NCBI RefSeq assembly: GCF_003369795.1
Contig: NZ_CP026730.1
Coordinates: forward strand, 1,302,001 to 1,366,000
DNA length: 64,000 nucleotides
Source of the DNA: Streptomyces sp. CB09001
GTDB taxonomy: Bacteria > Actinomycetota > Actinomycetes > Streptomycetales > Streptomycetaceae
Direction of reading: 5' to 3'
Shown piece after piece: positions 1-64,000 of the stretch. The notes below the pieces were generated by a model that searched no databases, had not been told where the DNA came from, and worked only from the letters and a program-made list of their open reading frames with translations. Numbering within the stretch: position 1 is the stretch's first letter; each line of letters starts with the position of its first letter. The translations under genes and the position numbers were made by a program.

Positions 1-1
1 C

Positions 2-442
2 GGGGTGTTCCAGTTCGTCAAGTCGGCGAAGTGGAAGGTCGGCGAGGAGAACGCCCTGCGGGTGCTGGGCGCCAGCGGCGAGGGCGGAACCGTCGACTGG
101 CACAAGATGGGCGAGGGCTGGTCCTGGGTCCAGCGCGACGCCCAGCTGGACAACGAGGAGAAGGCCCGGGAGGGCTGGGAGCAGGTCAAGCGGGACCTGG
201 CCGCCGAGACGTACAAGCTGTACGTGCTGGACGAGTTCGCCTATCCGATGCACTGGGGGTGGGTCGACACCGACGAGGTGGTGTCGGTGCTGCGCGAGCG
301 GCCGGGGACCCAGCATGTCGTGATCACCGGGCGGAACGCGCCCGCGAAGCTGGTGGAGGTCGCCGATCTCGTCACCGACATGTCCAAGGTCAAGCATCCG
401 ATGGACGCGGGGCAGAAGGGGCAGAGGGGCATCGAGTGGTGA
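2..442 (+). CDS. cobO: Cob(I)yrinic acid a,c-diamide adenosyltransferase, 3' part
   Basis: Transfers the adenosyl group of ATP to cob(I)yrinic acid a,c-diamide in corrinoid biosynthesis. Only the C-terminal part is present: the reading frame is open from the first bases of the window, so the start and the P-loop lie upstream. The visible part carries the family blocks GVFQFVKSAKW, KLYVLDEFAYP and HVVITGRNAP, and ends with VKHPMDAGQKGQRGIEW, the usual CobO C-terminus. The stop overlaps the next gene's GTG start (GTGA), so the two are translationally coupled. Assignment is by recognised family sequence and by the cob neighbours downstream. Confidence 0.95.
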   Translation, partial: GVFQFVKSAKWKVGEENALRVLGASGEGGTVDWHKMGEGWSWVQRDAQLDNEEKAREGWEQVKRDLAAETYKLYVLDEFAYPMHWGWVDTDEVVSVLRERPGTQHVVITGRNAPAKLVEVADLVTDMSKVKHPMDAGQKGQRGIEW

Positions 443-1917
443 CCTTCTCCGACTCCTACTCCTATTCCGACTCCGACTCCGCCGTTCCCCGGCTGGTCGT
501 CGCCGCGCCCTCGTCCGGGAGCGGCAAGACCACCGTCGCCACGGGGCTGATGGCCGCGCTCGCCGGGCGCGGGCTCGCCGTGTCGCCGCACAAGGTCGGG
601 CCCGACTACATCGACCCCGGCTACCACGCGCTCGCCACCGGGCGGGTGGGCCGCAACCTCGACGCGTACCTGTGCGGGCCGGAGCTGGTCGGGCCGCTGT
701 TCCTGCACGGGGCGCGCGGGTGCGACATCGCCGTGGTCGAGGGGGTCATGGGGCTGTACGACGGGGCCGCCGGGGAGGGCGAGCTGGCGACCACCGCGCA
801 GGTCGCGAAGGTGTTGCGGGCGCCGGTGGTGCTGGTCGTGGACGCGTCCTCGCAGGCGCGGTCGGTGGCGGCGCTGGTGCACGGGTTCGTGTCCTGGGAC
901 CCGGAGGTGCGGATCGGGGGCGTGATCCTGAACAAGGTCGCGTCGGACCGGCACGAGGTGGTGCTGCGGGAGGCGGTGGACTCCGTCGGGGTGCCGGTGC
1001 TTGGGGTGTTGCGGCGGGCGCCGCGGGTCGACGTGCCGTCCCGGCATCTGGGGCTGGTTCCTGTCGCCGAGCGGCGTGCGCAGGCGGTGGAGGCGGTTGC
1101 GGCGATGGCCGCGCAGGTTGCCGACGGGTGTGATCTGGAGGCGTTGGTCGGGCTGGCGCGTAGTGCCGGTGCGTTGTCCTCACCGGCTTGGGAAGCCGGT
1201 GAGGCCCTGGCTTCCTCGTCCCCGCCGCCGCTTCCCGTCCCATCCCTGGGGGCTGCGCCCCCGGACCGCCACGATCGGCCCGGACGGCCTCGTCCGCAAG
1301 CGCCGGACCGGCCGAGAGGGCGCGTCGCCGTCGCCGGCGGGGCCGCCTTCACCTTCTCCTACGCCGAGCACACCGAGCTGCTCGCCGCCGCCGGGGCGGA
1401 AGTCGTCACGTTCGATCCGCTGCGGGACGAGGAACTGCCGGAGGGCACTCAGGGGCTCGTCATCGGCGGCGGGTTCCCCGAGGTCTACGCCTCCGAGCTG
1501 TCCGCCAACGAGCCGCTGCGGAAGTCCGTCGCCGAGCTGGCGCTCAGCGGCGCTCCGGTCGCCGCCGAGTGTGCGGGGCTGCTGTATCTGTGCCGGGAGC
1601 TGGACGGGGCGCCGATGTGCGGCGTGCTGGACGCCGCCGCGCGGATGTCCGAGCGGCTGACGCTGGGTTACCGGGACGCCGTGGCCGTGTCCGACAGTGC
1701 GCTGGCCGGGGCGGGGACGCGGATGCGGGGCCACGAGTTCCACCGGACGGTGGTGGAGCCGGGGGCCGGGGCGGCGCCGGCCTGGGGGATACGGGCGCCC
1801 GAGCGGCGCGTCGAGGGATTCGTGGAGCGCGGTGTGCACGCGAGCTATCTGCACACGCACTGGGCGGCCGAGCCCGGTGTCGCCCGTCGGTTCGTGGAGA
1901 GGTGCCGGACGTCATGA
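439..1917 (+). CDS. cobB: Cobyrinic acid a,c-diamide synthase
   Basis: ATP- and glutamine-dependent amidation of corrin side chains a and c (CobB/CbiA). The GTG start overlaps the cobO stop. After a Ser/Asp/Tyr-rich leader comes the ATPase domain, with P-loop SSGSGKTTVATG and KVGPDYIDPGYH. The glutaminase domain begins around VAVAGGAAFTFSYAEHTELL and contains the nucleophile motif AAECAGLLYL. About 492 aa, longer than usual, because the interdomain linker holds a Pro/Arg-rich stretch that matches a dispersed intergenic repeat (1213-1314). Followed by cobI with an ATGA overlap. Confidence 0.95.
   Translation: MTFSDSYSYSDSDSAVPRLVVAAPSSGSGKTTVATGLMAALAGRGLAVSPHKVGPDYIDPGYHALATGRVGRNLDAYLCGPELVGPLFLHGARGCDIAVVEGVMGLYDGAAGEGELATTAQVAKVLRAPVVLVVDASSQARSVAALVHGFVSWDPEVRIGGVILNKVASDRHEVVLREAVDSVGVPVLGVLRRAPRVDVPSRHLGLVPVAERRAQAVEAVAAMAAQVADGCDLEALVGLARSAGALSSPAWEAGEALASSSPPPLPVPSLGAAPPDRHDRPGRPRPQAPDRPRGRVAVAGGAAFTFSYAEHTELLAAAGAEVVTFDPLRDEELPEGTQGLVIGGGFPEVYASELSANEPLRKSVAELALSGAPVAAECAGLLYLCRELDGAPMCGVLDAAARMSERLTLGYRDAVAVSDSALAGAGTRMRGHEFHRTVVEPGAGAAPAWGIRAPERRVEGFVERGVHASYLHTHWAAEPGVARRFVERCRTS
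1213..1314. repeat. Dispersed GC-rich repeat lying inside cobB
   Basis: This stretch reads as the reverse complement of the intergenic repeat at 51747-51850. Shared runs include ccctgggggctgcgccccc, ggacggcctcgtcc and aagcgccgga, in the same order and spacing apart from about one base. Its core is a hairpin with arms gggggc/gcccccc-type. It stays in frame and encodes the extra Pro/Arg-rich linker of CobB. Repeats of this kind normally sit between genes in Streptomyces. Confidence 0.8.
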
Positions 1918-2663
1918 GCAGCAGGCTGATCGGGGTGGGGGTCGGGCCCGGGGACCCCGAGCTGGTGACCGTGAAGGGCGTCAACGCCCTGCGGGCCGCC
2001 GATGTCGTGGTGGTGCCGGTCATGGCCGGACCCGATGGAAGAGATGGCGGAGAGCGCGGCCGGGCCGAGGCGACGGTGCTGCACTACGTGGGCGCCGGGA
2101 AGATCGTGCGGGTCGTGTTCGCGCTGAACGAGCGCACCGACCGGGCCCGGCGCGAGTCGGCCTGGGACGCGGCCGGGGCGCGGGTGGCCGGGCTGCTGCG
2201 GGAGCACTCCGCCGTCGCCTTCGCGACCATCGGTGATCCCAACGTGTACTCGACCTTCACCTATCTCGCGCAGACCGTCGGCGCGCTCGTGCCGGGGACG
2301 GTCGTGGAGACCGTGCCCGGGATCACCGCCATGCAGGACCTCGCGGCGCGGTCGGGGGCCGTGCTGACCGAGGGCACCGAGCCGTTGACGCTGGTGCCGG
2401 TCACCGCGGGGGCCGCCGTGCTCAAGGAGGCGTTGCACGGGCCGGGCACGGTCGTCGCGTACAAGTTCGGCCGGCAGGCGGCCGAGGTGGCCGAGGCGCT
2501 GCGGGACAGCGGGCGGCTGGACGACGCCGTGTGGGGGTCGGCGCTGGGGCTGCCCGAGGAGTCGGTGCGGCTCGCCGGCGAGTTGGACGGGGCGCCGTTG
2601 CCGTATCTGTCGACGCTCATCGCGCCCGCCCGGCGCGAGGGCGGGCGGGGCGGGAAACTGTGA
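1914..2663 (+). CDS. cobI: Precorrin-2 C(20)-methyltransferase
   Basis: SAM-dependent methylation of precorrin-2 at C20 to precorrin-3A. ATG start overlaps the cobB stop (ATGA). The N-terminus LIGVGVGPGDPELVTVKGVNAL is the tetrapyrrole methylase signature. Later motifs are VAFATIGDPNVYSTFTYL and VETVPGITAMQDLAA, the SAM-binding and substrate loops of the class III methylase fold. 249 aa, normal for the family. It ends the cobO-cobB-cobI run and faces the opposite-strand ZIP gene. Confidence 0.94.
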   Translation: MSSRLIGVGVGPGDPELVTVKGVNALRAADVVVVPVMAGPDGRDGGERGRAEATVLHYVGAGKIVRVVFALNERTDRARRESAWDAAGARVAGLLREHSAVAFATIGDPNVYSTFTYLAQTVGALVPGTVVETVPGITAMQDLAARSGAVLTEGTEPLTLVPVTAGAAVLKEALHGPGTVVAYKFGRQAAEVAEALRDSGRLDDAVWGSALGLPEESVRLAGELDGAPLPYLSTLIAPARREGGRGGKL

Positions 2664-2683
2664 CCGCCCGTGGGTCCCGCCGC

Positions 2684-3412
2684 TCATTCGGCGATGCCCA
2701 CCACCAGCCAGATGAACGCCGCGCCCGCGACCGTGCACAGCAGGGTCGAGCGGGCGGGGTGCTCGTGGTGGGCCTCGGGGAGGATCTCGGCCGCGGCGAG
2801 GTAGAGCAGCACGCCGCCGAACAGGCCGAGATAGGCGCCGAGCGCTTCCCCCGGGATGGTGAAGAGGAGGGTGGAGGACGCCCCGACGACCGGGGCCAGC
2901 GCGTCGGCGACCAGCATCGCGACGGCGCGGCGGCGGGCGTTGCCGTACAGGCTGGTCAGTGTGTAGGTGTTGAAGCCGTCCGCGAAGTCGTGGGCGATCA
3001 CGGCCAGCGCGACCGCCGCGCCCATGCCGCCGCCGACCTGGAAGGCCGCGCCGATCGCCACGCCGTCCATGGCGCTGTGGCCGACCATCGCGGCGGCGGC
3101 CGTCAGGCCCACCTCGGGCGAACGGTGTCCGTGCTCGTCGGCGCCGTGTGCGGCGCGGCGGGCCGCCAGCAGGCGTTCCACCAGGTGCGCGAGCAGGAAT
3201 CCGGCGACGAAGAGCAGCAGTGCGGCGGGCACGCCGAACACCTCGTCGCCCGCCGCCTCCAGGGCCTCCGGCAGCAGGTCGAGGCCGACCACGCCCAGCA
3301 TGAGGCCGCCGGCCAGGCCCAGGACCAGGTGGCGCCGGTCGGTCACGCGCTGTGCCGTCCAGCCGCCGGCCAGCGTCATCAGGAACGCGCCGAGCGCGAC
3401 GAAGACCGCCAT
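2684..3412 (-). CDS. ZIP-family metal transporter
   Basis: Predicted inner-membrane divalent metal transporter of the ZIP family. About eight hydrophobic segments are visible, with a His-containing loop (GADEHGHRSPE) between TM3 and TM4 and the paired metal-site motifs HSAMDG in TM4 and HDFADG in TM5. The ATG at 3412 is chosen because TM1 starts at once and AAGGG lies just upstream; longer forms from GTG 3433 or TTG 3463 are possible. It sits on the opposite strand between cobI and cobM, which raises cobalt supply as a role, but the sequence does not show specificity. Confidence 0.85.
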   Translation of the reverse strand: MAVFVALGAFLMTLAGGWTAQRVTDRRHLVLGLAGGLMLGVVGLDLLPEALEAAGDEVFGVPAALLLFVAGFLLAHLVERLLAARRAAHGADEHGHRSPEVGLTAAAAMVGHSAMDGVAIGAAFQVGGGMGAAVALAVIAHDFADGFNTYTLTSLYGNARRRAVAMLVADALAPVVGASSTLLFTIPGEALGAYLGLFGGVLLYLAAAEILPEAHHEHPARSTLLCTVAGAAFIWLVVGIAE

Positions 3413-3522
3413 GGGCCCTTGGTATCCGATCACCCCGCGTTCACGCGCGTACGACAGCAGCAACCGCAGTAAATATGCGCACGGCGCACAGGAACAGGAC
3501 GCACAGGAGAGGACCGAAAACG

Positions 3523-4335
3523 ATGGATTCCGAGGCCAGGGTGACCTTCGTCGGTGCCGGTCCCGGCGCCGCCGACCTGCTGACGTTCCGTGCGGCGCGG
3601 GCGATCGCCGAGGCGGACGTGGTGATCTGGGCGGCGAGCCTCGTCCAGGCGGAGGTGCTCCAGCACGCGAGGGAGGGCGCCGAGGTGCTGGACTCGGCGG
3701 CGATGTCGCTGGAGGACGTCGTCGCCGTGTACCGGCGGGCCCGGGAGGAGGGGCTGCGGGTGGCCCGCATCCACTCCGGGGACCCGGCGCTGTGGGGCGG
3801 CACTCAGGAGCAGCTCGACCGGTGTGCGGAGCTCGGCGTCGCGACCGAGGTGGTGCCCGGTGTCTCCGCGTTCTCGGCCGTGGCCGCGCTCGCCCAGCGT
3901 GAGCTGACCATCCCGGAGGTCGCGCAGTCGGTGGTCCTCACCCGGCTCGGCGGGGGCAAGACGCCGATGCCGCCCGGGGAGGAGGTCCGCGAGTTCGCGA
4001 AGCACGGCACGACGATGGCGGTCTTCCTGTCGGCGGCCCGCAGCGGCCAGTTGGTGCGGGAGCTGCTGGAGGGCGGCTATCCGACCGAGACGCCGGTCGT
4101 CGTCGCCTATCAGGCCACCTGGCCGGAGGAGCTGGTCGTGCGGTGCACGATCGGGACGCTGGAGGAGACGGTCAAGGAGCACAAGCTCTGGAAGCACACC
4201 CTGTTCCTGGTCGGCCCGGCCCTCGACGCGCACGGCACCCGCTCGCACCTCTACCACCCGGGGCACTTCCACGGCTATCGCAAGGCCGACCCCGAGGCGC
4301 GCCGGGAGCTGCGCTCGCGGGGTGCGAGCACGTGA
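3523..4335 (+). CDS. cobM: Precorrin-4 C(11)-methyltransferase
   Basis: Methylates C11 of precorrin-4 to give precorrin-5. The N-terminus VTFVGAGPGAADLLTFRAARAI is the tetrapyrrole methylase signature. It is followed by IHSGDPALWGGTQEQL and VVPGVSAFSAVAALAQRELTIPE, typical of CobM/CbiF. The ATG has GGAGAGG about 10 bases upstream. 270 aa. The stop overlaps the GTG of cobL by 4 bases, so this gene opens the second cobalamin operon. Confidence 0.95.
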   Translation: MDSEARVTFVGAGPGAADLLTFRAARAIAEADVVIWAASLVQAEVLQHAREGAEVLDSAAMSLEDVVAVYRRAREEGLRVARIHSGDPALWGGTQEQLDRCAELGVATEVVPGVSAFSAVAALAQRELTIPEVAQSVVLTRLGGGKTPMPPGEEVREFAKHGTTMAVFLSAARSGQLVRELLEGGYPTETPVVVAYQATWPEELVVRCTIGTLEETVKEHKLWKHTLFLVGPALDAHGTRSHLYHPGHFHGYRKADPEARRELRSRGAST

Positions 4336-5573
4336 TCAGCGTGGTCGGGATGGGGGCCGCCTCCGGTACGGCTTCCGCCGGGGACGCCGCCGCGGGCGCG
4401 GAGCTGGTCGTCGGCGGACGTCGGCACCTGGACGCCGTACGGCTGCCGGCGGGGGCCCGCACGGTGGTCCTCGGGGCGCTTGCGCCCGCCCTGGACACGG
4501 TGGCGGAGTATGTCGCCGAGGGGCGGCCGGTGACCGTGCTGGCCTCCGGTGATCCGGGGTTCTTCGGGATCGTGCGGGTGCTGGCCGAGCGGTTCGGCCC
4601 GGAGCGGCTGGACGTGCGGCCGGGGGTCTCCTCCGTCGCCGCGGCCTTCGCGCGGGTGGGGCTGCCGTGGGACGACGCCGTGGTGGCGAGCGCGCACGGG
4701 CGGGACCTGCGGACTGCGGCGCACCTGTGCCGGGCGCATCCGAAGGTCGCCGTGCTGACCGGTCCCGGGGCCGGTCCGGCGGAGCTGGGTGCCGCGTTGC
4801 GGGCCGACGGGCGGGTGTTCGTCGTCGCCTCCGCGCTGGGCTCGGCCGAGGAGCGCGTGGAGCGGGTGACGCCCGCCGCGGCCGCCGCCCGGGACTGGGG
4901 GACGGCGGTGAGCGTGGTGCTGTGCCTGGACGAGGCGCGGGCGCTGGGGCCGGTGCGGGCGGTCGCCGGGCCGCGGCCGGGACCCGCGGGATGGGCGCTG
5001 GACGAGTCGGAGTTCGCCCACCGCGACTCCATGATCACCAAGTTCGAGGTGCGGGCGCTGGCGCTGGCCCGTCTCGGGCCGCGCCCCGGAGACCTGGTGT
5101 GGGACGTCGGCGCCGGTTCCGGGTCCGTGGCCGTGGAGTGCGCGCGGCTCGGTGCCGCCGTCACCGCCGTCGAGAGGACGCCGGACGGTGTCGGGCGGGT
5201 CCGCGCCAACGCCGCCGCGCACAGTGTCGACGTGCGGGTGGTGCACGGGGCCGCGCCCGCGGTGCTGTCCGACCTGGACGAGGACCCGGACGCGGTGTTC
5301 GTGGGCGGTGGGGGGCGCCAACTGCCCGCGATCGTCGCCGAGTGCGGACGGCGGGCCCGGCGCGCCGTGGTCGTCGCCGTGGCCGCGCTCGACCGGGTGC
5401 CGGCGGCCCGCGAGGCGCTGCTCGGCGCCGGTCTCGACTGCGACGGGGTGCTGCTGCAGTCCTCGCGGCTCGCGCCGCTGCCGGGGGACGTGACCCGGCT
5501 CGCGGCGACCAATCCCGTGTTCCTGCTGTGGGGCGTCAGGCCGCACGGCCGTAGTGAAGGAGTTGCCCCTTGA
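4332..5573 (+). CDS. cobL: Precorrin-6Y C5,15-methyltransferase (decarboxylating), CbiE/CbiT fusion
   Basis: Bifunctional enzyme methylating C5 and C15 and decarboxylating the C12 acetate of precorrin-6Y. The N-terminal CbiE half has VLASGDPGFFGIVR and VRPGVSSVAAAFARVGLPWDDA. The C-terminal CbiT half begins near HRDSMITKFEVRALAL and contains the class I SAM site LVWDVGAGSGSVAVE and VFVGGGG. 413 aa is normal for the fused form. The GTG start overlaps the cobM stop. The end overlaps the following TTG start. Confidence 0.95.
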   Translation: MISVVGMGAASGTASAGDAAAGAELVVGGRRHLDAVRLPAGARTVVLGALAPALDTVAEYVAEGRPVTVLASGDPGFFGIVRVLAERFGPERLDVRPGVSSVAAAFARVGLPWDDAVVASAHGRDLRTAAHLCRAHPKVAVLTGPGAGPAELGAALRADGRVFVVASALGSAEERVERVTPAAAAARDWGTAVSVVLCLDEARALGPVRAVAGPRPGPAGWALDESEFAHRDSMITKFEVRALALARLGPRPGDLVWDVGAGSGSVAVECARLGAAVTAVERTPDGVGRVRANAAAHSVDVRVVHGAAPAVLSDLDEDPDAVFVGGGGRQLPAIVAECGRRARRAVVVAVAALDRVPAAREALLGAGLDCDGVLLQSSRLAPLPGDVTRLAATNPVFLLWGVRPHGRSEGVAP

Positions 5574-7321
5574 TCGGCCTCATTTCCGCCACAGCGGCGG
5601 GAGCGGCGGCGCGGGACCGGCTGGCCGCGGCGTGGCCGGACCGCACGCGGGTGTACGAGGGTCCCGTCACGGACGCCGTGCGGGCCGCGTTCGCCGAGTG
5701 CGAGCGACTGGTGTGCTTCCTGGCCACGGGGGCCGTGGTCCGGCTGGTGGCGCCGCTGCTGGACGACAAGCGGACCGACCCCGGTGTGGTGTGCGTCGAC
5801 GAGGGCGGGCGGTTCGCCGTGTCGCTGGTCGGCGGGCACGGGGGCGGAGCCAACGAACTGGCCCGCGCGGTCGGCGAGGTGCTGGGCGCGGAACCGGTGG
5901 TGACGACGGCGACCGACGCGGTCGGGCTGGCGGGTCTGGACACGCTCGGGCTGCCCGTCGAGGGCGATGTCGCCGGGGTGTCGCGGGCTCTGCTGGACGG
6001 TGAGCCGGTGGCGCTGCGCACGGAGGTGGCCTGGCCGCTGCCGCCGCTGCCGGTGGCGGCCGACGGGGCGTACACGATTCGGGTGACGGACCGTGCGGTG
6101 GAGCCGGCCGGGCGCGAGGTGGTGCTGCGGCCGCCGTCCCTGGTCGTCGGCGTCGGCGCGTCCAGGGGGGCGCCGGTGGACGAGGTGCTCGGGCTGGTGG
6201 AGACCGCCCTGCGCGAGGCGGGGCTGTCGGCCGCGTCGGTCGCCGAGCTGGCCACCGTGGACGCCAAGGCGGAGGAACCCGGGATCGTCGGGGCGGCCGG
6301 GCGGCTCGGGGTGCCTCTGGTGACGTACGCCGCCGGCGTGCTGGCGGACGTCGAAGTGCCCAACCCGTCCGACGCCCCGCTCGCGGCCGTGGGCACCCCG
6401 TCGGTCGCGGAGGCGGCGGCGCTGCTGCGCGGGGGTGAACTCCTCGTGCCCAAGCGGAAGTCGGCGGCGGTGCCCGCGACGGCGACCTGCGCGGTCGTAC
6501 GGCGTCCCGGGCGCGGACGGCTCGCGGTGGTCGGGCTCGGGCCGGGCGCCCGGGACCTGGTGACGCCGCGGGCGCGGGCGGAGCTGCGGCGGGCGTCGGT
6601 GCTGGTCGGACTCGACCAGTACGTCGACCAGATCCGCGACCTGCTGCGGCCCGGCACCCGGGTGCTGGAGTCGGGGCTCGGCGCGGAGGAGGCGCGGGCC
6701 AGGACGGCGGTCGAGGAGGCGCGGCGCGGGCACGCCGTCGCGCTGATCGGCAGCGGGGACGCCGGGGTGTACGCCATGGCCTCGCCGGCGCTGGCCGAGG
6801 CGTCCGACGACATCGACGTGGTCGGGGTGCCGGGTGTGACGGCGGCGCTGGCGGCCGGGGCGGTGCTGGGCGCGCCGCTCGGCCACGACCACGTGTCGAT
6901 CAGCCTCTCCGACCTGCACACGCCGTGGGAGGTCATCGAGCGGCGGGTGCGGGCGGCGGCGGAGGCGGACCTCGTGGTGACGTTCTACAACCCGCGCAGC
7001 CGGGGCCGGGACTGGCAGCTGCCCAAGGCGCTGGCGCTCCTCGCGGAGCACCGGGAGCCGACGACTCCGGTGGGTGTCGTGCGCAACGCGTCGCGCGCCG
7101 ACGAGTCGAGCCGCCTGTCCACGCTCGCCGCCCTCGACCCGACGACCGTCGACATGATGACGGTCGTGACGGTGGGCAACACCGCGACCCGGGAGATCGC
7201 CGGGCGCATGGTGACGCCGCGCGGCTACCGCTGGCAGGCGCGTGACACCGCGCCGCCCGCCGAGAAGACCGACCCGTCCGCAACAGCCGAAGCATCCGCC
7301 ATATCCGAGGAGACCCTGTGA
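5570..7321 (+). CDS. cobJ: CbiG-CobJ fusion, precorrin-3B C(17)-methyltransferase
   Basis: 583-aa fusion. Residues 1 to about 300 match CbiG (N-terminal GLISATAAG, CFLATGAVVRLVAPLL, and C-terminal GVGASRGAPVDEVLGLV, EEPGIVGAAGRLGVPLVTYA). The rest is a CobJ/CbiH methylase beginning LAVVGLGPGARDLVTPRA, with LIGSGDAGVYAMASP and VVTFYNPRSRGRDWQLPKAL. CobJ performs ring contraction chemistry after C17 methylation; CbiG opens the delta-lactone in the cobalt-early pathway. TTG start, overlapping the cobL stop, with GAAGGAG upstream. Such fusions are common in Actinobacteria. Confidence 0.93.
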   Translation: MIGLISATAAGAAARDRLAAAWPDRTRVYEGPVTDAVRAAFAECERLVCFLATGAVVRLVAPLLDDKRTDPGVVCVDEGGRFAVSLVGGHGGGANELARAVGEVLGAEPVVTTATDAVGLAGLDTLGLPVEGDVAGVSRALLDGEPVALRTEVAWPLPPLPVAADGAYTIRVTDRAVEPAGREVVLRPPSLVVGVGASRGAPVDEVLGLVETALREAGLSAASVAELATVDAKAEEPGIVGAAGRLGVPLVTYAAGVLADVEVPNPSDAPLAAVGTPSVAEAAALLRGGELLVPKRKSAAVPATATCAVVRRPGRGRLAVVGLGPGARDLVTPRARAELRRASVLVGLDQYVDQIRDLLRPGTRVLESGLGAEEARARTAVEEARRGHAVALIGSGDAGVYAMASPALAEASDDIDVVGVPGVTAALAAGAVLGAPLGHDHVSISLSDLHTPWEVIERRVRAAAEADLVVTFYNPRSRGRDWQLPKALALLAEHREPTTPVGVVRNASRADESSRLSTLAALDPTTVDMMTVVTVGNTATREIAGRMVTPRGYRWQARDTAPPAEKTDPSATAEASAISEETL

Positions 7322-8235
7322 CGACCCCGCCCGCCCTGCTCATCGCCGGACACGGCACCCGGGACGAGGCCGGGGCCGAGGCGTTCCGCGACTTCGTGCG
7401 CGAGCTGGGCCGACGCCACCCCGAGCTGCCCGTCGCGGGCGGCTTCATCGAGCTGTCCCCGCCGCCACTGGGCGACGCGGTCGCCGAGCTGGTCGAGCGC
7501 GGTGTGCGCCGGTTCGCGGCGGTGCCGCTGATGCTGGTGTCCGCCGGGCACGCCAAGGGCGACATCCCGGCGGCCCTGTCCCGCGAGAAGGAGCGGCACC
7601 CCGGCATCACGTACACGTACGGGCGTCCGCTGGGCCCGCACCCGGCGCTGCTGCGGGTGCTGGAGCGGCGCCTGGCGGAGGCGGTCGATCCGTCCTGGGA
7701 CCGCTCCGAGGTGACGGTGCTGCTGGTCGGGCGCGGTTCGACGGACCCGGATGCCAACGCCGAGGTGTTCAAGGCGGCGCGGCTGCTGTGGGAGGGGCGC
7801 GGATACGCGGCCGTGGAGACCGCGTTCGTGTCGCTGGCGGAGCCGGACGTGCCGGGCGGCCTGGACCGGTGTGTGCGGCTGGGGGCGCGGCGGGTCGTCG
7901 TGCTGCCGTACTTCCTGTTCACCGGCATCCTCCCGGACCGGGTCGGGCACCAGACCGAGGAGTGGGCGGCCGCGCACCCGGAGACCGAGGTGCGGTCGGC
8001 GGACGTCATCGGTCCGGAGCCGGAACTGCTCGACCTGGTGTGGGAACGGTACGAGGAGGCCGTCGGGGGCGACCTGCGGATGAACTGCGACAGCTGCGTG
8101 TACCGGATCGCGCTGCCGGGGTTCGAGGACAAGGTGGGGCTGCCGCAGCAGCCGCACTTCCACCCCGACGACGACGGCGATCACCCCCACGGGCACCATC
8201 ACGGGCATGGACACGCACACTCCCATGCACACTGA
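7318..8235 (+). CDS. cbiX: Sirohydrochlorin chelatase (CbiX-type) with His-rich tail
   Basis: Class II chelatase that would insert cobalt (or iron) into a tetrapyrrole precursor. Two CbiX repeats are visible: LLIAGHGTRDEAGAEAF and LLVGRGSTDPDANAEVF, with RFAAVPLMLVSAGHAKGD and VVVLPYFLFTGILPDRV. Near the end is a Cys motif MNCDSCVYR, followed by a tail in which about half the last 27 residues are His, likely to hold metal. GTG start overlaps the cobJ stop. The tail codons overlap the start of cobC. 305 aa. Confidence 0.93.
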   Translation: MTTPPALLIAGHGTRDEAGAEAFRDFVRELGRRHPELPVAGGFIELSPPPLGDAVAELVERGVRRFAAVPLMLVSAGHAKGDIPAALSREKERHPGITYTYGRPLGPHPALLRVLERRLAEAVDPSWDRSEVTVLLVGRGSTDPDANAEVFKAARLLWEGRGYAAVETAFVSLAEPDVPGGLDRCVRLGARRVVVLPYFLFTGILPDRVGHQTEEWAAAHPETEVRSADVIGPEPELLDLVWERYEEAVGGDLRMNCDSCVYRIALPGFEDKVGLPQQPHFHPDDDGDHPHGHHHGHGHAHSHAH

Positions 8236-9307
8236 GGCCGACGGCCTCGACCTGCGCCATCACGGGGACGCCGAGGTGCGCGACGACGGTGCGGCGCTGG
8301 TGGACCTCGCGGTGAACGTCCGCGCGGACACTCCTCCGGCCTGGCTGCGGGAACACGTCGCCGCCTCGCTCGGTTCGCTCGCCGCCTACCCGGACGGGCG
8401 GGCGGCGCGGGCAGCGGTGGCGGCGCGGCACGGGCTGCCGGTGGAACGGGTGCTGCTGACCGCGGGGGCGGCGGAGGCGTTCGTGCTGCTGGCGCGGGCG
8501 CTGAAGGTGCGCCGGCCGGTCGTGGTGCACCCCCAGTTCACCGAGCCCGAGGCGGCGCTGCGGGACGCGGGGCACACGGTCGGCCGGGTGCTGCTGCGGG
8601 AGGCGGACGGTTTCCGGCTCGACCCGGCGGCCGTCCCCGAGGACGCCGACCTGGTGGTGGTCGGCAACCCGACGAACCCGACCTCGGTGCTGCACCCGGC
8701 GGGCGTGCTCGCGTCGCTGGGCCGCCCCGGGCGGACGCTGGTCGTGGACGAGGCGTTCATGGACGCGGTGCCGGGCGAGCGGGAGGCGCTGGCCGGGCGG
8801 ACCGACGTACCCGGACTCGTCGTCCTGCGCAGCCTCACCAAGACGTGGGGGCTGGCGGGGCTGCGCATCGGATACGTCCTCGCGGACCCGGAGACGGTCG
8901 CCGCGCTGGAGCGCGCCCAGCCGCTGTGGCCGGTGTCCACGCCCGCGCTGGCGGCGGCCGAGGCGTGCGTGGCGCCGCGGGCGCTGGCGGAGGCCGCCCA
9001 CGCCGCCCACCGCATCGCCGCCGACCGGGACCGTCTCGTCGCCGGGCTGACGGCGTTCGCCGGTGCCGGGGTGCGGGTCGTCCAAGCGGCCGAGGGTCCC
9101 TTCGTCCTGGTCGGCGTCCCGCACGCGGCCGCCGTACGGCACCGGTTGCGCGGCCTGGGGTACGCGGTCCGGCGCGGGGACACGTTCCCGGGGCTGGGCG
9201 GCCGTTGGCTGCGCCTGGCGGTACGGGACCGGGCGACGACGGAGGGCTTCCTGAGCGCCCTGGAGCGGGCGGTGGCGGCGCCGGCGGAGGCGGCGGAACC
9301 GGCCTGA
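8207..9307 (+). CDS. cobC: CobC-family PLP-dependent aminotransferase-like protein
   Basis: Class I/II aminotransferase fold close to histidinol-phosphate aminotransferase and L-threonine-O-3-phosphate decarboxylase, the group tied to aminopropanol linker synthesis in cobalamin. Visible motifs: SLAAYPDGRAARAAVA, LLTAGAAEAFVLLAR, VVVGNPTNPTSV, VVDEAF and the PLP lysine in SLTKTWGLAGLRIGY. 366 aa from ATG 8207; ATG 8225 is an alternative, and both overlap the end of cbiX. Last gene of the cobalamin run. Confidence 0.9.
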   Translation: MDTHTPMHTEADGLDLRHHGDAEVRDDGAALVDLAVNVRADTPPAWLREHVAASLGSLAAYPDGRAARAAVAARHGLPVERVLLTAGAAEAFVLLARALKVRRPVVVHPQFTEPEAALRDAGHTVGRVLLREADGFRLDPAAVPEDADLVVVGNPTNPTSVLHPAGVLASLGRPGRTLVVDEAFMDAVPGEREALAGRTDVPGLVVLRSLTKTWGLAGLRIGYVLADPETVAALERAQPLWPVSTPALAAAEACVAPRALAEAAHAAHRIAADRDRLVAGLTAFAGAGVRVVQAAEGPFVLVGVPHAAAVRHRLRGLGYAVRRGDTFPGLGGRWLRLAVRDRATTEGFLSALERAVAAPAEAAEPA

Positions 9308-9355
9308 GGCGTACGGGGTGCGGGCGTACGGCCTCGGCCGGTTCCGCCCCCTGCC

Positions 9356-9416
9356 GCGTCAGCCGCGCCCGCGCCGGGACAAGCCCCCAGCGCGCCGCCG
9401 TCCAACAGGACCGGCA
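9356..9416. repeat. Degenerate copy of the 3' end of the LAETG-protein gene
   Basis: Starting with gcgtcagccgcgcc, this stretch parallels 9526-9586, which is the stop codon and last codons of the next gene. Shared blocks are gcgtcagccgcgcc, gcgccgggaca, gcgccgccg and caggacc. Read on the minus strand it gives a GGAL-type remnant of the membrane anchor but no intact frame. The 9308-9528 interval otherwise shows no gene. Confidence 0.6.
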
Positions 9417-9528
9417 CCACGCCAACGCCCATGCCGCACACGGCCCCCCGACCGCCCCCGTCCCGGCCAGGACCGCCACCACACACCGCCCTCCCCGGAA
9501 CCGGCCCCGGCCCGTACCCGGCCGCGCG

Positions 9529-10485
9529 TCAGCCGCGCCTGCGCCGGGACAGGACGAGTGCGCCGCCGCCCGCCAGGACCAGGGCCGCGGCGCCGGCCGC
9601 GACGTACGGGGTCGCGGAGCTGCCGCCGGTCTCGGCCAGGTCGGTCTCGGTGCGGGCGCCCTGGGCCTTCACGTCGGCGGCGGGTTCGGCGTCCTGTGCC
9701 GCGTCCTGCTCGTCGGCGGGTTCGTCGGCCTTCGCCGGGGGCTGCCCGGCCTCGTCCGCGGGGGCGGTCGGGGACTCGCAGGTCGCCTTGGCCAGGCTGA
9801 CGGTGCCGTCGACCTCCGCGACGTTCAGATCGCCGGGGTTGACGGAGACCTTGAGTTCGAGTGCGGTGGCGGCTGCCGTGCGGGAGGTGGTCTCCGTCTT
9901 CGAGAGGTCGAGCCGCACCTCGCCGACGCCGGGCACCTTCACGTCCGTCGGCCCGCCGGTGGTGAGCGTGACCTTCTTGCCGAGGACGGTCACCGGACCC
10001 AGCAGGTTGGCGTCGGCGACCGGCTGCTTCCCGGCCTCGCAGATCGCCGTGGAGGTGACCTCCTGGACCTCGATCACCGACAGCAGCGGCAGGCCGGGAA
10101 CGTGGAGCCTGGCGCGGGCCAGCGTGGTGGAGCCCTCGCTCTTCTCGGCGGTGGCCGTCGCCCTCGCCTCGGCGACGTCGGCGCGCAGGACGCTGAACGG
10201 CTTTCCGCCGTCGACGCCGTCCAGCCGGGCGGTGAGCGCGGTCTTCTCGGCGCTCTCGGGCGCCCGCACCTCGTTGAGGGTGACCGCGAGCGGGACGTTC
10301 ACGGTCTTGTTGAGCAGGGAGACGTCGAGCCCGGTGCGCAGCACGGTGGCGCTCGCGCGGCCGTGGTCGCCGGTCGCGTGGACGGCTCCCGCGCCGGCCA
10401 GGGTCGCGGGCCCCGCGGCCAGGGCCGTGGCCGCCGCGACGGTGGCGAGACGGCGTGCGGGCAGGCGGAAGGTGTTGCCGTTCAA
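9529..10485 (-). CDS. Secreted LAETG-anchored surface protein
   Basis: Surface protein of the type NCBI calls SCO1860 family LAETG-anchored protein. A signal peptide spans the first 35 residues or so (LPARRLATVAAATALAAGPATLAGAGAVHA). A beta-rich repeat-like region follows, then an acidic Ala/Pro/Glu spacer, the sortase E-type signal LAETGG, a hydrophobic anchor and RRRRG. TTG at 10485 is chosen because it gives a compact signal peptide with GGGGG upstream; ATG 10527 would add 14 residues and falls inside a perfect inverted repeat. Exact role unknown. Confidence 0.85.
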   Translation of the reverse strand: MNGNTFRLPARRLATVAAATALAAGPATLAGAGAVHATGDHGRASATVLRTGLDVSLLNKTVNVPLAVTLNEVRAPESAEKTALTARLDGVDGGKPFSVLRADVAEARATATAEKSEGSTTLARARLHVPGLPLLSVIEVQEVTSTAICEAGKQPVADANLLGPVTVLGKKVTLTTGGPTDVKVPGVGEVRLDLSKTETTSRTAAATALELKVSVNPGDLNVAEVDGTVSLAKATCESPTAPADEAGQPPAKADEPADEQDAAQDAEPAADVKAQGARTETDLAETGGSSATPYVAAGAAALVLAGGGALVLSRRRRG

Positions 10486-10507
10486 GGTGGTGGGACCCCC
10501 AGTGAGA

Positions 10508-10528
10508 CATGCGTGCGGGGCACGCATG
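10508..10528. promoter_or_regulatory. Perfect inverted repeat upstream of the LAETG-protein gene
   Basis: catgcgtgc - ggg - gcacgcatg: two perfect 9-base arms with a 3-base centre, about 23 bases ahead of the preferred TTG start. It could be a regulator site or an mRNA leader hairpin. Nothing in the sequence identifies a binding protein. Confidence 0.6.
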
Positions 10529-10682
10529 AGCGACGTGCTTGGGACCCGGACAGAATGTCCCCGCGTCCGCCGAACCGTCAGTGAACCGGAGGCACTTCAC
10601 CCCTTCGTGGGGTTTTGGCGGATCTATTCGAATCTTCGTCGCATCTTCCGGCACGGGTGTTCGCCCGCATCACTCGCGTCGG

Positions 10683-11774
10683 CTAACCGACGACCCGCCC
10701 GTTGAGCACGATCCGGCGCGGAGCGGTGAGCACGCGCACGTCCGCGCGCGGGTCCTGCTCGTACACCACCAGGTCCGCCGGCGCGCCCTCGTCCAGGCCG
10801 GGGCGGCCGAGCCAGCGCCGGGCGGCCCAGGTCGTCGCGGCGAGGGCCTCGACGGGCGGGATGCCCGCGGTGACCAGCTCGGCGACCTCGGCACCGGCCA
10901 GTCCGTGGGCGAGGGCACCGCCCGCGTCGGTGCCGACGAAGACCGGGATCCCGGCGTCGTAGGCGTTGCGGACGGTGTCGTAACGGCGTTCGTGGAGCCG
11001 GCGCATATGGGCCGACCAGCGCGGGAACCGGGACTCGCCGCCGTCCGCCAGCGCGGGGAAGGTGGCGATGTTGACGAGCGTGGGCACGATGGCGACGCCC
11101 CGCTCGGCGAAGAGCGGGATCGTGTCGTCCGTGAGCCCCGTGGCGTGCTCGACGCAGTCGATCCCGGCCTCGACCAGGTCGCGCAGGGAGTCCTCGGCGA
11201 AGCAGTGCGCGGTGACGCGGGCGCCCAGGCGGTGAGCCTCGGCGATGGCCGCCTCCACGGCGCCGCGCGGCCAGCAGGCCGACAGGTCGCCGAGGTCGCG
11301 GTCGATCCAGTCGCCGACCAGCTTCACCCAGCCGTCGCCGCGCCGGGCCTCCTGGGCGACGTGGGCGACGAGGTCCTCGGGCTCGACCTCCCAGGCGTAG
11401 TTGGGGATGTAGCGGCGGGTGCGGGCGATGTGCCGGCCGGCCCGGATGATCTTCGGGAGGTCCTCGCGGTCGTCGATCCAGCGGGTGTCGGAGGGCGAGC
11501 CCGCGTCGCGGACGAGGAGGGTGCCCGCCTCGCGGTCGGTCAGCGCCTGCTTCTCGGCGACGTCCGCGGGGACCGCTCCGTGCTGGTCCAGCCCGACGTG
11601 GCAGTGCGCGTCGACCAGGCCGGGCAGTGCCCATCCCTCCACGGTGCGGACGTCGGCGGCGCCAGTGGGGCGGTCGTACGAGATCCGGCCGTCGATCACC
11701 CACACCTCGTCCCGGACCTCCTCCGGTCCGACGAGCACCCGACCCTTGACGTGCAGCACCGCGCGATCGCTCAT
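10683..11774 (-). CDS. Amidohydrolase family protein
   Basis: Metal-dependent amidohydrolase-superfamily TIM-barrel enzyme. Visible metal and active-site motifs in order: LPGLVDAHCHVG (HxH), the WVKLVGDW strand carrying the bridging lysine, VTAHCFAED, CVEHATGL and the catalytic aspartate in VFVGTDAGG. The C-terminal GAPADLVVYEQDPRADV is the usual end of imidazolonepropionase-like members. ATG 11774 (MSDRAVL) is chosen over the upstream ATG. 363 aa. Substrate cannot be told. Confidence 0.85.
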   Translation of the reverse strand: MSDRAVLHVKGRVLVGPEEVRDEVWVIDGRISYDRPTGAADVRTVEGWALPGLVDAHCHVGLDQHGAVPADVAEKQALTDREAGTLLVRDAGSPSDTRWIDDREDLPKIIRAGRHIARTRRYIPNYAWEVEPEDLVAHVAQEARRGDGWVKLVGDWIDRDLGDLSACWPRGAVEAAIAEAHRLGARVTAHCFAEDSLRDLVEAGIDCVEHATGLTDDTIPLFAERGVAIVPTLVNIATFPALADGGESRFPRWSAHMRRLHERRYDTVRNAYDAGIPVFVGTDAGGALAHGLAGAEVAELVTAGIPPVEALAATTWAARRWLGRPGLDEGAPADLVVYEQDPRADVRVLTAPRRIVLNGRVVG

Positions 11775-11817
11775 GCCCCGCACCCTAAAGGGTGTCCGCA
11801 CACCCGTCCGGGGCCGG

Positions 11818-12300
11818 TCACCGCCCGCCGCCGGGCGCTGCCGCGCGGGCGCGCGGCGCCCTCGCGCACCCGGCCCCGACGGCGCCCGCGAGGGCGGTCA
11901 GGGCCAGGGCGGCGGTGGCGGGGTTGACGTAGCCGGGGACGTCGTCGCTGGTGTACTCGCCGCCGTCGGTGGTCTCGCAGACGAAGCCCAGCGGCAGGAA
12001 GGAGACCGACTGGTCGATGACGTGGAGGGCGCGCTCCTCGTTCCCGGGTGTGCGGCAGGGCGGCGCCGGTGCGGAGCCCGCGCCGCCGTTGGACTCCATG
12101 ACGGCGCCGGTCACGTGCAGCAGCCCCCAGGCGTACACCGCGACGGCGGCGGCACCGGCGAAGGCGGCGAGGGCGTGCAGCGCCGGTCCGGCGCGCGTTC
12201 CCCGGGCGCGGCGGGCGGCGAGGACGCTCGCGCCGTGGCCGGTCAGGCCGACGGCGGACACCACGGCGACCACGACGACCAGCAGGAGTACGAGGAACAC
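11818..12300 (-). CDS. Small integral membrane protein
   Basis: 160-aa protein with GTG start. The hydrophobic N-terminal segment (FLVLLLVVVVAVVSAVGL) is followed by a basic loop, a second segment (ALAAFAGAAAVAVYAWGLL), an outside-type loop with two cysteines, and a third segment near the end (ATAALALTALAGAVGAG). No family recognised. It is on the same strand as the amidohydrolase, 43 bases upstream, and may be cotranscribed. Confidence 0.7.
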   Translation of the reverse strand: MFLVLLLVVVVAVVSAVGLTGHGASVLAARRARGTRAGPALHALAAFAGAAAVAVYAWGLLHVTGAVMESNGGAGSAPAPPCRTPGNEERALHVIDQSVSFLPLGFVCETTDGGEYTSDDVPGYVNPATAALALTALAGAVGAGCARAPRARAAAPGGGR

Positions 12301-12477
12301 GGGCCCAGTCCATCAGACGGTGATCTCTTCGGCTGTGACGGAAGCCACGATTCCGGGCGTGGGGGTGTCGCAACGGAAGCACTCCGGCGCGAGTGCCGGC
12401 GGACGCCATGGTTACTCTCGACTCCGTACGCCGCGTACCCGCGCCGCACACCCGCCGTCACCGAAGAGAGCACCGCC

Positions 12478-13605
12478 GTGACCCATCCCTTCCTGGACCT
12501 CCCCCCGCTGAGCGCCGGACGTTTCGCCGCGATCGAGGACCGGGTCGCGCGCCTGCTCGGGACCGGCCAGGACGTGGTGGTCATGCAGGGCGAGGCGCTG
12601 CTGCCGCTGGAGGGCGCCATCCGCGCCGCCGCGGGACCGGGCACCGTCGCGCTGAACGTCGTCACGGGTCCGTACGGTCAGACCTTCGGGAACTGGCTGC
12701 GGGACTGCGGCGCGAGCGTGCACGACCTCGCCGTGCCGTTCCACACGGCCGTCTCCGCCGAGCAGATCGGCCAGGCGCTCGCCGAGCACCCGGAGATCGA
12801 CTTCGTGTCCCTCGTGCACGCCGAGGCGGCGACCGGCAACACCAACCCGGTCGCGGAGATCGGCGAGGTGGTCCGGGCGCACGGCGCGCTGTTCTACCTG
12901 GACGCCGTGGCCTCCGTGGGCGCCGAGCCGGTACTGCCGGACACCTGGGGCGTGGGCCTGTGCGTCATCGGCGCGCAGAAGGCGATGGGCGGCCCTGCGG
13001 GCGTCTCGGCGGTGTCGGTGAGCGAGCGGGCCTGGGCCCGCATGGCGGCGAACCCGAACGCCCCGCGGCGGTCGTACCTGTCGCTCCTCGACTGGAAGGA
13101 GCGCTGGATCGACGGCGGGCGCAAGGCGCTGCTGCACGCGCCGGCGCAGTTGGAGATGCTCGCGCTGGAGGCCTGCGTCGAGCGCATCGAGGCGGAGGGC
13201 CCGGAGACGGTGATGGCACGGCACGCCTCGGCGGCGGCGGCCACCCGGGCCGGCGCGCTCGCGCTGGGCGGCCTGGAGCCGTACGTGTACGAGGCGAGGG
13301 ACGCGGCGCCGGTCGCGACGACACTGCGCACGCCGTCGGGCGTCGACGCGTCCGCGCTGGTGGCCCGCGCCCTGGAGTCCGACCCGGCGCTGCCGCTGGC
13401 GGCGGGCGGCGGCGCGCTGGCGGGCGAGATGATCCGGGTCAACCACTACGGTCCGGACGCGACGCGCGAGACGGTGCGGGACTGCCTGGCGGCACTGGGT
13501 GCCGCGCTGGTCGAGCGGGGTGTGAAGGCCGACCCGGAGGCCGCCCGGCGGGCCGCCGAGGAGGCGTGGGAGCGCCCGGCCGGCGCCGCCCTTTCGGAAG
13601 GATGA
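12478..13605 (+). CDS. Class V aminotransferase, alanine-glyoxylate type
   Basis: PLP enzyme of fold type I, class V. Visible are an N-terminal substrate-side block MQGEALLPLEGAIRAA, LVHAEAATGNTNPVAEI, YLDAVASVGAEPV with the PLP-binding aspartate, and the Schiff-base lysine in CVIGAQKAMGGPAGVS. The C-terminal part has MIRVNHYGPDATRETV. 375 aa. GTG start with GAAGAGAG about 6 bases upstream. Alanine-glyoxylate, serine-pyruvate or pyridoxamine-pyruvate specificity cannot be separated by eye. It is immediately upstream of the ectoine operon but with its own hairpin after it. Confidence 0.85.
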   Translation: MTHPFLDLPPLSAGRFAAIEDRVARLLGTGQDVVVMQGEALLPLEGAIRAAAGPGTVALNVVTGPYGQTFGNWLRDCGASVHDLAVPFHTAVSAEQIGQALAEHPEIDFVSLVHAEAATGNTNPVAEIGEVVRAHGALFYLDAVASVGAEPVLPDTWGVGLCVIGAQKAMGGPAGVSAVSVSERAWARMAANPNAPRRSYLSLLDWKERWIDGGRKALLHAPAQLEMLALEACVERIEAEGPETVMARHASAAAATRAGALALGGLEPYVYEARDAAPVATTLRTPSGVDASALVARALESDPALPLAAGGGALAGEMIRVNHYGPDATRETVRDCLAALGAALVERGVKADPEAARRAAEEAWERPAGAALSEG

Positions 13606-13934
13606 ATTCGAGGGAATTCCTGATACTCGCACAAGCAGAATTAAGGAATTCCACTCAGCGCAGCTTCCCGTATTCTTCTGCCCGCTTTCCGGGGACCTAA
13701 ACACAAAGATTTCACGACACCCGATCTTCACATTTCGGACACGTCTCGCACGGGTTACGCGATTGTGACCCGATCCACATGCTGTCCGCTTTACGGCTTA
13801 CGACCCCATCAAATCCCCCCATAGCGCCGCCCTCTCGCGCGGCAGCACGCGCCCGCGTGATAACACACGAGCCGCCCATTCGTAACCCCGTCCGGCGATG
13901 CAATTTCGAATTTCGCTGGGTAAATTCAATTTGC
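13606..13934. promoter_or_regulatory. ectA: AT-richer leader of the ectoine operon
   Basis: 329 bases with clearly lower GC than the surrounding DNA and no convincing gene. Near the 5' end, ggaattcct (13613-13621) and aggaattcc (13644-13652) form a 9-bp inverted repeat; each contains the palindrome ggaattcc and their starts are 32 bases apart. This may end the upstream transcript or bind a regulator. The promoter for ectABCD is expected here; I could not assign -35/-10 boxes with confidence. Confidence 0.55.
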
Positions 13935-14447
13935 ATGACTGCCGCCCAAGCAGACCTGCAAATCGATCGTCCGAGAGTGGCCGACGGCGCCGCCCTGTGG
14001 CGGATAGCGAGGGATTCCAAGGTCCTCGACCTCAACTCCTCCTACAGCTATCTGCTCTGGTGCCGGGACTTCGCCGCCACGTCGGCCGTCGCCCGCGACG
14101 AGAGCGGTGAGCCGGTCGGCTTCGTCACCGGATACGTACGACCGGACCGCCCGGACACCCTGCTCGTGTGGCAGGTGGCGGTGGACGAGGCGTACCGCGG
14201 GCGCCGGCTCGCCGCGTCCCTGCTCGACGGGCTGGCCGCGCGCACCGTCGCGGAACACGGGCTGACCACCCTGGAGACCACCATCTCCCCCGACAACACC
14301 GCCTCCCAGCGGCTGTTCACCTCCTTCGCCGAGCGCCGCGGCGCCCGGCTCGAGCGCGAGGTGCTGTTCGGCACGGAGCTGTTCCCCGACGGACCGCACG
14401 AGCCCGAGGTCCTGTACCGCATAGGCCCGCTGTCCGCCACCGGCTGA
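13935..14447 (+). CDS. ectA: L-2,4-diaminobutyrate N(gamma)-acetyltransferase
   Basis: Acetylates 2,4-diaminobutyrate, the second step of ectoine synthesis. GNAT fold: N-terminal IDRPRVADGAALWRIA, the family block LDLNSSYSYLLWCRDFA, acetyl-CoA loop VDEAYRGRRLAASLLDGL and TTISPDNTASQRLF. 170 aa. ATG start follows an AT-rich leader with no strong Shine-Dalgarno. First gene of ectABCD. Confidence 0.97.
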   Translation: MTAAQADLQIDRPRVADGAALWRIARDSKVLDLNSSYSYLLWCRDFAATSAVARDESGEPVGFVTGYVRPDRPDTLLVWQVAVDEAYRGRRLAASLLDGLAARTVAEHGLTTLETTISPDNTASQRLFTSFAERRGARLEREVLFGTELFPDGPHEPEVLYRIGPLSATG

Positions 14448-14576
14448 CCGACGGCCTTCCGGGCGGCGCGGCACCCCGTGCCAGTCCGGTCCCACAGACT
14501 TCCCGGCGGACCGCACCGGTCCCCGGATCAGTACGACCTTCCTCTCCCACCCTCACCCCACGAGGAGCGATTCGTC

Positions 14577-15848
14577 GTGACCATCACCCAGCCCGACCTC
14601 AGCGTCTTCGAGACCGTCGAGTCCGAGGTGCGCAGCTACTGCCGCGGCTGGCCCACCGTCTTCGACCGTGCGGTCGGCAGCCGCATGTACGACGAGGACG
14701 GCCACGAGTACCTCGACTTCTTCGCCGGAGCGGGCTCGCTCAACTACGGGCACAACAACGCCGTCCTGAAACGCGCGCTGATCGACTACCTGGAGCGGGA
14801 CGGCGTCACGCACGGGCTCGACATGTCGACGACCGCCAAGCGCCGCTTCCTGGAGACGTTCCAGAACACCATCCTGCGCAAGCGCGACCTGCCGTACAAG
14901 GTCATGTTTCCGGGCCCGACGGGTACCAACGCCGTCGAGGCCGCGCTGAAGCTGGCGCGCAAGGTCAAGGGACGCGAGTCGATCGTGTCCTTCACCAACG
15001 CCTTCCACGGCATGTCGCTGGGCTCGCTCGCCGTGACCGGCAACGCGTTCAAGCGGGCCGGCGCCGGCATCCCGCTGGTGCACGGCACGCCCATGCCGTT
15101 CGACAACTACTTCGACGGCACCGTCGAGGACTTCATCTGGTTCGAGCGGCTGCTCGAGGACCAGGGCTCCGGCCTGAACAAGCCGGCCGCCGTGATCGTC
15201 GAGACGGTGCAGGGCGAGGGCGGCATCAACGTCGCCCGGGCCGAGTGGCTGCGTGCCCTGGCCGAGCTGTGCGAGCGCCAGGACATGCTGCTCATCGTCG
15301 ACGACATCCAGATGGGCTGCGGCCGTACCGGCGCCTTTTTCTCCTTCGAGGAGGCGGGCATCACGCCGGACATCGTCACCGTCTCCAAGTCCATCAGCGG
15401 CTACGGCATGCCGATGGCGCTGACCCTGTTCAAGCCGGAGCTGGACGTCTGGGAGCCGGGCGAGCACAACGGCACCTTCCGCGGCAACAACCCGGCCTTC
15501 GTCACGGCGACCGCCACGCTGGAGGCGTACTGGGCCGACGGTTCGGCGATGGAGAAGCAGACCCGCAAGCGCGGCGAGCAGGTCGAGCAGCACATGATCG
15601 CCATCACCGAGGAGAACCTCGCCGACGTCAAGGAGTACCGCGGCCGCGGCCTGGTCTGGGGCCTGGAGTTCCACGACAAGGACCGCGCGGGCCGGGTCGC
15701 CAAGCGCGCCTTCGAGCTGGGGCTGCTCATCGAGACCTCCGGCCCCGAGAGCGAGGTCGTCAAACTGCTGCCGGCGCTCACCATCACGCCCGACGAGCTG
15801 GACGAGGGCATGAAGACCCTGGCCAGGGCCGTGCGCGAGACCGCGTGA
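14577..15848 (+). CDS. ectB: Diaminobutyrate--2-oxoglutarate transaminase
   Basis: PLP-dependent class III aminotransferase making 2,4-diaminobutyrate from aspartate semialdehyde, the first step of ectoine synthesis. Visible motifs: FFAGAGSLNYGHNN, FPGPTGTNAVEAALKLAR, FTNAFHGMSLGSLA, VDDIQMGCGRTG with the PLP-binding aspartate, and the Schiff-base lysine in VSKSISGYGMPMA. 423 aa. GTG start with CGAGGAG 9 bases upstream. 129 bases separate it from ectA, and a strong hairpin separates it from ectC. Confidence 0.97.
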   Translation: MTITQPDLSVFETVESEVRSYCRGWPTVFDRAVGSRMYDEDGHEYLDFFAGAGSLNYGHNNAVLKRALIDYLERDGVTHGLDMSTTAKRRFLETFQNTILRKRDLPYKVMFPGPTGTNAVEAALKLARKVKGRESIVSFTNAFHGMSLGSLAVTGNAFKRAGAGIPLVHGTPMPFDNYFDGTVEDFIWFERLLEDQGSGLNKPAAVIVETVQGEGGINVARAEWLRALAELCERQDMLLIVDDIQMGCGRTGAFFSFEEAGITPDIVTVSKSISGYGMPMALTLFKPELDVWEPGEHNGTFRGNNPAFVTATATLEAYWADGSAMEKQTRKRGEQVEQHMIAITEENLADVKEYRGRGLVWGLEFHDKDRAGRVAKRAFELGLLIETSGPESEVVKLLPALTITPDELDEGMKTLARAVRETA

Positions 15849-15887
15849 CGGTCTGACGGTCCGGCCGTCGGGCACCACCCCATGACT

Positions 15888-15924
15888 CCCGGCGTCTTCG
15901 GCCCACGCGGCCGAGGACGCCGGG
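15888..15924 (+). terminator. Strong hairpin between ectB and ectC
   Basis: Arms 15888-15903 and 15909-15924 pair over 16 bases with a single G-T wobble, around a 5-base loop. No T-run follows. Inside an operon this may attenuate transcription or set differential mRNA stability for ectC-ectD rather than end transcription fully. Confidence 0.65.
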
Positions 15925-15964
15925 GCCCCTTGCACACCCTTCACCTAGGAGGCATCGCAAAACC

Positions 15965-16363
15965 GTGATCGTCCGTTCGTTCAAGGAGTTCGAAGGCACC
16001 GACCGGCACGTGAAGAGCGCGTCCGGCACCTGGGAAAGCACCCGGATCGTCCTCGCCAAGGAGAAGGTCGGCTTCTCCGTGCACGAGACGATCCTGTACG
16101 CGGGTACGGAGACGTCGATGTGGTACGCCAACCACATCGAGGCCGTCGTCTGCACCAAGGGCGACGCCGAGTTGACCGACCGCGAGACGGGGAAGACGTA
16201 CCACATCACGCCGGGCACGATGTATCTCCTCGACGGCCACGAGCGGCACACGCTCAAGGTCAAGGAGGACTTCCACTGCATCTGTGTCTTCAACCCGCCC
16301 GTCACCGGACGGGAGGATCACGACGAGAACGGCGTCTACCCGCTGCTCACCGAGGAGGTGTGA
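15965..16363 (+). CDS. ectC: L-ectoine synthase
   Basis: Cyclises N-gamma-acetyl-diaminobutyrate to ectoine. Small cupin of 132 aa with the family blocks [40 protein letters not shown] and [18 protein letters not shown] start with TAGGAGG upstream. Seven bases before ectD. Length and motifs are standard. Confidence 0.97.
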
Positions 16364-16369
16364 GTCACC

Positions 16370-17266
16370 GTGACCACGACCACGAACGTCACCGACCTCT
16401 ATCCCACCCGCGGCGCCACCGAGGTGGCGACTCCCCGGCAGGACCCGGTGGTCTGGGGCTCCCCGGACACGCCCGGTCCCGTGTCGGCCGGTGACCTCCA
16501 GGCGCTGGACCGCGACGGCTTCCTCGCCGTCGACCAGCTGATCGCCCCGGACGAGGTCGGCGAGTACCAGCGCGAGCTGGAGCGGCTCACCACCGACCCG
16601 GCCATCCGGGCGGACGAGCGCTCGATCGTCGAGCCGCAGTCCAAGGAGATCCGGTCGGTCTTCGAGGTGCACAGGATCAGTGAGGTCTTCGCCAAGCTGG
16701 TGCGCGACGAGCGCGTGGTCGGGCGGGCGCGGCAGATCCTCGGCTCGGACGTCTACGTCCACCAGTCGCGGATCAACGTCAAGCCGGGCTTCGGGGCCAG
16801 CGGCTTCTACTGGCACTCGGACTTCGAGACCTGGCACGCCGAGGACGGCCTGCCCAACATGCGCACGATCTCGGTCTCGATCGCGCTCACCGAGAACTAC
16901 GACACCAACGGCGGTCTGATGATCATGCCGGGGTCGCACAAGACGTTCCTCGGGTGCGCGGGGGCCACGCCGAAGGACAACTACAAGAAGTCCCTGCAGA
17001 TGCAGGACGCCGGGACGCCGTCCGACGAGGGCCTGACGAAGATGGCCTCGGAGTACGGCATCAAGCTGTTCACCGGCAAGGCCGGTTCGGCGACCTGGTT
17101 CGACTGCAACTGCATGCACGGTTCGGGCGACAACATCACGCCGTTCCCGCGCAGTAACGTCTTCATCGTGTTCAACAGCGTGGAGAACACGGCCGTGGAG
17201 CCCTTCGCGGCTCCGATCCGGCGGCCGGAGTTCATTGGCGCGCGGGACTTCACACCAGTGAGGTGA
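16370..17266 (+). CDS. ectD: Ectoine hydroxylase
   Basis: Fe(II)/2-oxoglutarate dioxygenase converting ectoine to 5-hydroxyectoine. The EctD signature FYWHSDFETWHAEDGLPNMR supplies the HxD iron ligands. The second histidine is in CNCMHGSGDN, and the 2-oxoglutarate-binding arginine is expected in the following PFPRSN block. GTG start, 298 aa. Its presence means the strain should make hydroxyectoine. It ends the operon before a bidirectional terminator. Confidence 0.97.
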   Translation: MTTTTNVTDLYPTRGATEVATPRQDPVVWGSPDTPGPVSAGDLQALDRDGFLAVDQLIAPDEVGEYQRELERLTTDPAIRADERSIVEPQSKEIRSVFEVHRISEVFAKLVRDERVVGRARQILGSDVYVHQSRINVKPGFGASGFYWHSDFETWHAEDGLPNMRTISVSIALTENYDTNGGLMIMPGSHKTFLGCAGATPKDNYKKSLQMQDAGTPSDEGLTKMASEYGIKLFTGKAGSATWFDCNCMHGSGDNITPFPRSNVFIVFNSVENTAVEPFAAPIRRPEFIGARDFTPVR

Positions 17267-17280
17267 CCCGCGTCTGATCT

Positions 17281-17322
17281 CGGGCAGGGGCCTCTTCGTG
17301 TGGGACGGGAGGCCCCTGCCCG
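17281..17322. terminator. Bidirectional terminator after ectD
   Basis: Perfect 14-bp arms cgggcaggggcctc and gaggcccctgcccg around a 14-base loop. It is placed between the convergent ectD and class V aminotransferase genes, so it can serve both. Confidence 0.85.
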
Positions 17323-17346
17323 GTACTTCGTCCCGGACCTGCCCGG

Positions 17347-18405
17347 TCAGCCCGCCAGCACGTCGAGCAGCCGGTCCACGTCGGCCGCGGTGTTGTACAC
17401 GTGGAAGGCGGCCCGCAGATTGCCCGCCCGGTCGGAGACCTGGACGCCGGCCCTGCCCAGCTCGCCCTGCCGGTGGCCGAGCCCCGGCACGGAGACGATC
17501 GCGGAGCCCGGCGCGTCCACCGGCTCGTGGCCCAGCGAGCGCACCCCTTCGCGGAACCGGTCGGCGAGAGCGGTGTCGTGGGCGTGCACGGCGTCGACGC
17601 CCAGTTCCTCGATCAGGGCCAGGGAGTGCCGGGCGCCGGTGTAGGAGAACAGCGCGGGGGACTCGTCGAACCGCCGGGCGGAGTGCGCGAGTTCCTCGAC
17701 GGGGCCGTAGCAGCTGTCCCAGGGGTGCTCACCGGTCGCCCACCCGGCGAACAGCGGGGTGAGCCCGGCCGCCGCTCCCAGGTCCTCCGGGACCACGAGG
17801 AAGGCGACGCCGCGCGGGCAGAGCACCCACTTGTAGCCGACGGCGGTCACGTAGTCGAAGTCGTCCGCGTCCGTCGGCAGCCAGCCGCCCGCCTGGGAGG
17901 TGTCGATCAGCGTCCGTGCCCCGTGCGCCCGGGCGGCGTCGCGCAGCGTAGCGAGGTCGGCGATCCGTCCGTCGGCGGACTGCACGGAGCTGACCGCCAC
18001 GAGCGCGGTGTCCGGGCCCACGGACTCGGCGATCCGCTCCAGCGGCACGCTGCGCACCTTGAGGTCGCCGCGCGTGTGGAGCGGGTTCACGAGGGAGCTG
18101 AAGTCGCCCTCCGCGGTGAGGACCTCGGCCCCCGCCGGCAGCGACGCGGCGACGAGCCCGCTGAACGTGGCGACCGACGCGCCGGTCGCGACCCGGGTGG
18201 CGGGCACCCCCATGAGCCGGGCGCAGGCGGCCCGTGCCGCCTCGACGTCGGCGAACATGTCGAGCGGCTGCCCCTCCGCCGCGGACGCCGCGGCGTCACG
18301 CATCGCCACGAGGCTCCGGGCGGGGAGCAGGCCGGTGCTGGCGGTGTTCAGGTATGTGGTCTTCGGGGCGAACTCGGTACGGACGAGATTCTCGAAGCTC
18401 TCCAT
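17347..18405 (-). CDS. Class V aminotransferase (cysteine desulfurase-like)
   Basis: PLP enzyme of the class V group. Visible: TTYLNTASTGLLPARSL near the start, TGASVATFSGLVAASLP, LIDTSQAGGWLP with the PLP-binding aspartate, and YVTAVGYKWVLCPRGVAFLV with the Schiff-base lysine. 352 aa from ATG 18405. No cysteine desulfurase active-site loop is apparent, so an aminotransferase, lyase or epimerase-like role is equally possible. Upstream gene is a DsbA-type oxidoreductase on the same strand. Confidence 0.82.
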   Translation of the reverse strand: MESFENLVRTEFAPKTTYLNTASTGLLPARSLVAMRDAAASAAEGQPLDMFADVEAARAACARLMGVPATRVATGASVATFSGLVAASLPAGAEVLTAEGDFSSLVNPLHTRGDLKVRSVPLERIAESVGPDTALVAVSSVQSADGRIADLATLRDAARAHGARTLIDTSQAGGWLPTDADDFDYVTAVGYKWVLCPRGVAFLVVPEDLGAAAGLTPLFAGWATGEHPWDSCYGPVEELAHSARRFDESPALFSYTGARHSLALIEELGVDAVHAHDTALADRFREGVRSLGHEPVDAPGSAIVSVPGLGHRQGELGRAGVQVSDRAGNLRAAFHVYNTAADVDRLLDVLAG

Positions 18406-18512
18406 GGCACCACTGTGCGGCCCGGTGACCTCCCCGTCCATCGCGTATTTCTACGCGGTTTCTCCAAGCATCGCTTATGAACAGCCCCTCACCTGGGCTT
18501 TCACCCGCCCCG

Positions 18513-19226
18513 TCACTTCTGGGGCACCGCGCACCCGTCCGGACCGCAGGCCTCGGCGCCTCCGTCGTCGATCAGCTTCAACGGCGTGCGCTCGCCCCAC
18601 GCCTGGGTCAGCGCCTGGGTGAAGACCTCGGCGGGCTGGGCGCCCGAGACTCCGTAGGCCCGGTCGAGCACGAAGAACGGCACCCCGGTGGCCCCGAGCT
18701 GGGCGGCCTCGCGCTCGTCGGCGCGCACCTCGTCGGCGTAGGCGGCGGGGTCGGCGAGCACCGCGCGGGCCTCGTCCGCGTCGAGCCCGGCGCCGACGGC
18801 CAGCTCCACGAGCCGCTCGTCGTCGTTGAACACGGAGCGCTCGTCGGCGAAGTTGCCCCGGTAGAAGGCGTCGAGGAGCGCCTCGTGCCGTCCCCGCTCC
18901 CTGGCGAGGTGCAGCAGGCGGTGCAGGTCGAAGGTGCTGCCGTGGTCGCGGTCCCGGGTGCGGTAGTCCAGGCCCTCGGCGGCCGCCTGCGCTCCGAGGT
19001 TGTCCTCACCGGCCTGCGCCTGCGCCTCACTCATGCCGTACTTGGCGGTGAGCATCGTCAGCACCGGCTGCACGTCGTCCTTGGCGCGCCCGGGGTCCAG
19101 TTCGAACGAACGGTGGACCACCTCGACGCCGTCACGGTGCGGGAAGGCCGCGAGCGCCTTCTCGAAGCGGGCCTTGCCCACGTAGCACCAGGGGCAGGCG
19201 ATGTCGCTCCAGATCTCGACGCGCAT
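18513..19226 (-). CDS. DsbA-family oxidoreductase, FrnE-like
   Basis: Cytoplasmic thioredoxin-fold protein of the 2-hydroxychromene-2-carboxylate isomerase/FrnE group. It has the CxxC active site in IWSDIACPWCYVGKARFE, the expected helical insertion, and the cis-proline loop ATGVPFFVLDRAYGVSGAQP. No signal peptide. A C-terminal pair of cysteines (EACGPDGCAV) may be a second redox or metal site. 237 aa. Confidence 0.88.
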   Translation of the reverse strand: MRVEIWSDIACPWCYVGKARFEKALAAFPHRDGVEVVHRSFELDPGRAKDDVQPVLTMLTAKYGMSEAQAQAGEDNLGAQAAAEGLDYRTRDRDHGSTFDLHRLLHLARERGRHEALLDAFYRGNFADERSVFNDDERLVELAVGAGLDADEARAVLADPAAYADEVRADEREAAQLGATGVPFFVLDRAYGVSGAQPAEVFTQALTQAWGERTPLKLIDDGGAEACGPDGCAVPQK

Positions 19227-19312
19227 GTCTCGGCTCTTCTCCAGGTCGTACGGCGGCGGAGGCCTTCTCCGCCGCGTACGTGAACGTTCAAGCAGCGGGT
19301 CTCATTCCCCCG

Positions 19313-19921
19313 TCAGCTGCCGTCCCGCAGATCCGCGGGCCAGGCGGGCCGGAACTCCAGGTGGTCGAACGTCACCGTGCACCCCTCCCCCGTCGGTGCC
19401 TGCGCCAGGAAGCCGACCAGGGCCGCCCCCGTCTCCCCCTCATCACCCAGCGTGAAGAGGCGTACGAAGGTCCAGCGCTTCCCGTCGAGCGAGGCGTGGA
19501 AGGCGAAGGCCCGTCCGCTCCGGCTCACCCGGAACCAGACGGAGTCCCCCTCCACGGTGAAGGAGTTGCAGTCGTCGGAGTGTCCCCGGGTGACCACCGT
19601 GCAGACGGTGGGCACGTCGGGCGAGTACTCCAGACAGAGCTTGGCCCAGGCCCGCTCCCCCACGTGCACGTAGAGCACCCCGGCGTCGAAGGCACCCCGG
19701 AACCCGACCGACACACGCGCGATCAGCTGGAAGTCCCCGTCGGGCGCCCCCAGCAACCGCGGCGCGTCGGACACGGACTCCAGCGCTTCCCCGGTGGGCG
19801 GCACGAACCGGTCCTGCCGGGGCCCGGCGACGCCGGTGAGCACACCGTCGGCGTAGGACCAGCGGCCGTCGGGGCCATGGGGACGGAGGGTGAAGGGCAG
19901 TTCGGGGAGTTCGAGAGTCAT
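19313..19921 (-). CDS. DUF1349 domain protein
   Basis: 202-aa concanavalin-like beta-sandwich protein of the DUF1349 family. Supporting blocks are DRFVPPTGEALESVSDAPRLL, FDAGVLYVHVGERAWAKLCLEYS and VTRGHSDDCNSF. Similar domains occur alone or attached to glycosidases. No signal peptide. Function unknown; sugar binding is only a family-level guess. Confidence 0.8.
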   Translation of the reverse strand: MTLELPELPFTLRPHGPDGRWSYADGVLTGVAGPRQDRFVPPTGEALESVSDAPRLLGAPDGDFQLIARVSVGFRGAFDAGVLYVHVGERAWAKLCLEYSPDVPTVCTVVTRGHSDDCNSFTVEGDSVWFRVSRSGRAFAFHASLDGKRWTFVRLFTLGDEGETGAALVGFLAQAPTGEGCTVTFDHLEFRPAWPADLRDGS

Positions 19922-19946
19922 GGTTTGATCATCGCAGGCTCAGCGG

Positions 19947-20030
19947 ATGCCCTTAAGGGGCGCGGGGAACTGCGCGACACGCCACGACGGCGCGTCGGAC
20001 CGCACAACCCCGCGCCCAACGGCGCTACCG
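19947..20030. repeat. Dispersed intergenic repeat (ggggcgcggggaactgcgcgac type)
   Basis: The interval begins aaggggcgcggggaactg, continues gcgcgacacgccacgac and ends aaccccgcgccc, giving complementary gcgcgggg / ccccgcgc ends. It lies between the DUF1349 gene and the end of the semialdehyde dehydrogenase gene. I recognise it as a common intergenic element of Streptomyces; the copy at 30612-30720 shares its core. Confidence 0.65.
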
Positions 20031-21569
20031 CTCAAGAACCCCGTTGAACCGCCTCGGCAGCCCCAGCGGATTGTCATCCCGCAACTCCACCGGCAACAAC
20101 GCCTCCGGCACCCCCTGATAGGCCACCGGCCGCAACCACCGCTCGATGGCGGTACCCCCCACCGACGTGGACGTCGAAGTGGTCGCCGGGTACGGCCCCC
20201 CGTGCTGCTGAGCCGCCGCCACGGCAACCCCCGTGGGCCAGCCATTGACGAGCACCCGCCCCGCCAGCGGCGTCACCTCGGCGAGGAGCGCCGCCCCGGC
20301 GCCCTCCCCCGCCACCTCCTCGGCGGAGAGCTGCACGGTCGCCGTGAGGTTCCCCGGCAGTCGCGACAGCACCCCCCGCACCTCACCCTCGTCCTGGTAG
20401 CGGGCCACCACGGTGACCGGCCCGAAGCACTCCTCCAGGAGCAGGTCGTACTCGCCCTCCGCCGCCAGCCGCGCCGCCGGCACCGTGAGGAACCCGGCGC
20501 TGACGGTGTGCTCGCCGCCCGAGCCCGGCGTCACCGGGGAGTCGACGTCGGGCAGCGCGGCACGCTCGGCGACGCCCGCGACGAAGTTGTCCCGCATGCG
20601 GTGGTCGAGGAGCACACCGGCGTCGGTGGCGCTGACCGCGTCGGTGAGCGACTTGACCAGGCCGTCACCGGCGTCACCGGCCGGCACGAGCACCAGGCCG
20701 GGCTTGACGCAGAACTGACCGACGCCCAGGGTCATGGAACCGGCCAGCCCCGCACCGATCGCCTCCGCCCGCTCGGTGGCCGCCGCCTCCGTGACGACGA
20801 CCGGGTTCAGCGAGCCCAGCTCGCCGTGGAAGGGGATCGGCACCGGACGTGCCGCCGCCGCGTCGAACAGCGCACGGCCGCCGCGGACCGAGCCCGTGAA
20901 GCCCGCCGCGGTGACCAGCGGGTGCTTGATCAGCTCGACGCCCGCCTCGAAGCCGTGCACCAGGCCGAGGACGCCGTCCGGGATGTCGTGCCGGGCGGCG
21001 GCCCGGCGCAGCACCTTGGCGACCAGCTCGGACAGGGCCGGGTGGTCGGGGTGCGCCTTGACGACGACCGGGCAGCCGGCCGCGAGGGCGCTCGCGGTGT
21101 CGCCGCCGGGGACGGAGAAGGCGAAGGGGAAGTTGGAGGCGGAGTAGACGGCGACGACGCCGAGCGGCACCTTGTAGCGGCGCAGGTCGGGGATGGGCGG
21201 GGTGGCCGTGTCGTCGGGGTGGTTGACGACCACGCCGAGGTACTCGCCCTCGTCGACGATGTCGGCGAAGGCCCGCAGCTGGTAGCAGGTGCGGGCGAGT
21301 TCGCCGGTGAGCCGGACCGGGCCGAGCGCGGTCTCCGCGTCGGCCACCTCGACGAGGGTGCCCTCGGCCGCCTTCAGCTCGTCGGCGGCGCTCCGCAGGA
21401 AGGCCGCGCGGACGGTGCGGTCGGCGAGGGCGTCCCGGGCGGCGTGCGCGGCGCGGACGGCGGCGTCCACCTCCTGGGCCGTGGCTTCCACGGCGACCTG
21501 TTCACGCTGCTTCCCGGTACGGGGGTCGACACTCCAGACTGGTGCTGCTGCCACCGCGGGTCCCTCCAC
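20025..21569 (-). CDS. 2,5-dioxovalerate (alpha-ketoglutarate semialdehyde) dehydrogenase
   Basis: NADP-type aldehyde dehydrogenase oxidising alpha-ketoglutarate semialdehyde to 2-oxoglutarate. KGSADH-type blocks: VPLGVVAVYSASNFPFAFSVPGGDTASALAAG, AAGFTGSVRGGRAL, catalytic glutamate in PFHGELGSLNPVVV and catalytic cysteine in GVGQFCVKPGLV. 514 aa, GTG start. Divergent from the IclR regulator at 21677. It would be the common final step for KdgD (44395-45345) and the IlvD/DapA pair (37697-40332). Confidence 0.88.
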   Translation of the reverse strand: MEGPAVAAAPVWSVDPRTGKQREQVAVEATAQEVDAAVRAAHAARDALADRTVRAAFLRSAADELKAAEGTLVEVADAETALGPVRLTGELARTCYQLRAFADIVDEGEYLGVVVNHPDDTATPPIPDLRRYKVPLGVVAVYSASNFPFAFSVPGGDTASALAAGCPVVVKAHPDHPALSELVAKVLRRAAARHDIPDGVLGLVHGFEAGVELIKHPLVTAAGFTGSVRGGRALFDAAAARPVPIPFHGELGSLNPVVVTEAAATERAEAIGAGLAGSMTLGVGQFCVKPGLVLVPAGDAGDGLVKSLTDAVSATDAGVLLDHRMRDNFVAGVAERAALPDVDSPVTPGSGGEHTVSAGFLTVPAARLAAEGEYDLLLEECFGPVTVVARYQDEGEVRGVLSRLPGNLTATVQLSAEEVAGEGAGAALLAEVTPLAGRVLVNGWPTGVAVAAAQQHGGPYPATTSTSTSVGGTAIERWLRPVAYQGVPEALLPVELRDDNPLGLPRRFNGVLER

Positions 21570-21587
21570 GTGCTCTGCTCAGAAGTT

Positions 21588-21603
21588 GTTCGATATACTG
21601 AAC
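21588..21603. promoter_or_regulatory. Candidate IclR operator in the divergent promoter
   Basis: gttcgatatactgaac is an imperfect palindrome: GTTC/GAAC outer arms and TATA centre, 12 of 16 positions symmetric. A related half, gttcgagactatatc, begins near 21628. Both lie in a short AT-rich gap between the semialdehyde dehydrogenase and the IclR gene, where such regulators usually bind. Confidence 0.6.
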
Positions 21604-21676
21604 GCTGTCTCTACTGATGAATATGCTGTTCGAGACTATATCTTCAGCTTCTCGTCGAACGAAGGGGTCAAGGGCG

Positions 21677-22450
21677 ATGTCGGCTGTCGAGACGGGGGGC
21701 GGAGCGCAGGTCAAGTCCGCGGTGCGGACGGTTGAGCTGCTCGAGTACTTCGCCGGGCGCCCCGGTATGCACTCCCTCGCGTCGGTCCAGGAGGCCGTCG
21801 GTTATCCCAAGTCCAGTCTCTACATGCTGCTGCGCACGCTGGTGGAGCTGGGCTGGGTGGAGACGGACGCCACGGGCACGCGGTACGGCATCGGGGTGCG
21901 GGCGCTGCTGGTCGGCACCTCGTACATCGACGGCGACGAGGTGGTCGCGGCGGCCCGGCCGACGCTGGACCGGCTCTCCGACGACACGACGGAGACCATC
22001 CACCTGGCGCGCCTGGACGGCACGAACGTGGTGTACCTGGCCACCCGCCAGTCCCAGCACTACCTGCGGCCGTTCACCCGGGTCGGCCGCCGGCTGCCCG
22101 CGCACTCGACCTCGCTGGGCAAGGCGCTGCTGAGCACGTACACCGACGAGCAGGTGCGCAAGCTGCTCCCGGAGACCCTCCCGGCGCTGACGGAGCACAC
22201 CATCACCGACCGGGAGAAGCTCATCGAGGAGCTGCGTCTGGTGCGGGAGCAGGGCTTCGCCGTGGACCGCGAGGAGAACACGCTGGGGCTGCGCTGCTTC
22301 GGCGTGGCGGTCCCCTACCGCACCCCCGCGCGGGACGCGATCAGCTGCTCGGTGCCGGTGGCGCGGCTGACGCCCGCGCACGAGCAGATGGTGAAGGACG
22401 CTCTGTTCGACGCGCGGGACCGGCTGACACTGGCCACGCGTAGGCTCTGA
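21677..22450 (+). CDS. IclR-family transcriptional regulator
   Basis: N-terminal winged HTH (VKSAVRTVELLEYFAGRPG, LASVQEAVGYPKSSLYMLLRTLVELGWVE) and C-terminal IclR effector domain (DGTNVVYLATRQSQHYLRPF, LPAHSTSLGKALLS, VDREENTLGLRCFGVAVPY). 257 aa from ATG 21677, with GAAGGGG upstream; a longer ATG at 21617 lies within the operator region and is less likely. Likely controls the divergent semialdehyde dehydrogenase and itself, responding to a sugar-acid intermediate. Confidence 0.9.
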   Translation: MSAVETGGGAQVKSAVRTVELLEYFAGRPGMHSLASVQEAVGYPKSSLYMLLRTLVELGWVETDATGTRYGIGVRALLVGTSYIDGDEVVAAARPTLDRLSDDTTETIHLARLDGTNVVYLATRQSQHYLRPFTRVGRRLPAHSTSLGKALLSTYTDEQVRKLLPETLPALTEHTITDREKLIEELRLVREQGFAVDREENTLGLRCFGVAVPYRTPARDAISCSVPVARLTPAHEQMVKDALFDARDRLTLATRRL

Positions 22451-22453
22451 TCC

Positions 22454-22924
22454 ATGCACATCGCACTGCGCGAGGTTCACGACAGCGATCTGCCCGTCTT
22501 CTTCCGGCAGATGAACGATCCGGAGGCCCTGCGCATGGCGGCCTTCACCCCGAAGGACCCCGCCGACTGGGACGCGTTCACGGCCCACTGGACGAAGATC
22601 CGGGCCTCCCGCGACGTCGTGCGGACCATCCTCGGCGACGGTGACGTCATCGGCAGCACGGCCGTGTACGGGGAGCCGGGCGAGCGCGAGGTGACGTACT
22701 GGGTGGACCGGGCGTACTGGGGGCGGGGCGTGGCGACGGCCGCACTGCGCGCCCTGCTCACCGCGGTGCCGGACCGCCCGCTGTACGCGCGGGCGGCGGC
22801 CGACAACACGGGCTCGCGGCGCGTGCTGGAGAAGTGCGGCTTCGTGATCAGCGCGCGGGCGCGGGGGTTCGCGACCGCCCGGGGCACGGAGATCGACGAG
22901 GTCGTCCTGCACCTCGCGGAATGA
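22454..22924 (+). CDS. GNAT-family N-acetyltransferase
   Basis: 156-aa acetyltransferase of the RimJ/RimL-like group: IALREVHDSDLPVFFRQMNDPEA at the start, IGSTAVYGEPGEREVTYWVDRAYWGRGVAT giving the acetyl-CoA loop, and AADNTGSRRVLEKCGF. Starts 3 bases after the IclR stop, so probably cotranscribed. Substrate unknown. Confidence 0.85.
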   Translation: MHIALREVHDSDLPVFFRQMNDPEALRMAAFTPKDPADWDAFTAHWTKIRASRDVVRTILGDGDVIGSTAVYGEPGEREVTYWVDRAYWGRGVATAALRALLTAVPDRPLYARAAADNTGSRRVLEKCGFVISARARGFATARGTEIDEVVLHLAE

Positions 22925-23035
22925 GCCGCCGGCCGCACCGGTGATCCACCGGGCCGGTGCGTCCCCGCCGCGCGGCGGAGGCGGATCATCGGTGCGCAGA
23001 AGGTGCCGGGGGCGCGCGGGCGGGAGTGCGGACGC

Positions 23036-23235
23036 ATGACGCCGACGCTCGCCACCGCCGCCCCGCCCGCCCCGACTCCGCCCACGGGTCACACCCGGCC
23101 CCGGCGGCCGTCGCGGGCGGTCGCCGTCGTGTGCGGTCGCCGTCGTGGCCTGTCTGCCGTATCCCGCGCTCAAGGCCGCCTGGACCGGCGGCAGCGGGGT
23201 CGGCATCCCGGAGGGCAGCTCGCTGCTCGTGGCGC
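23036..23235 (+). pseudogene. Remnant of a small membrane protein gene
   Basis: An ATG frame (MTPTLATAAPPAPTPPTG...) runs into a basic stretch and then, after a shift of frame, into ACLPYPALKAAWTGGSGVGIPEGSSLL. I recognise that block as the first membrane segment and loop of a conserved actinobacterial membrane protein. The rest of that gene is missing and the sequence joins directly to a LuxR fragment. Probably a deletion scar. Confidence 0.55.
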
Positions 23236-23368
23236 ACCGAACGCGAGGGCGAGGTGCTGCGTCTGATGGCGACCGGGCTGACCATCGCGGAGATCGCCCG
23301 GCGGCCGGGACCGCGCCCAGGCGGTGGTCCGGGCCTACGAGGCGGGGCTTCATGAACGGGCGATGAGA
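23236..23368 (+). pseudogene. Remnant of a LuxR-type response regulator
   Basis: TEREGEVLRLMATGLTIAEIA is the first half of a LuxR HTH. After about 23304 the match moves to another frame and jumps to DRAQAVVRAYEAGLHERA (from 23309), the normal C-terminus of NarL-type regulators. The middle of the HTH and the whole receiver domain are absent, so this is not functional. Confidence 0.7.
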
Positions 23369-23439
23369 CGGGATGAGAAAGATGAGAAAACGGGGCAGAC
23401 GGGAACGATCGCCTCCGGCCCGTTCGTCCTGTCAGCGGG

Positions 23440-24903
23440 ATGAACGGGATGAACAAGACGATCAGGCGCGCCTCGGTCCTCACGCTGCTCCTGGTGTTCG
23501 CTCTGCTGGTCAGGGCGACCTGGGTGCAGTTCTACGAGGGACAGGCGCTCGCGGACGGCAAGGACAACAGGCGGAACGCGATCGAGACGTACGCGGAGCC
23601 GCTCGGGAACATCGTGGTGGCCGGCCGGTCGGTCACCGGCTCGGCGCCGACGGAGGGCGGCGATCTCGCGTACAAACGCACGTACGAGAACGGGAAGCTG
23701 TACGCGGCGGTGACGGGCTACGCCTCGCAGGCGTACGCGCCGACCCAGCTGGAGGGCGTCTACCAGGACGTGCTCAACGGCACCGATCCGCGGCTGAAGA
23801 CGGTACTGGACACGGTCACCGGCACCCGGGCCGAGCCGGGCAACGTGGTGACGACCATCGACCCGGACGTGCAGAAGGCCGGGTTCGACGCGCTGGGCGA
23901 CACGAAGGGCGCCGCGGTCGCGATCGACCCGGAGACGGGCCGGATCCTCTCGGTCGTGTCGACCCCCTCGTACGACCCGACGTCGCTGACCGACGCGAAC
24001 ACCGCCGGTGAGGCCTGGCAGAAGCTCACCGCCGACCCGGACAAGCCGCTGACCAACCGGGCGCTGCGCCAGCCGCTGCCGCCGGGCTCGACGTTCAAGC
24101 TGGTCGTGGCGGCCGCCGCGCTGGAGAACGGGCTGTACGGCTCGGTGGACGAGAGGACCGACAGTCCCGACCCGTACACCCTGCCGGACACCACGACCGA
24201 CCTGACCAACGAGAATCCGAACGCCCCCTGCGAGAACGCCACGATCCGCACCGCGCTGCAGTACTCGTGCAACAACGTCTTCGCCAAGATGGCCGTCGAC
24301 CTCGGCCAGGACGAGCTGCGCGCCATGGCCGAGAAGTTCGGCTTCAACGACGAGACTCAGGACGTACCGGTACGGGCCTGGACCAGCGTCTACCCGAAGG
24401 ACATGAACCGCTCGTCCACCGCTCTGACGGGCATCGGCCAGTTCGACGTGACGGCGACCCCGCTCCAGATGGCGATGGTCTCCGCGGCCCTCGCCAACGG
24501 CGGCGAGCTGGTCTCCCCGCACATGGTGTCGCAGGTCACCGACAGCGGCGGCGACGTCCTGGAGGACCACACCGACGCGGACTCGAAGCGCATCGTCAGC
24601 TCCACCACCGCCGACCAGCTGCAATCGGCCATGGAGACCGTCGTCGAGGACGGCACGGGGTCCAACGCGCAGATCTCCGGGGCGACGGTGGGCGGCAAGA
24701 CGGGCACGGCCCAGCACGGCGAGAACAACAGCAAGACGCCGTACGCCTGGTTCACCTCCTACGCCAAGTCCGACTCGTCGGACAAGGAGGTCGCGGTGGC
24801 GGTCATCGTCGAGCAGTCCGACGCGGCCCGCAGCGAGGTCAGCGGCAACGGCCTGGCGGCCCCGGTGGCCAAGGCGATGATGGAGGCGGCGCTCAACGGC
24901 TGA
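23440..24903 (+). CDS. Class B penicillin-binding protein (PBP2/PbpA-like)
   Basis: Peptidoglycan transpeptidase anchored by one N-terminal membrane segment (ASVLTLLLVFALLVRATWVQF). The transpeptidase motifs are SxxK in PPGSTFKLV, SxN in QYSCNNVF and KTG in VGGKTGTAQHG. 487 aa. ATG 23440 or 23449 may be used; the second has GCGGGATG upstream. It is not next to an ftsW/rodA partner, so it looks like an extra paralogue rather than the housekeeping copy. Confidence 0.9.
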   Translation: MNGMNKTIRRASVLTLLLVFALLVRATWVQFYEGQALADGKDNRRNAIETYAEPLGNIVVAGRSVTGSAPTEGGDLAYKRTYENGKLYAAVTGYASQAYAPTQLEGVYQDVLNGTDPRLKTVLDTVTGTRAEPGNVVTTIDPDVQKAGFDALGDTKGAAVAIDPETGRILSVVSTPSYDPTSLTDANTAGEAWQKLTADPDKPLTNRALRQPLPPGSTFKLVVAAAALENGLYGSVDERTDSPDPYTLPDTTTDLTNENPNAPCENATIRTALQYSCNNVFAKMAVDLGQDELRAMAEKFGFNDETQDVPVRAWTSVYPKDMNRSSTALTGIGQFDVTATPLQMAMVSAALANGGELVSPHMVSQVTDSGGDVLEDHTDADSKRIVSSTTADQLQSAMETVVEDGTGSNAQISGATVGGKTGTAQHGENNSKTPYAWFTSYAKSDSSDKEVAVAVIVEQSDAARSEVSGNGLAAPVAKAMMEAALNG

Positions 24904-24979
24904 GTCTGCGGGGGCCGTTCGGGTTCGGTCTGCCGTACGGTGTTCGGCATCCGGGAAGCCGCTGCGAGGAGGGCCCGCC

Positions 24980-25555
24980 GTGGGGACAGTCGTCGACGAC
25001 GCCGCCTCCGCGGAGTTCCGCGCCTTCTTCGAGCGCCACTACGCCGAACTGGCCCGGCTCGCCCACCTGCTGACGGGTGAGCCGGACGCCGCCGACGACC
25101 TGGCGGCGGACGCCCTGCTGGCCCTGTGGCACCGCTGGGACCGGGTGCGCGCGGCCGACCACCCGGTGGCGTACGCGCGCGGTGTCGTCGCCAACCTCGC
25201 CCGTACCCGCGTCCGGGCCGCCGTGCGCGAGCGCAGACGCGTCGCCCTGTTCTGGTCGCAGCGCGAGGAGCGGACGGAGAATCCCGACGTCGCGGGCGTG
25301 GTGGACGTGCGGGAGGCGCTGCGCCGGCTGCCGTTCCGCAAACGGGCGTGCGTGGTGCTGCGGCACTCCTTCGATCTCTCCGAGAAGGACACGGCGCTCG
25401 CCCTGGGCATCTCGGTGGGGACGGTCAAGAGCCAGACCTCGAAGGGGGTGGCCGAACTCCAGCGGCTGCTCGGCACCCGGACCGCTCCCCGCGCTCCCGG
25501 GCAGGTGCGCGCGGCGATCGCGCACAGCGGTGAGACCGCGGGCGGGACCCGGTGA
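24980..25555 (+). CDS. SigE-family ECF RNA polymerase sigma factor
   Basis: 191-aa sigma factor with region 2 (FFERHYAELARLAHLLTGEPDAADDLAADALLALWHRW) and region 4 (LRRLPFRKRACVVLRH, DTALALGISVGTVKSQTSKG). The RAADHPVAYARGVVANLARTR linker is the SigE-family pattern. GTG start. Its stop overlaps the next gene's GTG, pairing it with a membrane protein that is a likely anti-sigma or accessory factor. Confidence 0.88.
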   Translation: MGTVVDDAASAEFRAFFERHYAELARLAHLLTGEPDAADDLAADALLALWHRWDRVRAADHPVAYARGVVANLARTRVRAAVRERRRVALFWSQREERTENPDVAGVVDVREALRRLPFRKRACVVLRHSFDLSEKDTALALGISVGTVKSQTSKGVAELQRLLGTRTAPRAPGQVRAAIAHSGETAGGTR

Positions 25556-26226
25556 CCGGGCGGCGGGAGGCGGACGAGCGGCTGCGTGCCCGGCTGCGCG
25601 AGGCGGCCGGGGCGCACGAGCCCGACCGGGCCCGGATCCTGGCCCGGGTCGAGCACGGCATGACGGCCGGTGACCGCGGGCCGGCCCGGCCGCCGCTGCC
25701 GGGCTGGGTACGGGTGGCCGGTGCGACGGCGGCCGTGGCGGGCGTCCTGGTGGCCGGTGGGCACGCGGTCGCCCCGGCGGTGCGGGGCGACGCGCCCGCG
25801 CAGCGCCCGGCCGCCACCGCACCGGCGTCGCGCGAGCCGGGCCCGCTGTGGTCGAGCGGTGCGGTGGACCCGCACAGCAACGAGTTCTGGGCGCAGAGCA
25901 ACATCACCCTGAGGACGAGCGCACCGCTCACCGCGCTCACCGTCGAACTGCGGGTGGCGCAGACGGGTTCGGTGACCTCCACCGGCGCCTGGCGGTCGCT
26001 GCCGGAGGACGACTTCGCGTTCACGGCCGGCGAACGGGCGGGCTTCCTCGTCTACCGGTGGGCGCTCAAGGAGGGCCGTACCGTCCCGGCCGGCGAGTGG
26101 ATGTTCGCCGGCCAGTACAACCACGAGCGCGGTGGCCGGGACGCGGGCGGCGACCGCTACGCGGCGACGGCCACCGCCGCGTCCGGACGGCTCACGGTCC
26201 GGGGCGGCTTCACGCCGGGCGGCTGA
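25552..26226 (+). CDS. Single-pass membrane protein paired with the sigma factor
   Basis: 224 aa. A cytoplasmic N-terminal charged region (TGRREADERLRARLREAAGAHEPDRARILARVEHG) is followed by one membrane segment (VAGATAAVAGVLVAGGHAVA), a Pro/Ala spacer and an extracytoplasmic beta-rich domain (WSSGAVDPHSNEFWAQSN onwards). GTG start overlaps the sigma factor stop. The layout fits a membrane partner or anti-sigma factor, but no zinc HxxxCxxC motif is seen. Confidence 0.72.
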   Translation: MTGRREADERLRARLREAAGAHEPDRARILARVEHGMTAGDRGPARPPLPGWVRVAGATAAVAGVLVAGGHAVAPAVRGDAPAQRPAATAPASREPGPLWSSGAVDPHSNEFWAQSNITLRTSAPLTALTVELRVAQTGSVTSTGAWRSLPEDDFAFTAGERAGFLVYRWALKEGRTVPAGEWMFAGQYNHERGGRDAGGDRYAATATAASGRLTVRGGFTPGG

Positions 26227-26238
26227 ACGGGCGGCCCG

Positions 26239-27036
26239 CTACTCGACGAAGTACGTCGGGTTGGGCAGCTTGTACGTCCGGTCCGCGTAGCCGCCCTGGA
26301 GGTCGGAGTACTGGTCGCCGAAGTTGGCGACGAGGTCGTACCCGAGGTCCCGCTCGATGTGCCGGCGGGTGCCCGCCTTGTATTGCACGGTGGTGCAGGT
26401 CCAGGCGCCCGGGGTGGCGCAGTGGGCCAGGTAGGACGGCGGGTTCGCCTTGTCCTTGAGGAACATGTGGGAGGCGTCCAGGTTCACGTCGGCGCCGACC
26501 TTCTTCAGGTTCTCGACGGCGGCGGTGCGCTGCGCCTCGCTCAGACCGGAGTTGTAGAAGACCTCGACGCCCCTCTTGTCGGCGTAGCGGGCCAGCTCGG
26601 GGCTGCCGGGGACGGCCGGGCGGTCGGCCCGGTCGACGTAGGCGGCCCAGGTGGCGCCGTCGTAGCCGTAGCTGTTCTTCTTCTCGTAGTCGAGGCTGAG
26701 GAGCAGCGTGTCGTCGATGTCGAAGACGACCGCGGGCCTGGTGTGCTCGTGGTGCGCGGTGCGGGCGGCCCGGTCGATCTGCTTCTTCGCGGCCGCGTCG
26801 ACGCGGGCCAGGTCCGCGGCGTAGGGGCTGTCCGGGGAGGCCTGGTAGACGCCGTCGGCGTCGAGCGTGGTGCCGTAGTAGGCGTCGATGTCCTTGGCCA
26901 GCACCCCGATGTTGTACGGCTCGTGGGTGGAGTTGGCCGTCGACTGGCCGGCGGTGGCGGCGCCCGTTCCGTACAGGACGGCACCGGCGACGGCACAGGC
27001 GGCGGTGACGGTCGCGATGCGCAGTGGTTTATGCAT
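26239..27036 (-). CDS. Secreted HAD acid phosphatase (subfamily IIIB)
   Basis: Signal peptide at the start (PLRIATVTAACAVAGAVLYGTGAATAG). HAD motif I is AVVFDIDDTLLLSLDY, motif II lies near EVFYNSGLSEAQR, and motif III/IV near LVANFGDQYSDLQGGYADRT. This is the class B / IIIB acid phosphatase pattern. 265 aa from ATG 27036 (MHKPLRIA). Convergent with the sigma/membrane protein pair, with only 12 bases between stops. Confidence 0.87.
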   Translation of the reverse strand: MHKPLRIATVTAACAVAGAVLYGTGAATAGQSTANSTHEPYNIGVLAKDIDAYYGTTLDADGVYQASPDSPYAADLARVDAAAKKQIDRAARTAHHEHTRPAVVFDIDDTLLLSLDYEKKNSYGYDGATWAAYVDRADRPAVPGSPELARYADKRGVEVFYNSGLSEAQRTAAVENLKKVGADVNLDASHMFLKDKANPPSYLAHCATPGAWTCTTVQYKAGTRRHIERDLGYDLVANFGDQYSDLQGGYADRTYKLPNPTYFVE

Positions 27037-27161
27037 GGCACATGTTTCTACGCGCGTCACCCGGGTGAGCGCGAGACCCGTGGCCGGATCCGCGCCCCTT
27101 TACCTGGCAAAAATCGCGTCAAGCAGGTCAAGTACCGGCCGCGACGGCCCGGTCGGCCCGT

Positions 27162-28313
27162 TCAGTGCCGTCCGTGGTGGTGCTGCCGGTCGTAGGGCCG
27201 CCAGTCGCCGAGGTACGCCTCGCGGGTGTGCGCGGCGGCCTCGGCGCGGGTGAGCTGCGGCCGGTTGTCCGGGACGGTGACCGCGGCGCCGGGGCCGGTG
27301 TTGCGGTACTCGCGGAACCGCTGCTCCTGCCAGGGGTACGCGTCGCGCATGTTGGCGTACGGCGCCACCGCGTCGATGCCCGGGCCGAGGTGGGTCTCGC
27401 GCACGGTGAGCATCGGCCGGGCGGTGGTGTCGGAGCTGGGCACCCAGGGGCGGGCCAGCTTGTAGTAGCCGCCGGGGGCCTCGCTGCTGACGCGGCCGCC
27501 CGTCACCAGGTAGCCCCGCGGGTTGCCGCCCGCCGTGGAGGGCGCGAAGACGAAGCCGTACGGGGCGGCGTCGAGGTCGGTGCGGACCAGGGTGCGGAAG
27601 TGGCAGTGCTCGTACACGGCGGTCGCCCGGCCGAAGACGAAGTCGACGTCGCCCTCGACGTAGCAGCGCTGGTAGTACTGGCGGGCGAAGAGGGAGAGGT
27701 CGCGGCTGTCGGCGTAGAGGGTGTCCTGGTGGCCGAGGAAGCGGCAGTCGTGGAAGGCGGACCGGTCGCCCATGACCTTGATCGCGACCGCCTGGGTGCC
27801 GGTCCAGTCGGGCCGGTCGGCGCGCAGCCAGTCGTTGGCGAAGGTGAGGGCGCGGGCGGTGAAGCCGTCGGCGCGCACGGTGGTGGTGGCGGACCCGCTG
27901 GTGCCGTAGCTGCCGGAGCCGTCGGGCTTGGGGGTGCCGGCGGCGTTGTCGTAGACGATGACGACGTCGCGCGGGTCCCCGGAGGCGCCGATCCAGGTCG
28001 CCCCGGTGCGCGAGGCGTCGACGGAGACCGTCTCGCGGTAGGTGCCGGGGGCGAGGACGAGCGTCCAGCCGTCGCCCTGGGCGGCGTCGACGGCGGCCTG
28101 GACGGAGGTGAAGTCGCCGCGGCCGTGCGGGTCGACGTACCGGGTCCTGGGTGTGCGGCGGTCGGCCGGTGAGCCGTACCGGCCGAAGGGACGCGGGTGC
28201 GGGTGCGGTCGGGTTCCGGCGGCGGCGGGACCGGCTGCCGCGAGGCCGAGGGCGGCGCCCGCGCCGGCGGTCGCCAGGAGGAAGCCTCTGCGGGACGCTG
28301 CGGGTCGGTGCAT
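27162..28313 (-). CDS. Secreted pectinesterase (CE8)
   Basis: Pectin methylesterase removing methyl esters from polygalacturonate. Twin-arginine signal ASRRGFLLATAGAGAALGLAAAGPAAAG. Family motifs in order: GDFTSVQAAVDAAQGDGWTLVL, GTYRETVSVD, DCRFLGHQDTLYAD with one catalytic aspartate region, and EGDVDFVFGRATAVYEHC with the second aspartate and arginine. It ends in a His-rich tail. 383 aa, ATG start. First of three neighbouring extracellular pectin-active genes. Confidence 0.93.
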   Translation of the reverse strand: MHRPAASRRGFLLATAGAGAALGLAAAGPAAAGTRPHPHPRPFGRYGSPADRRTPRTRYVDPHGRGDFTSVQAAVDAAQGDGWTLVLAPGTYRETVSVDASRTGATWIGASGDPRDVVIVYDNAAGTPKPDGSGSYGTSGSATTTVRADGFTARALTFANDWLRADRPDWTGTQAVAIKVMGDRSAFHDCRFLGHQDTLYADSRDLSLFARQYYQRCYVEGDVDFVFGRATAVYEHCHFRTLVRTDLDAAPYGFVFAPSTAGGNPRGYLVTGGRVSSEAPGGYYKLARPWVPSSDTTARPMLTVRETHLGPGIDAVAPYANMRDAYPWQEQRFREYRNTGPGAAVTVPDNRPQLTRAEAAAHTREAYLGDWRPYDRQHHHGRH

Positions 28314-28383
28314 GCGGGTGCTCCTTCGGGGAGGGGTGGGCCGGGGCGGTGCGGGCGCCCCGGCCCGGTTCGGGGGACGGGCG

Positions 28384-29718
28384 TCAGCGCAGGCGGCCGG
28401 CGCCCGCGCCGTGGTCGACGACGAAGGGGACCGCCCGGGACGGGAGGACCTTGGTGCGCAGCGAGGGCGTCCAGCCCGCGCCGGAGCGCAGGACGGCGTC
28501 GGGGTTCTCGGCGTTGTGGGCACCGATCAGGTCGACGGTGCGGCCGTTGACGCGGTTGTGCGCGGCGCTGAGCGGCGAGTCGTTCCAGCGCTTGAGCACC
28601 TTCGCGGGGCTGACGCCGGCCGGCAGGGTGAAGGCGTTGTGCTCGGCGACGAGCGCGGACTCCTTGCCGACGCCGAAGCTGTAGGCGTAGTCGTCCGAGG
28701 CCACGAAGTGGTTGTTGTAGACGTCGACCTGGCCGAAGCGGACGCGCGGCGCGCGCTCCACGAGGTTCTTGAACAGGTTGTGGTGGAAGGTCGCCCTGAG
28801 GTGGCCGCGGTCGACGGCGGCGGTGGACTCGCTGTCGCTGTTGCCGATCAGGATCGTCTTGTCGTGCTCGGTGAAGACGTTCCAGGACGCGGTGACGTGG
28901 TCCGCGCCCTTGACGATGTCCAGCTGGCCGTCGTGCTGCTGGTAGAGCATGCCGAAGTAGGTGGGCGCCGCGCTGTCGGGGTGCTCGCCGTCGGTGAAGG
29001 TGTTGTGGTCGAGCCAGACGTGCGTCGACCCGTACACCACGGCGCTGTCGTACTCGGAGTTCCAGTTGCCCTTGTCCCCGTCGGTCGGGTCCCACTGCGG
29101 GAAGCAGTCGACGGGGCTCTCGAAGGTGAGGTTGCGGACGATGACGTTGTCCACGTCCTTGATCTGGAGGCTGGCGCCCTTGAGCGCGGCACCCCGGCCG
29201 ACGCCGATGATGGTGGTGTTGGAGGGCACGTTCGCCTTGATGGACCGGTCCTGCTGTGCGGCGGAGACACGGCGCAGGCCCTCGGGGCTGCCGTCGGGCT
29301 CGGCGCTCAGGTCGGTCTCCGTGCCCCAGTTCTCGGGCGAGTACTTCTCCAGGTAGGCGTCGAAGTCGTAGCCGGGCGCGGCGAATGCCTGGCAGCCCTC
29401 GGAGACGGCGTCGACGGTGCCCCTGACCTTGATGATCCTGGGCGCGGTGCCGTCGGCGGCGAGGGCCGCTCTGAACTCGGCCCAGGTGGAGACCGTGTAC
29501 ACGTGCTCCGCGTCGGCGGCGGCCCCGCCGGTGGTGCCGGTTCCGTGCGAGGCCCAGCCGTCGCCCGCGGGCAGCGTCTGGCGGGCGGTGTCCCGGGGGT
29601 GGTGGTGCCCGGGCCGGGCCCCGGCCGTGGCGGCGGTCAGGCTCAGCACGAGGGCGGTGCAGCCGACGAGTGCGGCGGTTCTCTTCATGGCATGCTCATG
29701 CCATCTCTGGGTGCTCAT
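28384..29718 (-). CDS. Secreted pectate lyase (PL1)
   Basis: Cleaves de-esterified polygalacturonate by beta-elimination. Sec signal in MKRTAALVGCTALVLSLTAATAGA. Parallel beta-helix motifs: IIGVGRGAALKGASLQIKD, VWLDHNTFTDG with calcium-binding residues, TILIGNSDS, and the catalytic arginine region LVERAPRVRFGQVDVYNNHFV. ATG 29718 is preferred because GGGAGAG lies 7 bases upstream; ATG 29688 gives the bare signal peptide. 444 aa. Confidence 0.93.
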   Translation of the reverse strand: MSTQRWHEHAMKRTAALVGCTALVLSLTAATAGARPGHHHPRDTARQTLPAGDGWASHGTGTTGGAAADAEHVYTVSTWAEFRAALAADGTAPRIIKVRGTVDAVSEGCQAFAAPGYDFDAYLEKYSPENWGTETDLSAEPDGSPEGLRRVSAAQQDRSIKANVPSNTTIIGVGRGAALKGASLQIKDVDNVIVRNLTFESPVDCFPQWDPTDGDKGNWNSEYDSAVVYGSTHVWLDHNTFTDGEHPDSAAPTYFGMLYQQHDGQLDIVKGADHVTASWNVFTEHDKTILIGNSDSESTAAVDRGHLRATFHHNLFKNLVERAPRVRFGQVDVYNNHFVASDDYAYSFGVGKESALVAEHNAFTLPAGVSPAKVLKRWNDSPLSAAHNRVNGRTVDLIGAHNAENPDAVLRSGAGWTPSLRTKVLPSRAVPFVVDHGAGAGRLR

Positions 29719-29782
29719 GGTGCGGCTCTCCCTTGTTCTCGGGGTGGGGTGTGGGGTGTTGCCGGCCGGCCGGTCGGCGGGG

Positions 29783-30586
29783 TTACGCGGTGGCCGGTGC
29801 GGGCCAGCTGATCCAGGGTCCGGTGATCTCCTCGCCCAGCCGGCGCACGTCCCGGTGCGCCAGTACGCGCCCGCGCAGCAGCTCCCGGGCGACGAGCCGG
29901 GCGACCGCGATCGCGCCCGGCGGGTTGAAGTGGGTGTTGTCCTGCTCGGTGGCGGTCCAGTTGAAGTACGCCTTGGTCCCCTCGACGCCGATCCGCTGCC
30001 ACAGCGCGAGCGACAGCGCCTGCACGTCGAGCAGCGCCACGCCCTCCTGCGCCGCGAGCGCCCGCATCGCCGCCGGGTACTCCCCGTGGCTCGGCACGGC
30101 GTTCCCCGCCGCGTCGAACCGCCGTCGCTCGACGGGCGTGGCCAGCACCGGCCGCGCCCCGCGGGCCCGCGCACCGTCGACGTACATCCGCAGGTGGTCC
30201 TGGTACGTCGTCCAGGGCTCGGTGTAGCGGGCGGGGTCCTCGTCCTTCTCGTCGTTGTGCGCGAACTGGATCAGCAAGAAGTCACCGGGCCGGATCGCGC
30301 CGAGAACGGCATCGAGCCGCCCCTCTTCGACGAAGCTCTTGGAACTCCGCCCGTTCACGGCATGGTTGGCGACGCGAAGGTCGTTGCGGAGAAAGAACGG
30401 CAACGCCATGCCCCACCCGGTCTCGGGCGCGGCGTCGGAGTACTTCTGCGCGGCGGTGGAGTCCCCGGCGATGTAGAGGGTGCGGGTGCGGTGGCGTCCG
30501 CCGGCCTGGGCGGTCCGGGTGGCGGCGAGCGCCAGGGGAACGGAGGAGACGGCGGCTGCGGCGACCTGTCTTCGGCTGAGTGACAT
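29783..30586 (-). CDS. Secreted rhamnogalacturonan acetylesterase (SGNH)
   Basis: GDSL/SGNH hydrolase removing acetyl groups from rhamnogalacturonan (CE12-like). Block I is LYIAGDSTAAQKY (nucleophile serine), block II NHAVNGRSSKSF, block III FAHNDEKDEDP, and block V EQDNTHFNPPGA with the catalytic Asp/His. N-terminal twin-arginine type signal SLSRRQVAAAAVSSVPLALAA. 267 aa. It sits directly upstream of the pectate lyase on the same strand. Confidence 0.9.
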   Translation of the reverse strand: MSLSRRQVAAAAVSSVPLALAATRTAQAGGRHRTRTLYIAGDSTAAQKYSDAAPETGWGMALPFFLRNDLRVANHAVNGRSSKSFVEEGRLDAVLGAIRPGDFLLIQFAHNDEKDEDPARYTEPWTTYQDHLRMYVDGARARGARPVLATPVERRRFDAAGNAVPSHGEYPAAMRALAAQEGVALLDVQALSLALWQRIGVEGTKAYFNWTATEQDNTHFNPPGAIAVARLVARELLRGRVLAHRDVRRLGEEITGPWISWPAPATA

Positions 30587-30611
30587 GCCGGTCTGCCTTT
30601 CAGGAAGGGGA

Positions 30612-30720
30612 TGGGACAGTCCCCCCAGGGACGCGGGACTGTATCGATGTGCGGCTCCGCCGCGTGGGCGCGATCAACCACAGGCGGCCCGCAGCCCGCG
30701 ACGAACCACGGACCACCCAC
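30612..30720. repeat. Dispersed intergenic repeat (gtatcgatgtgcggctccg type)
   Basis: Contains gggacgcgggactg, then gtatcgatgtgcggctccgc, gcgtgggcgcgatcaaccac and gcccgcagcccgcg. I recognise it as the longer variant of the common Streptomyces ggggcgcgggg element, with an insertion after the ACTG. It fills most of the gap between the acetylesterase and the solute-binding protein and probably also acts as their terminator region. Confidence 0.65.
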
Positions 30721-30750
30721 GGCGAAACCCGGACCCGGAACCGGAACCGA

Positions 30751-32121
30751 CTAACCCATCTGCTCCGTCCACTCGGCCTGCGCCTCGTTCAGCTTGTCGG
30801 CCAGCCCGTCCAGGAAATCCTTCGCACTCGTGTCGCCCAGCAGCACCTTCTGGAACCCCGGCTCACTCTCCGACTTGGACAGCGTGTTCCAGTCCGGCAG
30901 GTAGTACGGCAGCTGGACAATGGTCGTGGACCCGTCGTTCAGCGCCTGCGCCGCCAGCTTCGTCGGCTCCGCCTTCTGGATCCACGCGTCGCTCGCGGCC
31001 TCCGTGCTGGACGGCACCTGACCGGCCGCCTCGTTGAACTTCGAGTTCTGCTCCTTCGACGTGGCGAACTCGATGAACTTCCAGGCGGCCTCCTTGTTCT
31101 TCGAGCTCTTGAACATGCCGAGCCCGTCGACCGGGTTGGACACCTGGACCCGCTTGCCGGAGGCGCCGACCGGCTGCGGGATGCCGCGGAACTTGTCGAC
31201 GCCGAGTGCCTTCACGTGGTCCTGGTAGGAACCGAGGTTGTGGTTGAGCATGCCGATGGTGCCGGTGTCCCACTGGGCGACCATCTTGGCGAAGTCGTTG
31301 TTGACGTCGGCGGCCGGCGTGACCTTCTTGTAGAGGGCCGCGTACTTCTCCAGCGCCTCGACGTTCTTCGGGTCGTTGACGGTGGTCTTCTTCTTGCCGG
31401 CGTCCCAGAACGAGGTGATGCCGGACTGCCCGTACATCGCGTCGAGCGCCTGGGCGATGGAGCCGGAACCGCCGCGGATGGTGTAGCCGAACTCGTTCTT
31501 GCCCGCGTCGGTCAGCTTCTCGGCGGCGGCGTAGAACTTGTCCCACGTCGTCGGCGCGTCGAGACCGGCCTTCTCGAACAGGTCGGTGCGGTAGTAGAGG
31601 ACGCCGTTGTTGGCGGAGGTCGGCATCGAGTACAGGGTGCCGTCGCCGCCGCCGGCGGCCTTCAGGGACTCGACCATGTCCTTGTTGATCTTGCCGCTCA
31701 GCGGCGACTTGGTGAGCCGGTCGTCCAGCGGCTCCAGGGCGTTCTGGGCGGAGAAGCCCGCGAGCATCGACGCCGTCACGCCGCCGACGTCCGGCAGGCC
31801 GCCGCCCTGGATGGCGGTGTCGACCTTGGACTGGTACTCGGTGGCGGCGATGCCGACGTACTCCACGTCGATGTCCGGGTTCGCCTTCTCGAAGTCGGCG
31901 ATGATCGTCTTCCAGACGGCCGTACGGATACCGCCGTTGTTGTCCCAGAAGGTGATCTTCCCCTTGCCGCTGCCCTCGGCCCCCTTGTCGCCGCCCGCTC
32001 CGCTGCCGTCGTCGCCGCAGGCGGTGGCGGTCAGCGCGAGCACGGCCCCCAGGGCGACGGCGGCGGACGTCCGGCGCCCGACTGTGCCTTTGTCTCTGCT
32101 GCTGAGCATGCTGATCCTCAT
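30751..32121 (-). CDS. Sugar ABC transporter solute-binding lipoprotein
   Basis: Family 1 extracellular solute-binding protein. Lipoprotein signal VGRRTSAAVALGAVLALTATACGDD with lipobox TATAC, then a Gly/Ser/Lys-rich linker and the SBP fold (TFWDNNGGIRTAVWKTIIADFEK; WKFIEFATSKEQNSKFNEAAG). 456 aa from ATG 32121. It lies downstream of two permeases, GH43 and sugar-processing genes on the same strand. No ATPase gene is present, so the shared MsiK-type ATPase is probably used. Confidence 0.9.
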   Translation of the reverse strand: MRISMLSSRDKGTVGRRTSAAVALGAVLALTATACGDDGSGAGGDKGAEGSGKGKITFWDNNGGIRTAVWKTIIADFEKANPDIDVEYVGIAATEYQSKVDTAIQGGGLPDVGGVTASMLAGFSAQNALEPLDDRLTKSPLSGKINKDMVESLKAAGGGDGTLYSMPTSANNGVLYYRTDLFEKAGLDAPTTWDKFYAAAEKLTDAGKNEFGYTIRGGSGSIAQALDAMYGQSGITSFWDAGKKKTTVNDPKNVEALEKYAALYKKVTPAADVNNDFAKMVAQWDTGTIGMLNHNLGSYQDHVKALGVDKFRGIPQPVGASGKRVQVSNPVDGLGMFKSSKNKEAAWKFIEFATSKEQNSKFNEAAGQVPSSTEAASDAWIQKAEPTKLAAQALNDGSTTIVQLPYYLPDWNTLSKSESEPGFQKVLLGDTSAKDFLDGLADKLNEAQAEWTEQMG

Positions 32122-32185
32122 TGGTCGGCTCTCTTCTTCCGGGTCTTCTGGATCGAACAAAGCGGTGGAACGACAACGTGGGGGT

Positions 32186-33760
32186 TCAGTGGGCCCCGAC
32201 GCGGAACCGTGTGAAGGTGGCGGCGCCGGCGGGTCCCTGGCCGGCGGGCGCGAGGGCGAACAGTCCGAGCAGTGCGCCGACCCAGCGCCAGGGGGTGGCG
32301 GCGAACTCCCGGCCGACGGGGTGCGGGCCGTCGACAGGGCCGTCGTCGCCGAGGTCGTCGCCGAGAAGGTCGTAGGAGAAGCGGCAGCGCGCCCCGGGGA
32401 CCGTCTCGATCCGCAGCCTGGCCCGTCCCCCGGGTGCGGGGCGGGGCCGGTCGGCGTCCCGCTCGGCCTCGGCCACGGACTCGGCGAAGCGGTGCACCAG
32501 GTGCACCGTCCCGTCGGTGTCCCGCTGGAGCCCGACCCAGCGGTAGGCGTCGCCGAGCACCGCGAGCCCGGCCCGCGCGCCGGGCTCCTCGCTGTCCAGG
32601 CGCAGTTCGACCTCGATCACCGAGGGTTCGCCGGGAAAGCGCTGGGTCAGGACGCTCGGCAGCAGGCGCAGATCGTGCGCGTCGGCCGAGCGGACGCAGG
32701 CGAGCCGCAGCCCGTCCCCGGCGTGCTGGGTGGCCCAGCCGGCCCGGGGGTTGGCCGTCCACGACCACTGGCGGCCGAACCGCCCGCCGGGGAAGTCGTC
32801 GTCGGTCGCGGGTGCGGCGGGCGGCTGCGGGGGCAGGGCGGGACGCCGGTGCTCAACGACCGGGGCGCCCTCGTCGCCCATGACCGGCCACCCGGCCGGG
32901 TCCCACCGCATCGGCTGAAGGTGGACCACCCTGCCGTACGCGCCGCGCTGCTGGAAGTGCAGGAACCAGTCCTCCCCGGACGCCGTGCGCACCCAGCCGC
33001 CCTGATGGGGGCCGTTGACGTCGGTGTCCCTCTGCTCCAGGACGACCTTCTCCTCGTACGGTCCGAAGAACTCGCGGGAGCGGAAGGCGCCCTGCCAGCC
33101 GGTCTCCACCGATCCGGCGGGGGCGAGGATCCAGTACCAGCCGTCGTGCCGGTAGAGCTTGGGGCCCTCCAGGGTGAACCAGCCGGGGAGCCGGTCGGCG
33201 TCCACGATCACCGTGCCCTCGTCGAGGAGCCCGGTGCCGTCAGGATGCATGCGGTGGCCGGTGAGGCGGTTCTTGATCCCGGAGCGGGAGCGGGCCCAGG
33301 CGTGCACGAGGTACGCCTCGCCGGTCTCCTCGTCCCACAGGGGGCAGGGGTCGATCAGGCCCTTGCCCGCCTTGACCAGGTGGGGCACGGTCCACGGGCC
33401 CCGGATGTCGGGGGCGTTGACCTGGAGGACGCCCTGGTCCGGGTCGCCCCAGAAGATCCAGAACCGGTTGGCGTGGTGGCGCAGGGCCGGCGCCCAAACG
33501 CCGCAGTCGTGGCGGGGCCGCGCGAACTCCCGTTCGGGCTCCAGGCGCTCCAGGGCGTGCCCGACCAGGGTCCAGTGGACGAGATCCCGTGAGTGCAGGA
33601 GGGGCAGGCCGGGGACGCGGCCGAAACTGGAGGCGGTCAGGTAGAAGTCGTCGCCGACGCGGACGACGTCCGGGTCGGACCAGTCGGCGTTCAGGACGGG
33701 GTTGGTGTACGTCCCCGCGGTCCCGGGAGCCGCGTCCCGGGTGTTCTCGGCGGCGGTCAC
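32186..33760 (-). CDS. Glycoside hydrolase family 43 protein
   Basis: Five-bladed propeller glycosidase, probably beta-xylosidase or alpha-L-arabinofuranosidase. Catalytic base region TNPVLNADWSDPDVVRVGDDFYL, modulating aspartate region KGLIDPCPLWDEETGEAYLVHAW, and general acid in WFTLEGPKLYRHDGWYW. From about residue 330 a C-terminal beta-sandwich (FPGGRFGRQWSWTANP) follows. 524 aa, no signal peptide, so it would act on imported oligosaccharides. GTG start overlaps the upstream PmoA-like gene. Confidence 0.88.
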   Translation of the reverse strand: MTAAENTRDAAPGTAGTYTNPVLNADWSDPDVVRVGDDFYLTASSFGRVPGLPLLHSRDLVHWTLVGHALERLEPEREFARPRHDCGVWAPALRHHANRFWIFWGDPDQGVLQVNAPDIRGPWTVPHLVKAGKGLIDPCPLWDEETGEAYLVHAWARSRSGIKNRLTGHRMHPDGTGLLDEGTVIVDADRLPGWFTLEGPKLYRHDGWYWILAPAGSVETGWQGAFRSREFFGPYEEKVVLEQRDTDVNGPHQGGWVRTASGEDWFLHFQQRGAYGRVVHLQPMRWDPAGWPVMGDEGAPVVEHRRPALPPQPPAAPATDDDFPGGRFGRQWSWTANPRAGWATQHAGDGLRLACVRSADAHDLRLLPSVLTQRFPGEPSVIEVELRLDSEEPGARAGLAVLGDAYRWVGLQRDTDGTVHLVHRFAESVAEAERDADRPRPAPGGRARLRIETVPGARCRFSYDLLGDDLGDDGPVDGPHPVGREFAATPWRWVGALLGLFALAPAGQGPAGAATFTRFRVGAH

Positions 33761-34602
33761 GGGCTCACCGCCTTGCGTACGAGGGCGGCGGCCCCGTCGG
33801 CGTCGAGGCGGCCGTCGGCGACGACGGTGACGATCCGCCGGACCAGGGTGTCGCCCGGGGCGACGGTCACCCGGTCGTCGTGGGCCAGCGAGGAGCCGAC
33901 GCCCGGGTACTCCTCGGTGCGCACGAACCACGGGTCGCGCCGGGTGCGTTCGGTGGCGCCGGCGAACACCAGCGACCAGGTCTCCCCGGTCAGGGCGAGC
34001 CAGTCGGCGCCGCGACCGTGCACCTCCCGTTCGCCCTCCCGGTCGGCGGTGAAGACGCCGGGCGCCGTGCTCTCCTTGCGGGCGCGCCAGAAGAAGCCGC
34101 CGTACGCGGCGCCGGGGCGCCCGTTGGTGGCGGGGCTGCCGAGGGTGAGCGGGTCCGGGGTGACGTTGGTGAGGGAGAAGGTGAAGTCCAGCGCCCAGGC
34201 GGCGCCCGTGAGTCCGGTGGCCGCGACCGTGCGGCGCTCGCGCAGCAGCTCGCTGCCGGCGGCGACCCAGCGCAGTTCCTCGACGAAGCCGTCGGGGTCG
34301 CGGAGCTGGAAGGCGGTGTGCCGCTGGGTGCCGTGGTTGTCCAGCTCGGTCGGTCCCCGGCCCCGGACGTAGGTGCGCCCGCCCCAGAAGTTGTGCCCCT
34401 CGACGTCGGGAACGGCGACACCGACGCCGAGGTGATGGAGGTGGTCGGCGGGGCTGAACTCGGTGACGGCCGTGCCGGCCAGGGTGGTGACGGGGTGCAG
34501 GCAGGGGCGCGGGGAGAGCCGTTGGGGCAGTTCCGGCCGGGTCGTGTAGCGGGCGACGGGACGGCCCGCCACGCGCAGCACCGGGGAGTCGTTGCCGGTC
34601 AT
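33757..34602 (-). CDS. PmoA-like (DUF6807) protein
   Basis: 281-aa protein of the PmoA-like group, often linked to sugar catabolism operons. Blocks: FSPADHLHHLGVGVAVPDVEGHNFWGGRTY with clustered His, DNHGTQRHTAFQLRD, YGGFFWRARK and GRGADWLALTGETWSLVFAG. A beta-sandwich similar to aldose epimerase folds is expected. ATG start overlaps the stop of the Gfo/Idh gene. Exact reaction unknown. Confidence 0.75.
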   Translation of the reverse strand: MTGNDSPVLRVAGRPVARYTTRPELPQRLSPRPCLHPVTTLAGTAVTEFSPADHLHHLGVGVAVPDVEGHNFWGGRTYVRGRGPTELDNHGTQRHTAFQLRDPDGFVEELRWVAAGSELLRERRTVAATGLTGAAWALDFTFSLTNVTPDPLTLGSPATNGRPGAAYGGFFWRARKESTAPGVFTADREGEREVHGRGADWLALTGETWSLVFAGATERTRRDPWFVRTEEYPGVGSSLAHDDRVTVAPGDTLVRRIVTVVADGRLDADGAAALVRKAVSP

Positions 34603-35756
34603 CGGGTGCTCACCTCGTATCGCGGGTGCTCGGTGCGCGGCGCCCAGGGCGCGCCCAGTTCGGAGTAGAGGGAGAGGGTGTCGGCGGCGGCGGCCACGAG
34701 GCCGTCGATGCCGGGGACCACGCGGCGCCGCTCGCCGGGGACGCGCCGCCAGGCGGCGGCGGGCAGCGGCTCCGGGTCGGGCGCCCGGCGGATCGCCTCG
34801 ACCACCCGCATGAAGGCGCCCGTCTCGTCCGGCGGCACCAGCAGCGGGGCGCCGGTGGTGAGGTGGTCGACCAGGTTCTCCAGCAGGTCGGTGCGGTCGT
34901 GGTGGAACTCCTCGGGGCCGTGGCCGCCGCGCTGGAGCAGGACCCGGTCCTGCTTGTACCAGAAGGTGACGCGGCCGCTGGAGCCGTGCACCAGCACGTA
35001 CGGCTCGGCGGCCCGCTCCGCGCACAGGGTGGCGGCGACGGTGACGCGGTGCCCGCGCGCGGTGCCGATCCGTACGCAGGAGGTGTCGTCGGCCTCGATG
35101 TCGTTGGCGTGGCTCAGCTCGGTCTCGATGCCGGTGACGTCCTCGGCGCGGGCGGTGCCGCCGAGCGCGAGGGCGGTGGCGACGGCGTGCGCCAGCGGGT
35201 TGGTCAGCGCGCCGTCGATCACGTCGGCGCCGTTCAGCCGCCGCTTGCCCGACCAGGGCGCCCGGCGGAAGTAGGCCTCGTCGCGCACCCACGCACCGGC
35301 CCCGCCGATGCCCACGACCTCGCCGATCGCGCCCCCGGCGATCAGCTCGCGGACGGCCGGCACGGCGTGCGAGCCCAGCGACTGGAACCCGACCTGGCAG
35401 GCGACGCCCACCTCGGCGACCCCGTCCGCCATGCGCCGGAACTCGGCGTACGACGGTGCCGGGGGCTTTTCGAGGAGGAGGTGCACGCCGCGGCGGGCGG
35501 CGGTCAGGGCGAGGTCGGTGTGGGTGGGGATCGGCGTGCAGATCACGGCGATCCGGGCGCCGGTGGAGTCCAGCAGGGCGCCGAAGTCGGCGGACTGCTC
35601 GGGGAGTTCGCCCTCGGCCTCCGGTTCGGTCAGCGGGGTCAGCTCGCAGATGCCGGCCAGCCGGACCAGTCCCGCCCGCTCCAGGCGGCGGATGTTGGCG
35701 ACGTGCCAGCGGCCGTGGCCGCGGGCGCCGGCGAGGACGACGGGAACCCGGCTCAT
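34599..35756 (-). CDS. Gfo/Idh/MocA-family oxidoreductase
   Basis: NAD(P)-dependent sugar oxidoreductase. N-terminal Rossmann fold (VPVVLAGARGHGRWHVANIRRLERAG), the conserved EKP motif in HLLLEKPPAPSYAEF and a C-terminal alpha/beta domain (NGADVIDGALTNPLAHAVATALALGG). 385 aa. It overlaps both neighbours by 4 bases, so it is cotranscribed with the permeases and the PmoA-like gene. Likely oxidises or epimerises the imported sugar. Confidence 0.87.
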   Translation of the reverse strand: MSRVPVVLAGARGHGRWHVANIRRLERAGLVRLAGICELTPLTEPEAEGELPEQSADFGALLDSTGARIAVICTPIPTHTDLALTAARRGVHLLLEKPPAPSYAEFRRMADGVAEVGVACQVGFQSLGSHAVPAVRELIAGGAIGEVVGIGGAGAWVRDEAYFRRAPWSGKRRLNGADVIDGALTNPLAHAVATALALGGTARAEDVTGIETELSHANDIEADDTSCVRIGTARGHRVTVAATLCAERAAEPYVLVHGSSGRVTFWYKQDRVLLQRGGHGPEEFHHDRTDLLENLVDHLTTGAPLLVPPDETGAFMRVVEAIRRAPDPEPLPAAAWRRVPGERRRVVPGIDGLVAAAADTLSLYSELGAPWAPRTEHPRYEVSTR

Positions 35757-36649
35757 CCCTTCACCGCCCCCGCGCTGAAGCCGGTGATCAGCCACTTCTG
35801 GATGAACGCGAAGACGATCACGACGGGGACGGCGGCGACGATGCCGCCGGCCGCGAGCGCGCCGAGGTCCACGCTGTCCGCGCTCATCAGGGAGTTGAGA
35901 CCGACCGGGATGGTCTGCTTGCTCTGGTTGTTGAGGAACATCAGGGCGAACAGGAAGTGGTTCCAGGAGTGCACGAAGGCGAAGGAGCCCACCGCGATCA
36001 GTCCCGGCCGCAGCAGGGGCAGTACGACGATCCGGAAGGCCCGGAACCGGCCGCAGCCGTCGACCCAGGCGGCCTCCTCCAGGGAGTACGGCACGTTCTT
36101 GATGAAGTTGCTGATCAGGATGATCGACAGGGGCAGCTGGAAGACCGTCTCGGCGATGATGACGCTGCCCAGCGAGTTGATCATCTGGAGTTCGGCGAAG
36201 ATCTCGAACAGCGGCACCAGCAGCAGCGCGCCGGGCACGAACTGGGAGCAGAGCAGGGCGAGCATGAAGCCCCGCTTGATCCTGAAGTCGAACCGGGCGA
36301 GGGCGTAGCCGCCGGCCAGGGCGACGAGCGTGGTCATCACCAGGGTCGCGAGCCCGACGTACACGCTGTTGGTGAAGTAGGTGCCGAAGCCTCGGTCGGT
36401 CCACACCTTCTCGAAGTGCTCGGTGGTCATCGGCCAGGGCACGAGCGAGGTCGAGCCGGTCGGGCGCAGCGCGAAGAGCAGGATCCAGTAGAACGGGATC
36501 AGGGTGAAGACCAGGTAGATCCCGAGCGGCAGGTAGATCTGCCAGCGGGGCACCTCGTCCCAGGCCGGGCGCTTCTTGCCGGGCCGCGTTGCTGCGGGGG
36601 CGACCGGCGTGGGGGCGGGGGCGGCCGCGGGGGCCTCTTTGGTGATCAC
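35753..36649 (-). CDS. Carbohydrate ABC transporter permease (second)
   Basis: MalG-type permease with six membrane segments after a Pro/Ala-rich cytoplasmic leader. The EAA loop that contacts the ATPase is SLEEAAWVDGCGRFRAFRIVVLPLLRPGL. 298 aa, GTG start overlapping the stop of the first permease. No ATPase gene adjacent. Confidence 0.92.
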   Translation of the reverse strand: MITKEAPAAAPAPTPVAPAATRPGKKRPAWDEVPRWQIYLPLGIYLVFTLIPFYWILLFALRPTGSTSLVPWPMTTEHFEKVWTDRGFGTYFTNSVYVGLATLVMTTLVALAGGYALARFDFRIKRGFMLALLCSQFVPGALLLVPLFEIFAELQMINSLGSVIIAETVFQLPLSIILISNFIKNVPYSLEEAAWVDGCGRFRAFRIVVLPLLRPGLIAVGSFAFVHSWNHFLFALMFLNNQSKQTIPVGLNSLMSADSVDLGALAAGGIVAAVPVVIVFAFIQKWLITGFSAGAVKG

Positions 36650-37581
36650 TTGTTCTCGCCTCCGAACTTGCTCAGCCGCAGGTAGACGATCGAGCAGAAG
36701 AGCAGGATCACGAACGCGACCGTGGTGAGGGCCGACGCGTAGCCGAAGTCGTGGGCGTCGACGCTGGTGTTGGCGATGTACAGAGGCAACGTCGTGGTCT
36801 CGCCCGCGGGTCCGCCGCCGGTCAGGGTGTAGAGCAGGTCGACGTTGTTGAACTCCCACACCGCGCGCAGCAGCGTGGACAGGATGATGGCGTCCTTCAG
36901 GTGCGGCAGCGTGATGTGCCAGAACTGCTTGAGCCGGCTCGCCCCGTCGACCTCGGCGGCCTCGTACAGGTCCTTGGAGACGGACTGGAGGTCGGCGAGG
37001 ATGAGGATCGCGAAGAAGGGCACGCCGCGCCAGAGGTCGGCGACCACCGCCGCGGAGAACACGGTCGAGGTGTCGGAGAGCCAGCTGGTGCCGTACGAGC
37101 CGATGCCCATGTCCGCGAGGTAGCGGGTGACGCCGGTCTGGGAGTTGTAGAGCAGCACCCAGATCGCGGAGGTCAGGACGCCGGAGACGGCCCACGGGGA
37201 GAAGACCATGGCCCGCCCGATGCCCCGGCCCACGAAGGTCTGGTTGACGATGAGCGCCAGCGCCAGTCCGAAGAGCAGCTGCAGTCCGACCTCGACGAAG
37301 ACCCACTTGGCGCTGAAGACGAGGGTGTCCCAGAACACCGGGTCCTCGGTGAAGATCCTGACGAAGTTGTCGAAGCCCGCGAAGCCGTTCCGCCACGGCT
37401 TGGTGGGGTTGTACTCCTGCAGGCTGTAGTAGAAGACGCTGATGACCGGGTAGGCGATGAAGCCCAGCATCAGCAGGGCGGCCGGTCCGATCAGCAGGTA
37501 GGGGAGCCTGCGCGGCGTGGCCGAGGCACGGCGCCGCCGGGGTGGCGCGGGCGGTTTCGCCACGGCTGCGGCTTGGGCCAT
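36646..37581 (-). CDS. Carbohydrate ABC transporter permease (first)
   Basis: MalF-type permease, six membrane segments. The EAA loop is KDLYEAAEVDGASRLKQFWHITLPHLKDA. The N-terminus is basic and Pro-rich (PPAPPRRRRASATPRRLPYLL). 311 aa. It opens the operon running down to the solute-binding protein. A LacI-type operator lies just upstream at 37645-37656. Confidence 0.92.
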   Translation of the reverse strand: MAQAAAVAKPPAPPRRRRASATPRRLPYLLIGPAALLMLGFIAYPVISVFYYSLQEYNPTKPWRNGFAGFDNFVRIFTEDPVFWDTLVFSAKWVFVEVGLQLLFGLALALIVNQTFVGRGIGRAMVFSPWAVSGVLTSAIWVLLYNSQTGVTRYLADMGIGSYGTSWLSDTSTVFSAAVVADLWRGVPFFAILILADLQSVSKDLYEAAEVDGASRLKQFWHITLPHLKDAIILSTLLRAVWEFNNVDLLYTLTGGGPAGETTTLPLYIANTSVDAHDFGYASALTTVAFVILLFCSIVYLRLSKFGGENK

Positions 37582-37644
37582 GACAGTTCTCCGTTCTGGT
37601 ACGTCATCTCAGGTACGTCGTCCGGGGCGTTCGCGGAGCTGACG

Positions 37645-37656
37645 GGAAGCGCTTTC
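37645..37656. promoter_or_regulatory. LacI-family operator upstream of the sugar ABC operon
   Basis: ggaagcgctttc is a one-mismatch version of the palindrome gaaagcgctttc, the typical site of LacI/GalR regulators of sugar operons. It lies 64 bases before the first permease start. No LacI-type regulator gene is in the window. Confidence 0.65.
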
Positions 37657-37696
37657 TCGATGGGTAGGGGTGTGCGGGGTCCCGCCACCGGCGGGC

Positions 37697-39427
37697 TCAG
37701 CCCGCGTAGGGGTCCCGCACCTTGCCCGGCCGGGCCAGGAACTCGAAGTCGCAGCCGGTGTCGGCCTGGGTGATCTGTTCGTTGTAGAGCGCGCCGTAGC
37801 CGCGCTCGTAGCGGGCGGGCGGCGGGGTCCAGGCGGCCCTGCGGCGCTCCAGCTCCTCGTCGTCCACGTTGAGCCGGAGGGAGCGCGCCCCGACGTCGAG
37901 GGTGATGGAGTCGCCGGTGCGCACCAGGGCGAGCGGTCCGCCGACGTACGACTCGGGGGCCACGTGCAGCACGCACGCGCCGTAACTGGTGCCGCTCATC
38001 CGGGCGTCGGAGATCCGGACCATGTCCCGCACGCCCTGCTTGAGCAGGTGGTCGGGGAGGGGCAGCATGCCGTACTCGGGCATGCCCGGGCCGCCCTTGG
38101 GCCCGGCGTTGCGGAGCACCAGCACGCTGTCGGCGGTGATGCCCAGCTCCGGGTCGTTGATGGTGCGCTGCATGGTCCGGTAGTCGTCGAAGACGACGGC
38201 GGGACCGGTGTGCTTGAGCAGGTGCGGCTCGGCGGCGATGTGCTTGATGACCGCGCCGTCCGGGCACAGGTTGCCGCGCAGTACGGCGACCCCGCCCTCG
38301 CTCGCGACCGGGTTGTCACGGGTCCTGATGACGTCGTCGTGGTGGACGAGGGCGCCCTCCAGCTGCTCGCGCAGGGTGTCGTGCGAGACGGTGGGCCGGT
38401 CGAGGTGGAGCAGGTCGGTGATGCGGGAGAGGAAGCCGGGCAGGCCGCCGGCGAAGTGGAAGTCCTCCATCAGGTAGGTCTGTCCGCCGGGGCGGACGTT
38501 GGCGAGCACCGGGACGGTGCGGGCGATCCGGTCGAAGTCGTCCAGGGTGAGGGTGACTCCGGCCCGGCCCGCCATGGCGATCAGGTGGATCACGGCGTTG
38601 GTGGAGCCGCCGAGGCCGAGGACGGTGGTGACGGCGTCCTCGAAGGCGTCGGCGGTGAGGATGTCGCTGAGTTTCCGGTCCTGGTGGACCAGTTCGACGA
38701 TGCGCAGTCCGGCCGCGGCGGCCATCCGGTCGTGCCCGGAGTCGACGGCCGGGATGCTGGAGGCGCCCGGAACCGTGACGCCGAGGGCCTCGGCGGCGGC
38801 GGTCAGCGTGGAGGCGGTGCCCATCGTCATGCAGTGGCCGGGCGAGCGGGCCAGGCCGCTCTCCAGCTCCTGCATCTCGCAGTCGCCGATGAGACCGGCC
38901 CGCTTGTCGTCCCAGTACTTCCACATGTCGGTGCCGGAGCCGAGGGTCTCGCCGCGCCAGTGCCCGGGGAGCATGGGCCCGGCGGGGACGAACACCGCGG
39001 GCAGGTCCACCGTGGCGGCACCCATGAGCAGGGCGGGCGTGGACTTGTCGCAGCCGCCCATCAGCACGGCGCCGTCGACCGGGTAGGAGCGCAGCAGCTC
39101 CTCGGTCTCCATGGCGAGGAGGTTGCGGTACAGCATGGGGGTCGGCTTCTGGAAGGTCTCGCTGAGCGTGGAGACCGGGAACTCCAGCGGGAACCCGCCC
39201 GCCTGCCACACCCCGCGCTTGACCGCCTGGGCGCGGTCGCGCAGGTGGACGTGGCAGGGGTTGATGTCGGACCAGGTGTTGAGGATCGCGATGACGGGCT
39301 TGCCGAGGTGCTCCTCGGGCAGGTAGCCGAGCTGGCGGGTGCGGGCGCGGTGGCTGAAGGAGCGCAGGCCGTCCGTGCCGTACCACTGGTGGCTGCGGAG
39401 CTGTTCGGGCGACTTCCGGTCGGTCAT
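37697..39427 (-). CDS. IlvD/Edd-family sugar-acid dehydratase (arabonate-type)
   Basis: Fe-S dehydratase of the pentonate/hexonate branch. Signature blocks: HQWYGTDGLRSFSHRARTRQLGY, PVIAILNTWSDINPCHVHLR, GAVLMGGCDKSTPALLMGA, GHCMTMGTASTLTA and VLRGNLCPDGAVIK. This N-terminus with a WYG motif and the cysteines in INPC, GGCDKS and GHCMTMG match L-arabonate dehydratases better than IlvD or Edd. 576 aa. ATG start overlaps the DapA-family gene. Product would be a 2-keto-3-deoxy sugar acid. Confidence 0.86.
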   Translation of the reverse strand: MTDRKSPEQLRSHQWYGTDGLRSFSHRARTRQLGYLPEEHLGKPVIAILNTWSDINPCHVHLRDRAQAVKRGVWQAGGFPLEFPVSTLSETFQKPTPMLYRNLLAMETEELLRSYPVDGAVLMGGCDKSTPALLMGAATVDLPAVFVPAGPMLPGHWRGETLGSGTDMWKYWDDKRAGLIGDCEMQELESGLARSPGHCMTMGTASTLTAAAEALGVTVPGASSIPAVDSGHDRMAAAAGLRIVELVHQDRKLSDILTADAFEDAVTTVLGLGGSTNAVIHLIAMAGRAGVTLTLDDFDRIARTVPVLANVRPGGQTYLMEDFHFAGGLPGFLSRITDLLHLDRPTVSHDTLREQLEGALVHHDDVIRTRDNPVASEGGVAVLRGNLCPDGAVIKHIAAEPHLLKHTGPAVVFDDYRTMQRTINDPELGITADSVLVLRNAGPKGGPGMPEYGMLPLPDHLLKQGVRDMVRISDARMSGTSYGACVLHVAPESYVGGPLALVRTGDSITLDVGARSLRLNVDDEELERRRAAWTPPPARYERGYGALYNEQITQADTGCDFEFLARPGKVRDPYAG

Positions 39428-40332
39428 ATGGACCACCCCGCGGCGATGGCTGCGACCTCGGCACGTTCGCTCTCGGGCAGCGGCTTGCTCGGTGGGCGGA
39501 CCTCCCGGCGGCACAGGCCCAGCGAGGCGAGGGCCTCCTTGACCACGGTGACGTTGTTCGCGGAGCCGTTGGCGGCCCGCAGTTCCTCGAAGCGGCGGAT
39601 CTGCTCCCAGACCTTCATGGCGCCCGGGTAGTCGCCGGAGCGAAGCGCTTCGATCATGTTCAGCGAGACGGCCGGGGCGACGTTCACCAGCCCGGAGGTG
39701 AAGCCGGTGGCGCCCGCGGAGAAGTACGAGGGCGCGTACGGCTCGGCGAGCCCCGCGACCCAGACGAAGCGGTCCAGGCCGGCGTCGCGGGCGAAGGCGG
39801 CGAACCTGGCGGCGTCCGGGACGGCGTACTTCACCCCGATCACGTTGGGGCAGGCGTCGGCGAGTTCGGCGAGGCGGGCGCCGGGCAGCTGGGGGTTGCG
39901 CAGGTAGGGGACGACGCCCAGTTCGGGCACGGCCCCGGCGATGGCGCGGTGGTAGTCGACCCAGCCGCCCTGGGAGACGTAGGGGTGGACGGGCTGGTGG
40001 ACCATCACCATGGAGGCGCCCAGCTCGCGGGCGTGCCGGGCGGAGGCGACCGCGGTCGGCACGTCGTGGCCGACGCCGACCAGGATGTCGGCGCGCTCGC
40101 CGGCCTCCTCGATCGTCAGCTCGGTGACGAGGCGGCGCTCGGCCGGGTCCAGGGCGTAGAACTCGCCGGTGTTGCCGCCCGGGGTGAGGGTCCTGATGCC
40201 ACCGTCGAGGAGACGACGCAGCAGGGCCCGGTAGGTGGCGGGGTCGACGGTGCCGTCCTCGGCGAACGGGGTCACCGGGATCGCCACCACGTCGGCCAGG
40301 GCCGCCCGCTGGGTCTCGAACGTCGCTGTCAT
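39424..40332 (-). CDS. DapA-family 2-keto-3-deoxy sugar-acid dehydratase/aldolase
   Basis: Class I aldolase-fold enzyme. LTPGGNTGEFYALDPAERRLV is the substrate loop; the Schiff-base lysine is in CPNVIGVKYAVPD; AGATGFTSGLVNVAP follows. 302 aa. It sits between a GntR regulator and the IlvD-type dehydratase with 4-base overlaps on both sides. By context it would be a 2-keto-3-deoxy-pentonate dehydratase giving ketoglutarate semialdehyde, or an aldolase giving pyruvate; the sequence alone does not decide. Confidence 0.84.
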   Translation of the reverse strand: MTATFETQRAALADVVAIPVTPFAEDGTVDPATYRALLRRLLDGGIRTLTPGGNTGEFYALDPAERRLVTELTIEEAGERADILVGVGHDVPTAVASARHARELGASMVMVHQPVHPYVSQGGWVDYHRAIAGAVPELGVVPYLRNPQLPGARLAELADACPNVIGVKYAVPDAARFAAFARDAGLDRFVWVAGLAEPYAPSYFSAGATGFTSGLVNVAPAVSLNMIEALRSGDYPGAMKVWEQIRRFEELRAANGSANNVTVVKEALASLGLCRREVRPPSKPLPESERAEVAAIAAGWSI

Positions 40333-40997
40333 GCCTGACCGTCCTCTTCCTGGGCCGCGTTCCCCGCTTCGGGGAAGGCCCGCTCGACGAAGGACGCGAT
40401 GTGCGCGTGCAGGGCGCGGGCCGCGCCGTCCGCGTCACCGGCGAGGGCGAGGGCGAGGATCTCCTGGTGCTCGCCGGCCTCCCGCTCCCAGGAGGGGTCG
40501 GCGGCCCAGGCGACCGCGGAGACGAGGGCCGCCTGGTCGCGGACCTCGTCGAGCATCCGGCCGAGCAGCGGGTTGCCGCAGGGCACGTACAGGGCACGGT
40601 GGAACTCGCGGTTGGCCAGCGACCGTTCGGCCGTGTCCGTGGCGCGGTCGGCCCGGGTCAGGGCCTCGCGGGCGGCCTCCAGGGAGGCCTCCCGGCGTAC
40701 GGCGCGCCGGAGCGCCTCGGGCTCCAGGAGGAGCCGGACGTCGTAGACCTCGCGCGCCATGTCCGCGTCCACCATGCGCACGGTGACGCCCTTGTACTGG
40801 TTCATCACGACCAGTCCGGTACCGGCCAGCGTCTTGAGCGCCTCGCGCACCGGTGTCTTGGACACCCCGAACTGTGCGGCGAGGTCGGTCTCGACCAGGG
40901 CCTGGCCGGGCGTCAACCGGCCGGTGAGGATGCGGCGTTTGATCTCCTCCAGCACGTACTGCGTGCGGGAGGGGATCGGCGTGGGCACAGAGGTCAT
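40329..40997 (-). CDS. GntR-family (FadR subfamily) regulator
   Basis: 222 aa. N-terminal winged HTH (TQYVLEEIKRRILTGRLTPGQALVETDLAAQFGVSKTPVREALKTLAGTGLV) and FCD effector domain (YDVRLLLEPEALRRA, NREFHRALYVPCGNP, HQEILALALAGDADGAARAL) with the metal-binding Asp/His set. First gene of the dehydratase operon, overlapping the DapA-family gene. Likely autoregulates the operon in response to a sugar acid. Confidence 0.9.
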   Translation of the reverse strand: MTSVPTPIPSRTQYVLEEIKRRILTGRLTPGQALVETDLAAQFGVSKTPVREALKTLAGTGLVVMNQYKGVTVRMVDADMAREVYDVRLLLEPEALRRAVRREASLEAAREALTRADRATDTAERSLANREFHRALYVPCGNPLLGRMLDEVRDQAALVSAVAWAADPSWEREAGEHQEILALALAGDADGAARALHAHIASFVERAFPEAGNAAQEEDGQA

Positions 40998-41066
40998 GCG
41001 CGCCTCTCGGAATCTCGCGTCGGATGCGCGGACAGATCTCGGATATCTGATCTCGCGTATCGCGTC

Positions 41067-41076
41067 TCATATATGA
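41067..41076. promoter_or_regulatory. AT-rich palindrome upstream of the GntR operon
   Basis: tcatatatga is a perfect 10-base palindrome, within a locally AT-rich stretch (41035-41090) that also contains ggatatctga and cgtacggagtacg. It lies about 70 bases upstream of the GntR start and is a plausible operator/promoter site for that operon. Confidence 0.5.
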
Positions 41077-41165
41077 CGTACGGAGTACGACGCGTTGAAG
41101 GTAAGAGGGGCGCGCGGCCACGTCAATGCTTCTGACAAAGGAAGTTGTGCCGGGTACCGCCTGCG

Positions 41166-41765
41166 TCAGACGGTGCGGGTCCAGCCCGGGTCGCGCCCGC
41201 TCAGTCCCACCGCGCGCTCCAGCAGCGGCGCGTCCGCGGGGACGGCGACGACCGGGCCGAACATGCCCTGGTCCCGGTCGGACTCCTCCGCGGCGGCGGC
41301 GAGCAGGCCGTGTGCCGCTCGCAGCGCGGCCGCGTCGGGGGCGTACTCCTGGCCGGTCGCGCGGGCCAGGTCCCAGCCGTGGATGACCAGTTCGTCGGCG
41401 ACGACCGCACCGGCGACGGCGCCGGGCAGGTCGATGCCGCCGGCCCGGGTCATACCCGTCCACGCCCCGGGGTCCTGCCATGCCTCGGCGAGTTCGCCGA
41501 GCGCGGCGGCGAGCTCCTCGCGCCAGCCGGGACCGATGTCCGGCACGGACGCCTCGGGGCTGGTGTCCGTGGTGGGCCCCAGGTCCTTGCGCGCGGCGTC
41601 GCGGAAGGCGACGGCGAGACCGGTCAGGTGGCCGAGCAGGTTGCGCACCGCCAGGTCGGGACAGGGCGTCGGGTCCGTGAGCCGGTCCTCGCGGACGCCG
41701 TCGGCGAGGCGGGTGAGGATCCGCGTCTGCGGTCCCAGGTCGAGGGTGGTGGTCTCGGCGGTCAT
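41166..41765 (-). CDS. TIGR03086-type DinB-like metal-binding protein
   Basis: 199-aa member of the mycothiol-dependent maleylpyruvate isomerase-like superfamily. Blocks: PTPCPDLAVRNLLGHLTGLAVAFRDAA (metal-ligand His in the second helix) and VVADELVIHGWDLARATGQEY (second His region). A four-helix DinB fold is expected. ATG start. Function unknown; related proteins transfer or isomerise with mycothiol. Confidence 0.83.
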   Translation of the reverse strand: MTAETTTLDLGPQTRILTRLADGVREDRLTDPTPCPDLAVRNLLGHLTGLAVAFRDAARKDLGPTTDTSPEASVPDIGPGWREELAAALGELAEAWQDPGAWTGMTRAGGIDLPGAVAGAVVADELVIHGWDLARATGQEYAPDAAALRAAHGLLAAAAEESDRDQGMFGPVVAVPADAPLLERAVGLSGRDPGWTRTV

Positions 41766-41908
41766 CGGCTGCTCCTCGGGATGATGTGCGGGGCGGTTCT
41801 CTCGGACGGTGGACCGGTCGCACCCGCGAAACTCATCGGCCGCCGGGGCAGGCAGTAGGGCACCTGCCCGATGTCCGCACCCGGGCCTTAGGCCCAGGCT
41901 GACCGGGT

Positions 41909-43159
41909 ATGACGACGGCGAGAAGGAAGCATTCCGCGGGCCGGGCCGGACACCGGTCCCTCGGCCGCGTCCTGCGCGACCGCGACGCGGCCCTCTGTCT
42001 CTGCGGGGTGGTGGTGTCCGGCTTCGGCACCTCGGCGCTGTGGCTGGCGGCCGGTGTGTGGGTGAAGGACCTCACCGGCTCGGACGGGCTCGCGGCGCTG
42101 TGCATGCTCGCGATGTGGGCGCCGACGCTCGTGGGTCCGGCGCTGGGCACCCTGGCGGACCGCGTCCGCCGCAGGCCGCTGCTGGTCGCCACCGGCCCAC
42201 TGATGGCCTGCCTGCTGCTCACGCTGTTCGCCGTGGACTCGCGGGACACGCTGTGGCTGCTCTTCGCGGTGCTCCTGGTGTACGGCGCGGCGGGCGTCGT
42301 CCACGACGCGGCGGAGTCGGCGCTCGTCGCCGCCGCCGTCGACCCGGGCCTGCTCGGCGACTTCAACGGGCTGCGCATGACCGCCAACGAGGGCATGAAG
42401 CTGGTGGCGCCGCCGGCCGGGGCCGGCCTGTACGCGGCGTACGGCGGACCGAGTGTGGCGCTGCTGGACGCCGCCACGTTCGTGCTGGCCACCGGCGTCT
42501 ACGCCGCCCTGCGGGTCCGTGAGGCGCCACCGGAGCGCCCCACGGAGAACTGGCGGCGCCGCACGGCCGAGGGCGCCCGCCACCTGTGGGGCCGTCCCGG
42601 CCTGCGGCCGCTCGTCCTCGCGGGCGGTGTCACCATGCTGTGCGCGGGCGTCAACGGTGCCACGGCCTACGCCGTCGTCGCTCTCGGCCACTCCCCCGCG
42701 TACGCCGGGGCGCTGTACGCCGTCCAGGGCGCCGGGTCGGTGGTGGTGGGGCTGCTCGCCGGACCGGCCCTGCGACGGCTGGGCGGACGGCGGTTCGCCG
42801 TCGCGGGGATCGTCCTGCTCGCGACGGCGCTGGCGGTGCGGGCGGCGCCGTACGACGCCGTGGCCCTGGGCACCAGTGCGGCGATCGGCGCGGGGCTGCC
42901 CGCGGTGCTGGTCGCCGCCCTGACCGCCGTCCAGCACGAGACGCCGGGGCCGCTGCTGGGCCGGGTCACGGCGACGGCCAACTCCCTGCTCTTCACCCCG
43001 AACGTGCTCGGGCTGGCCGCGGGCGCGGCGCTGGTCGAGACGGTCGACCTGCGTCTGACGATGCCGGCCCTGGGTGCGGTCCTGCTGGCGACGGCGACGA
43101 CACTGGCCCGGTGCCCGATGGCCGCAGCCCCCTCGGACGGGCGCACCGAACGCCCCTGA
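41909..43159 (+). CDS. MFS transporter
   Basis: 416-aa membrane protein with about 12 hydrophobic segments. The MFS motif A is GTLADRVRRRPLLVATG between TM2 and TM3. Further blocks are FNGLRMTANEGMKLVAPPAGAGLYAAYGG, typical of the MFS_3 enterobactin-exporter-like group. ATG start. Probably an exporter; substrate unknown. Confidence 0.87.
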   Translation: MTTARRKHSAGRAGHRSLGRVLRDRDAALCLCGVVVSGFGTSALWLAAGVWVKDLTGSDGLAALCMLAMWAPTLVGPALGTLADRVRRRPLLVATGPLMACLLLTLFAVDSRDTLWLLFAVLLVYGAAGVVHDAAESALVAAAVDPGLLGDFNGLRMTANEGMKLVAPPAGAGLYAAYGGPSVALLDAATFVLATGVYAALRVREAPPERPTENWRRRTAEGARHLWGRPGLRPLVLAGGVTMLCAGVNGATAYAVVALGHSPAYAGALYAVQGAGSVVVGLLAGPALRRLGGRRFAVAGIVLLATALAVRAAPYDAVALGTSAAIGAGLPAVLVAALTAVQHETPGPLLGRVTATANSLLFTPNVLGLAAGAALVETVDLRLTMPALGAVLLATATTLARCPMAAAPSDGRTERP

Positions 43160-43163
43160 GAGG

Positions 43164-43227
43164 GGCGCGGGGCTCGGCGCGGCCGGCACCCGCCCGGGCC
43201 CGCACCGAGACACGGAGGCCGCGCCCC
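43164..43227. terminator. Convergent terminator between MFS gene and the 389-aa protein gene
   Basis: gaggggcgcgg near 43164 pairs with ccgcgccccctc ending near 43227, apart from one extra C, around a long GC-rich loop. It lies between two convergent genes and can serve both. Confidence 0.55.
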
Positions 43228-43228
43228 C

Positions 43229-44398
43229 TCACCCCACCCGCAGCCCCGCCCGCACCGCCTCCAGATCCCCGTCCGACGCCAGCCCCGCGTGGTACAGCCG
43301 CAGTTCCGTCGCGCCCAGGTCGCGGGCGCGGGCGGCGTCCGCGGGGAGGGTGCGGGGGCTGCCGCCCATGCCCGAGACCACCGTGAGGTTGGCGGCGAGG
43401 ACGGTCCCGTCACCGGCCTGTTCGGCGAACGGCGTCAGCAGGGCCGGGCCGCCCGTGCAGGGCACGACCACGCCGTCCGCGACGGAGAGGATGTGCGCGG
43501 GGTCGACACCGGCGTTGGCGCCGCAGTGGTAGGACACCGGGTCGGCGTGCAGCAGGACCTGGAAGCCGTCGGGTGCGGCGGCGCGGACCGCCGAGACCGC
43601 CGCCTCCTGGAGCGTTCGGGCCCGGTCGTCCCGCCACGCGCGCGTGGCGTGCGCCGTCGCCTCGCCGAGGAGCTTCTCGACGCCCGCCCAGCCCCCGTCC
43701 GAGGGCGCCGTGCCCCGCCACACCGGCTCGAGGGCGGTGCGTACGGCGGCGGCCAGTGCGTCGGCGTCGAGACCCTGACCGCCGTACCCCGCCCGGCAGT
43801 CGGGGCAGAAGCACAGCGACATCAGGTACTGCCCGGCGTCCCCGAGGGCCACCCCGCCGGTCTTGTCGTGGGCGTGCAGGTGGGCGAGCCCGTACCAGCC
43901 CAGCGACTCCAGTTCCGTGCCGCGCGCCCCGGGCCGCACCGCCGCCTCGGCGGCCAGGTCGGTGAGGTACGCGCGGGTGGCGGGCTGCGCTATGCAGGGC
44001 GCCCAGGGGTAGCGGTCGCGGTAGGCGTTGACGACGGAGGTGTGCGGGTGTTCCGCCCCGAGGCGGGAGCTGTGGGCGAGGACGACCCACGTGTGCACCT
44101 GAAGGCCCGCCTCGGCGAGGGCGGCGGCGGCCTCGCCGTACGCGTCGCCGGGCGCCCAGTCACCGGCCTCGTACGGGCGCAGCTCGCGGCTCTCCCAGCG
44201 GGCGGCGTCCGGCGGGTAGAGGACGGCGGCGTGCTCGGCGGTGACGACGCGGTGGCGCGGGTGGCGCGGGGTGAGGGCGCGGGTGGAGTGGTAGGCGGCG
44301 GCGAGCGTCACCTGTGCCACGCCGATGTCCGCGACGCGCGCGGGGGCCTCCGGGTCGCCGTTGACGTCCCAGGGGTAGAGGAACGCCGACGCCTTCAC
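43229..44398 (-). CDS. Uncharacterised 389-aa protein, likely TIM-barrel enzyme
   Basis: Not assigned to a known enzyme. Visible features: N-terminal SAFLYPWDVNGDPEAPARVADIGVAQVTLAAAYHSTRAL, GLQVHTWVVLAHSSRLG, LESLGWYGLAHLHAHDKTG, the cysteine motif SLCFCPDCRAGYGGQGLD, FQVLLHADPVSYHCGANAGVD and a C-terminal GATELRLYHAGLASDGDLEAVR. Alternating strand/helix segments with conserved His, Asp and Cys suggest a (beta/alpha)8 hydrolase-like fold. No signal peptide. GTG start overlaps the KdgD stop, so it is in the uronate operon. Confidence 0.72.
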   Translation of the reverse strand: MKASAFLYPWDVNGDPEAPARVADIGVAQVTLAAAYHSTRALTPRHPRHRVVTAEHAAVLYPPDAARWESRELRPYEAGDWAPGDAYGEAAAALAEAGLQVHTWVVLAHSSRLGAEHPHTSVVNAYRDRYPWAPCIAQPATRAYLTDLAAEAAVRPGARGTELESLGWYGLAHLHAHDKTGGVALGDAGQYLMSLCFCPDCRAGYGGQGLDADALAAAVRTALEPVWRGTAPSDGGWAGVEKLLGEATAHATRAWRDDRARTLQEAAVSAVRAAAPDGFQVLLHADPVSYHCGANAGVDPAHILSVADGVVVPCTGGPALLTPFAEQAGDGTVLAANLTVVSGMGGSPRTLPADAARARDLGATELRLYHAGLASDGDLEAVRAGLRVG

Positions 44399-45345
44399 CG
44401 GGCGGCGCCTTCCGCGAGCAGCACCTGACCCCGCTCGATGATCCGCGCGAGCTGCTTCACGTGCTCCTCGGCGGGCTCCTGCAACGGCGTCCGTACCTCC
44501 CCCACGTCCAGGCCGCGCAGCCGTACCCCCGCCTTGACCAGGGCGACGGCGTATCCGCGGCCCTTGGCGCGCAGTTCGACGAACGGCCGGTAGAAGCCGT
44601 CGAGCAGGCGGTGTGCCGTGGCCTCGTCCCCGGTGCGCAGCGCCCGGTGGAAGGCGACGGCGATCTCGGGGGCGAAGCAGAACACGGCGGAGGAGTACAG
44701 GGGGACGCCCAGCGCGCGGTAGGCGAGCTGGGTCTGTTCGGCGGTCGGGAGGCCGTTGAAGTACAGGAACTCCTCGTCGGGCAGCTCCGTGCGCACCGCG
44801 CTGACGATCCGCTGCATCAGGTCGAGGTCGCCGAGGCCGTCCTTGAGGCCGACGACGCCCTTCGTGCGGGCGAGTTCGACGACGCTCTCAGGGGTGAACA
44901 CGGCGTTGTCGCGCTGGTAGACGATCACGGGCAGCGGGGTCGCGGCCGCCACCTCCCGGTAGTGCCGCACCAGTCCCTCCTGCCCGGCGAGCACCAGGTA
45001 GGGCGGCATGGCGAGCAGCCCGTCGGCCCCGGCCTCCTCGGCGAGGCGGGCGTAGCGCACGGCGAGGGCGGTGCCGTAGCCCGCGCCCGCGAGGACGGGC
45101 ACCCGGCCCGCGCTCTCCTCGACGGCCGCGCGGACGCAGACGGCGAACTCCTCGGGCGTGAGGGCGTGGAACTCGCCAGTGCCGCAGCAGGCGAACACGG
45201 CGGCCGCACCGGCCTCGACCCCGCGGCGCACATGGGTGCGGTAGACGTCGAGGTCGAGTCCGCCGTCGGGTCCGTACGCCGTGACGGGGAAGAACAGGGG
45301 GCCGCTGGGCGCGGTGAGCCGGGCGGCGAGAGAGGCTGAGGTCAC
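44395..45345 (-). CDS. kdgD: 5-dehydro-4-deoxyglucarate dehydratase
   Basis: Decarboxylating dehydratase converting 5-keto-4-deoxyglucarate to alpha-ketoglutarate semialdehyde. KdgD-type blocks: GPLFFPVTAYGPDGGLDLD, ACCGTGEFHALTPEEF, VIVYQRDNAVFTPESV, Schiff-base lysine in GVVGLKDGLGDLDL, FLYFNGLPTAEQTQLAY and RGYAVALVKAGVRLRGLDVG. 316 aa. GTG 45345 has GGGGAG upstream. Divergent from uronate dehydrogenase across a symmetric promoter pair. Confidence 0.92.
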   Translation of the reverse strand: MTSASLAARLTAPSGPLFFPVTAYGPDGGLDLDVYRTHVRRGVEAGAAAVFACCGTGEFHALTPEEFAVCVRAAVEESAGRVPVLAGAGYGTALAVRYARLAEEAGADGLLAMPPYLVLAGQEGLVRHYREVAAATPLPVIVYQRDNAVFTPESVVELARTKGVVGLKDGLGDLDLMQRIVSAVRTELPDEEFLYFNGLPTAEQTQLAYRALGVPLYSSAVFCFAPEIAVAFHRALRTGDEATAHRLLDGFYRPFVELRAKGRGYAVALVKAGVRLRGLDVGEVRTPLQEPAEEHVKQLARIIERGQVLLAEGAAR

Positions 45346-45414
45346 GGGCGCTCCCCATTCCAGGTGCAGGGTCGAATCACGGGCGTCATCATATTCATGA
45401 CCAGTGTCTATATT

Positions 45415-45514
45415 TCTGAACGCGACCACGCTAAGCCGCCCCGCGAACACCGTCAAGCAGGCGCCCTCTTGACGCCCGACCACCTGCTCCTTAGCGTGTC
45501 CACACATCTGAACG
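45415..45514. promoter_or_regulatory. Mirror-image divergent promoters for kdgD and udh
   Basis: Plus strand: TTGACG (45469-45474), 17-base spacer, TAGCGT (45492-45497) towards udh. Minus strand: TTGACG (45456 to 45451), 17-base spacer, TAGCGT (45433 to 45428) towards kdgD. The octamer tctgaacg occurs just beyond each -10 box (45415-45422 and 45507-45514) and is a candidate operator. Confidence 0.8.
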
Positions 45515-45590
45515 TGAGGCACACACCGGCACGCCTGCGCGCGCCTGCGCACGCCTGCCGCTTCCACAGACCGACCTAGGAGTCCCGAGG

Positions 45591-46400
45591 ATGCCCGCTC
45601 CCCGCACCGTCCTGCTCACCGGCGCCGCCGGCGGCCTCGGCACCCTGATGCGGGAACTGCTCCCCGGCCACGGCTACCGGCTGCGCCTGCTCGACCTGCG
45701 CCCGGTCGAGGGCGAGCCGGACGCGATCGTCGCCGACCTCGCCGACCGGGACGCCCTGCGCGAGGCGGTCCGGGGCGTCGATGCGATCATCCACCTCGCG
45801 GGCATCTCCCTGGAAGCCTCCTTCGAGAAGATCCTCGCGGCGAACATCGAGGGCACGTACAACCTGTACGAGGCCGCCCGCGAGGAGGGCATCGGCCGCA
45901 TCGTCTTCGCCTCCTCCAACCACGCCGTCGGCTACACCCCCCGGCCGCAGGGCGACGACCCCCTCATCCCCATCGACACGCCGCGCCGCCCGGACACCTT
46001 CTACGGCCTGTCCAAGTGCTTCGGCGAGGACCTCGCCCAGCTCTACTGGGACAAGCACGGCATCGAGACCGTCTCCGTCCGCATCGGCTCCTGCTTCCCC
46101 GAACCGACCAGCGTGCGCATGCTCTCGGTCTGGATGAGCCCCGCGGACGGCGCCCGCCTCTTCCACGCGGCACTCACCGCCGAGAACGTGGGGCACACCG
46201 TCGTCCACGGCTCCTCCGCCAACACCCGCCTGTGGTGGGACCTGACCTCCGCGCGGGCACTCGGTTACGAGCCGCAGGACGACTCCGAGCCGTACGCCGA
46301 CAAGCTCGTCGCCGAACAGGGCGAACTCGACCCCGGCGACCCGGCACACGCCCGCCTGGGCGGCCACTTCGTGACCGACCCCCCGATCTGGCCGTACTGA
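45591..46400 (+). CDS. udh: Uronate dehydrogenase
   Basis: NAD-dependent oxidation of galacturonate or glucuronate to the aldarolactone. Extended SDR fold: TVLLTGAAGGLGTLMRELL (nucleotide loop), VDAIIHLAGISLEASFEKILAANIEGTYNLYEAA, IVFASSNHAVGYTPR and the catalytic YxxxK in FYGLSKCFGEDLAQLY. The short 269-aa length and the SSNHAVGY and SVRIGSCFPEP blocks are typical of bacterial Udh. Divergent from kdgD, completing an oxidative uronate pathway except for the aldarate dehydratase. Confidence 0.9.
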   Translation: MPAPRTVLLTGAAGGLGTLMRELLPGHGYRLRLLDLRPVEGEPDAIVADLADRDALREAVRGVDAIIHLAGISLEASFEKILAANIEGTYNLYEAAREEGIGRIVFASSNHAVGYTPRPQGDDPLIPIDTPRRPDTFYGLSKCFGEDLAQLYWDKHGIETVSVRIGSCFPEPTSVRMLSVWMSPADGARLFHAALTAENVGHTVVHGSSANTRLWWDLTSARALGYEPQDDSEPYADKLVAEQGELDPGDPAHARLGGHFVTDPPIWPY

Positions 46401-46429
46401 CCGGAAGACGACCACGCGAGAGCGACCGA

Positions 46430-46466
46430 GGAAGCGGACGGGCACCGAACGGGCCCGTCCGCTTCC
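46430..46466 (+). terminator. Terminator after udh
   Basis: Perfect 13-bp arms ggaagcggacggg and cccgtccgcttcc around an 11-base loop, 29 bases after the udh stop. It separates udh from the DeoR gene. The remaining bases to 46683 show no gene. Confidence 0.85.
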
Positions 46467-46683
46467 GCATGCGGGCATCCGCGCTGCCCGTTCTCACCCC
46501 GTCCCGCGCCGAACCCCAGGTCCGCGACGGGCACCCGGCACCGCAAACGGGCACACCCGGGCAGTATCGGGTCCGCAACAGGCCTGGTCAGTGCCGCACG
46601 ACCGCTGTAGAACTTCCCCCAAGGGCGACACGGGCCCGAACGGGCAACCACACGGCGACGAGGCGGTGAGGCAGGTGTTCGGC

Positions 46684-47460
46684 ATGAGCACGCGGACAAG
46701 GACGACGGAAGAACGCCGGCACGAGATCGTGCGGGTCGCCCGCGCCACCGGCTCGGTCGACGTCACCGCGCTCGCCGCCGAACTGGGCGTCGCCAAGGAG
46801 ACCGTACGACGCGACCTGCGCGCCCTGGAGGACCACGGCCTGGTCCGCCGCACCCACGGCGGCGCCTACCCGGTGGAGAGCGCCGGGTTCGAGACCACGC
46901 TCGCCTTCCGCGCCACCAGCCACGTGCCCGAGAAGCGCCGGATCGCGGCCGCGGCCGTCGAACTGCTCGGCGACGCGGAGACGGTCTTCGTCGACGAGGG
47001 CTTCACCCCCCAGCTCATCGCCGAGGCCCTGCCCCGGGACCGGCCGCTGACCGTGGTCACCGCGTCCCTGCCGGTCGCGGGCGCGCTGGCCGAGGCCGGG
47101 GACACCTCCGTCCTGCTGCTCGGCGGCCGGGTCCGCTCGGGCACCCTGGCCACCGTCGACCACTGGACGACGAAGATGCTGGCCGGCTTCGTCATCGACC
47201 TGGCGTACATCGGCGCCAACGGCATCTCCCGCGAGCACGGCCTCACCACCCCCGACCCCGCGGTCAGCGAGGTCAAGGCGCAGGCCGTCCGGGCCGCCCG
47301 CCGCACGGTGTTCGCCGGCGCGCACACCAAGTTCGGGGCGGTGAGCTTCTGCCGGTTCGCGGAGGTCGGCGCCCTGGAGGCCATCGTCACCAGCACGCTG
47401 CTGCCCTCGGCCGAGGCCCACCGCTACTCCCTGCTCGGCCCCCAGATCATCCGCGTCTGA
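46684..47460 (+). CDS. DeoR-family transcriptional regulator
   Basis: 258 aa. N-terminal HTH (RRHEIVRVARATGSVDVTALAAELGVAKETVRRDLRALEDHGLVRRTHGGAYP, the DeoR signature) and C-terminal sugar-phosphate sensor domain (VFVDEGFTPQLIAEAL, LLLGGRVRSGTLATVD, IGANGISREHGLTTPD). ATG 46684; an in-frame GTG lies 9 bases upstream. It precedes the polyol importer operon by 99 bases and likely controls it. Confidence 0.9.
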   Translation: MSTRTRTTEERRHEIVRVARATGSVDVTALAAELGVAKETVRRDLRALEDHGLVRRTHGGAYPVESAGFETTLAFRATSHVPEKRRIAAAAVELLGDAETVFVDEGFTPQLIAEALPRDRPLTVVTASLPVAGALAEAGDTSVLLLGGRVRSGTLATVDHWTTKMLAGFVIDLAYIGANGISREHGLTTPDPAVSEVKAQAVRAARRTVFAGAHTKFGAVSFCRFAEVGALEAIVTSTLLPSAEAHRYSLLGPQIIRV

Positions 47461-47559
47461 GAACCACCCGACCCTGTCCCGCACGGCACACCCACACCCT
47501 TCACCGCCCGTTACATCCGTATACCTCCCCATACCTCCCCATACGTTCAGGAGCGATCC

Positions 47560-48930
47560 ATGCGAACCCAGAGCCGACGGAGGCCGCGAGCCACACTCGC
47601 CATGGCCGCCGCAGGGACGCTGCTCGCCCCGCTGCTCACCGGCTGCTGGGTCGGGGCGGGCGGCGCCGGATCCGGCGGCAACGCCATCAACGTCCTCATG
47701 GTCAACAACCCGCAGATGGTCGAGCTGCAGAAGCTCACCGCCGACCACTTCACCAAAGAGACCGGCATCAAGGTGAACTTCACCGTCCTGCCGGAGAACG
47801 ACGTCCGGGACAAGATCAGCCAGGACTTCGCCAACCAGGCCGGCCAGTACGACGCCGCCACCCTCTCCAACTACGAGATACCGATCTACGCCCGCAACGA
47901 CTGGCTGCACGAGATGGACTCCTACGTCGCCAAGGACCCGGGCTACGACGAGCAGGACGTCCTCGGCCCGATGCGCGAGTCCCTCACCGCCGACGACGGC
48001 AAGCTCTACGGCCAGCCCTTCTACGGCGAGTCCTCCTTCCTGATGTACCGCAAGGACCTCTTCGCCAAGGCGGGCCTGACCATGCCCGAGCACCCCACCT
48101 GGACCCAGGTGGCCTCCTTCGCCGAGAAGCTCGACGGGTCCGAGCCGGGCATGAAGGGCATCTGCCTGCGCGGACTGCCCGGCTGGGGCGAGCTGATGGC
48201 ACCCCTGACGACGGTCGTGAACACCTTCGGCGGCACCTGGTTCGACCAGGACTGGCAGGCCCGGCTCGACTCCCCCGAGTGGGAGAAGGCGACGAAGTTC
48301 TATGTCGACCTGGTCCGCGAGCACGGCGAGTCCGGCGCCGCCCAGTCCGGCTTCGCCGAGTGCCTGAACAACATGACGCAGGGCAAGGTCGCCATGTGGT
48401 ACGACGCCACCTCCGCGGCCGGCTCCCTGGACGCCGCCGACTCCCCGGTCAAGGGCAAGGTCGGCTACGCGCCCGCCCCCGTGGAGAAGACGGACTCCTC
48501 CGGCTGGCTGTACACCTGGGCCTGGGGCATCCAGAAGGCCTCCCGCAACGCCGACAAGGCGTGGAAGTTCGTCTCCTGGGCGTCCAGCAAGGAGTACGAG
48601 CAGCTGGTCGGCGACGAGTTCGGCTGGTCCAACGTCCCGGCCGGCAAGCGCGCCTCGACGTACGAGAACCCGGACTACGTCAAGGAGGCCGCCGCCTTCC
48701 AGGAGATGACCAGGAAGGCCATCGAGGGCGCGAAGCCCAAGAACCCGGGGGTGCAGCCCCGCCCGGCACCCGGCATCCAGTTCGTCGGCATCCCCGAGTT
48801 CACCGACCTCGGTACCAAGGTCTCCCAGGAGATCAGCGCGGCCATCGCCGGACGCCAGTCCGTCGAGGAGGCCCTGAAGAAGTCCCAGCAGCTCGCCGAG
48901 CAGATCTCCGAGGAGTACGAGGGACGATGA
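47560..48930 (+). CDS. Polyol/sugar ABC transporter solute-binding lipoprotein
   Basis: Family 1 solute-binding protein with lipoprotein signal (RATLAMAAAGTLLAPLLTGCW, lipobox LTGC). The mature part has the polyol-binding pattern INVLMVNNPQMVELQKLTADHF, GQYDAATLSNYEIPIYARNDWL and YGQPFYGESSFLMYRKDLF. 456 aa, ATG with TCAGGAG upstream. Direct repeats of cctccccata lie just ahead of the gene. Start of a four-gene operon with two permeases and a dehydrogenase; mannitol or sorbitol is likely. Confidence 0.9.
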   Translation: MRTQSRRRPRATLAMAAAGTLLAPLLTGCWVGAGGAGSGGNAINVLMVNNPQMVELQKLTADHFTKETGIKVNFTVLPENDVRDKISQDFANQAGQYDAATLSNYEIPIYARNDWLHEMDSYVAKDPGYDEQDVLGPMRESLTADDGKLYGQPFYGESSFLMYRKDLFAKAGLTMPEHPTWTQVASFAEKLDGSEPGMKGICLRGLPGWGELMAPLTTVVNTFGGTWFDQDWQARLDSPEWEKATKFYVDLVREHGESGAAQSGFAECLNNMTQGKVAMWYDATSAAGSLDAADSPVKGKVGYAPAPVEKTDSSGWLYTWAWGIQKASRNADKAWKFVSWASSKEYEQLVGDEFGWSNVPAGKRASTYENPDYVKEAAAFQEMTRKAIEGAKPKNPGVQPRPAPGIQFVGIPEFTDLGTKVSQEISAAIAGRQSVEEALKKSQQLAEQISEEYEGR

Positions 48931-49871
48931 CCGCCACGACCACGGCCCCCTCGGCCGCACCCGAGAACACCCGCCCCACCGTCCGGCCGCCGTCCAACCG
49001 GCTGCGCGCCTGGGCCACCCGCGCCCCGCTCCTCCCCGCCCTGATCTTCATGATCGTGGTCACCCAGCTGCCCTTCGTGGCGACCCTGGTGATCTCCTTC
49101 TTCGACTGGAACGCCCTCTACCCGGACGCCCGCAGCTTCACCGGCTTCGCCAACTACGGCGACGTCCTCAGCGACCCCGCCCTGCGCAAGTCGGTGTGGA
49201 CGACGATCCTGCTGACCGTGGCGGTCGTGCTGGCCAGCCTGGTCCTCGGCCTGGCCCTGGCCCTGCTCCTCGACCGGAGGTTCAAGGGGCGCGGCGTGGT
49301 CCGCACCCTCCTGATCGCCCCGTTCCTGGTGGTCCCGGTGGCGGCGGCCCTGCTCTGGAAGCACGTCCTCTACAACCCCGAGTACGGCCTGCTGAACGGC
49401 CTGTTGCACTACGTCGGCGGACCCCAGCCGGACTGGATCTCGGGCACCCCGCTGCTCGCGGTCGAGGCCTCGCTGGTGTGGCAGTGGACGCCGTTCATGA
49501 TGCTCATCCTGCTGGCCGGACTGCAGAGCCGGGACCAGCAGCAGATCGAGGCCGCCCGGGTGGACGGCGCGGGCGACTGGCAGATCTTCGTCCACCTCAC
49601 CCTGCCCCACCTGCGCCGCTACCTCGAACTCGGCGCCCTGCTCGGCTCGATCTACATCGTCCAGAACTTCGACGCGGTCTTCACCATCACGTCCGGCGGC
49701 CTGGGCACGGCCAACCTGCCCTACACCGTCTACCAGAGCTTCTACCAGGCCCACGAGAACGGCCTCGCCTCGGCCGCGGGCGTCCTGGTCGTCATCGGCT
49801 CGATCATCATCGCCACCTTCGCGCTGCGCGTGGTGTCGTCCCTGTTCCGCGAGGAGGTCGGCCGCGCATGA
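48927..49871 (+). CDS. Polyol ABC transporter permease (first)
   Basis: MalF-type permease, six membrane segments. The EAA loop is DQQQIEAARVDGAGDWQIFVHLTLPHLRRY. 314 aa. ATG start overlaps the solute-binding protein stop, and the stop overlaps the next permease. Confidence 0.92.
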   Translation: MTATTTAPSAAPENTRPTVRPPSNRLRAWATRAPLLPALIFMIVVTQLPFVATLVISFFDWNALYPDARSFTGFANYGDVLSDPALRKSVWTTILLTVAVVLASLVLGLALALLLDRRFKGRGVVRTLLIAPFLVVPVAAALLWKHVLYNPEYGLLNGLLHYVGGPQPDWISGTPLLAVEASLVWQWTPFMMLILLAGLQSRDQQQIEAARVDGAGDWQIFVHLTLPHLRRYLELGALLGSIYIVQNFDAVFTITSGGLGTANLPYTVYQSFYQAHENGLASAAGVLVVIGSIIIATFALRVVSSLFREEVGRA

Positions 49872-50746
49872 GCGCCACCGCCGTACGCCCCGTCGTCACC
49901 GACGCCAAGCCGCCCGTACGCACCCGCCGCAGGGCCGGTGCCGGCCTCGGCCTGGTGGCCTGGCTGGTCGGCATCGTCTTCTTCCTGCCCATCGCGTGGA
50001 TGGCACTGACCTCCTTCCACTCGGAGTCGGACGCCGCCACCAACCCGCCGTCCTTCGCGGCGTCGCTGACCCTGGACGGCTACCGCGAGTTCTTCGGCGC
50101 GGGCGGTGGCGCCAGCCCCTGGCCCGCCCTGATCAACTCGGCGGTGGCGTCGATCGCGTCGACCCTCTTCGTCCTGGTCCTGGCCCTGCCCGCCGCCTAC
50201 GCCCTGTCCATCCGCCCGGTGAAGAAGTGGACGGACGTCCTGTTCTTCTTCCTGTCCACCAAGATGCTGCCGGTGGTGGCGGGCCTGCTGCCGATCTACC
50301 TGTTCGCCAAGAACACCGACATGCTGGACAACATCTGGCTGCTGGTCATCCTCTACACGTCGATGAACCTGCCGATCGCGGTCTGGATGATGCAGTCCTT
50401 CCTGGCCGAGGTCCCGGTCGCGATCATCGAGGCGGCCCGGGTGGACGGCGCGAAGCTGCCCACCATCCTGGTCCGGGTCGTGGCCCCCATCGCTCTCCCG
50501 GGCATCGCGGCGACGTCCCTGATCTGCTTCATCTTCAGCTGGAACGAACTGCTCTTCGCCCGGGTGCTGACCGGCGTGGTCGCCGAGACCGCCCCCGTCT
50601 TCCTGACCGGCTTCATCACCAGCCAGGGCCTCTTCCTGGCCAAGGTGTGCGCCGCGTCGCTCGTCATCTCCCTGCCGGTGCTCGCCGCGGGGTTCGCCGC
50701 CCAGGACAAACTGGTCCAGGGCCTGTCGTTGGGAGCCGTGAAATGA
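49868..50746 (+). CDS. Polyol ABC transporter permease (second)
   Basis: MalG-type permease, six membrane segments. The EAA loop is VAIIEAARVDGAKLPTILVRVVAPIALPG. 292 aa. Overlaps both neighbours by 4 bases (ATGA). No ATPase gene follows, so a shared MsiK-type ATPase is expected. Confidence 0.92.
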   Translation: MSATAVRPVVTDAKPPVRTRRRAGAGLGLVAWLVGIVFFLPIAWMALTSFHSESDAATNPPSFAASLTLDGYREFFGAGGGASPWPALINSAVASIASTLFVLVLALPAAYALSIRPVKKWTDVLFFFLSTKMLPVVAGLLPIYLFAKNTDMLDNIWLLVILYTSMNLPIAVWMMQSFLAEVPVAIIEAARVDGAKLPTILVRVVAPIALPGIAATSLICFIFSWNELLFARVLTGVVAETAPVFLTGFITSQGLFLAKVCAASLVISLPVLAAGFAAQDKLVQGLSLGAVK

Positions 50747-51732
50747 AGGCCGCCGTCATCGAGTCCGTGGGCCGCGCCGTCGTCACCGAGGTCCCCGACC
50801 CGACGCCAGGGCCGCGCGAGGTCGTCGTCGAGGTCGCCGCCTGTGGCCTGTGCGGCACCGACCTGCACATCCTCCAGGGCGAGTTCGCGCCCAAGCTGCC
50901 GATCGTGCCGGGCCACGAGTTCGCGGGCGCGGTGGTCGGCGTCGGCGCCCAGGTCACGGAGGTGGCGGTCGGCGACCAGGTGGCCGTCGACCCCTCCCTC
51001 TACTGCTACGAGTGCCGCTACTGCCGCACCGGCCACAACAACCTCTGCGAACGCTGGGCGGCCATCGGCGTGACGACGGCGGGCGGCGCGGCCCAGTACG
51101 CGGTGGCGCCGGTCGCGAACTGCGTGAAGCTCCCCGAGCACGTCCGCACCCAGGACGCGGCCCTGATCGAACCGCTCTCCTGCGCCGTCCGCGGCTACGA
51201 CGTCCTCCAGTCCCGTCTGGGAGCCCACGTCCTGATCTACGGCTCCGGCACGATGGGCCTGATGATGCTGGAGCTGGCCAAGCGCACCGGCGCGGCCAGC
51301 GTCGACATGGTCGACCTCAACCCGGCCCGCCTGGAAACGGCCCGCGGCCTCGGCGTCTCGGCCTCGGCGGCGTCCCCGGACGAGCTGGACCGCCCCCAGG
51401 GCTGGGACCTGGTCATCGACGCCACCGGCAACGCGGCGGCGATCCAGGACGGCCTGGACCGGGTCGCCAAGGCCGGCACCTTCCTCCAGTTCGGCGTCGC
51501 CGACTACGCGACGCGCGTGCAGATCGACCCGTACCGCATCTACAACCAGGAGATCACCATCACCGGTTCGATGGCGGTCCTCCACAGCTACGAGCGCGCG
51601 GCGGAGCTGTTCGCGAACGGCGTCCTCGACCCGGACGTCTTCATCAGCGACCGCATCGAACTGGCCCGCTACCCGCAGGCGCTGGAGCAGTTCGCGGCGG
51701 GCGTGGGCCGCAAGATCGTGGTCGTGCCGTAG
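50743..51732 (+). CDS. Zinc-dependent polyol/alcohol dehydrogenase
   Basis: Medium-chain dehydrogenase of the sorbitol/threonine dehydrogenase group. Catalytic zinc ligands are in ACGLCGTDLH and PGHEFAGAV. The structural zinc cluster is CYECRYCRTGHNNLC. The nucleotide site is VLIYGSGTMGLMMLELA. 329 aa, ATG start overlapping the last permease. By context it oxidises the imported polyol to a ketose. Confidence 0.9.
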   Translation: MKAAVIESVGRAVVTEVPDPTPGPREVVVEVAACGLCGTDLHILQGEFAPKLPIVPGHEFAGAVVGVGAQVTEVAVGDQVAVDPSLYCYECRYCRTGHNNLCERWAAIGVTTAGGAAQYAVAPVANCVKLPEHVRTQDAALIEPLSCAVRGYDVLQSRLGAHVLIYGSGTMGLMMLELAKRTGAASVDMVDLNPARLETARGLGVSASAASPDELDRPQGWDLVIDATGNAAAIQDGLDRVAKAGTFLQFGVADYATRVQIDPYRIYNQEITITGSMAVLHSYERAAELFANGVLDPDVFISDRIELARYPQALEQFAAGVGRKIVVVP

Positions 51733-51746
51733 GTGTTGATTCTTTA

Positions 51747-51850
51747 GCCCGTCCGGCGCTTGAGGACGAGGCCGTCCAGGCCGAAAGGCGGGGGTCTGGG
51801 GGCGCAGCCCCCAGGGTCGGGACGGGAAGGGGCGGCGGGGGCGAAAACCC
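51747..51850. repeat. Dispersed GC-rich repeat after the polyol operon
   Basis: Sequence from agcccgtccggcgcttgagg through gacgaggccgtcc, a ctgggggcgcagcccccag hairpin and gtcgggacgggaag. It is the reverse complement, with few differences, of the segment inside cobB (1213-1314). The hairpin probably also terminates the polyol operon. Confidence 0.8.
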
Positions 51851-51888
51851 ATGGGGACGCCGCCCCCACCCCCCGTACGATCCCCCGC

Positions 51889-52110
51889 ATGCCCAAACCG
51901 AACGGCTTCGCCTACACCGCCACCGCATCCGGCACCGTCCACATCACCCACCACGACCACCCCGCCACCACCCTCAACGGCTCCCGAGCCGCCCGCTTCC
52001 TCGAAGAGGTCACCGCGGGCGACCCCCAGCTCGTCATGGCCCGCTGGACGGGCAACTACAAGCACGGCAACGAACGCACGGCCCGCAATCACCCCCGCAA
52101 CCGCCGCTGA
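51889..52110 (+). CDS. Small conserved hypothetical protein (73 aa)
   Basis: Short basic protein with no family assignment. It contains FAYTATASGTVHITHHDHPA, LNGSRAARFLEEV and a Lys/Arg/Asn-rich tail (GNYKHGNERTARNHPRNRR). No membrane segment or signal. ATG start; the upstream tcccccgc is a poor ribosome site. The regular coding bias supports a real gene, and I believe similar small proteins occur in other Streptomyces, but its role is unknown. Confidence 0.6.
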   Translation: MPKPNGFAYTATASGTVHITHHDHPATTLNGSRAARFLEEVTAGDPQLVMARWTGNYKHGNERTARNHPRNRR

Positions 52111-52187
52111 AGCGGCGTTCCCCGGCCGCTGACCCGATTGGCCGCCGGGTAAGGGAACGGTAAAACGCCCTCGCTCGTTCACCCGGC

Positions 52188-53396
52188 ATGACAGCTATGA
52201 CCCCCGGCTCGAACATCCCCCTCTCCGCCGCCCGCGTGACGGTGGACGTCGCCGCACCCGTGCGGCTCGACGTATCGGGCCTGCTGCTCACCGCCGACGG
52301 CAAGGTGCGCTCCGACGACGACTTCATCTTCTACAACCAGCCCACCGGGCAGGGCGTGACCTACCGCTCCGGCGGCGGCAGCGCCCCGGACGCGATCGTG
52401 GTCGACACCGCCGCCGTACCGCCGGGCATCGAGAAGATCGTCGTCACCGCCAGCCCGGACGCCGCCGGCCAGACCTTCCAGGGCATCGAACCGACCGCCA
52501 CCATCCGCAACGCGGACGACAACTCGGTGCTCGCCACCTTCACGCCCCCGCAGCTCGGCTCCGAGACCGCGCTGGTGATCGTCGAGGTCTACCTGCGCAA
52601 CGGCGCCTGGAAGGCCCGCGCGGTCGGCCAGGGCTACTCCAACGGGCTGGCCGGCATCGCCACGGACTTCGGCGTCACGGTGGAGGAACCGGCCGCCCCG
52701 GCGACGCCGCCGCAGCCCCAGGCGGTCACGCCACCGCCGCCCCCCGCGGCCGCGCCCACGATGCCCGCCGCTCCGCCCGCCGCGCCCGCCGCACCGCCGG
52801 CCCCCGCCCCGGGCACCGGCAAGATCAACCTGGACAAGGGCCGGGTCAGCCTCCAGAAGAACCAGACCGTCTCCCTGGTCAAGGGCGGCCGGCCGGTGCT
52901 CTCCCAGGTCAAGATGGGCCTCGGCTGGGAGCCGGCGTTCCGCGGCAAGGACATCGACCTGGACGCGTCCGTCATCGCCTACGGCCCGCAGCGCAACCAC
53001 ATCGACAGCTGCTACTTCGGCAAGCTCTCGATCGTGAACGGCGCGATCAAGCACTCCGGCGACAACCTGACCGGTGAGGGCGGCGGAGACGACGAGGTGA
53101 TCGTCGTCGACCTGGGCCGGCTGCCGCAGGAGGTCAGCGGCCTGGTCTTCACGGTGAACTCGTTCTCGGGCCAGAAGTTCACCGAGGTCGCCAAGGCCTA
53201 CTGCCGCCTCATCGACGCCGCGAGCGGCGAGGAGCTGGTCCGCTTCGACCTCACCGGCGCCGAGCCGCAGACCGGCGTGATGATGGCGAAGCTGATCCGC
53301 CAGTTCTCCGGCGAGTGGGAGATGACCGCCATGGGCGACTTCGTCAAGTCCCGCACGGTCCGCGGCATGGTGAAGCCGGCCGCGCAGGCGCTGTAG
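52188..53396 (+). CDS. TerD-family protein with two domains
   Basis: 402 aa. Two TerD domains are joined by a Pro/Ala-rich linker of about 50 residues (PATPPQPQAVTPPPPPAAAP onwards). Domain 1 has LRLDV-type start and SDDDFIFYNQPTGQG; domain 2 starts INLDKGRVSLQKNQTVSLV and has VKMGLGWEP, IDSCYFGKLS and DDEVIVVDLGRLP. TerD proteins bind calcium and are tied to tellurite and stress responses. It stands alone, without terZABC. ATG 52188 or 52197. Confidence 0.9.
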   Translation: MTAMTPGSNIPLSAARVTVDVAAPVRLDVSGLLLTADGKVRSDDDFIFYNQPTGQGVTYRSGGGSAPDAIVVDTAAVPPGIEKIVVTASPDAAGQTFQGIEPTATIRNADDNSVLATFTPPQLGSETALVIVEVYLRNGAWKARAVGQGYSNGLAGIATDFGVTVEEPAAPATPPQPQAVTPPPPPAAAPTMPAAPPAAPAAPPAPAPGTGKINLDKGRVSLQKNQTVSLVKGGRPVLSQVKMGLGWEPAFRGKDIDLDASVIAYGPQRNHIDSCYFGKLSIVNGAIKHSGDNLTGEGGGDDEVIVVDLGRLPQEVSGLVFTVNSFSGQKFTEVAKAYCRLIDAASGEELVRFDLTGAEPQTGVMMAKLIRQFSGEWEMTAMGDFVKSRTVRGMVKPAAQAL

Positions 53397-53410
53397 GCGA
53401 CCGGGGACAC

Positions 53411-53442
53411 CTGGGGGCCGCCCGACCACGGGCGCCCCTGGG
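53411..53442. terminator. Convergent terminator between terD-like and tetR genes
   Basis: gcccg-acca-cgggc core extended by gggg/cccc runs, between two convergent stop codons 48 bases apart. No T-run. Confidence 0.6.
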
Positions 53443-53444
53443 TC

Positions 53445-54005
53445 CTAGCCCCGCCCCAGTCCCTCCATGAGCAGGGACAGGTATCGCCGTACGGCCATGC
53501 CGTCCACCTCGTCGGCGGCCTCGGCCGCCGTCACCACGCCGTGCAGCAGCCGCAGCACCTCGACCGGCTCCACGTCCGCCCGCAGCGCACCGGCCTCCTG
53601 CGCGGCCCGCACCAGCCGGGTCGCCGCGCCCCGCACACAGTCGCCGCACGCGGGCCCGCCGCCGGTGACGGCCGTACCGAGCAGCGCCTTGAGCCCGCGC
53701 ACCTGGAGCATCCCGACGGCCAGCTCGTCGAGCCACGCCATGAGCGCCGCGCCCGGCGGCCGGGCGTCCGCGATCACGTCGGCGCGGGCCGCGATCGCCT
53801 CCAGCCGCTCCAGGTAGGCGGCCTCCAGCAGCGCCTGCCGCGTCGGAAAGTGCCGGTAGAGGGTGCCGACGCCGACCCCGGCCCGCCGGGCGATGTCGTC
53901 CAGGGAGGCGCCCTCACCGTGCTCGGCGAAGGCTTCCGCCGCCACCGCCAGCAACCGCTCACGATTACGCCGGGCATCCGCCCGCATGGGCCTGACCTGC
54001 GCCAC
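53445..54005 (-). CDS. TetR-family transcriptional regulator
   Basis: 186 aa. HTH domain RRNRERLLAVAAEAFAEHGEGASLDDIARRAGVGVGTLYRHFPTRQALLEAAY and an all-helical C-terminal domain of the SbtR type. GTG 54005 is chosen because GGGAGGGG lies just upstream; ATG 53987 (MRADARR) is an alternative. It lies 37 bases downstream of the TROVE stop, on the same strand. Target unknown. Confidence 0.88.
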   Translation of the reverse strand: MAQVRPMRADARRNRERLLAVAAEAFAEHGEGASLDDIARRAGVGVGTLYRHFPTRQALLEAAYLERLEAIAARADVIADARPPGAALMAWLDELAVGMLQVRGLKALLGTAVTGGGPACGDCVRGAATRLVRAAQEAGALRADVEPVEVLRLLHGVVTAAEAADEVDGMAVRRYLSLLMEGLGRG

Positions 54006-54042
54006 AGCCCCTCCCTGCACAGCGGGCAACCTTCCGGGCACC

Positions 54043-55644
54043 CTACCGCGCGTGCTCGTCCCGGGCGTCCCACGGCCAGTCGGCGTCCCGGCCCGCCTCG
54101 AGCAGCGGAACCATCCGGAACGCCGCGTCCGAGAGCCCTCCGAAGGTGTGCCGGTTCGCCCGGCCCGACGGACCGTGGCCCGCCCGGTACCCGGCGAGGT
54201 TCCAGGTGTACACGGGCACGTGCGGCGGCACCTGCTCGGTCGGGTCGCCGTACCGGCTGTGGGCGTACTGCTCGTCGGTGACGATCAGTACCCGGTCGTG
54301 CTTCCTGTAGTGGCGCCGCACCGCCTCGGTGGTGTGGGTGCCGCCGAGGTCGCCGAAGCGGGCCAGAACCTTCAGCACCGACTCGCCCTCGCGGTACTTC
54401 ACGCGGTTGCTCGACGAACCGAACTCGACCAGGTCCGCGTCGGCCGCCCGCAGCGCCAGCGCCGTGCCGAAGACGGCCGCCGCGTCGGCCCGGGTGAGCT
54501 CGGAGCGGTCCGACATACGCGAGAAGAACATCGAGCCCGAGCGGTCCACGAGGACCAGCGTCCGGCCGCCCAGCGCGGGCACGTTGGCCAGCGAGTGGCC
54601 GAGCGCCTGCTCCAGGGGGTACGACCAGCGCAGCGACGGCGCGTGCCGGTACGCGGCGAGGTAGCGGAAGGGGAACTGCCGCGAGCGCGCCACCTCGGCC
54701 GGGTCGCTGATCCTCGCCGCGACCCGGGCGGCGACCTCGTCCGAGACACCGGCCTCGTCGAAGTTCCGGAGGTTGCGGAGCAATGCCATCGCTCCCATGG
54801 ACGGGATCACCGCTTCCCAGGCGGCCTTGTCCATCGGCCCCTGGAGCCAGCCGGCCAGCATCTCCCACGTGATGCCCGCCGCCGTGAGCCGCTCGGCGCC
54901 GTCGGGTGCCGTGACCACGGCTCGCCGCTCGGCGACGGGCAGCGCCATCAGCTCGCGGTGCGCGGTCAGGACGCGGTTCGAGGCGGGCGGCACCGCGGTG
55001 TCCGGGTTGTGCCGGCGGTCGAGGGCGTACTGGAACAGCTCGCCCTGCCACGGCTTGTCCGGGTCGGGCGCCGCGTGCACCAGGTTGAGGATGTCGCCGA
55101 AGCGGTACCCCTTGGACGCGGTGTCGTACTTCAGCAGCGACTTGCCGTGGTAGAGCCGTCGCACGGCGTCGGCGATCCCCCGCTTGACCGGCTTGGGCAC
55201 GGCGCGGCCGTACGTCGCGGTCCAGTACGCGAGCAGCTCACCGGGCTCGTCGGGCCGCCGCAGGACGGAGGCGACGACCTGCCGGTTCGCCGGTCCGTCG
55301 GTGACTCCGGAGTCGAGCCGCGCCTTGACGTACTCGGCGGCGCCGACGATCGAGGCGGTGCGCAGGTTGCCCTCGCCACGCAGCCAGCCCAGCAGGCCGG
55401 CCGTCCAGGACGGGTCGGAGAGGGCGAGTTCGCGCACCAGCGTGGCGAAGCGGTCGTCGCGGGCGGCGCCGCTCTCGTAGTAGGTCTGCTGGGACACGAA
55501 GTTGGCCACCGACAGCAGAAAGAGCTCGGAGCGCGCGTCGCGCTCGGCGCCCCGGCCGCCCTCGCAGGTGCGCAGCACGCGGCCCGTCGAGGTCACGCGC
55601 GAGGTGGGCTGCGCCTTCGCGGCCTTGGTGTTGAATCGCGCCAT
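54043..55644 (-). CDS. rsr: TROVE domain protein (Ro60/Rsr homologue)
   Basis: Ring-shaped RNA-binding protein that binds Y RNAs and misfolded or structured RNAs. 533 aa, the usual Ro60 length. HEAT-repeat TROVE region from about residue 30 (SELFLLSVANFVSQQTYYESGAARDDRFATLV; ARLDSGVTDGPANRQVVASVL; FGDILNLVHAAPDP). The C-terminal von Willebrand A domain has the MIDAS motif TLVLVDRSGSMFFSRMSDRSELTRADAA and LIVTDEQYAHSRYG. ATG with GGGG upstream. Three Y RNA-like genes lie directly upstream on the same strand. Confidence 0.95.
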   Translation of the reverse strand: MARFNTKAAKAQPTSRVTSTGRVLRTCEGGRGAERDARSELFLLSVANFVSQQTYYESGAARDDRFATLVRELALSDPSWTAGLLGWLRGEGNLRTASIVGAAEYVKARLDSGVTDGPANRQVVASVLRRPDEPGELLAYWTATYGRAVPKPVKRGIADAVRRLYHGKSLLKYDTASKGYRFGDILNLVHAAPDPDKPWQGELFQYALDRRHNPDTAVPPASNRVLTAHRELMALPVAERRAVVTAPDGAERLTAAGITWEMLAGWLQGPMDKAAWEAVIPSMGAMALLRNLRNFDEAGVSDEVAARVAARISDPAEVARSRQFPFRYLAAYRHAPSLRWSYPLEQALGHSLANVPALGGRTLVLVDRSGSMFFSRMSDRSELTRADAAAVFGTALALRAADADLVEFGSSSNRVKYREGESVLKVLARFGDLGGTHTTEAVRRHYRKHDRVLIVTDEQYAHSRYGDPTEQVPPHVPVYTWNLAGYRAGHGPSGRANRHTFGGLSDAAFRMVPLLEAGRDADWPWDARDEHAR

Positions 55645-55710
55645 GGTGAATTCCCCCGAATTCTCGAAAGCTCGAAATCTCGAACATTTTCGGAGGGAGG
55701 CACGGCAGCG
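55645..55710 (-). promoter_or_regulatory. TROVE gene leader with ttcgaga repeats
   Basis: On the minus strand the leader reads ttcgaga, tttcgagc, tttcgaga, attcg in tandem, then gggggaattcacc before the ATG. The region is AT-richer than its surroundings and directly follows the 3' stem of Y RNA 3. It may hold the mRNA promoter or processing site. Confidence 0.45.
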
Positions 55711-55858
55711 GAAGGGTGCCCGAGGTCGGAATCGGCGACGGGACTGTGCGGATGCTCTGCCGAATTGAGCTACACCGACCCGAAGTCGATGACGGGATTC
55801 GAACCCGCAACCGTCCGATCAAAGGAAGTATCCGCTGCCTGCGCACCGGGCACCCTTC
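55711..55858 (-). ncRNA. Y RNA-like gene 3, with permuted tRNA module (YrlA-like)
   Basis: Minus-strand RNA of about 148 nt closed by a perfect 12-bp terminal stem (gaagggtgcccg / cgggcacccttc). The 5' strand holds the shared 24-nt motif (55847 to 55824). Inside is a permuted tRNA module: T-arm gcggg-ttcgaat-cccgt; an acceptor-like 7-bp stem catcgac / gtcggtg capped by ttcgg; TA; D-arm gctc-aattcggca-gagc. The 3' strand has GACCTC opposite the motif. The T and D loops match tRNA consensus. Confidence 0.85.
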
Positions 55859-55868
55859 GACTGCTGGG

Positions 55869-55943
55869 CCTCCCGAGATCAAGTGGGCTGCGGCATGGGA
55901 TTCTTTTGAGAGAAGAAGTAGCCGCGGCCCGCGCACCGGGAGG
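55869..55943 (-). ncRNA. Y RNA-like gene 2, minimal form without tRNA module
   Basis: Minus-strand RNA of about 75 nt. Terminal stem cctccc / gggagg, shared 24-nt motif on the 5' strand (55937 to 55914), second stem gggccgcggc / gccgcagccc with one mismatch, and a small apical hairpin ttctt-ctctcaa-aagaa. The 3' strand has CACTTGATCTC opposite the motif, resembling the CACUUGA strand of vertebrate Y RNAs. There are no T-arm or D-arm sequences. Confidence 0.75.
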
Positions 55944-55960
55944 TGCGTGAAGTTGTAGGT

Positions 55961-56096
55961 GTCCAGAGTTCAGGTCGGCGGAACCGACAAGGTGCTCTAA
56001 CCCCTGAGCTACACCGGCGCGTTGTGCCGGTGACGGGACTCGAACCCGTGGCCGCCCCATTTTGAGTGGAAGTAGGTCCTGCCTTCGCACCTGGAC
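55961..56096 (-). ncRNA. Y RNA-like gene 1, with permuted tRNA module (YrlA-like)
   Basis: Minus-strand RNA of about 136 nt. Terminal stem gtccag / ctggac, internal loop, then cagg / cctg. The shared 24-nt motif is at 56091 to 56068, with GGTGCGAAGGC close to the Ro60-binding strand of vertebrate Y RNAs. The permuted tRNA module has T-arm acggg-ttcgagt-cccgt, acceptor-like 7-bp stem caccggc / gccggtg capped by acaacgc, TA, and D-arm gctc-aggggtta-gagc. A -10-like TAGAGT lies 8 bases upstream. Confidence 0.87.
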
Positions 56097-56103
56097 GTTC
56101 ATC

Positions 56104-56137
56104 ACTCTAAAAGGGCGGCCGTCGGTCGGGCGACCGA
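56104..56137 (-). promoter_or_regulatory. Terminator hairpin and -10 box before Y RNA 1
   Basis: Minus strand: after the PhoX stop comes tcggtcg-cc-cgaccga (56137 to 56122), then a cctttt run, then TAGAGT (56109 to 56104), a -10-like box placed to start transcription near the Y RNA 1 terminal stem. No -35 box is evident, because the hairpin occupies that position. Confidence 0.55.
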
Positions 56138-56142
56138 TTTAA

Positions 56143-57630
56143 TTACCGGCGCTTCTGGCGCTTCCAGGGCCCCGTGATCGCCAGCATGATGCCCGGCGTC
56201 TGGATGTTGGCGTAGAGGGTCCGGCCGTCGGGCGAGAAGGTGACGCCGGTGAACTCGCTGTATTCGGGGTCGTCCTCGGTGCCCAGGTTCAGTTCGTTGC
56301 GGGCGATGGGGTAGGTGCGGCCGCTGTCGGTGGCGCCGAACAGGTGCTGGACGCCGTCGCCGTCCTCGGCGATGACCAGGCCGCCGTACGGGGAGACGGT
56401 GATGTTGTCGGGGCCGTCGAAGGCGCCGTCGGCGGACGGGTCGGCGTTGACGCCGAGCAGGACCTTCAGCGTCAGGGTGCGGCGCTTCGGGTCGTAGAAC
56501 CAGACCTGGCCGTCGTGCGGCCGGCCGGGGCTCTCGTCACGGGCGAAGGAGGAGACGATGTAGGTGCCGCCGTCGGCCCACCACATGCCCTCCAGTTTGC
56601 GCGCGCGGGTGACCTCGCCGGCGGCGAACTGCTTGCGCACGGAGGTGGTCCTCGCGTCGCGGTCGGGGACGTCGACCCAGTCGACGCCGTAGACGGTGCC
56701 GGTCTTCGTGGCGCGGGAGAGGTCGTCGACGAACTTGCCGCCGGAGTCGAAGCACTTGAAGGCCTGGAGGACCCCGGCGTCGTCGGCGAGGGTGCGCAGC
56801 CGGCCGCGGCCGTGCCGGAAGTGCTCCGGCGGGGTCCAGCGGTACAGCAGGCCGTTGGGGCCGGAGGCGTCCTCGGTGAGGTAGGCGTGGCCGCGCTTGG
56901 GGTCGATGACGACGGCCTCGTGGGCGTAGCGGCCGAGCGCCTTGACCGGCTTGGGGTCGCGGTTGGCGCGGTGGTCCTCGGGGTCGACCTCGAAGACGTA
57001 CCCGTGGTCCTTGGTCATGCCGTTCTTGCCGGCCTTGTCCTCGGTCTCCTCGCAGGTCAGCCAGGTGCCCCACGGGGTGCTGCCGCCCGCGCAGTTGGTG
57101 GCGGTGCCGGCGATGCCGACCCACTCGGCGACGTGGCCGCCGCGGCGGACCTCGACGACGGTGCAGCCGCCGGCGGCGGCCGGGTCGTAGACGAGGCCCT
57201 CGGTGAGCGGGACGGGGTGCGGCCAGTCGTCGCGGTGGCCGCCGAGTTCGTGGTTGTTGACGAGGAGGGTGGTGCCGCGCGGGCCGTCGAAGGCGGCGGT
57301 GCCGTCGTGGTTGGACGGGGTGTACTCGCCGGATTCCAGCTTGGTCCGGCCGGAGTAGGTGATGACCTCGTACCGGAAGCCGGCGGGCAGGGCGAGGATG
57401 CCGTCCGGGTCGGGGACCAGCGGTCCGTAGCCGACCCCGCCGTGGCCGTGGTGGCCGTCGTGCCCGTGGTGGCCGTCGTGCCCGTGGCCGTGTTCCTCCC
57501 CCACGCTGTCGGTGTCCGTGGACGCGAGGGCGTTCGGTGCGGTGGCGAGGGCGCCGACGCTGCCCGCCAGTACGACCCCGGCGCCGGTGAGCGCGGATCG
57601 GCCGGCGAAATCCCTGCGGGTGAGCGACAT
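56143..57630 (-). CDS. PhoX-like (DUF839) secreted phosphatase family protein
   Basis: 495 aa. Twin-arginine signal LTRRDFAGRSALTGAGVVLAG and a His/Gly repeat (GHGHDGHHGHDGHHGHGG) after cleavage. The beta-propeller blocks of the PhoX family are LLVNNHELGGHRDDWP, WGTWLTCEETEDKAG, HEAVVIDPKRGHAYLTEDASG, DNITVSPYGGLVIAEDGDG and EFTGVTFSPDGRTLYANIQTPG. Members bind calcium and iron and include alkaline phosphatases. ATG 57630. Terminated just before Y RNA 1. Confidence 0.87.
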   Translation of the reverse strand: MSLTRRDFAGRSALTGAGVVLAGSVGALATAPNALASTDTDSVGEEHGHGHDGHHGHDGHHGHGGVGYGPLVPDPDGILALPAGFRYEVITYSGRTKLESGEYTPSNHDGTAAFDGPRGTTLLVNNHELGGHRDDWPHPVPLTEGLVYDPAAAGGCTVVEVRRGGHVAEWVGIAGTATNCAGGSTPWGTWLTCEETEDKAGKNGMTKDHGYVFEVDPEDHRANRDPKPVKALGRYAHEAVVIDPKRGHAYLTEDASGPNGLLYRWTPPEHFRHGRGRLRTLADDAGVLQAFKCFDSGGKFVDDLSRATKTGTVYGVDWVDVPDRDARTTSVRKQFAAGEVTRARKLEGMWWADGGTYIVSSFARDESPGRPHDGQVWFYDPKRRTLTLKVLLGVNADPSADGAFDGPDNITVSPYGGLVIAEDGDGVQHLFGATDSGRTYPIARNELNLGTEDDPEYSEFTGVTFSPDGRTLYANIQTPGIMLAITGPWKRQKRR

Positions 57631-57787
57631 GGTGTCTCCTGTGACGGTGAGCGGGCCGTGGAGGGTGGCGGACCTCGATCCGGCGTCACGGTTCCGCCCG
57701 CGCCTGAACGGGACTCCTGTCGGTTCCTGAACGGCAGTTGAACTGGCGGAGACCTCTCCCCGCCCTCGGGTCGCCAGCCGCACCCCG

Positions 57788-57910
57788 CACGCCGCTCGGC
57801 CCCCGCTCTGTGCGCCGCTCGGCCGCCCGCTCCGTACGCCGCTCGGTACGCCGCTCCGTACGCCGCCCCGCACGCCGCTCGGCCGCCCGCCCCGTACGCC
57901 GCCGTACGAC
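57788..57910. repeat. Tandem 12-bp repeat array
   Basis: About ten degenerate units of acgccgctccgt / acgccgctcggt in head-to-tail order, with a 24-bp higher-order pattern (acgccgctcggc-cgcccgctccgt). It lies directly after the stop of the 475-aa protein gene on the minus strand. The rest of the 57631-57912 gap shows no gene. Confidence 0.75.
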
Positions 57911-57912
57911 GC

Positions 57913-59340
57913 TCAGCCGCCTTGCTGGGACCGTGCCTTGAACGCCGCCTTGCGGGCCTCCTTGGCGATCTTCTTGTCGGGGTGCAGCCGCCCCATCGCC
58001 TCCAGGACCTCCGGGGTGGCCGGGTGCTCGACCCGCCAGACCGTGTCGAAGAAGCCGCTGTGCCCGCGGGCGAGGCCCTCGACCAGGGCGCGCAGTTCCT
58101 CGGAGTTGCCCTCGGCGGCGAGCTGGGCGGCGACGGTGTCGATGGTCAGCCAGAAGACCATCTCCTGCGGCGGCGCCGGTACGTCCCGGGCCCCGTGCTC
58201 GGTGAGCCAGACCCGGGCCAGGCCGCCCAGTTCGGCGTCGTCGAGGACCTCCCGCAGCGCGGGCTCGGCCTCCGCGCCGACGAGGGAGAGCGCCTGCTGG
58301 CAGCGCAGCCGGCGCAGCGGAGCGCCGGGGTCGGAGCCGCGGGCCGCCGCGAGCAGTTCGCGGGCGGCGTCGAGCGGGCCCCGCCCGGCCAGCCACAGCT
58401 CGGTCTCGGCGTGGGCCGCGGCCGACGGGAAGGACGCGGTGCCGTCGAGGAGCGCGTCGGCGCCCTTGTCCGCGAGGTCACCGACGGCGGGCGCGTCGAA
58501 GCCGGCGTCCTGGAGCCGGGCGCGCAGTCCGTACAGCCCGAGCGGGGTGAGCCGCACCATGCCGTAGCGGGTGACGTCGGCCTCGTCGACGGGCGCGGCG
58601 GGCTCCTCGTCGGCGTCGGCCATGAGCGCCTCGTCGACCGGCTGGTACTCGACGAGGCCGACCGGTTCAAGGAGCCGGAACTGGTCGTCCAGGCGCATCA
58701 TCGCGTCCGACACCTGCTCGAGGACCTCGTTGCTGGGCTCACTCATGTCGCTGGGCACGATCACCGAGGCGGCCAGCGCGGGCAGCGGCACCGGGGCCTC
58801 GCCGGGGCCCTCCTCGCCGACGGTGAGCAGGTAGAGGTTGCCGAGCACGCCGTCGAGGAACTCGGACTCGGCTTCGGGGTCCCAGTCGAGGGCGGACAGG
58901 TCGACCTCGCCGCCCTCGGCCATCGCGTCGACCAGGTCGTCGAGGTCGGGCACGCTCGCGTCGGCGAGCACGGTCTCCAGGGCGGTGAGCCAGACCCCGA
59001 GCACGTCCTGGGGGGAGCCGCCGGTGAGCAGGGCGAGGTCCTCGCCCGGGGCCACGGTGCCCGTCTCCTCGTCGGTGATCTCGACGAGCCCGGTGTCCAC
59101 GGCGATCCGCCACGCCTCGCTCGCGTGGGCGGCGGCGTCGTCCCCGCTCAGCCCGAGCTGCTCGGCCGCCGCGGGCAACTGCTCCTCGACGAGTCCGCCC
59201 CCGGCGTCGACGCGGGTGCCGGCATCGGCCCAGCGGGCCAGCCGCGCGGCCCGGGCGAGCACCGGCGCGGACAGCGCGTCGCGGGCCAGCTCCGCTTCGG
59301 GGCGCAGCCGTGCGGGCGGCAGGGTGGAGCTGTCTGACAT
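57913..59340 (-). CDS. Conserved hypothetical protein (475 aa)
   Basis: Acidic soluble protein with no enzyme motif recognised. N-terminal helical part (LRPEAELARDALSAPVLARAARLARWAD), an acidic middle (DLDDLVDAMAEGGEVDLSALDWDPEAE), MVRLTPLGLYGLRARLQDAG which looks like a winged-helix element, and a C-terminal HEAT-like region (DTVWRVEHPATPEVLEAMGRLHPDKKIAKEARKAAFK). ATG 59340 with GAGGAGAAAC upstream. Similar proteins are common in Streptomyces; function unknown. Confidence 0.75.
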   Translation of the reverse strand: MSDSSTLPPARLRPEAELARDALSAPVLARAARLARWADAGTRVDAGGGLVEEQLPAAAEQLGLSGDDAAAHASEAWRIAVDTGLVEITDEETGTVAPGEDLALLTGGSPQDVLGVWLTALETVLADASVPDLDDLVDAMAEGGEVDLSALDWDPEAESEFLDGVLGNLYLLTVGEEGPGEAPVPLPALAASVIVPSDMSEPSNEVLEQVSDAMMRLDDQFRLLEPVGLVEYQPVDEALMADADEEPAAPVDEADVTRYGMVRLTPLGLYGLRARLQDAGFDAPAVGDLADKGADALLDGTASFPSAAAHAETELWLAGRGPLDAARELLAAARGSDPGAPLRRLRCQQALSLVGAEAEPALREVLDDAELGGLARVWLTEHGARDVPAPPQEMVFWLTIDTVAAQLAAEGNSEELRALVEGLARGHSGFFDTVWRVEHPATPEVLEAMGRLHPDKKIAKEARKAAFKARSQQGG

Positions 59341-59640
59341 CGGAAGTTTCTCCTCGCGCGCCTCTTGACCGCCATACGGCCGCATCCGGACTGCCTGCGG
59401 CTCAACAGCCCAGCCTAGACGGGTTTCCACCCATGCCGCCCGGTTCATCTCCCCGTCGGGTGGTGTACATGGCCGAAACCTTGACAACTGGCGTGATCAA
59501 GCAGGAGATTGACGCGCGTAGAAAGCGGGGGGCGGGCCGGGACAAGTGTTCACTCAGGTCCCGGGTGTCCCACGTGCAGCCTGCTGCCCCTCGCACCCCA
59601 CCCTCGTCCCGGCGCCACGTCACATCCCCGGAGGGATCCG

Positions 59641-61479
59641 TTGGCCAGCAAGTCCTCCACGCGCCTCGCCGCGCTCACCGTCGCCGCCGTCTGCTCGGCG
59701 GCGTCCACCGTCGTCCTCACCACGCCCGCGCACGCCGCCTCCGCAGCGGCCGGCCCGGTGCGGATCCACGACGTCCAGGGCAGCACCAGGCTGTCGCCGT
59801 ACGCCGGCCGGCAGGTCACGGACGTGGCCGGAATCGTCACCGGCGTCCGCGGCTACGGCTCCTCCAGGGGCTTCTGGATGCAGGACCCGCTGCCGGACGC
59901 GGACCCGGCCACCAGCGAGGGCGTCTTCGTCTTCACGAGCAAGGCCCCCGAGGTCGCCGCCGGAGACGCGGTCACCGTCTCCGGCACGGTCTCGGAGTAC
60001 GTCCCCGGCGGTACCTCCTCGGGGAACCAGTCGCTGACCGAGATCACCCGTGCGACGGTCACCGTCGTCTCGGGCGGCAACGCTCTCCCGGCCGCGACGG
60101 CCGTCTCCGCCCGCTCCGTGCCCCGCGCGTACGCCCCCGAGGGCGACGCGGCGGCGAACGGCTCGGTCAACGCCCTGACCCTGCGGCCGGGGGCGTACGC
60201 CCTGGACTACTACGAGTCCCTGGAGGGCATGAACGTCCGGGTCTCCGACGCCCGGGTGGTCGGCGCCTCGGACCCGTACACCGAGCTGTGGGTCACGGTG
60301 AAGCCCTGGGAGAACCGGAACCGCCGCGGCGGCACGGTCTACGGCTCCTACGACGACCAGAACACCGGCCGGCTGCAGATCCAGTCGCTGGGCAAGCCGG
60401 CCGACTTCCCCGACGCGAACGTGGGCGACACCCTCGCCGGCACCACCGCCGGTCCGCTGGACTACAACCAGTACGGCGGATACACGCTGGTCGCGAGCGA
60501 GATCGGCGCCCTGGAGCGGGGCGGCACGGAGCGCGAGTCGACGCGCCGGCAGAACGCCCGCGAGCTGGCGGTGGCCACGTACAACGTGGAGAACCTCGAC
60601 CCGTCGGACGACACCTTCACCGCGCACGCCGAAACGATCGTGCATCGCCTCAAGTCGCCCGACGTCGTGTCGCTGGAGGAGATCCAGGACAACAACGGCG
60701 CCACGGACGACGGCACCGTGGCGGCCGACGTCACGGTCGGCAGGCTGATCGACGCGATCGTCGCGGCCGGCGGCCCGCGCTACGAGTGGCGCGGCATCGA
60801 CCCCGTGGACAAGGCGGACGGCGGCGAGCCCGGCGGCAACATCCGTCAGGCGTTCCTGTTCAACCCGGAGCGGGTCTCCTTCACCGACCGCGCGGGCGGC
60901 GACGCGACCACCGCGACGGGGGTGCGCAAGGTGCGCGGCAAGGCGGCGCTGACCCTCTCCCCCGGGCGGGTGGCCCCGGCCGACCCGGCCTGGGAGGACA
61001 GCCGCAAGCCGCTGGCGGGCGAGTTCGTCTTCCGCGGCCGGACGGTCGTCGTGATCGCCAACCACTTCAACTCCAAGGGCGGCGACCAGGGTCTGACGGC
61101 GCAGTACCAGCCGCCGTCGCGCAGCTCGGAGACCCAGCGCCACGCCCAGGCGAAGGTGGTGAACACCTTCGTGAAGGAGATCCTGGCCACCCAGAAGAAC
61201 GCGGACGTCGTCGCCCTGGGGGACATCAACGACTTCGAGTTCTCGACGACCGCCCGCATCCTGGAGGACGGCGGGGCACTGTGGTCGGCGGTGAAGTCGC
61301 TGCCGAGGAGCGAGCGCTACTCGTACGTCTACCAGGGCAACAGCCAGGTCCTGGACCAGATCCTGGTCAGCCCGTCGGTCCGCCGCGGCCACCTGTCCTA
61401 CGACAGCGTGCACGTCAACGCCGAGTTCCACGACCAGATCAGCGACCACGACCCGCAGGTGCTGCGGTTCCGTCCGTAA
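59641..61479 (+). CDS. Secreted endonuclease/exonuclease/phosphatase-family nuclease
   Basis: Extracellular nuclease of the ExeM/NucH-like type. Signal peptide (TRLAALTVAAVCSAASTVVLTTPAHA). An OB-fold domain follows (IHDVQGSTRLSPYAGRQVTDVAGIVTGV, RGFWMQDPLPDAD). The EEP catalytic domain starts near ELAVATYNVENLDPSDD, with SLEEIQDNNG, VVIANHFNSKGGD, VALGDINDFEFS and ISDHDPQVLRF. The TTG start is set by GGAGGGATCC just upstream. 612 aa. The 300 bases upstream hold promoter-like TTGACA near 59482 but no gene. Confidence 0.9.
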   Translation: MASKSSTRLAALTVAAVCSAASTVVLTTPAHAASAAAGPVRIHDVQGSTRLSPYAGRQVTDVAGIVTGVRGYGSSRGFWMQDPLPDADPATSEGVFVFTSKAPEVAAGDAVTVSGTVSEYVPGGTSSGNQSLTEITRATVTVVSGGNALPAATAVSARSVPRAYAPEGDAAANGSVNALTLRPGAYALDYYESLEGMNVRVSDARVVGASDPYTELWVTVKPWENRNRRGGTVYGSYDDQNTGRLQIQSLGKPADFPDANVGDTLAGTTAGPLDYNQYGGYTLVASEIGALERGGTERESTRRQNARELAVATYNVENLDPSDDTFTAHAETIVHRLKSPDVVSLEEIQDNNGATDDGTVAADVTVGRLIDAIVAAGGPRYEWRGIDPVDKADGGEPGGNIRQAFLFNPERVSFTDRAGGDATTATGVRKVRGKAALTLSPGRVAPADPAWEDSRKPLAGEFVFRGRTVVVIANHFNSKGGDQGLTAQYQPPSRSSETQRHAQAKVVNTFVKEILATQKNADVVALGDINDFEFSTTARILEDGGALWSAVKSLPRSERYSYVYQGNSQVLDQILVSPSVRRGHLSYDSVHVNAEFHDQISDHDPQVLRFRP

Positions 61480-61510
61480 CCGGCCGGCGGTGGGGGCGGG
61501 TTCAGCGGCT

Positions 61511-62218
61511 TCAGCGGGGTACGAGGCCCAGCACGTGGTCGTAGCGGTTGACCGTGCTGCTCTTCACGCCCGGCCAGTCGTGCACCCGCTTCCACTGGGG
61601 CGTCGCCGAGCCGACACCGCCGCCGGGTGCGGCGAGGGCGTCGCGGTGGGCCTGCGCGCTCTGCCACTCGGCGTAGTTGAGGACGCGGGTGCCGTCGGTG
61701 CTGAGGTGGAAGTGGGCGGAGATACCGCCGGGGGGCGGGGCCGACTCGCTCTCCAGGGCCTCGAAGACGGCGTCCACCCAGGCGCGCTGCCGTTCGGGGT
61801 CGGGTCCCTCGAACTCGATGTCGACGATCACCACACAGCCCGGGACGACGGTGGCCGCCCCCGACGCGCGGCTCGTGCCGCGGTAGGGCCGGTACCGGCC
61901 GAGCTTCAGCCGTTCGATGCCCGGCACGGCGGTGTCGATCTCGTCGACGCGCTCCTGCCGTCGCGTTCCCGCGAAGGCCTCGTACGCCTGCTCGCTCGCC
62001 CACTGGGAGTAGTGCAGCAGCGTGCTGCCGTCGTGCCCGCCGTAGACGTGGTAGCCGAGCAGTTCGTCGGCGGGCCAGGGGCGGCTCTCCCAGGTACGGG
62101 AGATGGCGTCGACGGTCTGCCGTTGCCGCTCGGGGGTGCCGACCCTCCAGGTGCTGAAGAAGGGCGCCAGGACGTCGGGGCGGGCGGGACGGGGATGGGT
62201 GTGGGTGCGGCGGGTCAT
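61511..62218 (-). CDS. Antibiotic biosynthesis monooxygenase-type protein, two ABM-like domains
   Basis: 235 aa. Two ferredoxin-like ABM repeats: VLAPFFSTWRVGTPERQRQTVDAI with GYHVYGGHDGSTLLHYSQWASEQAYEAF, and VVIVDIEFEGPDPERQRAWVDAVFEAL with FHLSTDGTRVLNYAEWQSAQAHRDAL. No signal peptide. ATG 62218. Such small monooxygenases oxidise quinone-type aromatics without cofactor. A SoxR-type operator with a 19-bp promoter spacer lies just upstream, suggesting induction by redox-cycling compounds. Confidence 0.87.
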   Translation of the reverse strand: MTRRTHTHPRPARPDVLAPFFSTWRVGTPERQRQTVDAISRTWESRPWPADELLGYHVYGGHDGSTLLHYSQWASEQAYEAFAGTRRQERVDEIDTAVPGIERLKLGRYRPYRGTSRASGAATVVPGCVVIVDIEFEGPDPERQRAWVDAVFEALESESAPPPGGISAHFHLSTDGTRVLNYAEWQSAQAHRDALAAPGGGVGSATPQWKRVHDWPGVKSSTVNRYDHVLGLVPR

Positions 62219-62257
62219 GCCGGCCTCCGGTGATCGGTGGTCGTCGGTGCACACACC

Positions 62258-62288
62258 AGCCTTTGACCTCGACCAAGGTTGAGGTCAA
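62258..62288 (-). promoter_or_regulatory. SoxR-type operator in a 19-bp-spaced promoter
   Basis: Minus strand: TTGACC (-35, 62288 to 62283), exactly 19 bases, AAGGCT (-10, 62263 to 62258). The spacer holds the palindrome cctcaaccttggtcgagg (62284 to 62267, one mismatch between arms). MerR-family activators such as SoxR act on such overlong spacers. The SoxR consensus in Streptomyces is a CCTCAA/TTGAGG palindrome. Confidence 0.8.
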
Positions 62289-62417
62289 GTTGATTCCGAT
62301 CAGGAACGCGTGTCGCGAAGCGCGTGTCGCCAACCGGGTGCCGCCACCTTCCTGCGCGGCGAGGGGCCCGCGTCGCCCGACTGGAGCCCCTCGCCGCACC
62401 GCGCTCCCCCGGAGGGC

Positions 62418-62882
62418 TCAGCAGTGTCCGGGCCGGCGGCGCCGCACGAGGCCCGCCGCGACCATCACGCCCGCCACCGCCCCGGCGGCCAGCACGGCGC
62501 GCGGATGCCCGAGCCCGGCCCGCACCGCGCCGCGCGCCCGCCCGGGCGGCGTGTGCCGCTCCGCGTCGTCCCGGGCCCGGGCCGCCCTGCCGTGCGCGGT
62601 GTGCCCGGCCCGGCCCGCCTTGTCCTGTACGGCGTGCCCGGCGTGCGCGGCGGAGCTGCGCAGTTGCCCGCTCATGGCGCCGGCCCTGTCCTTCAGGTCG
62701 GCGGCCCGGGCCTTGGCGCGGCCCTTCACGTCGGCCTTGCCCGCCAGCTCCTCCACGGTGTCGCCGAGCTGGCCGCGGGTCTGTTCGATCTGCCTGCGCA
62801 GTTCGTCGGGTCCCTTGGCCCCGCCGGCCGGCTGCGCGGTGGAGCCGCTCCTCGAACCGTCCCGGCTCGTCGCCTCGGTCAT
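62418..62882 (-). CDS. DUF3618 domain membrane protein
   Basis: 154 aa. The DUF3618 block is PDELRRQIEQTRGQLGDTVEELAGKADVKGRAKARAADLKDRA, likely a coiled coil, followed by an Ala/His-rich helix and one C-terminal membrane segment (AVLAAGAVAGVMVAAGLV) with RRRR. ATG overlaps the stop of the holin-like gene. Often found with small envelope proteins; function unknown. Confidence 0.8.
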   Translation of the reverse strand: MTEATSRDGSRSGSTAQPAGGAKGPDELRRQIEQTRGQLGDTVEELAGKADVKGRAKARAADLKDRAGAMSGQLRSSAAHAGHAVQDKAGRAGHTAHGRAARARDDAERHTPPGRARGAVRAGLGHPRAVLAAGAVAGVMVAAGLVRRRRPGHC

Positions 62883-63298
62883 CGATGTGCCCTTTCCCTG
62901 ATCTGGTCCACGTCGGCCCTGACGCTGCCGAGGGTCTCCTCGGGCTTGGGTGGCACGGCCCGGCGGAGCTGGGCGCGACCGGTCATGGCCAGTACGCCGG
63001 CGATCACGAAGAGCGCCGCCGTCACGATGAGCGCCGCGGCCCAGACGGGCAGTACCAGCGAGAGCGCGGCGGTGGCCGTGCCGGCCAGGGCGAACAGGCC
63101 CACGTAGGCGATGGCGCCCGCGGCACCGAGCATTCCGCCGCCGCGCCCGGCGCGCTTGCCCTTCTCGGCCAGTTCCATCTTGGCGAGGGCCACTTCCTGA
63201 CGCACGAGCCGGGAGAGCTGTTCGGTGGCCTGCCCGACGAGTTCGCCCACGGAGTGCTGCTCGTCGTGCACCGGCCTGGTGTGCATGGTTCCGGTCAC
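62879..63298 (-). CDS. Phage holin family (Holin-X type) membrane protein
   Basis: 139 aa. N-terminal amphipathic region VGELVGQATEQLSRLVRQEVALAKMELAEKGKRAG, two membrane segments (AAGAIAYVGLFALAGTATAALSLVLP and AALIVTAALFVIAGVLAMTG) and a charged tail. This is the actinobacterial Holin-X pattern, with no phage genes nearby. GTG 63298 is chosen for the GGAGGCGGG upstream. Coupled to the DUF3618 gene. Confidence 0.83.
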   Translation of the reverse strand: MTGTMHTRPVHDEQHSVGELVGQATEQLSRLVRQEVALAKMELAEKGKRAGRGGGMLGAAGAIAYVGLFALAGTATAALSLVLPVWAAALIVTAALFVIAGVLAMTGRAQLRRAVPPKPEETLGSVRADVDQIRERAHR

Positions 63299-63430
63299 GG
63301 TGTTCCCGCCTCCTCTCGGTTCGGAGCACCCCGGGTACCCCGGGCCGAGCGGCGCTACCCCTGCCGCCGCCCGCACCGTCGCCGCCCGCACCGCCGCCGC
63401 CGCCCGCGGCTCCGCCACCCGAGCTGAAGC

Positions 63431-63459
63431 AATCCTTACAGGTATCTCGTAGAGAAATT
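63431..63459 (+). promoter_or_regulatory. Candidate promoter of dapA
   Basis: TTACAG, 17-base spacer, TAAGTA within a short AT-rich stretch about 40 bases before the dapA ATG. Matches the usual vegetative promoter only loosely. Confidence 0.45.
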
Positions 63460-63461
63460 AA

Positions 63462-64000
<539 letters not shown>

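What the first reader, a model, noticed from the sequence alone, without database searches (positions are those of the whole stretch)
54043..56096. Ro60 ribonucleoprotein locus with three tandem Y RNA-like genes
A full-length TROVE gene is preceded, on the same strand and within 450 bases, by three RNA-like units. Each has complementary ends, the same 24-nt motif on its 5' strand, and GA-N-CTC on its 3' strand. Bacterial Y RNAs next to rsr genes are known in Deinococcus, Salmonella and other lineages, but a trio of two tRNA-mimic forms and one minimal form points to several RNPs made from one Ro60 protein.
Basis: partly seen in the sequence, partly recalled or inferred. Interest (0 to 1): 0.93.

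Follow-up and report, generated by a model that had tools for sequence, protein, structure and literature searches.

The report
Ro60 locus displaying three tRNA mimics
Next to its Ro60-family gene, this Streptomyces chromosome carries three predicted Y RNA genes that share one stem and show different pieces of a tRNA, two of them with a loop that matches the pattern of a tRNA anticodon loop; the RNAs likely ride on Ro60 as decoys for enzymes that cut or handle tRNAs.

Summary
A Ro60-family (rsr/TROVE) gene at 54043-55644 (-) is preceded by three tandem RNA units: U1 56096-55961, U2 55943-55869, U3 55855-55714. They share one Y stem; U2 and U3 show compensatory change across Streptomyces rsr loci (0 of 500 shuffles). 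U3 is a tRNA-like core in circularly permuted order. U1 reads as a complete permuted tRNA, anticodon arm included. The 'minimal' U2 ends in an anticodon-type arm (loop CUCUCAA, as in this genome's tRNA-Glu CUC). Each of 81 Streptomyces loci has a 7-nt loop with U33 in U1 or U2; in U2 the three anticodon positions change most and U33 least. U3 alternates between class I and tRNA-Leu-like class II forms. Mixed arrays of 1-6 units occur in other actinobacteria and in phages; in six of ten phage loci fetched the Ro gene lies among or beside tRNA genes. Y RNAs and tRNA mimicry are known; what I could read names no anticodon arm, but key papers were not held. Transcription, Ro60 binding and the decoy role are untested; single-sequence folding supports the arms only weakly.

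The parts
54043..55644 (-). rsr: Ro60-family (TROVE + vWA) protein, 533 aa
   Evidence: ORF; TROVE 51.7 bits; 9kop and 9l5y, E 2.4e-28; AlphaFold2 model, pLDDT 80.8; the 13 Foldseek matches with E <= 0.001 are all Ro60/Rsr/TROVE structures, among them 2nvo and 1yvp
55961..56096 (-). U1: predicted Y RNA with a complete permuted tRNA (anticodon arm, variable loop, T arm, acceptor stem closed by a 7-nt loop, D arm)
56055..56071 (-). U1 anticodon-like arm TTCCA-CTCAAAA-TGGGG ('anticodon' CAA)
   Evidence: the pair closing the loop has probability only 0.23
56033..56049 (-). U1 T arm ACGGG-TTCGAGT-CCCGT
56012..56032 (-). U1 acceptor-like stem, 7 bp, closed by ACAACGC (no CCA end)
55994..56009 (-). 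U1 D arm GCTCAGGGGTTAGAGC
55869..55943 (-). U2: short predicted Y RNA whose tip is an anticodon-like arm
55901..55917 (-). U2 anticodon-like arm TTCTT-CTCTCAA-AAGAA (loop identical to the genome's tRNA-Glu CUC loop)
   Evidence: one search gives the pair closing the loop only 0.12
55714..55855 (-). U3: predicted Y RNA with a permuted class I tRNA core (T arm, acceptor stem with TTCGG loop, D arm, anticodon stem joined to the Y stem)
55792..55808 (-). U3 T arm GCGGG-TTCGAAT-CCCGT
55773..55791 (-). U3 acceptor-like stem, 7 bp, loop TTCGG
55754..55770 (-). U3 D arm GCTC...GAGC (class I form)
55648..55663 (-). inverted repeat GAATTCGGGGGAATTC just before the rsr start codon, with the GGGG of the likely ribosome-binding site in its loop
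   Evidence: within 40 nt of the start in 67 of 81 loci; role unknown

Best explanation
This locus holds a Ro60-family gene and, just upstream on the same strand, three predicted Y RNA genes that share one Y-type stem and carry different pieces of a tRNA, and the RNAs likely form separate Ro60 particles that act as decoys for enzymes that cut or handle tRNAs at the anticodon arm. Shown by sequence and comparison: the shared stem, the permuted tRNA modules, the anticodon-type loops in U1 and U2, their conservation, and the coupled class I/class II switch in U3. Inferred: that the RNAs are transcribed, that the stem binds Rsr (by analogy with studied Rsr/Y RNAs), that Ro60 keeps the decoys stable and presents them, and that the targets are anticodon nucleases or other anticodon-arm enzymes. 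The variable anticodons and the different tRNA identities would let one Ro60 protein engage several such enzymes; the T/D/acceptor modules would engage enzymes that read the tRNA elbow, as reported for DusA and TruB on YrlA.
For: Anatomy. Anticodon-type loop, strict form (7-nt loop, Y32 U33 R37): 12 of 15 distinct U1 segments (shuffle mean 0.10), 42 of 54 U2 (0.12), 0 of 57 U3 (0.38), 30 of 71 units of other genera (0.47), 22 of 84 phage units (0.43). On the rsr tree the fewest changes at U2 loop positions 32-38 are 15, 2, 20, 21, 22, 6, 12: the anticodon varies most, U33 least; hairpin length is 13, 15 or 17 in 64 of 67. Each of 81 loci has at least one 7-nt loop with U33 in U1 or U2; the 20 loci without U1 and the 12 with short or missing U2 do not overlap, p 0.025, not corrected for relatedness. 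Joined at the permutation point, ARAGORN accepts 60 of 61 U1 as tRNA; shuffles of all rejoined units 0 of 3560. Context: in six of ten phage loci fetched the Ro gene lies among or beside tRNA genes, in one beside an RNA ligase. PMC7790460 (passages) raises YrlA as a possible competitive inhibitor of an anticodon nuclease; PMC10264068 (abstract and results) argues that phage tRNAs evade anticodon nucleases.
Against: No expression, binding or cleavage data. The same YrlA passage says that no YrlA fragments were seen, so Salmonella YrlA is not cut. Single-sequence folding gives the 7-nt loop in only 15 of 62 U2 and 24 of 61 U1 minimum-energy structures; for the window the closing-pair probability is 0.12 (U2) and 0.23 (U1). 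The whole-unit fold of U1 and U3 is no better than shuffles (z -0.23 and 0.05; U2 z -2.5). U3 has no strict anticodon-type loop, and its anticodon stem pairs in only 74% of cells. Variable positions 34-36 are also what neutral drift under a fixed loop shape would give; U1 varies mainly at position 34. Shuffle controls do not remove relatedness. No anticodon nuclease was identified here, and rtcB lies far away at 3018116 in the genome. 14 of 32 other-genus loci and 12 of 29 phage loci have no strict arm; four of ten phage loci have only 1-3 annotated tRNAs nearby.
Confidence: 0.42

Rival explanations
1. Adaptors: each Y RNA tethers Ro60 to a different partner (PNPase or other RNA enzymes) through tRNA-like modules, as in the Deinococcus RYPER complex; the anticodon arm is one more docking surface, not a decoy.
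For: RYPER is the bacterial Y RNA mechanism described in the papers I could read (PMC8394870 and PMC4726728, passages). One constant stem plus variable modules fits an adaptor.
Against: A docking surface should keep its sequence; the anticodon triplet is the least conserved part of the U2 loop, and U3 swaps between class I and Leu-like class II.
Confidence: 0.3
2. Regulators of tRNA modification or decay: the modules occupy tRNA-modifying enzymes, or guide Ro60 and PNPase to damaged tRNAs and tRNA fragments.
For: DusA and TruB act on YrlA (PMC8394870, passage). In Shinella the rsr gene is flanked by rtcR and rtcB and two YrlA matches lie between rsr and rtcB.
Against: Does not by itself explain an anticodon-type arm alone on U2; rtcB is unlinked in this genome.
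Confidence: 0.15
3. Recurrent capture without selection on the tRNA part: tRNA sequence is copied into Y RNA genes by recombination; only the Ro60-binding stem matters.
For: At least 22 class changes in 78 rows on the rsr tree; strong likeness to particular tRNA genes, e.g. L024 U3 to tRNA-Arg ACG, 22 of 24 and 29 of 31 aligned positions; one viral unit holds a tRNA-Thr-like D-anticodon-T run in normal order (L218 2694-2836).
Against: Compensatory changes in acceptor, D and anticodon stems (the one D-stem pair is the class switch itself), D arm and variable arm changing together in about 12 of 14 independent pairs and never opposed, p 0.0005, U33 kept in 60 of 62 U2 while 34-36 change.
Confidence: 0.08
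4. They are genuine permuted tRNA genes that yield working tRNAs.
For: ARAGORN accepts 173 of 178 rejoined sequences.
Against: The acceptor stem is closed by a short loop; a CCA follows the acceptor strand in only 8 of 61 U1 and 0 of 77 U3, and not in the window; U2 has no tRNA body; the outer stem of U3 is conserved and covaries.
Confidence: 0.03

Closest known systems
YrlA / bacterial Y RNAs (Rfam RF02553; Chen 2014, recalled, not held)
   Same: Next to rsr, complementary ends, T-acceptor-D order of the tRNA-like domain (alignment; PMC8394870 passage).
   Different: Window units score below Rfam's gathering value (45.1 and 30.9 against 69). The held description names D, T and acceptor arms; here U1 and U2 add an anticodon-type arm, and U3 has a Leu-like class II allele in 36 of 78 Streptomyces loci, 27 with a long variable arm.
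Salmonella rsr-yrlBA-rtcBA operon
   Same: One Ro60 gene with more than one Y RNA (PMC7790460, passages).
   Different: Here the RNAs lie upstream of rsr, there are three, and rtcB is not linked.
Deinococcus radiodurans Rsr-Y RNA-PNPase (RYPER)
   Same: Protein fold (2nvo, Foldseek E 3.1e-12); Y RNA beside rsr (recalled).
   Different: PNPase link not tested here; three RNA kinds at one locus.
Actinophage Ro-like loci (Streptomyces phages BRock, Alone3, GiJojo; Gordonia phage VanLee and others)
   Same: Same protein family (41-53% identity in the ten fetched) and same Y RNA plan, 2-6 units in each of 29 viral loci counted.
   Different: In six of ten fetched the Ro gene lies among or beside many true tRNA genes.
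Circularly permuted tRNA genes (recalled, e.g. red algae)
   Same: 3' half of a tRNA placed before the 5' half.
   Different: Closed acceptor loop, outer Y stem, mostly no CCA; not a tRNA gene.

Membership tests
Bacterial Ro60/Rsr (TROVE) | TROVE domain above curated cut-off | tested here: met
   51.7 bits, cut-off 23; only residues 272-332 aligned
Bacterial Ro60/Rsr (TROVE) | Ro60 ring fold with vWA domain | tested here: met
   AlphaFold2 model pLDDT 80.8, pTM 0.64; the 13 matches with E <= 0.001 are all Ro60/Rsr/TROVE
Bacterial Ro60/Rsr (TROVE) | D-x-S-x-S metal-site motif | tested here: met
   D366, S368, S370 invariant in 17 aligned proteins; the motif's meaning is recalled
Bacterial Ro60/Rsr (TROVE) | Binds a Y RNA | not testable with these tools
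   no binding data
Bacterial Y RNA | Lies beside rsr, same strand | tested here: met
   units also in 58 of 60 further actinobacterial TROVE loci, 32 of 34 from other genera
Bacterial Y RNA | Complementary ends with conserved internal motif, supported by covariation | tested here: met
   outer stem of U3: 4 of 9 pairs with change on both sides; inner stem of U2: 4 of 8; outer stem of U2 and both stems of U1 vary hardly or not at all, hence silent
Bacterial Y RNA | Permuted tRNA-like domain (T arm, acceptor, D arm) | tested here: met
   U1 and U3 yes; U2 no, it has only an anticodon-like arm
Bacterial Y RNA | Stable transcript bound to Rsr | not testable with these tools
   no RNA or protein data
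Rfam YrlA (RF02553) | Reaches the gathering score of 69 bits | tested here: not met
   U3 45.1, U1 30.9, U2 no match; so not filed as a member of that Rfam family, although the plan is the same
Anticodon arm (tRNA) | 7-nt loop, Y32, U33, R37, variable 34-36, paired stem | tested here: met
   by comparison; single-sequence folding is only weakly supportive, so structure probing is needed
Permuted tRNA gene | Matures to a tRNA with free CCA end | tested here: not met
   acceptor closed by a loop; loop starts NCCA in 0 of 77 U3 and 8 of 61 U1
RYPER (Ro60-Y RNA-PNPase) | PNPase tethered by the Y RNA | not testable with these tools
   no binding data

The most novel reading that the evidence does not exclude
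Actinobacterial and actinophage Ro60 is a display platform for a changing library of tRNA parts: whole permuted tRNAs with anticodons, anticodon arms alone, T arms, and class I or class II cores on one constant stem. The anticodon-bearing Y RNAs are sacrificial or blocking decoys in a conflict over tRNAs (anticodon nucleases of toxins, phage defence and development), which would explain the fast turnover of anticodons and tRNA classes and why phages carry Ro60 among their tRNA genes.
Probability: 0.33. Interest if true: 0.92.

Novelty: new variant of a known kind. Interest (0 to 1): 0.8.

Why it matters
Why bacteria and phages keep Ro60 and Y RNAs, and what the tRNA mimicry is for, is open. 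If Y RNAs show anticodon arms, the question becomes directly testable: which enzymes read those loops, and does losing them change tRNA cleavage or phage outcome. It would also link Ro60, a human autoantigen family, to the contest over tRNAs between bacteria and phages. On the practical side, some phage 'tRNA' annotations beside Ro genes are likely Y RNAs.

Tried and rejected
Whole-unit folding of single sequences: uninformative for U1 and U3 and only weakly in favour of the anticodon-type loop; comparative evidence was used instead. Sigma-70 promoter and terminator scan: nothing found, so operon or separate transcription stays open. A further YrlA match in the own genome (1965981-1966093) is a chance match across two tandem tRNA-Asn genes; YrlA also rings, below cut-off, in 7 of 14 control genomes, so weak YrlA matches away from rsr are not counted. 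ARAGORN on rejoined sequences also accepts 42 of 43 U3, where the arm was the best-pairing of ten windows, so it is not used to claim an anticodon arm in U3; 178 of 262 parsed units had such an arm and were rejoined, 173 were accepted, and 32 of 178 are called tRNA even in native order. The first hairpin count counted nested stems twice and was replaced. Permuted functional tRNA genes: rejected.

Rows dropped or set by hand: one search took 74 of 76 distinct U3 (77 extracted), 64 of 65 distinct U2, 55 distinct of 61 U1. In one search matches on the other strand, partial ones and weak ones (about E above 0.01) were left out by hand; partial or weak ones likewise (one, L224 1317-1411, at E 5e-7), while some short units up to E 0.035 were kept. 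In some searches 31 of 35 viral or phage loci were searched and two duplicates not counted. One search lists four U1 arms as if U3 (L012, L014, L017, L077); three are counted as without U3, and L014 (by eye) and three variant D arms (L023, L058, L074) as class I. Some same-genus loci look like loci under other handles, so the two sets are not independent.
Full report
WHAT IS THERE. The window is Streptomyces chromosome (positions 1302001-1366000 of a 7.79-Mb genome; close to S. coelicoflavus and S. tendae by its rsr gene). A 533-aa TROVE protein gene lies at 54043-55644 on the minus strand. It is the only TROVE match found in the genome. Its predicted fold matches Ro60, Rsr and phage TROVE structures, which fill the 13 matches with E <= 0.001. 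Between the upstream PhoX gene and rsr lie three RNA units, U1 56096-55961, U2 55943-55869 and U3 55855-55714, all on the rsr strand.

SHARED STEM. Each unit has an outer stem, an internal loop with GGTGCG on the 5' side and GA-N-CT on the 3' side, and an inner stem with a mismatch in the same place (U1 GGCAGGACC:GGTTCCGCC, U2 GGCCGCGGC:GCCGCAGCC, U3 GGCAGCGG:CCGTCGCC; read). Rfam YrlA finds U3 and U1 below its gathering score and not U2. A covariance model from U3 alone finds U1 at E 3.6e-17, and one from U2 finds U1 at E 3.5e-5. The three are therefore related. That the stem binds Rsr is inference from studied Y RNAs (PMC4726728 and PMC8394870, passages).

CONSERVATION. Of 214 encoded relatives in named genomes the best 80 were kept, all Streptomyces. 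With the window that makes 81 loci. U1 is in 61 of 81, full-size U2 in 69 of 81, U3 in 78 of 81. Compensatory change: U3, 74 sequences, 98 cells changed on both sides against 31.2 in shuffles; U2, 64 sequences, 20 against 2.8; both 0 of 500 shuffles, and higher than the versions slid by 1-3 columns (for U2 the count of pair types was reached by 6 of 500). In U3 the anticodon stem pairs in only 74% of cells. U1 (55 sequences, 93% mean identity) shows compensatory change at one pair only, so its stems rest on likeness to the others. Shuffles do not remove relatedness, which is why tree-based counts follow.

TRNA PARTS. U3 of the window has T stem 5 bp, T loop 7 nt, acceptor stem 7 bp closed by TTCGG, 2 nt, D arm, and an anticodon stem that joins the Y stem, in the order T arm, acceptor, D arm. 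L024's U3 matches the window genome's tRNA-Arg(ACG) in 22 of 24 and 29 of 31 aligned positions. In 36 of 78 loci U3 has instead a D arm whose best match is a tRNA-Leu (36 of 36), and 27 of these 36 have a long variable region of 21-30 nt; the other 9 have 16-18 nt, and 41 class I loci measured have 16-19 (the 42nd, L014, read by eye; Fisher p 1.4e-13). 21 of 27 long variable regions hold a hairpin of at least 4 Watson-Crick pairs (shuffle mean 4.9, maximum 13; 17 distinct 5' strands). On the rsr tree the class changes at least 22 times in 78 rows, and D arm and variable arm go the same way in about 12 of 14 independent pairs and never the opposite way (p 0.0005). The changes may include recombination of the array against rsr; the tree is a quick one with 34 of 78 inner branches starred.

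ANTICODON ARMS. Directly after the conserved UACUUC, U1 reads UUCCA-CUCAAAA-UGGGG and U2 reads UUCUU-CUCUCAA-AAGAA (the first UUC belongs to the motif). In Streptomyces 61 of 61 U1 form the 5-bp stem with a 7-nt loop, with C32, U33 and A38 invariant; CCG/CGG for CCA/UGG in L063, L069 and L081 keeps the pairing. 62 of 69 full-size U2 can be read with a 7-nt loop, U33 in 60 of 62; the hairpin is 13, 15 or 17 nt in 64 of the 67 that have one, i.e. 3, 4 or 5 pairs around 7. The fewest changes on the rsr tree at loop positions 32-38 are 15, 2, 20, 21, 22, 6, 12 for U2 and 0, 0, 14, 6, 2, 5, 0 for U1. The strict pattern (Y32 U33 R37) is seen in 12 of 15 distinct U1 segments, 42 of 54 U2 and 0 of 57 U3, against 0.10, 0.12 and 0.38 in shuffles. 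Several loops equal real anticodon loops of the window genome, e.g. CUCUCAA (Glu), CUGCAAA (Cys), CUUCCAA (Gly): 7 of 18 distinct U2 loops and 6 of 8 distinct U1 loops (44 real loops from the tRNAs). The window's own U1 loop is not one of them. All 81 loci have at least one 7-nt loop with U33 in U1 or U2; in 42 loci with both arms the two anticodons are never the same; the 20 loci without U1 and the 12 with short or missing U2 do not overlap (p 0.025, uncorrected for relatedness).

AGAINST THE ARMS. Single-sequence folding is lukewarm: the 7-nt loop is in the minimum-energy fold of 15 of 62 U2 and 24 of 61 U1; in the window the closing pair has probability 0.12 (U2, where a register with a 6-nt loop is preferred) and 0.23 (U1). 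Probing is needed.

TWO PERMUTATIONS. In U1 the break lies between D arm and anticodon arm, so that a whole tRNA is present; ARAGORN accepts 60 of 61 rejoined U1 (shuffles of all rejoined units: 0 of 3560), with 'anticodons' CAU 28, GAU 24, CUU 3, GCU 2 and CAA (window), GUU, GAA once each. In U3 the break lies at the anticodon loop and no strict arm is found. ARAGORN also accepts 42 of 43 rejoined U3, so this test alone does not show an anticodon arm.

BEYOND STREPTOMYCES. TROVE is found in 54 of 394 genomes drawn from the class. Of 60 TROVE loci taken, 58 have 1-5 units (merged by hand at about E < 0.01): 32 of 34 from other genera (1 unit in 11, 2 in 8, 3 in 6, 4 in 5, 5 in 2 loci) and 26 of 26 from the same genus; none in L084 and L116. 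In other genera the units include anticodon-type arms without a tRNA body (L094 4913-4986), T-arm-only tips (L110 4304-4386), T arm plus acceptor with another hairpin (L093 2047-2162), Glu-like D arms with loop CUCUCAA (L112 2154-2293), and a Gln-like D arm (L093 1886-2030) (the sorting of tips is by eye). 18 of 32 other-genus loci have a strict arm. In phages and viral contigs each of 29 loci counted has 2-6 units (E up to 0.05), 17 with a strict arm. Of ten phage records fetched, BRock, Alone3, pSt2308, GiJojo, Atuin and Neville carry the Ro gene among or beside runs of tRNA genes; VanLee, Kela, Frankenweenie and Quantum have only 1-3 annotated tRNAs nearby, Kela with an RNA ligase next to Ro. 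A Shinella Y RNA between rsr and rtcB has AGG-CUGUUAA-CCU after CUAC (seen by eye, not tested), so anticodon-type loops may reach proteobacteria.

MECHANISM. I commit to decoys as the likeliest role. Reasons: a loop shape that is kept while its anticodon changes, several tRNA identities on one stem, and tRNA-rich or ligase-bearing phage contexts. PMC7790460 (passages) names YrlA as a possible competitive inhibitor of an anticodon nuclease but also reports that YrlA fragments were not seen; PMC10264068 (abstract and results) argues that phage tRNAs are shaped by anticodon nucleases; tRNA cleavage in S. coelicolor is cited in PMC8628891 (passage; the original paper is not held). Jumbo-phage work places TROVE proteins among RNA-repair functions (PMC7824862, passage). 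The steps transcription, Rsr binding, and action on an enzyme are all inferred.

NOVELTY. Y RNAs beside bacterial rsr genes, more than one per locus, and tRNA mimicry are known. In the papers I could see, the mimicry is described for D, T and acceptor arms (PMC8394870 passage). Searches of the held library listed no paper that by title or abstract start concerns anticodon arms or class II mimicry in Y RNAs; in PMC8394870 12 of 19 'anticodon' places were seen and none is about a Y RNA arm. Most listed papers were not opened, and Chen et al. 2014, Wang et al. 2018 and two Wolin reviews are not held, so priority is unproven. Hence: new variant of a known kind.

Noticed in passing
L228 3274-3347 (phage Alone3), L230 3269-3343 (GiJojo), L231 3204-3275 (VanLee): Annotated tRNA genes just upstream of the Ro-like gene coincide with Y RNAs: ARAGORN calls the same stretch inside the Y RNA, so they are likely misannotated.
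   Followed up: partly
L218 2694-2836: Viral Y RNA with a tRNA-Thr(GGU)-like D arm, anticodon arm and T arm in normal, unpermuted order inside a Y stem (by eye): a third topology, perhaps a recent tRNA capture.
   Followed up: no
L002 7981-8093: Two tandem tRNA-Asn genes match the YrlA model across their junction: the permuted order could arise from the junction of tandem tRNA genes.
   Followed up: no
window 55648-55663: Inverted repeat GAATTCGGGGGAATTC with the likely ribosome-binding site in its loop just before the rsr start, in 67 of 81 Streptomyces loci: possible translational control.
   Followed up: partly
L026, L032, L062, L064, L068, L071, L074, L078, L079: U2 is reduced to a hairpin of about 30-33 nt that keeps only the outer stem and internal-loop residues; in L039, L067 and L072 that pattern was not found.
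   Followed up: partly
L117, L119, L122: TROVE loci in Streptomyces genomes that have two or three TROVE matches, each with one short Y-like unit of a different make (GATGCGCT...).
   Followed up: no
L240 and L241 (Rhizobium etli, Shinella plasmids): Several Y RNA-like units between rsr and the next gene (rtcB in Shinella); two YrlA matches in each, more units by eye.
   Followed up: partly
window 52188-53396: TerD-family gene near rsr; a TerD-family gene is also annotated near the Ro gene of phage Alone3, possibly coincidence.
   Followed up: no
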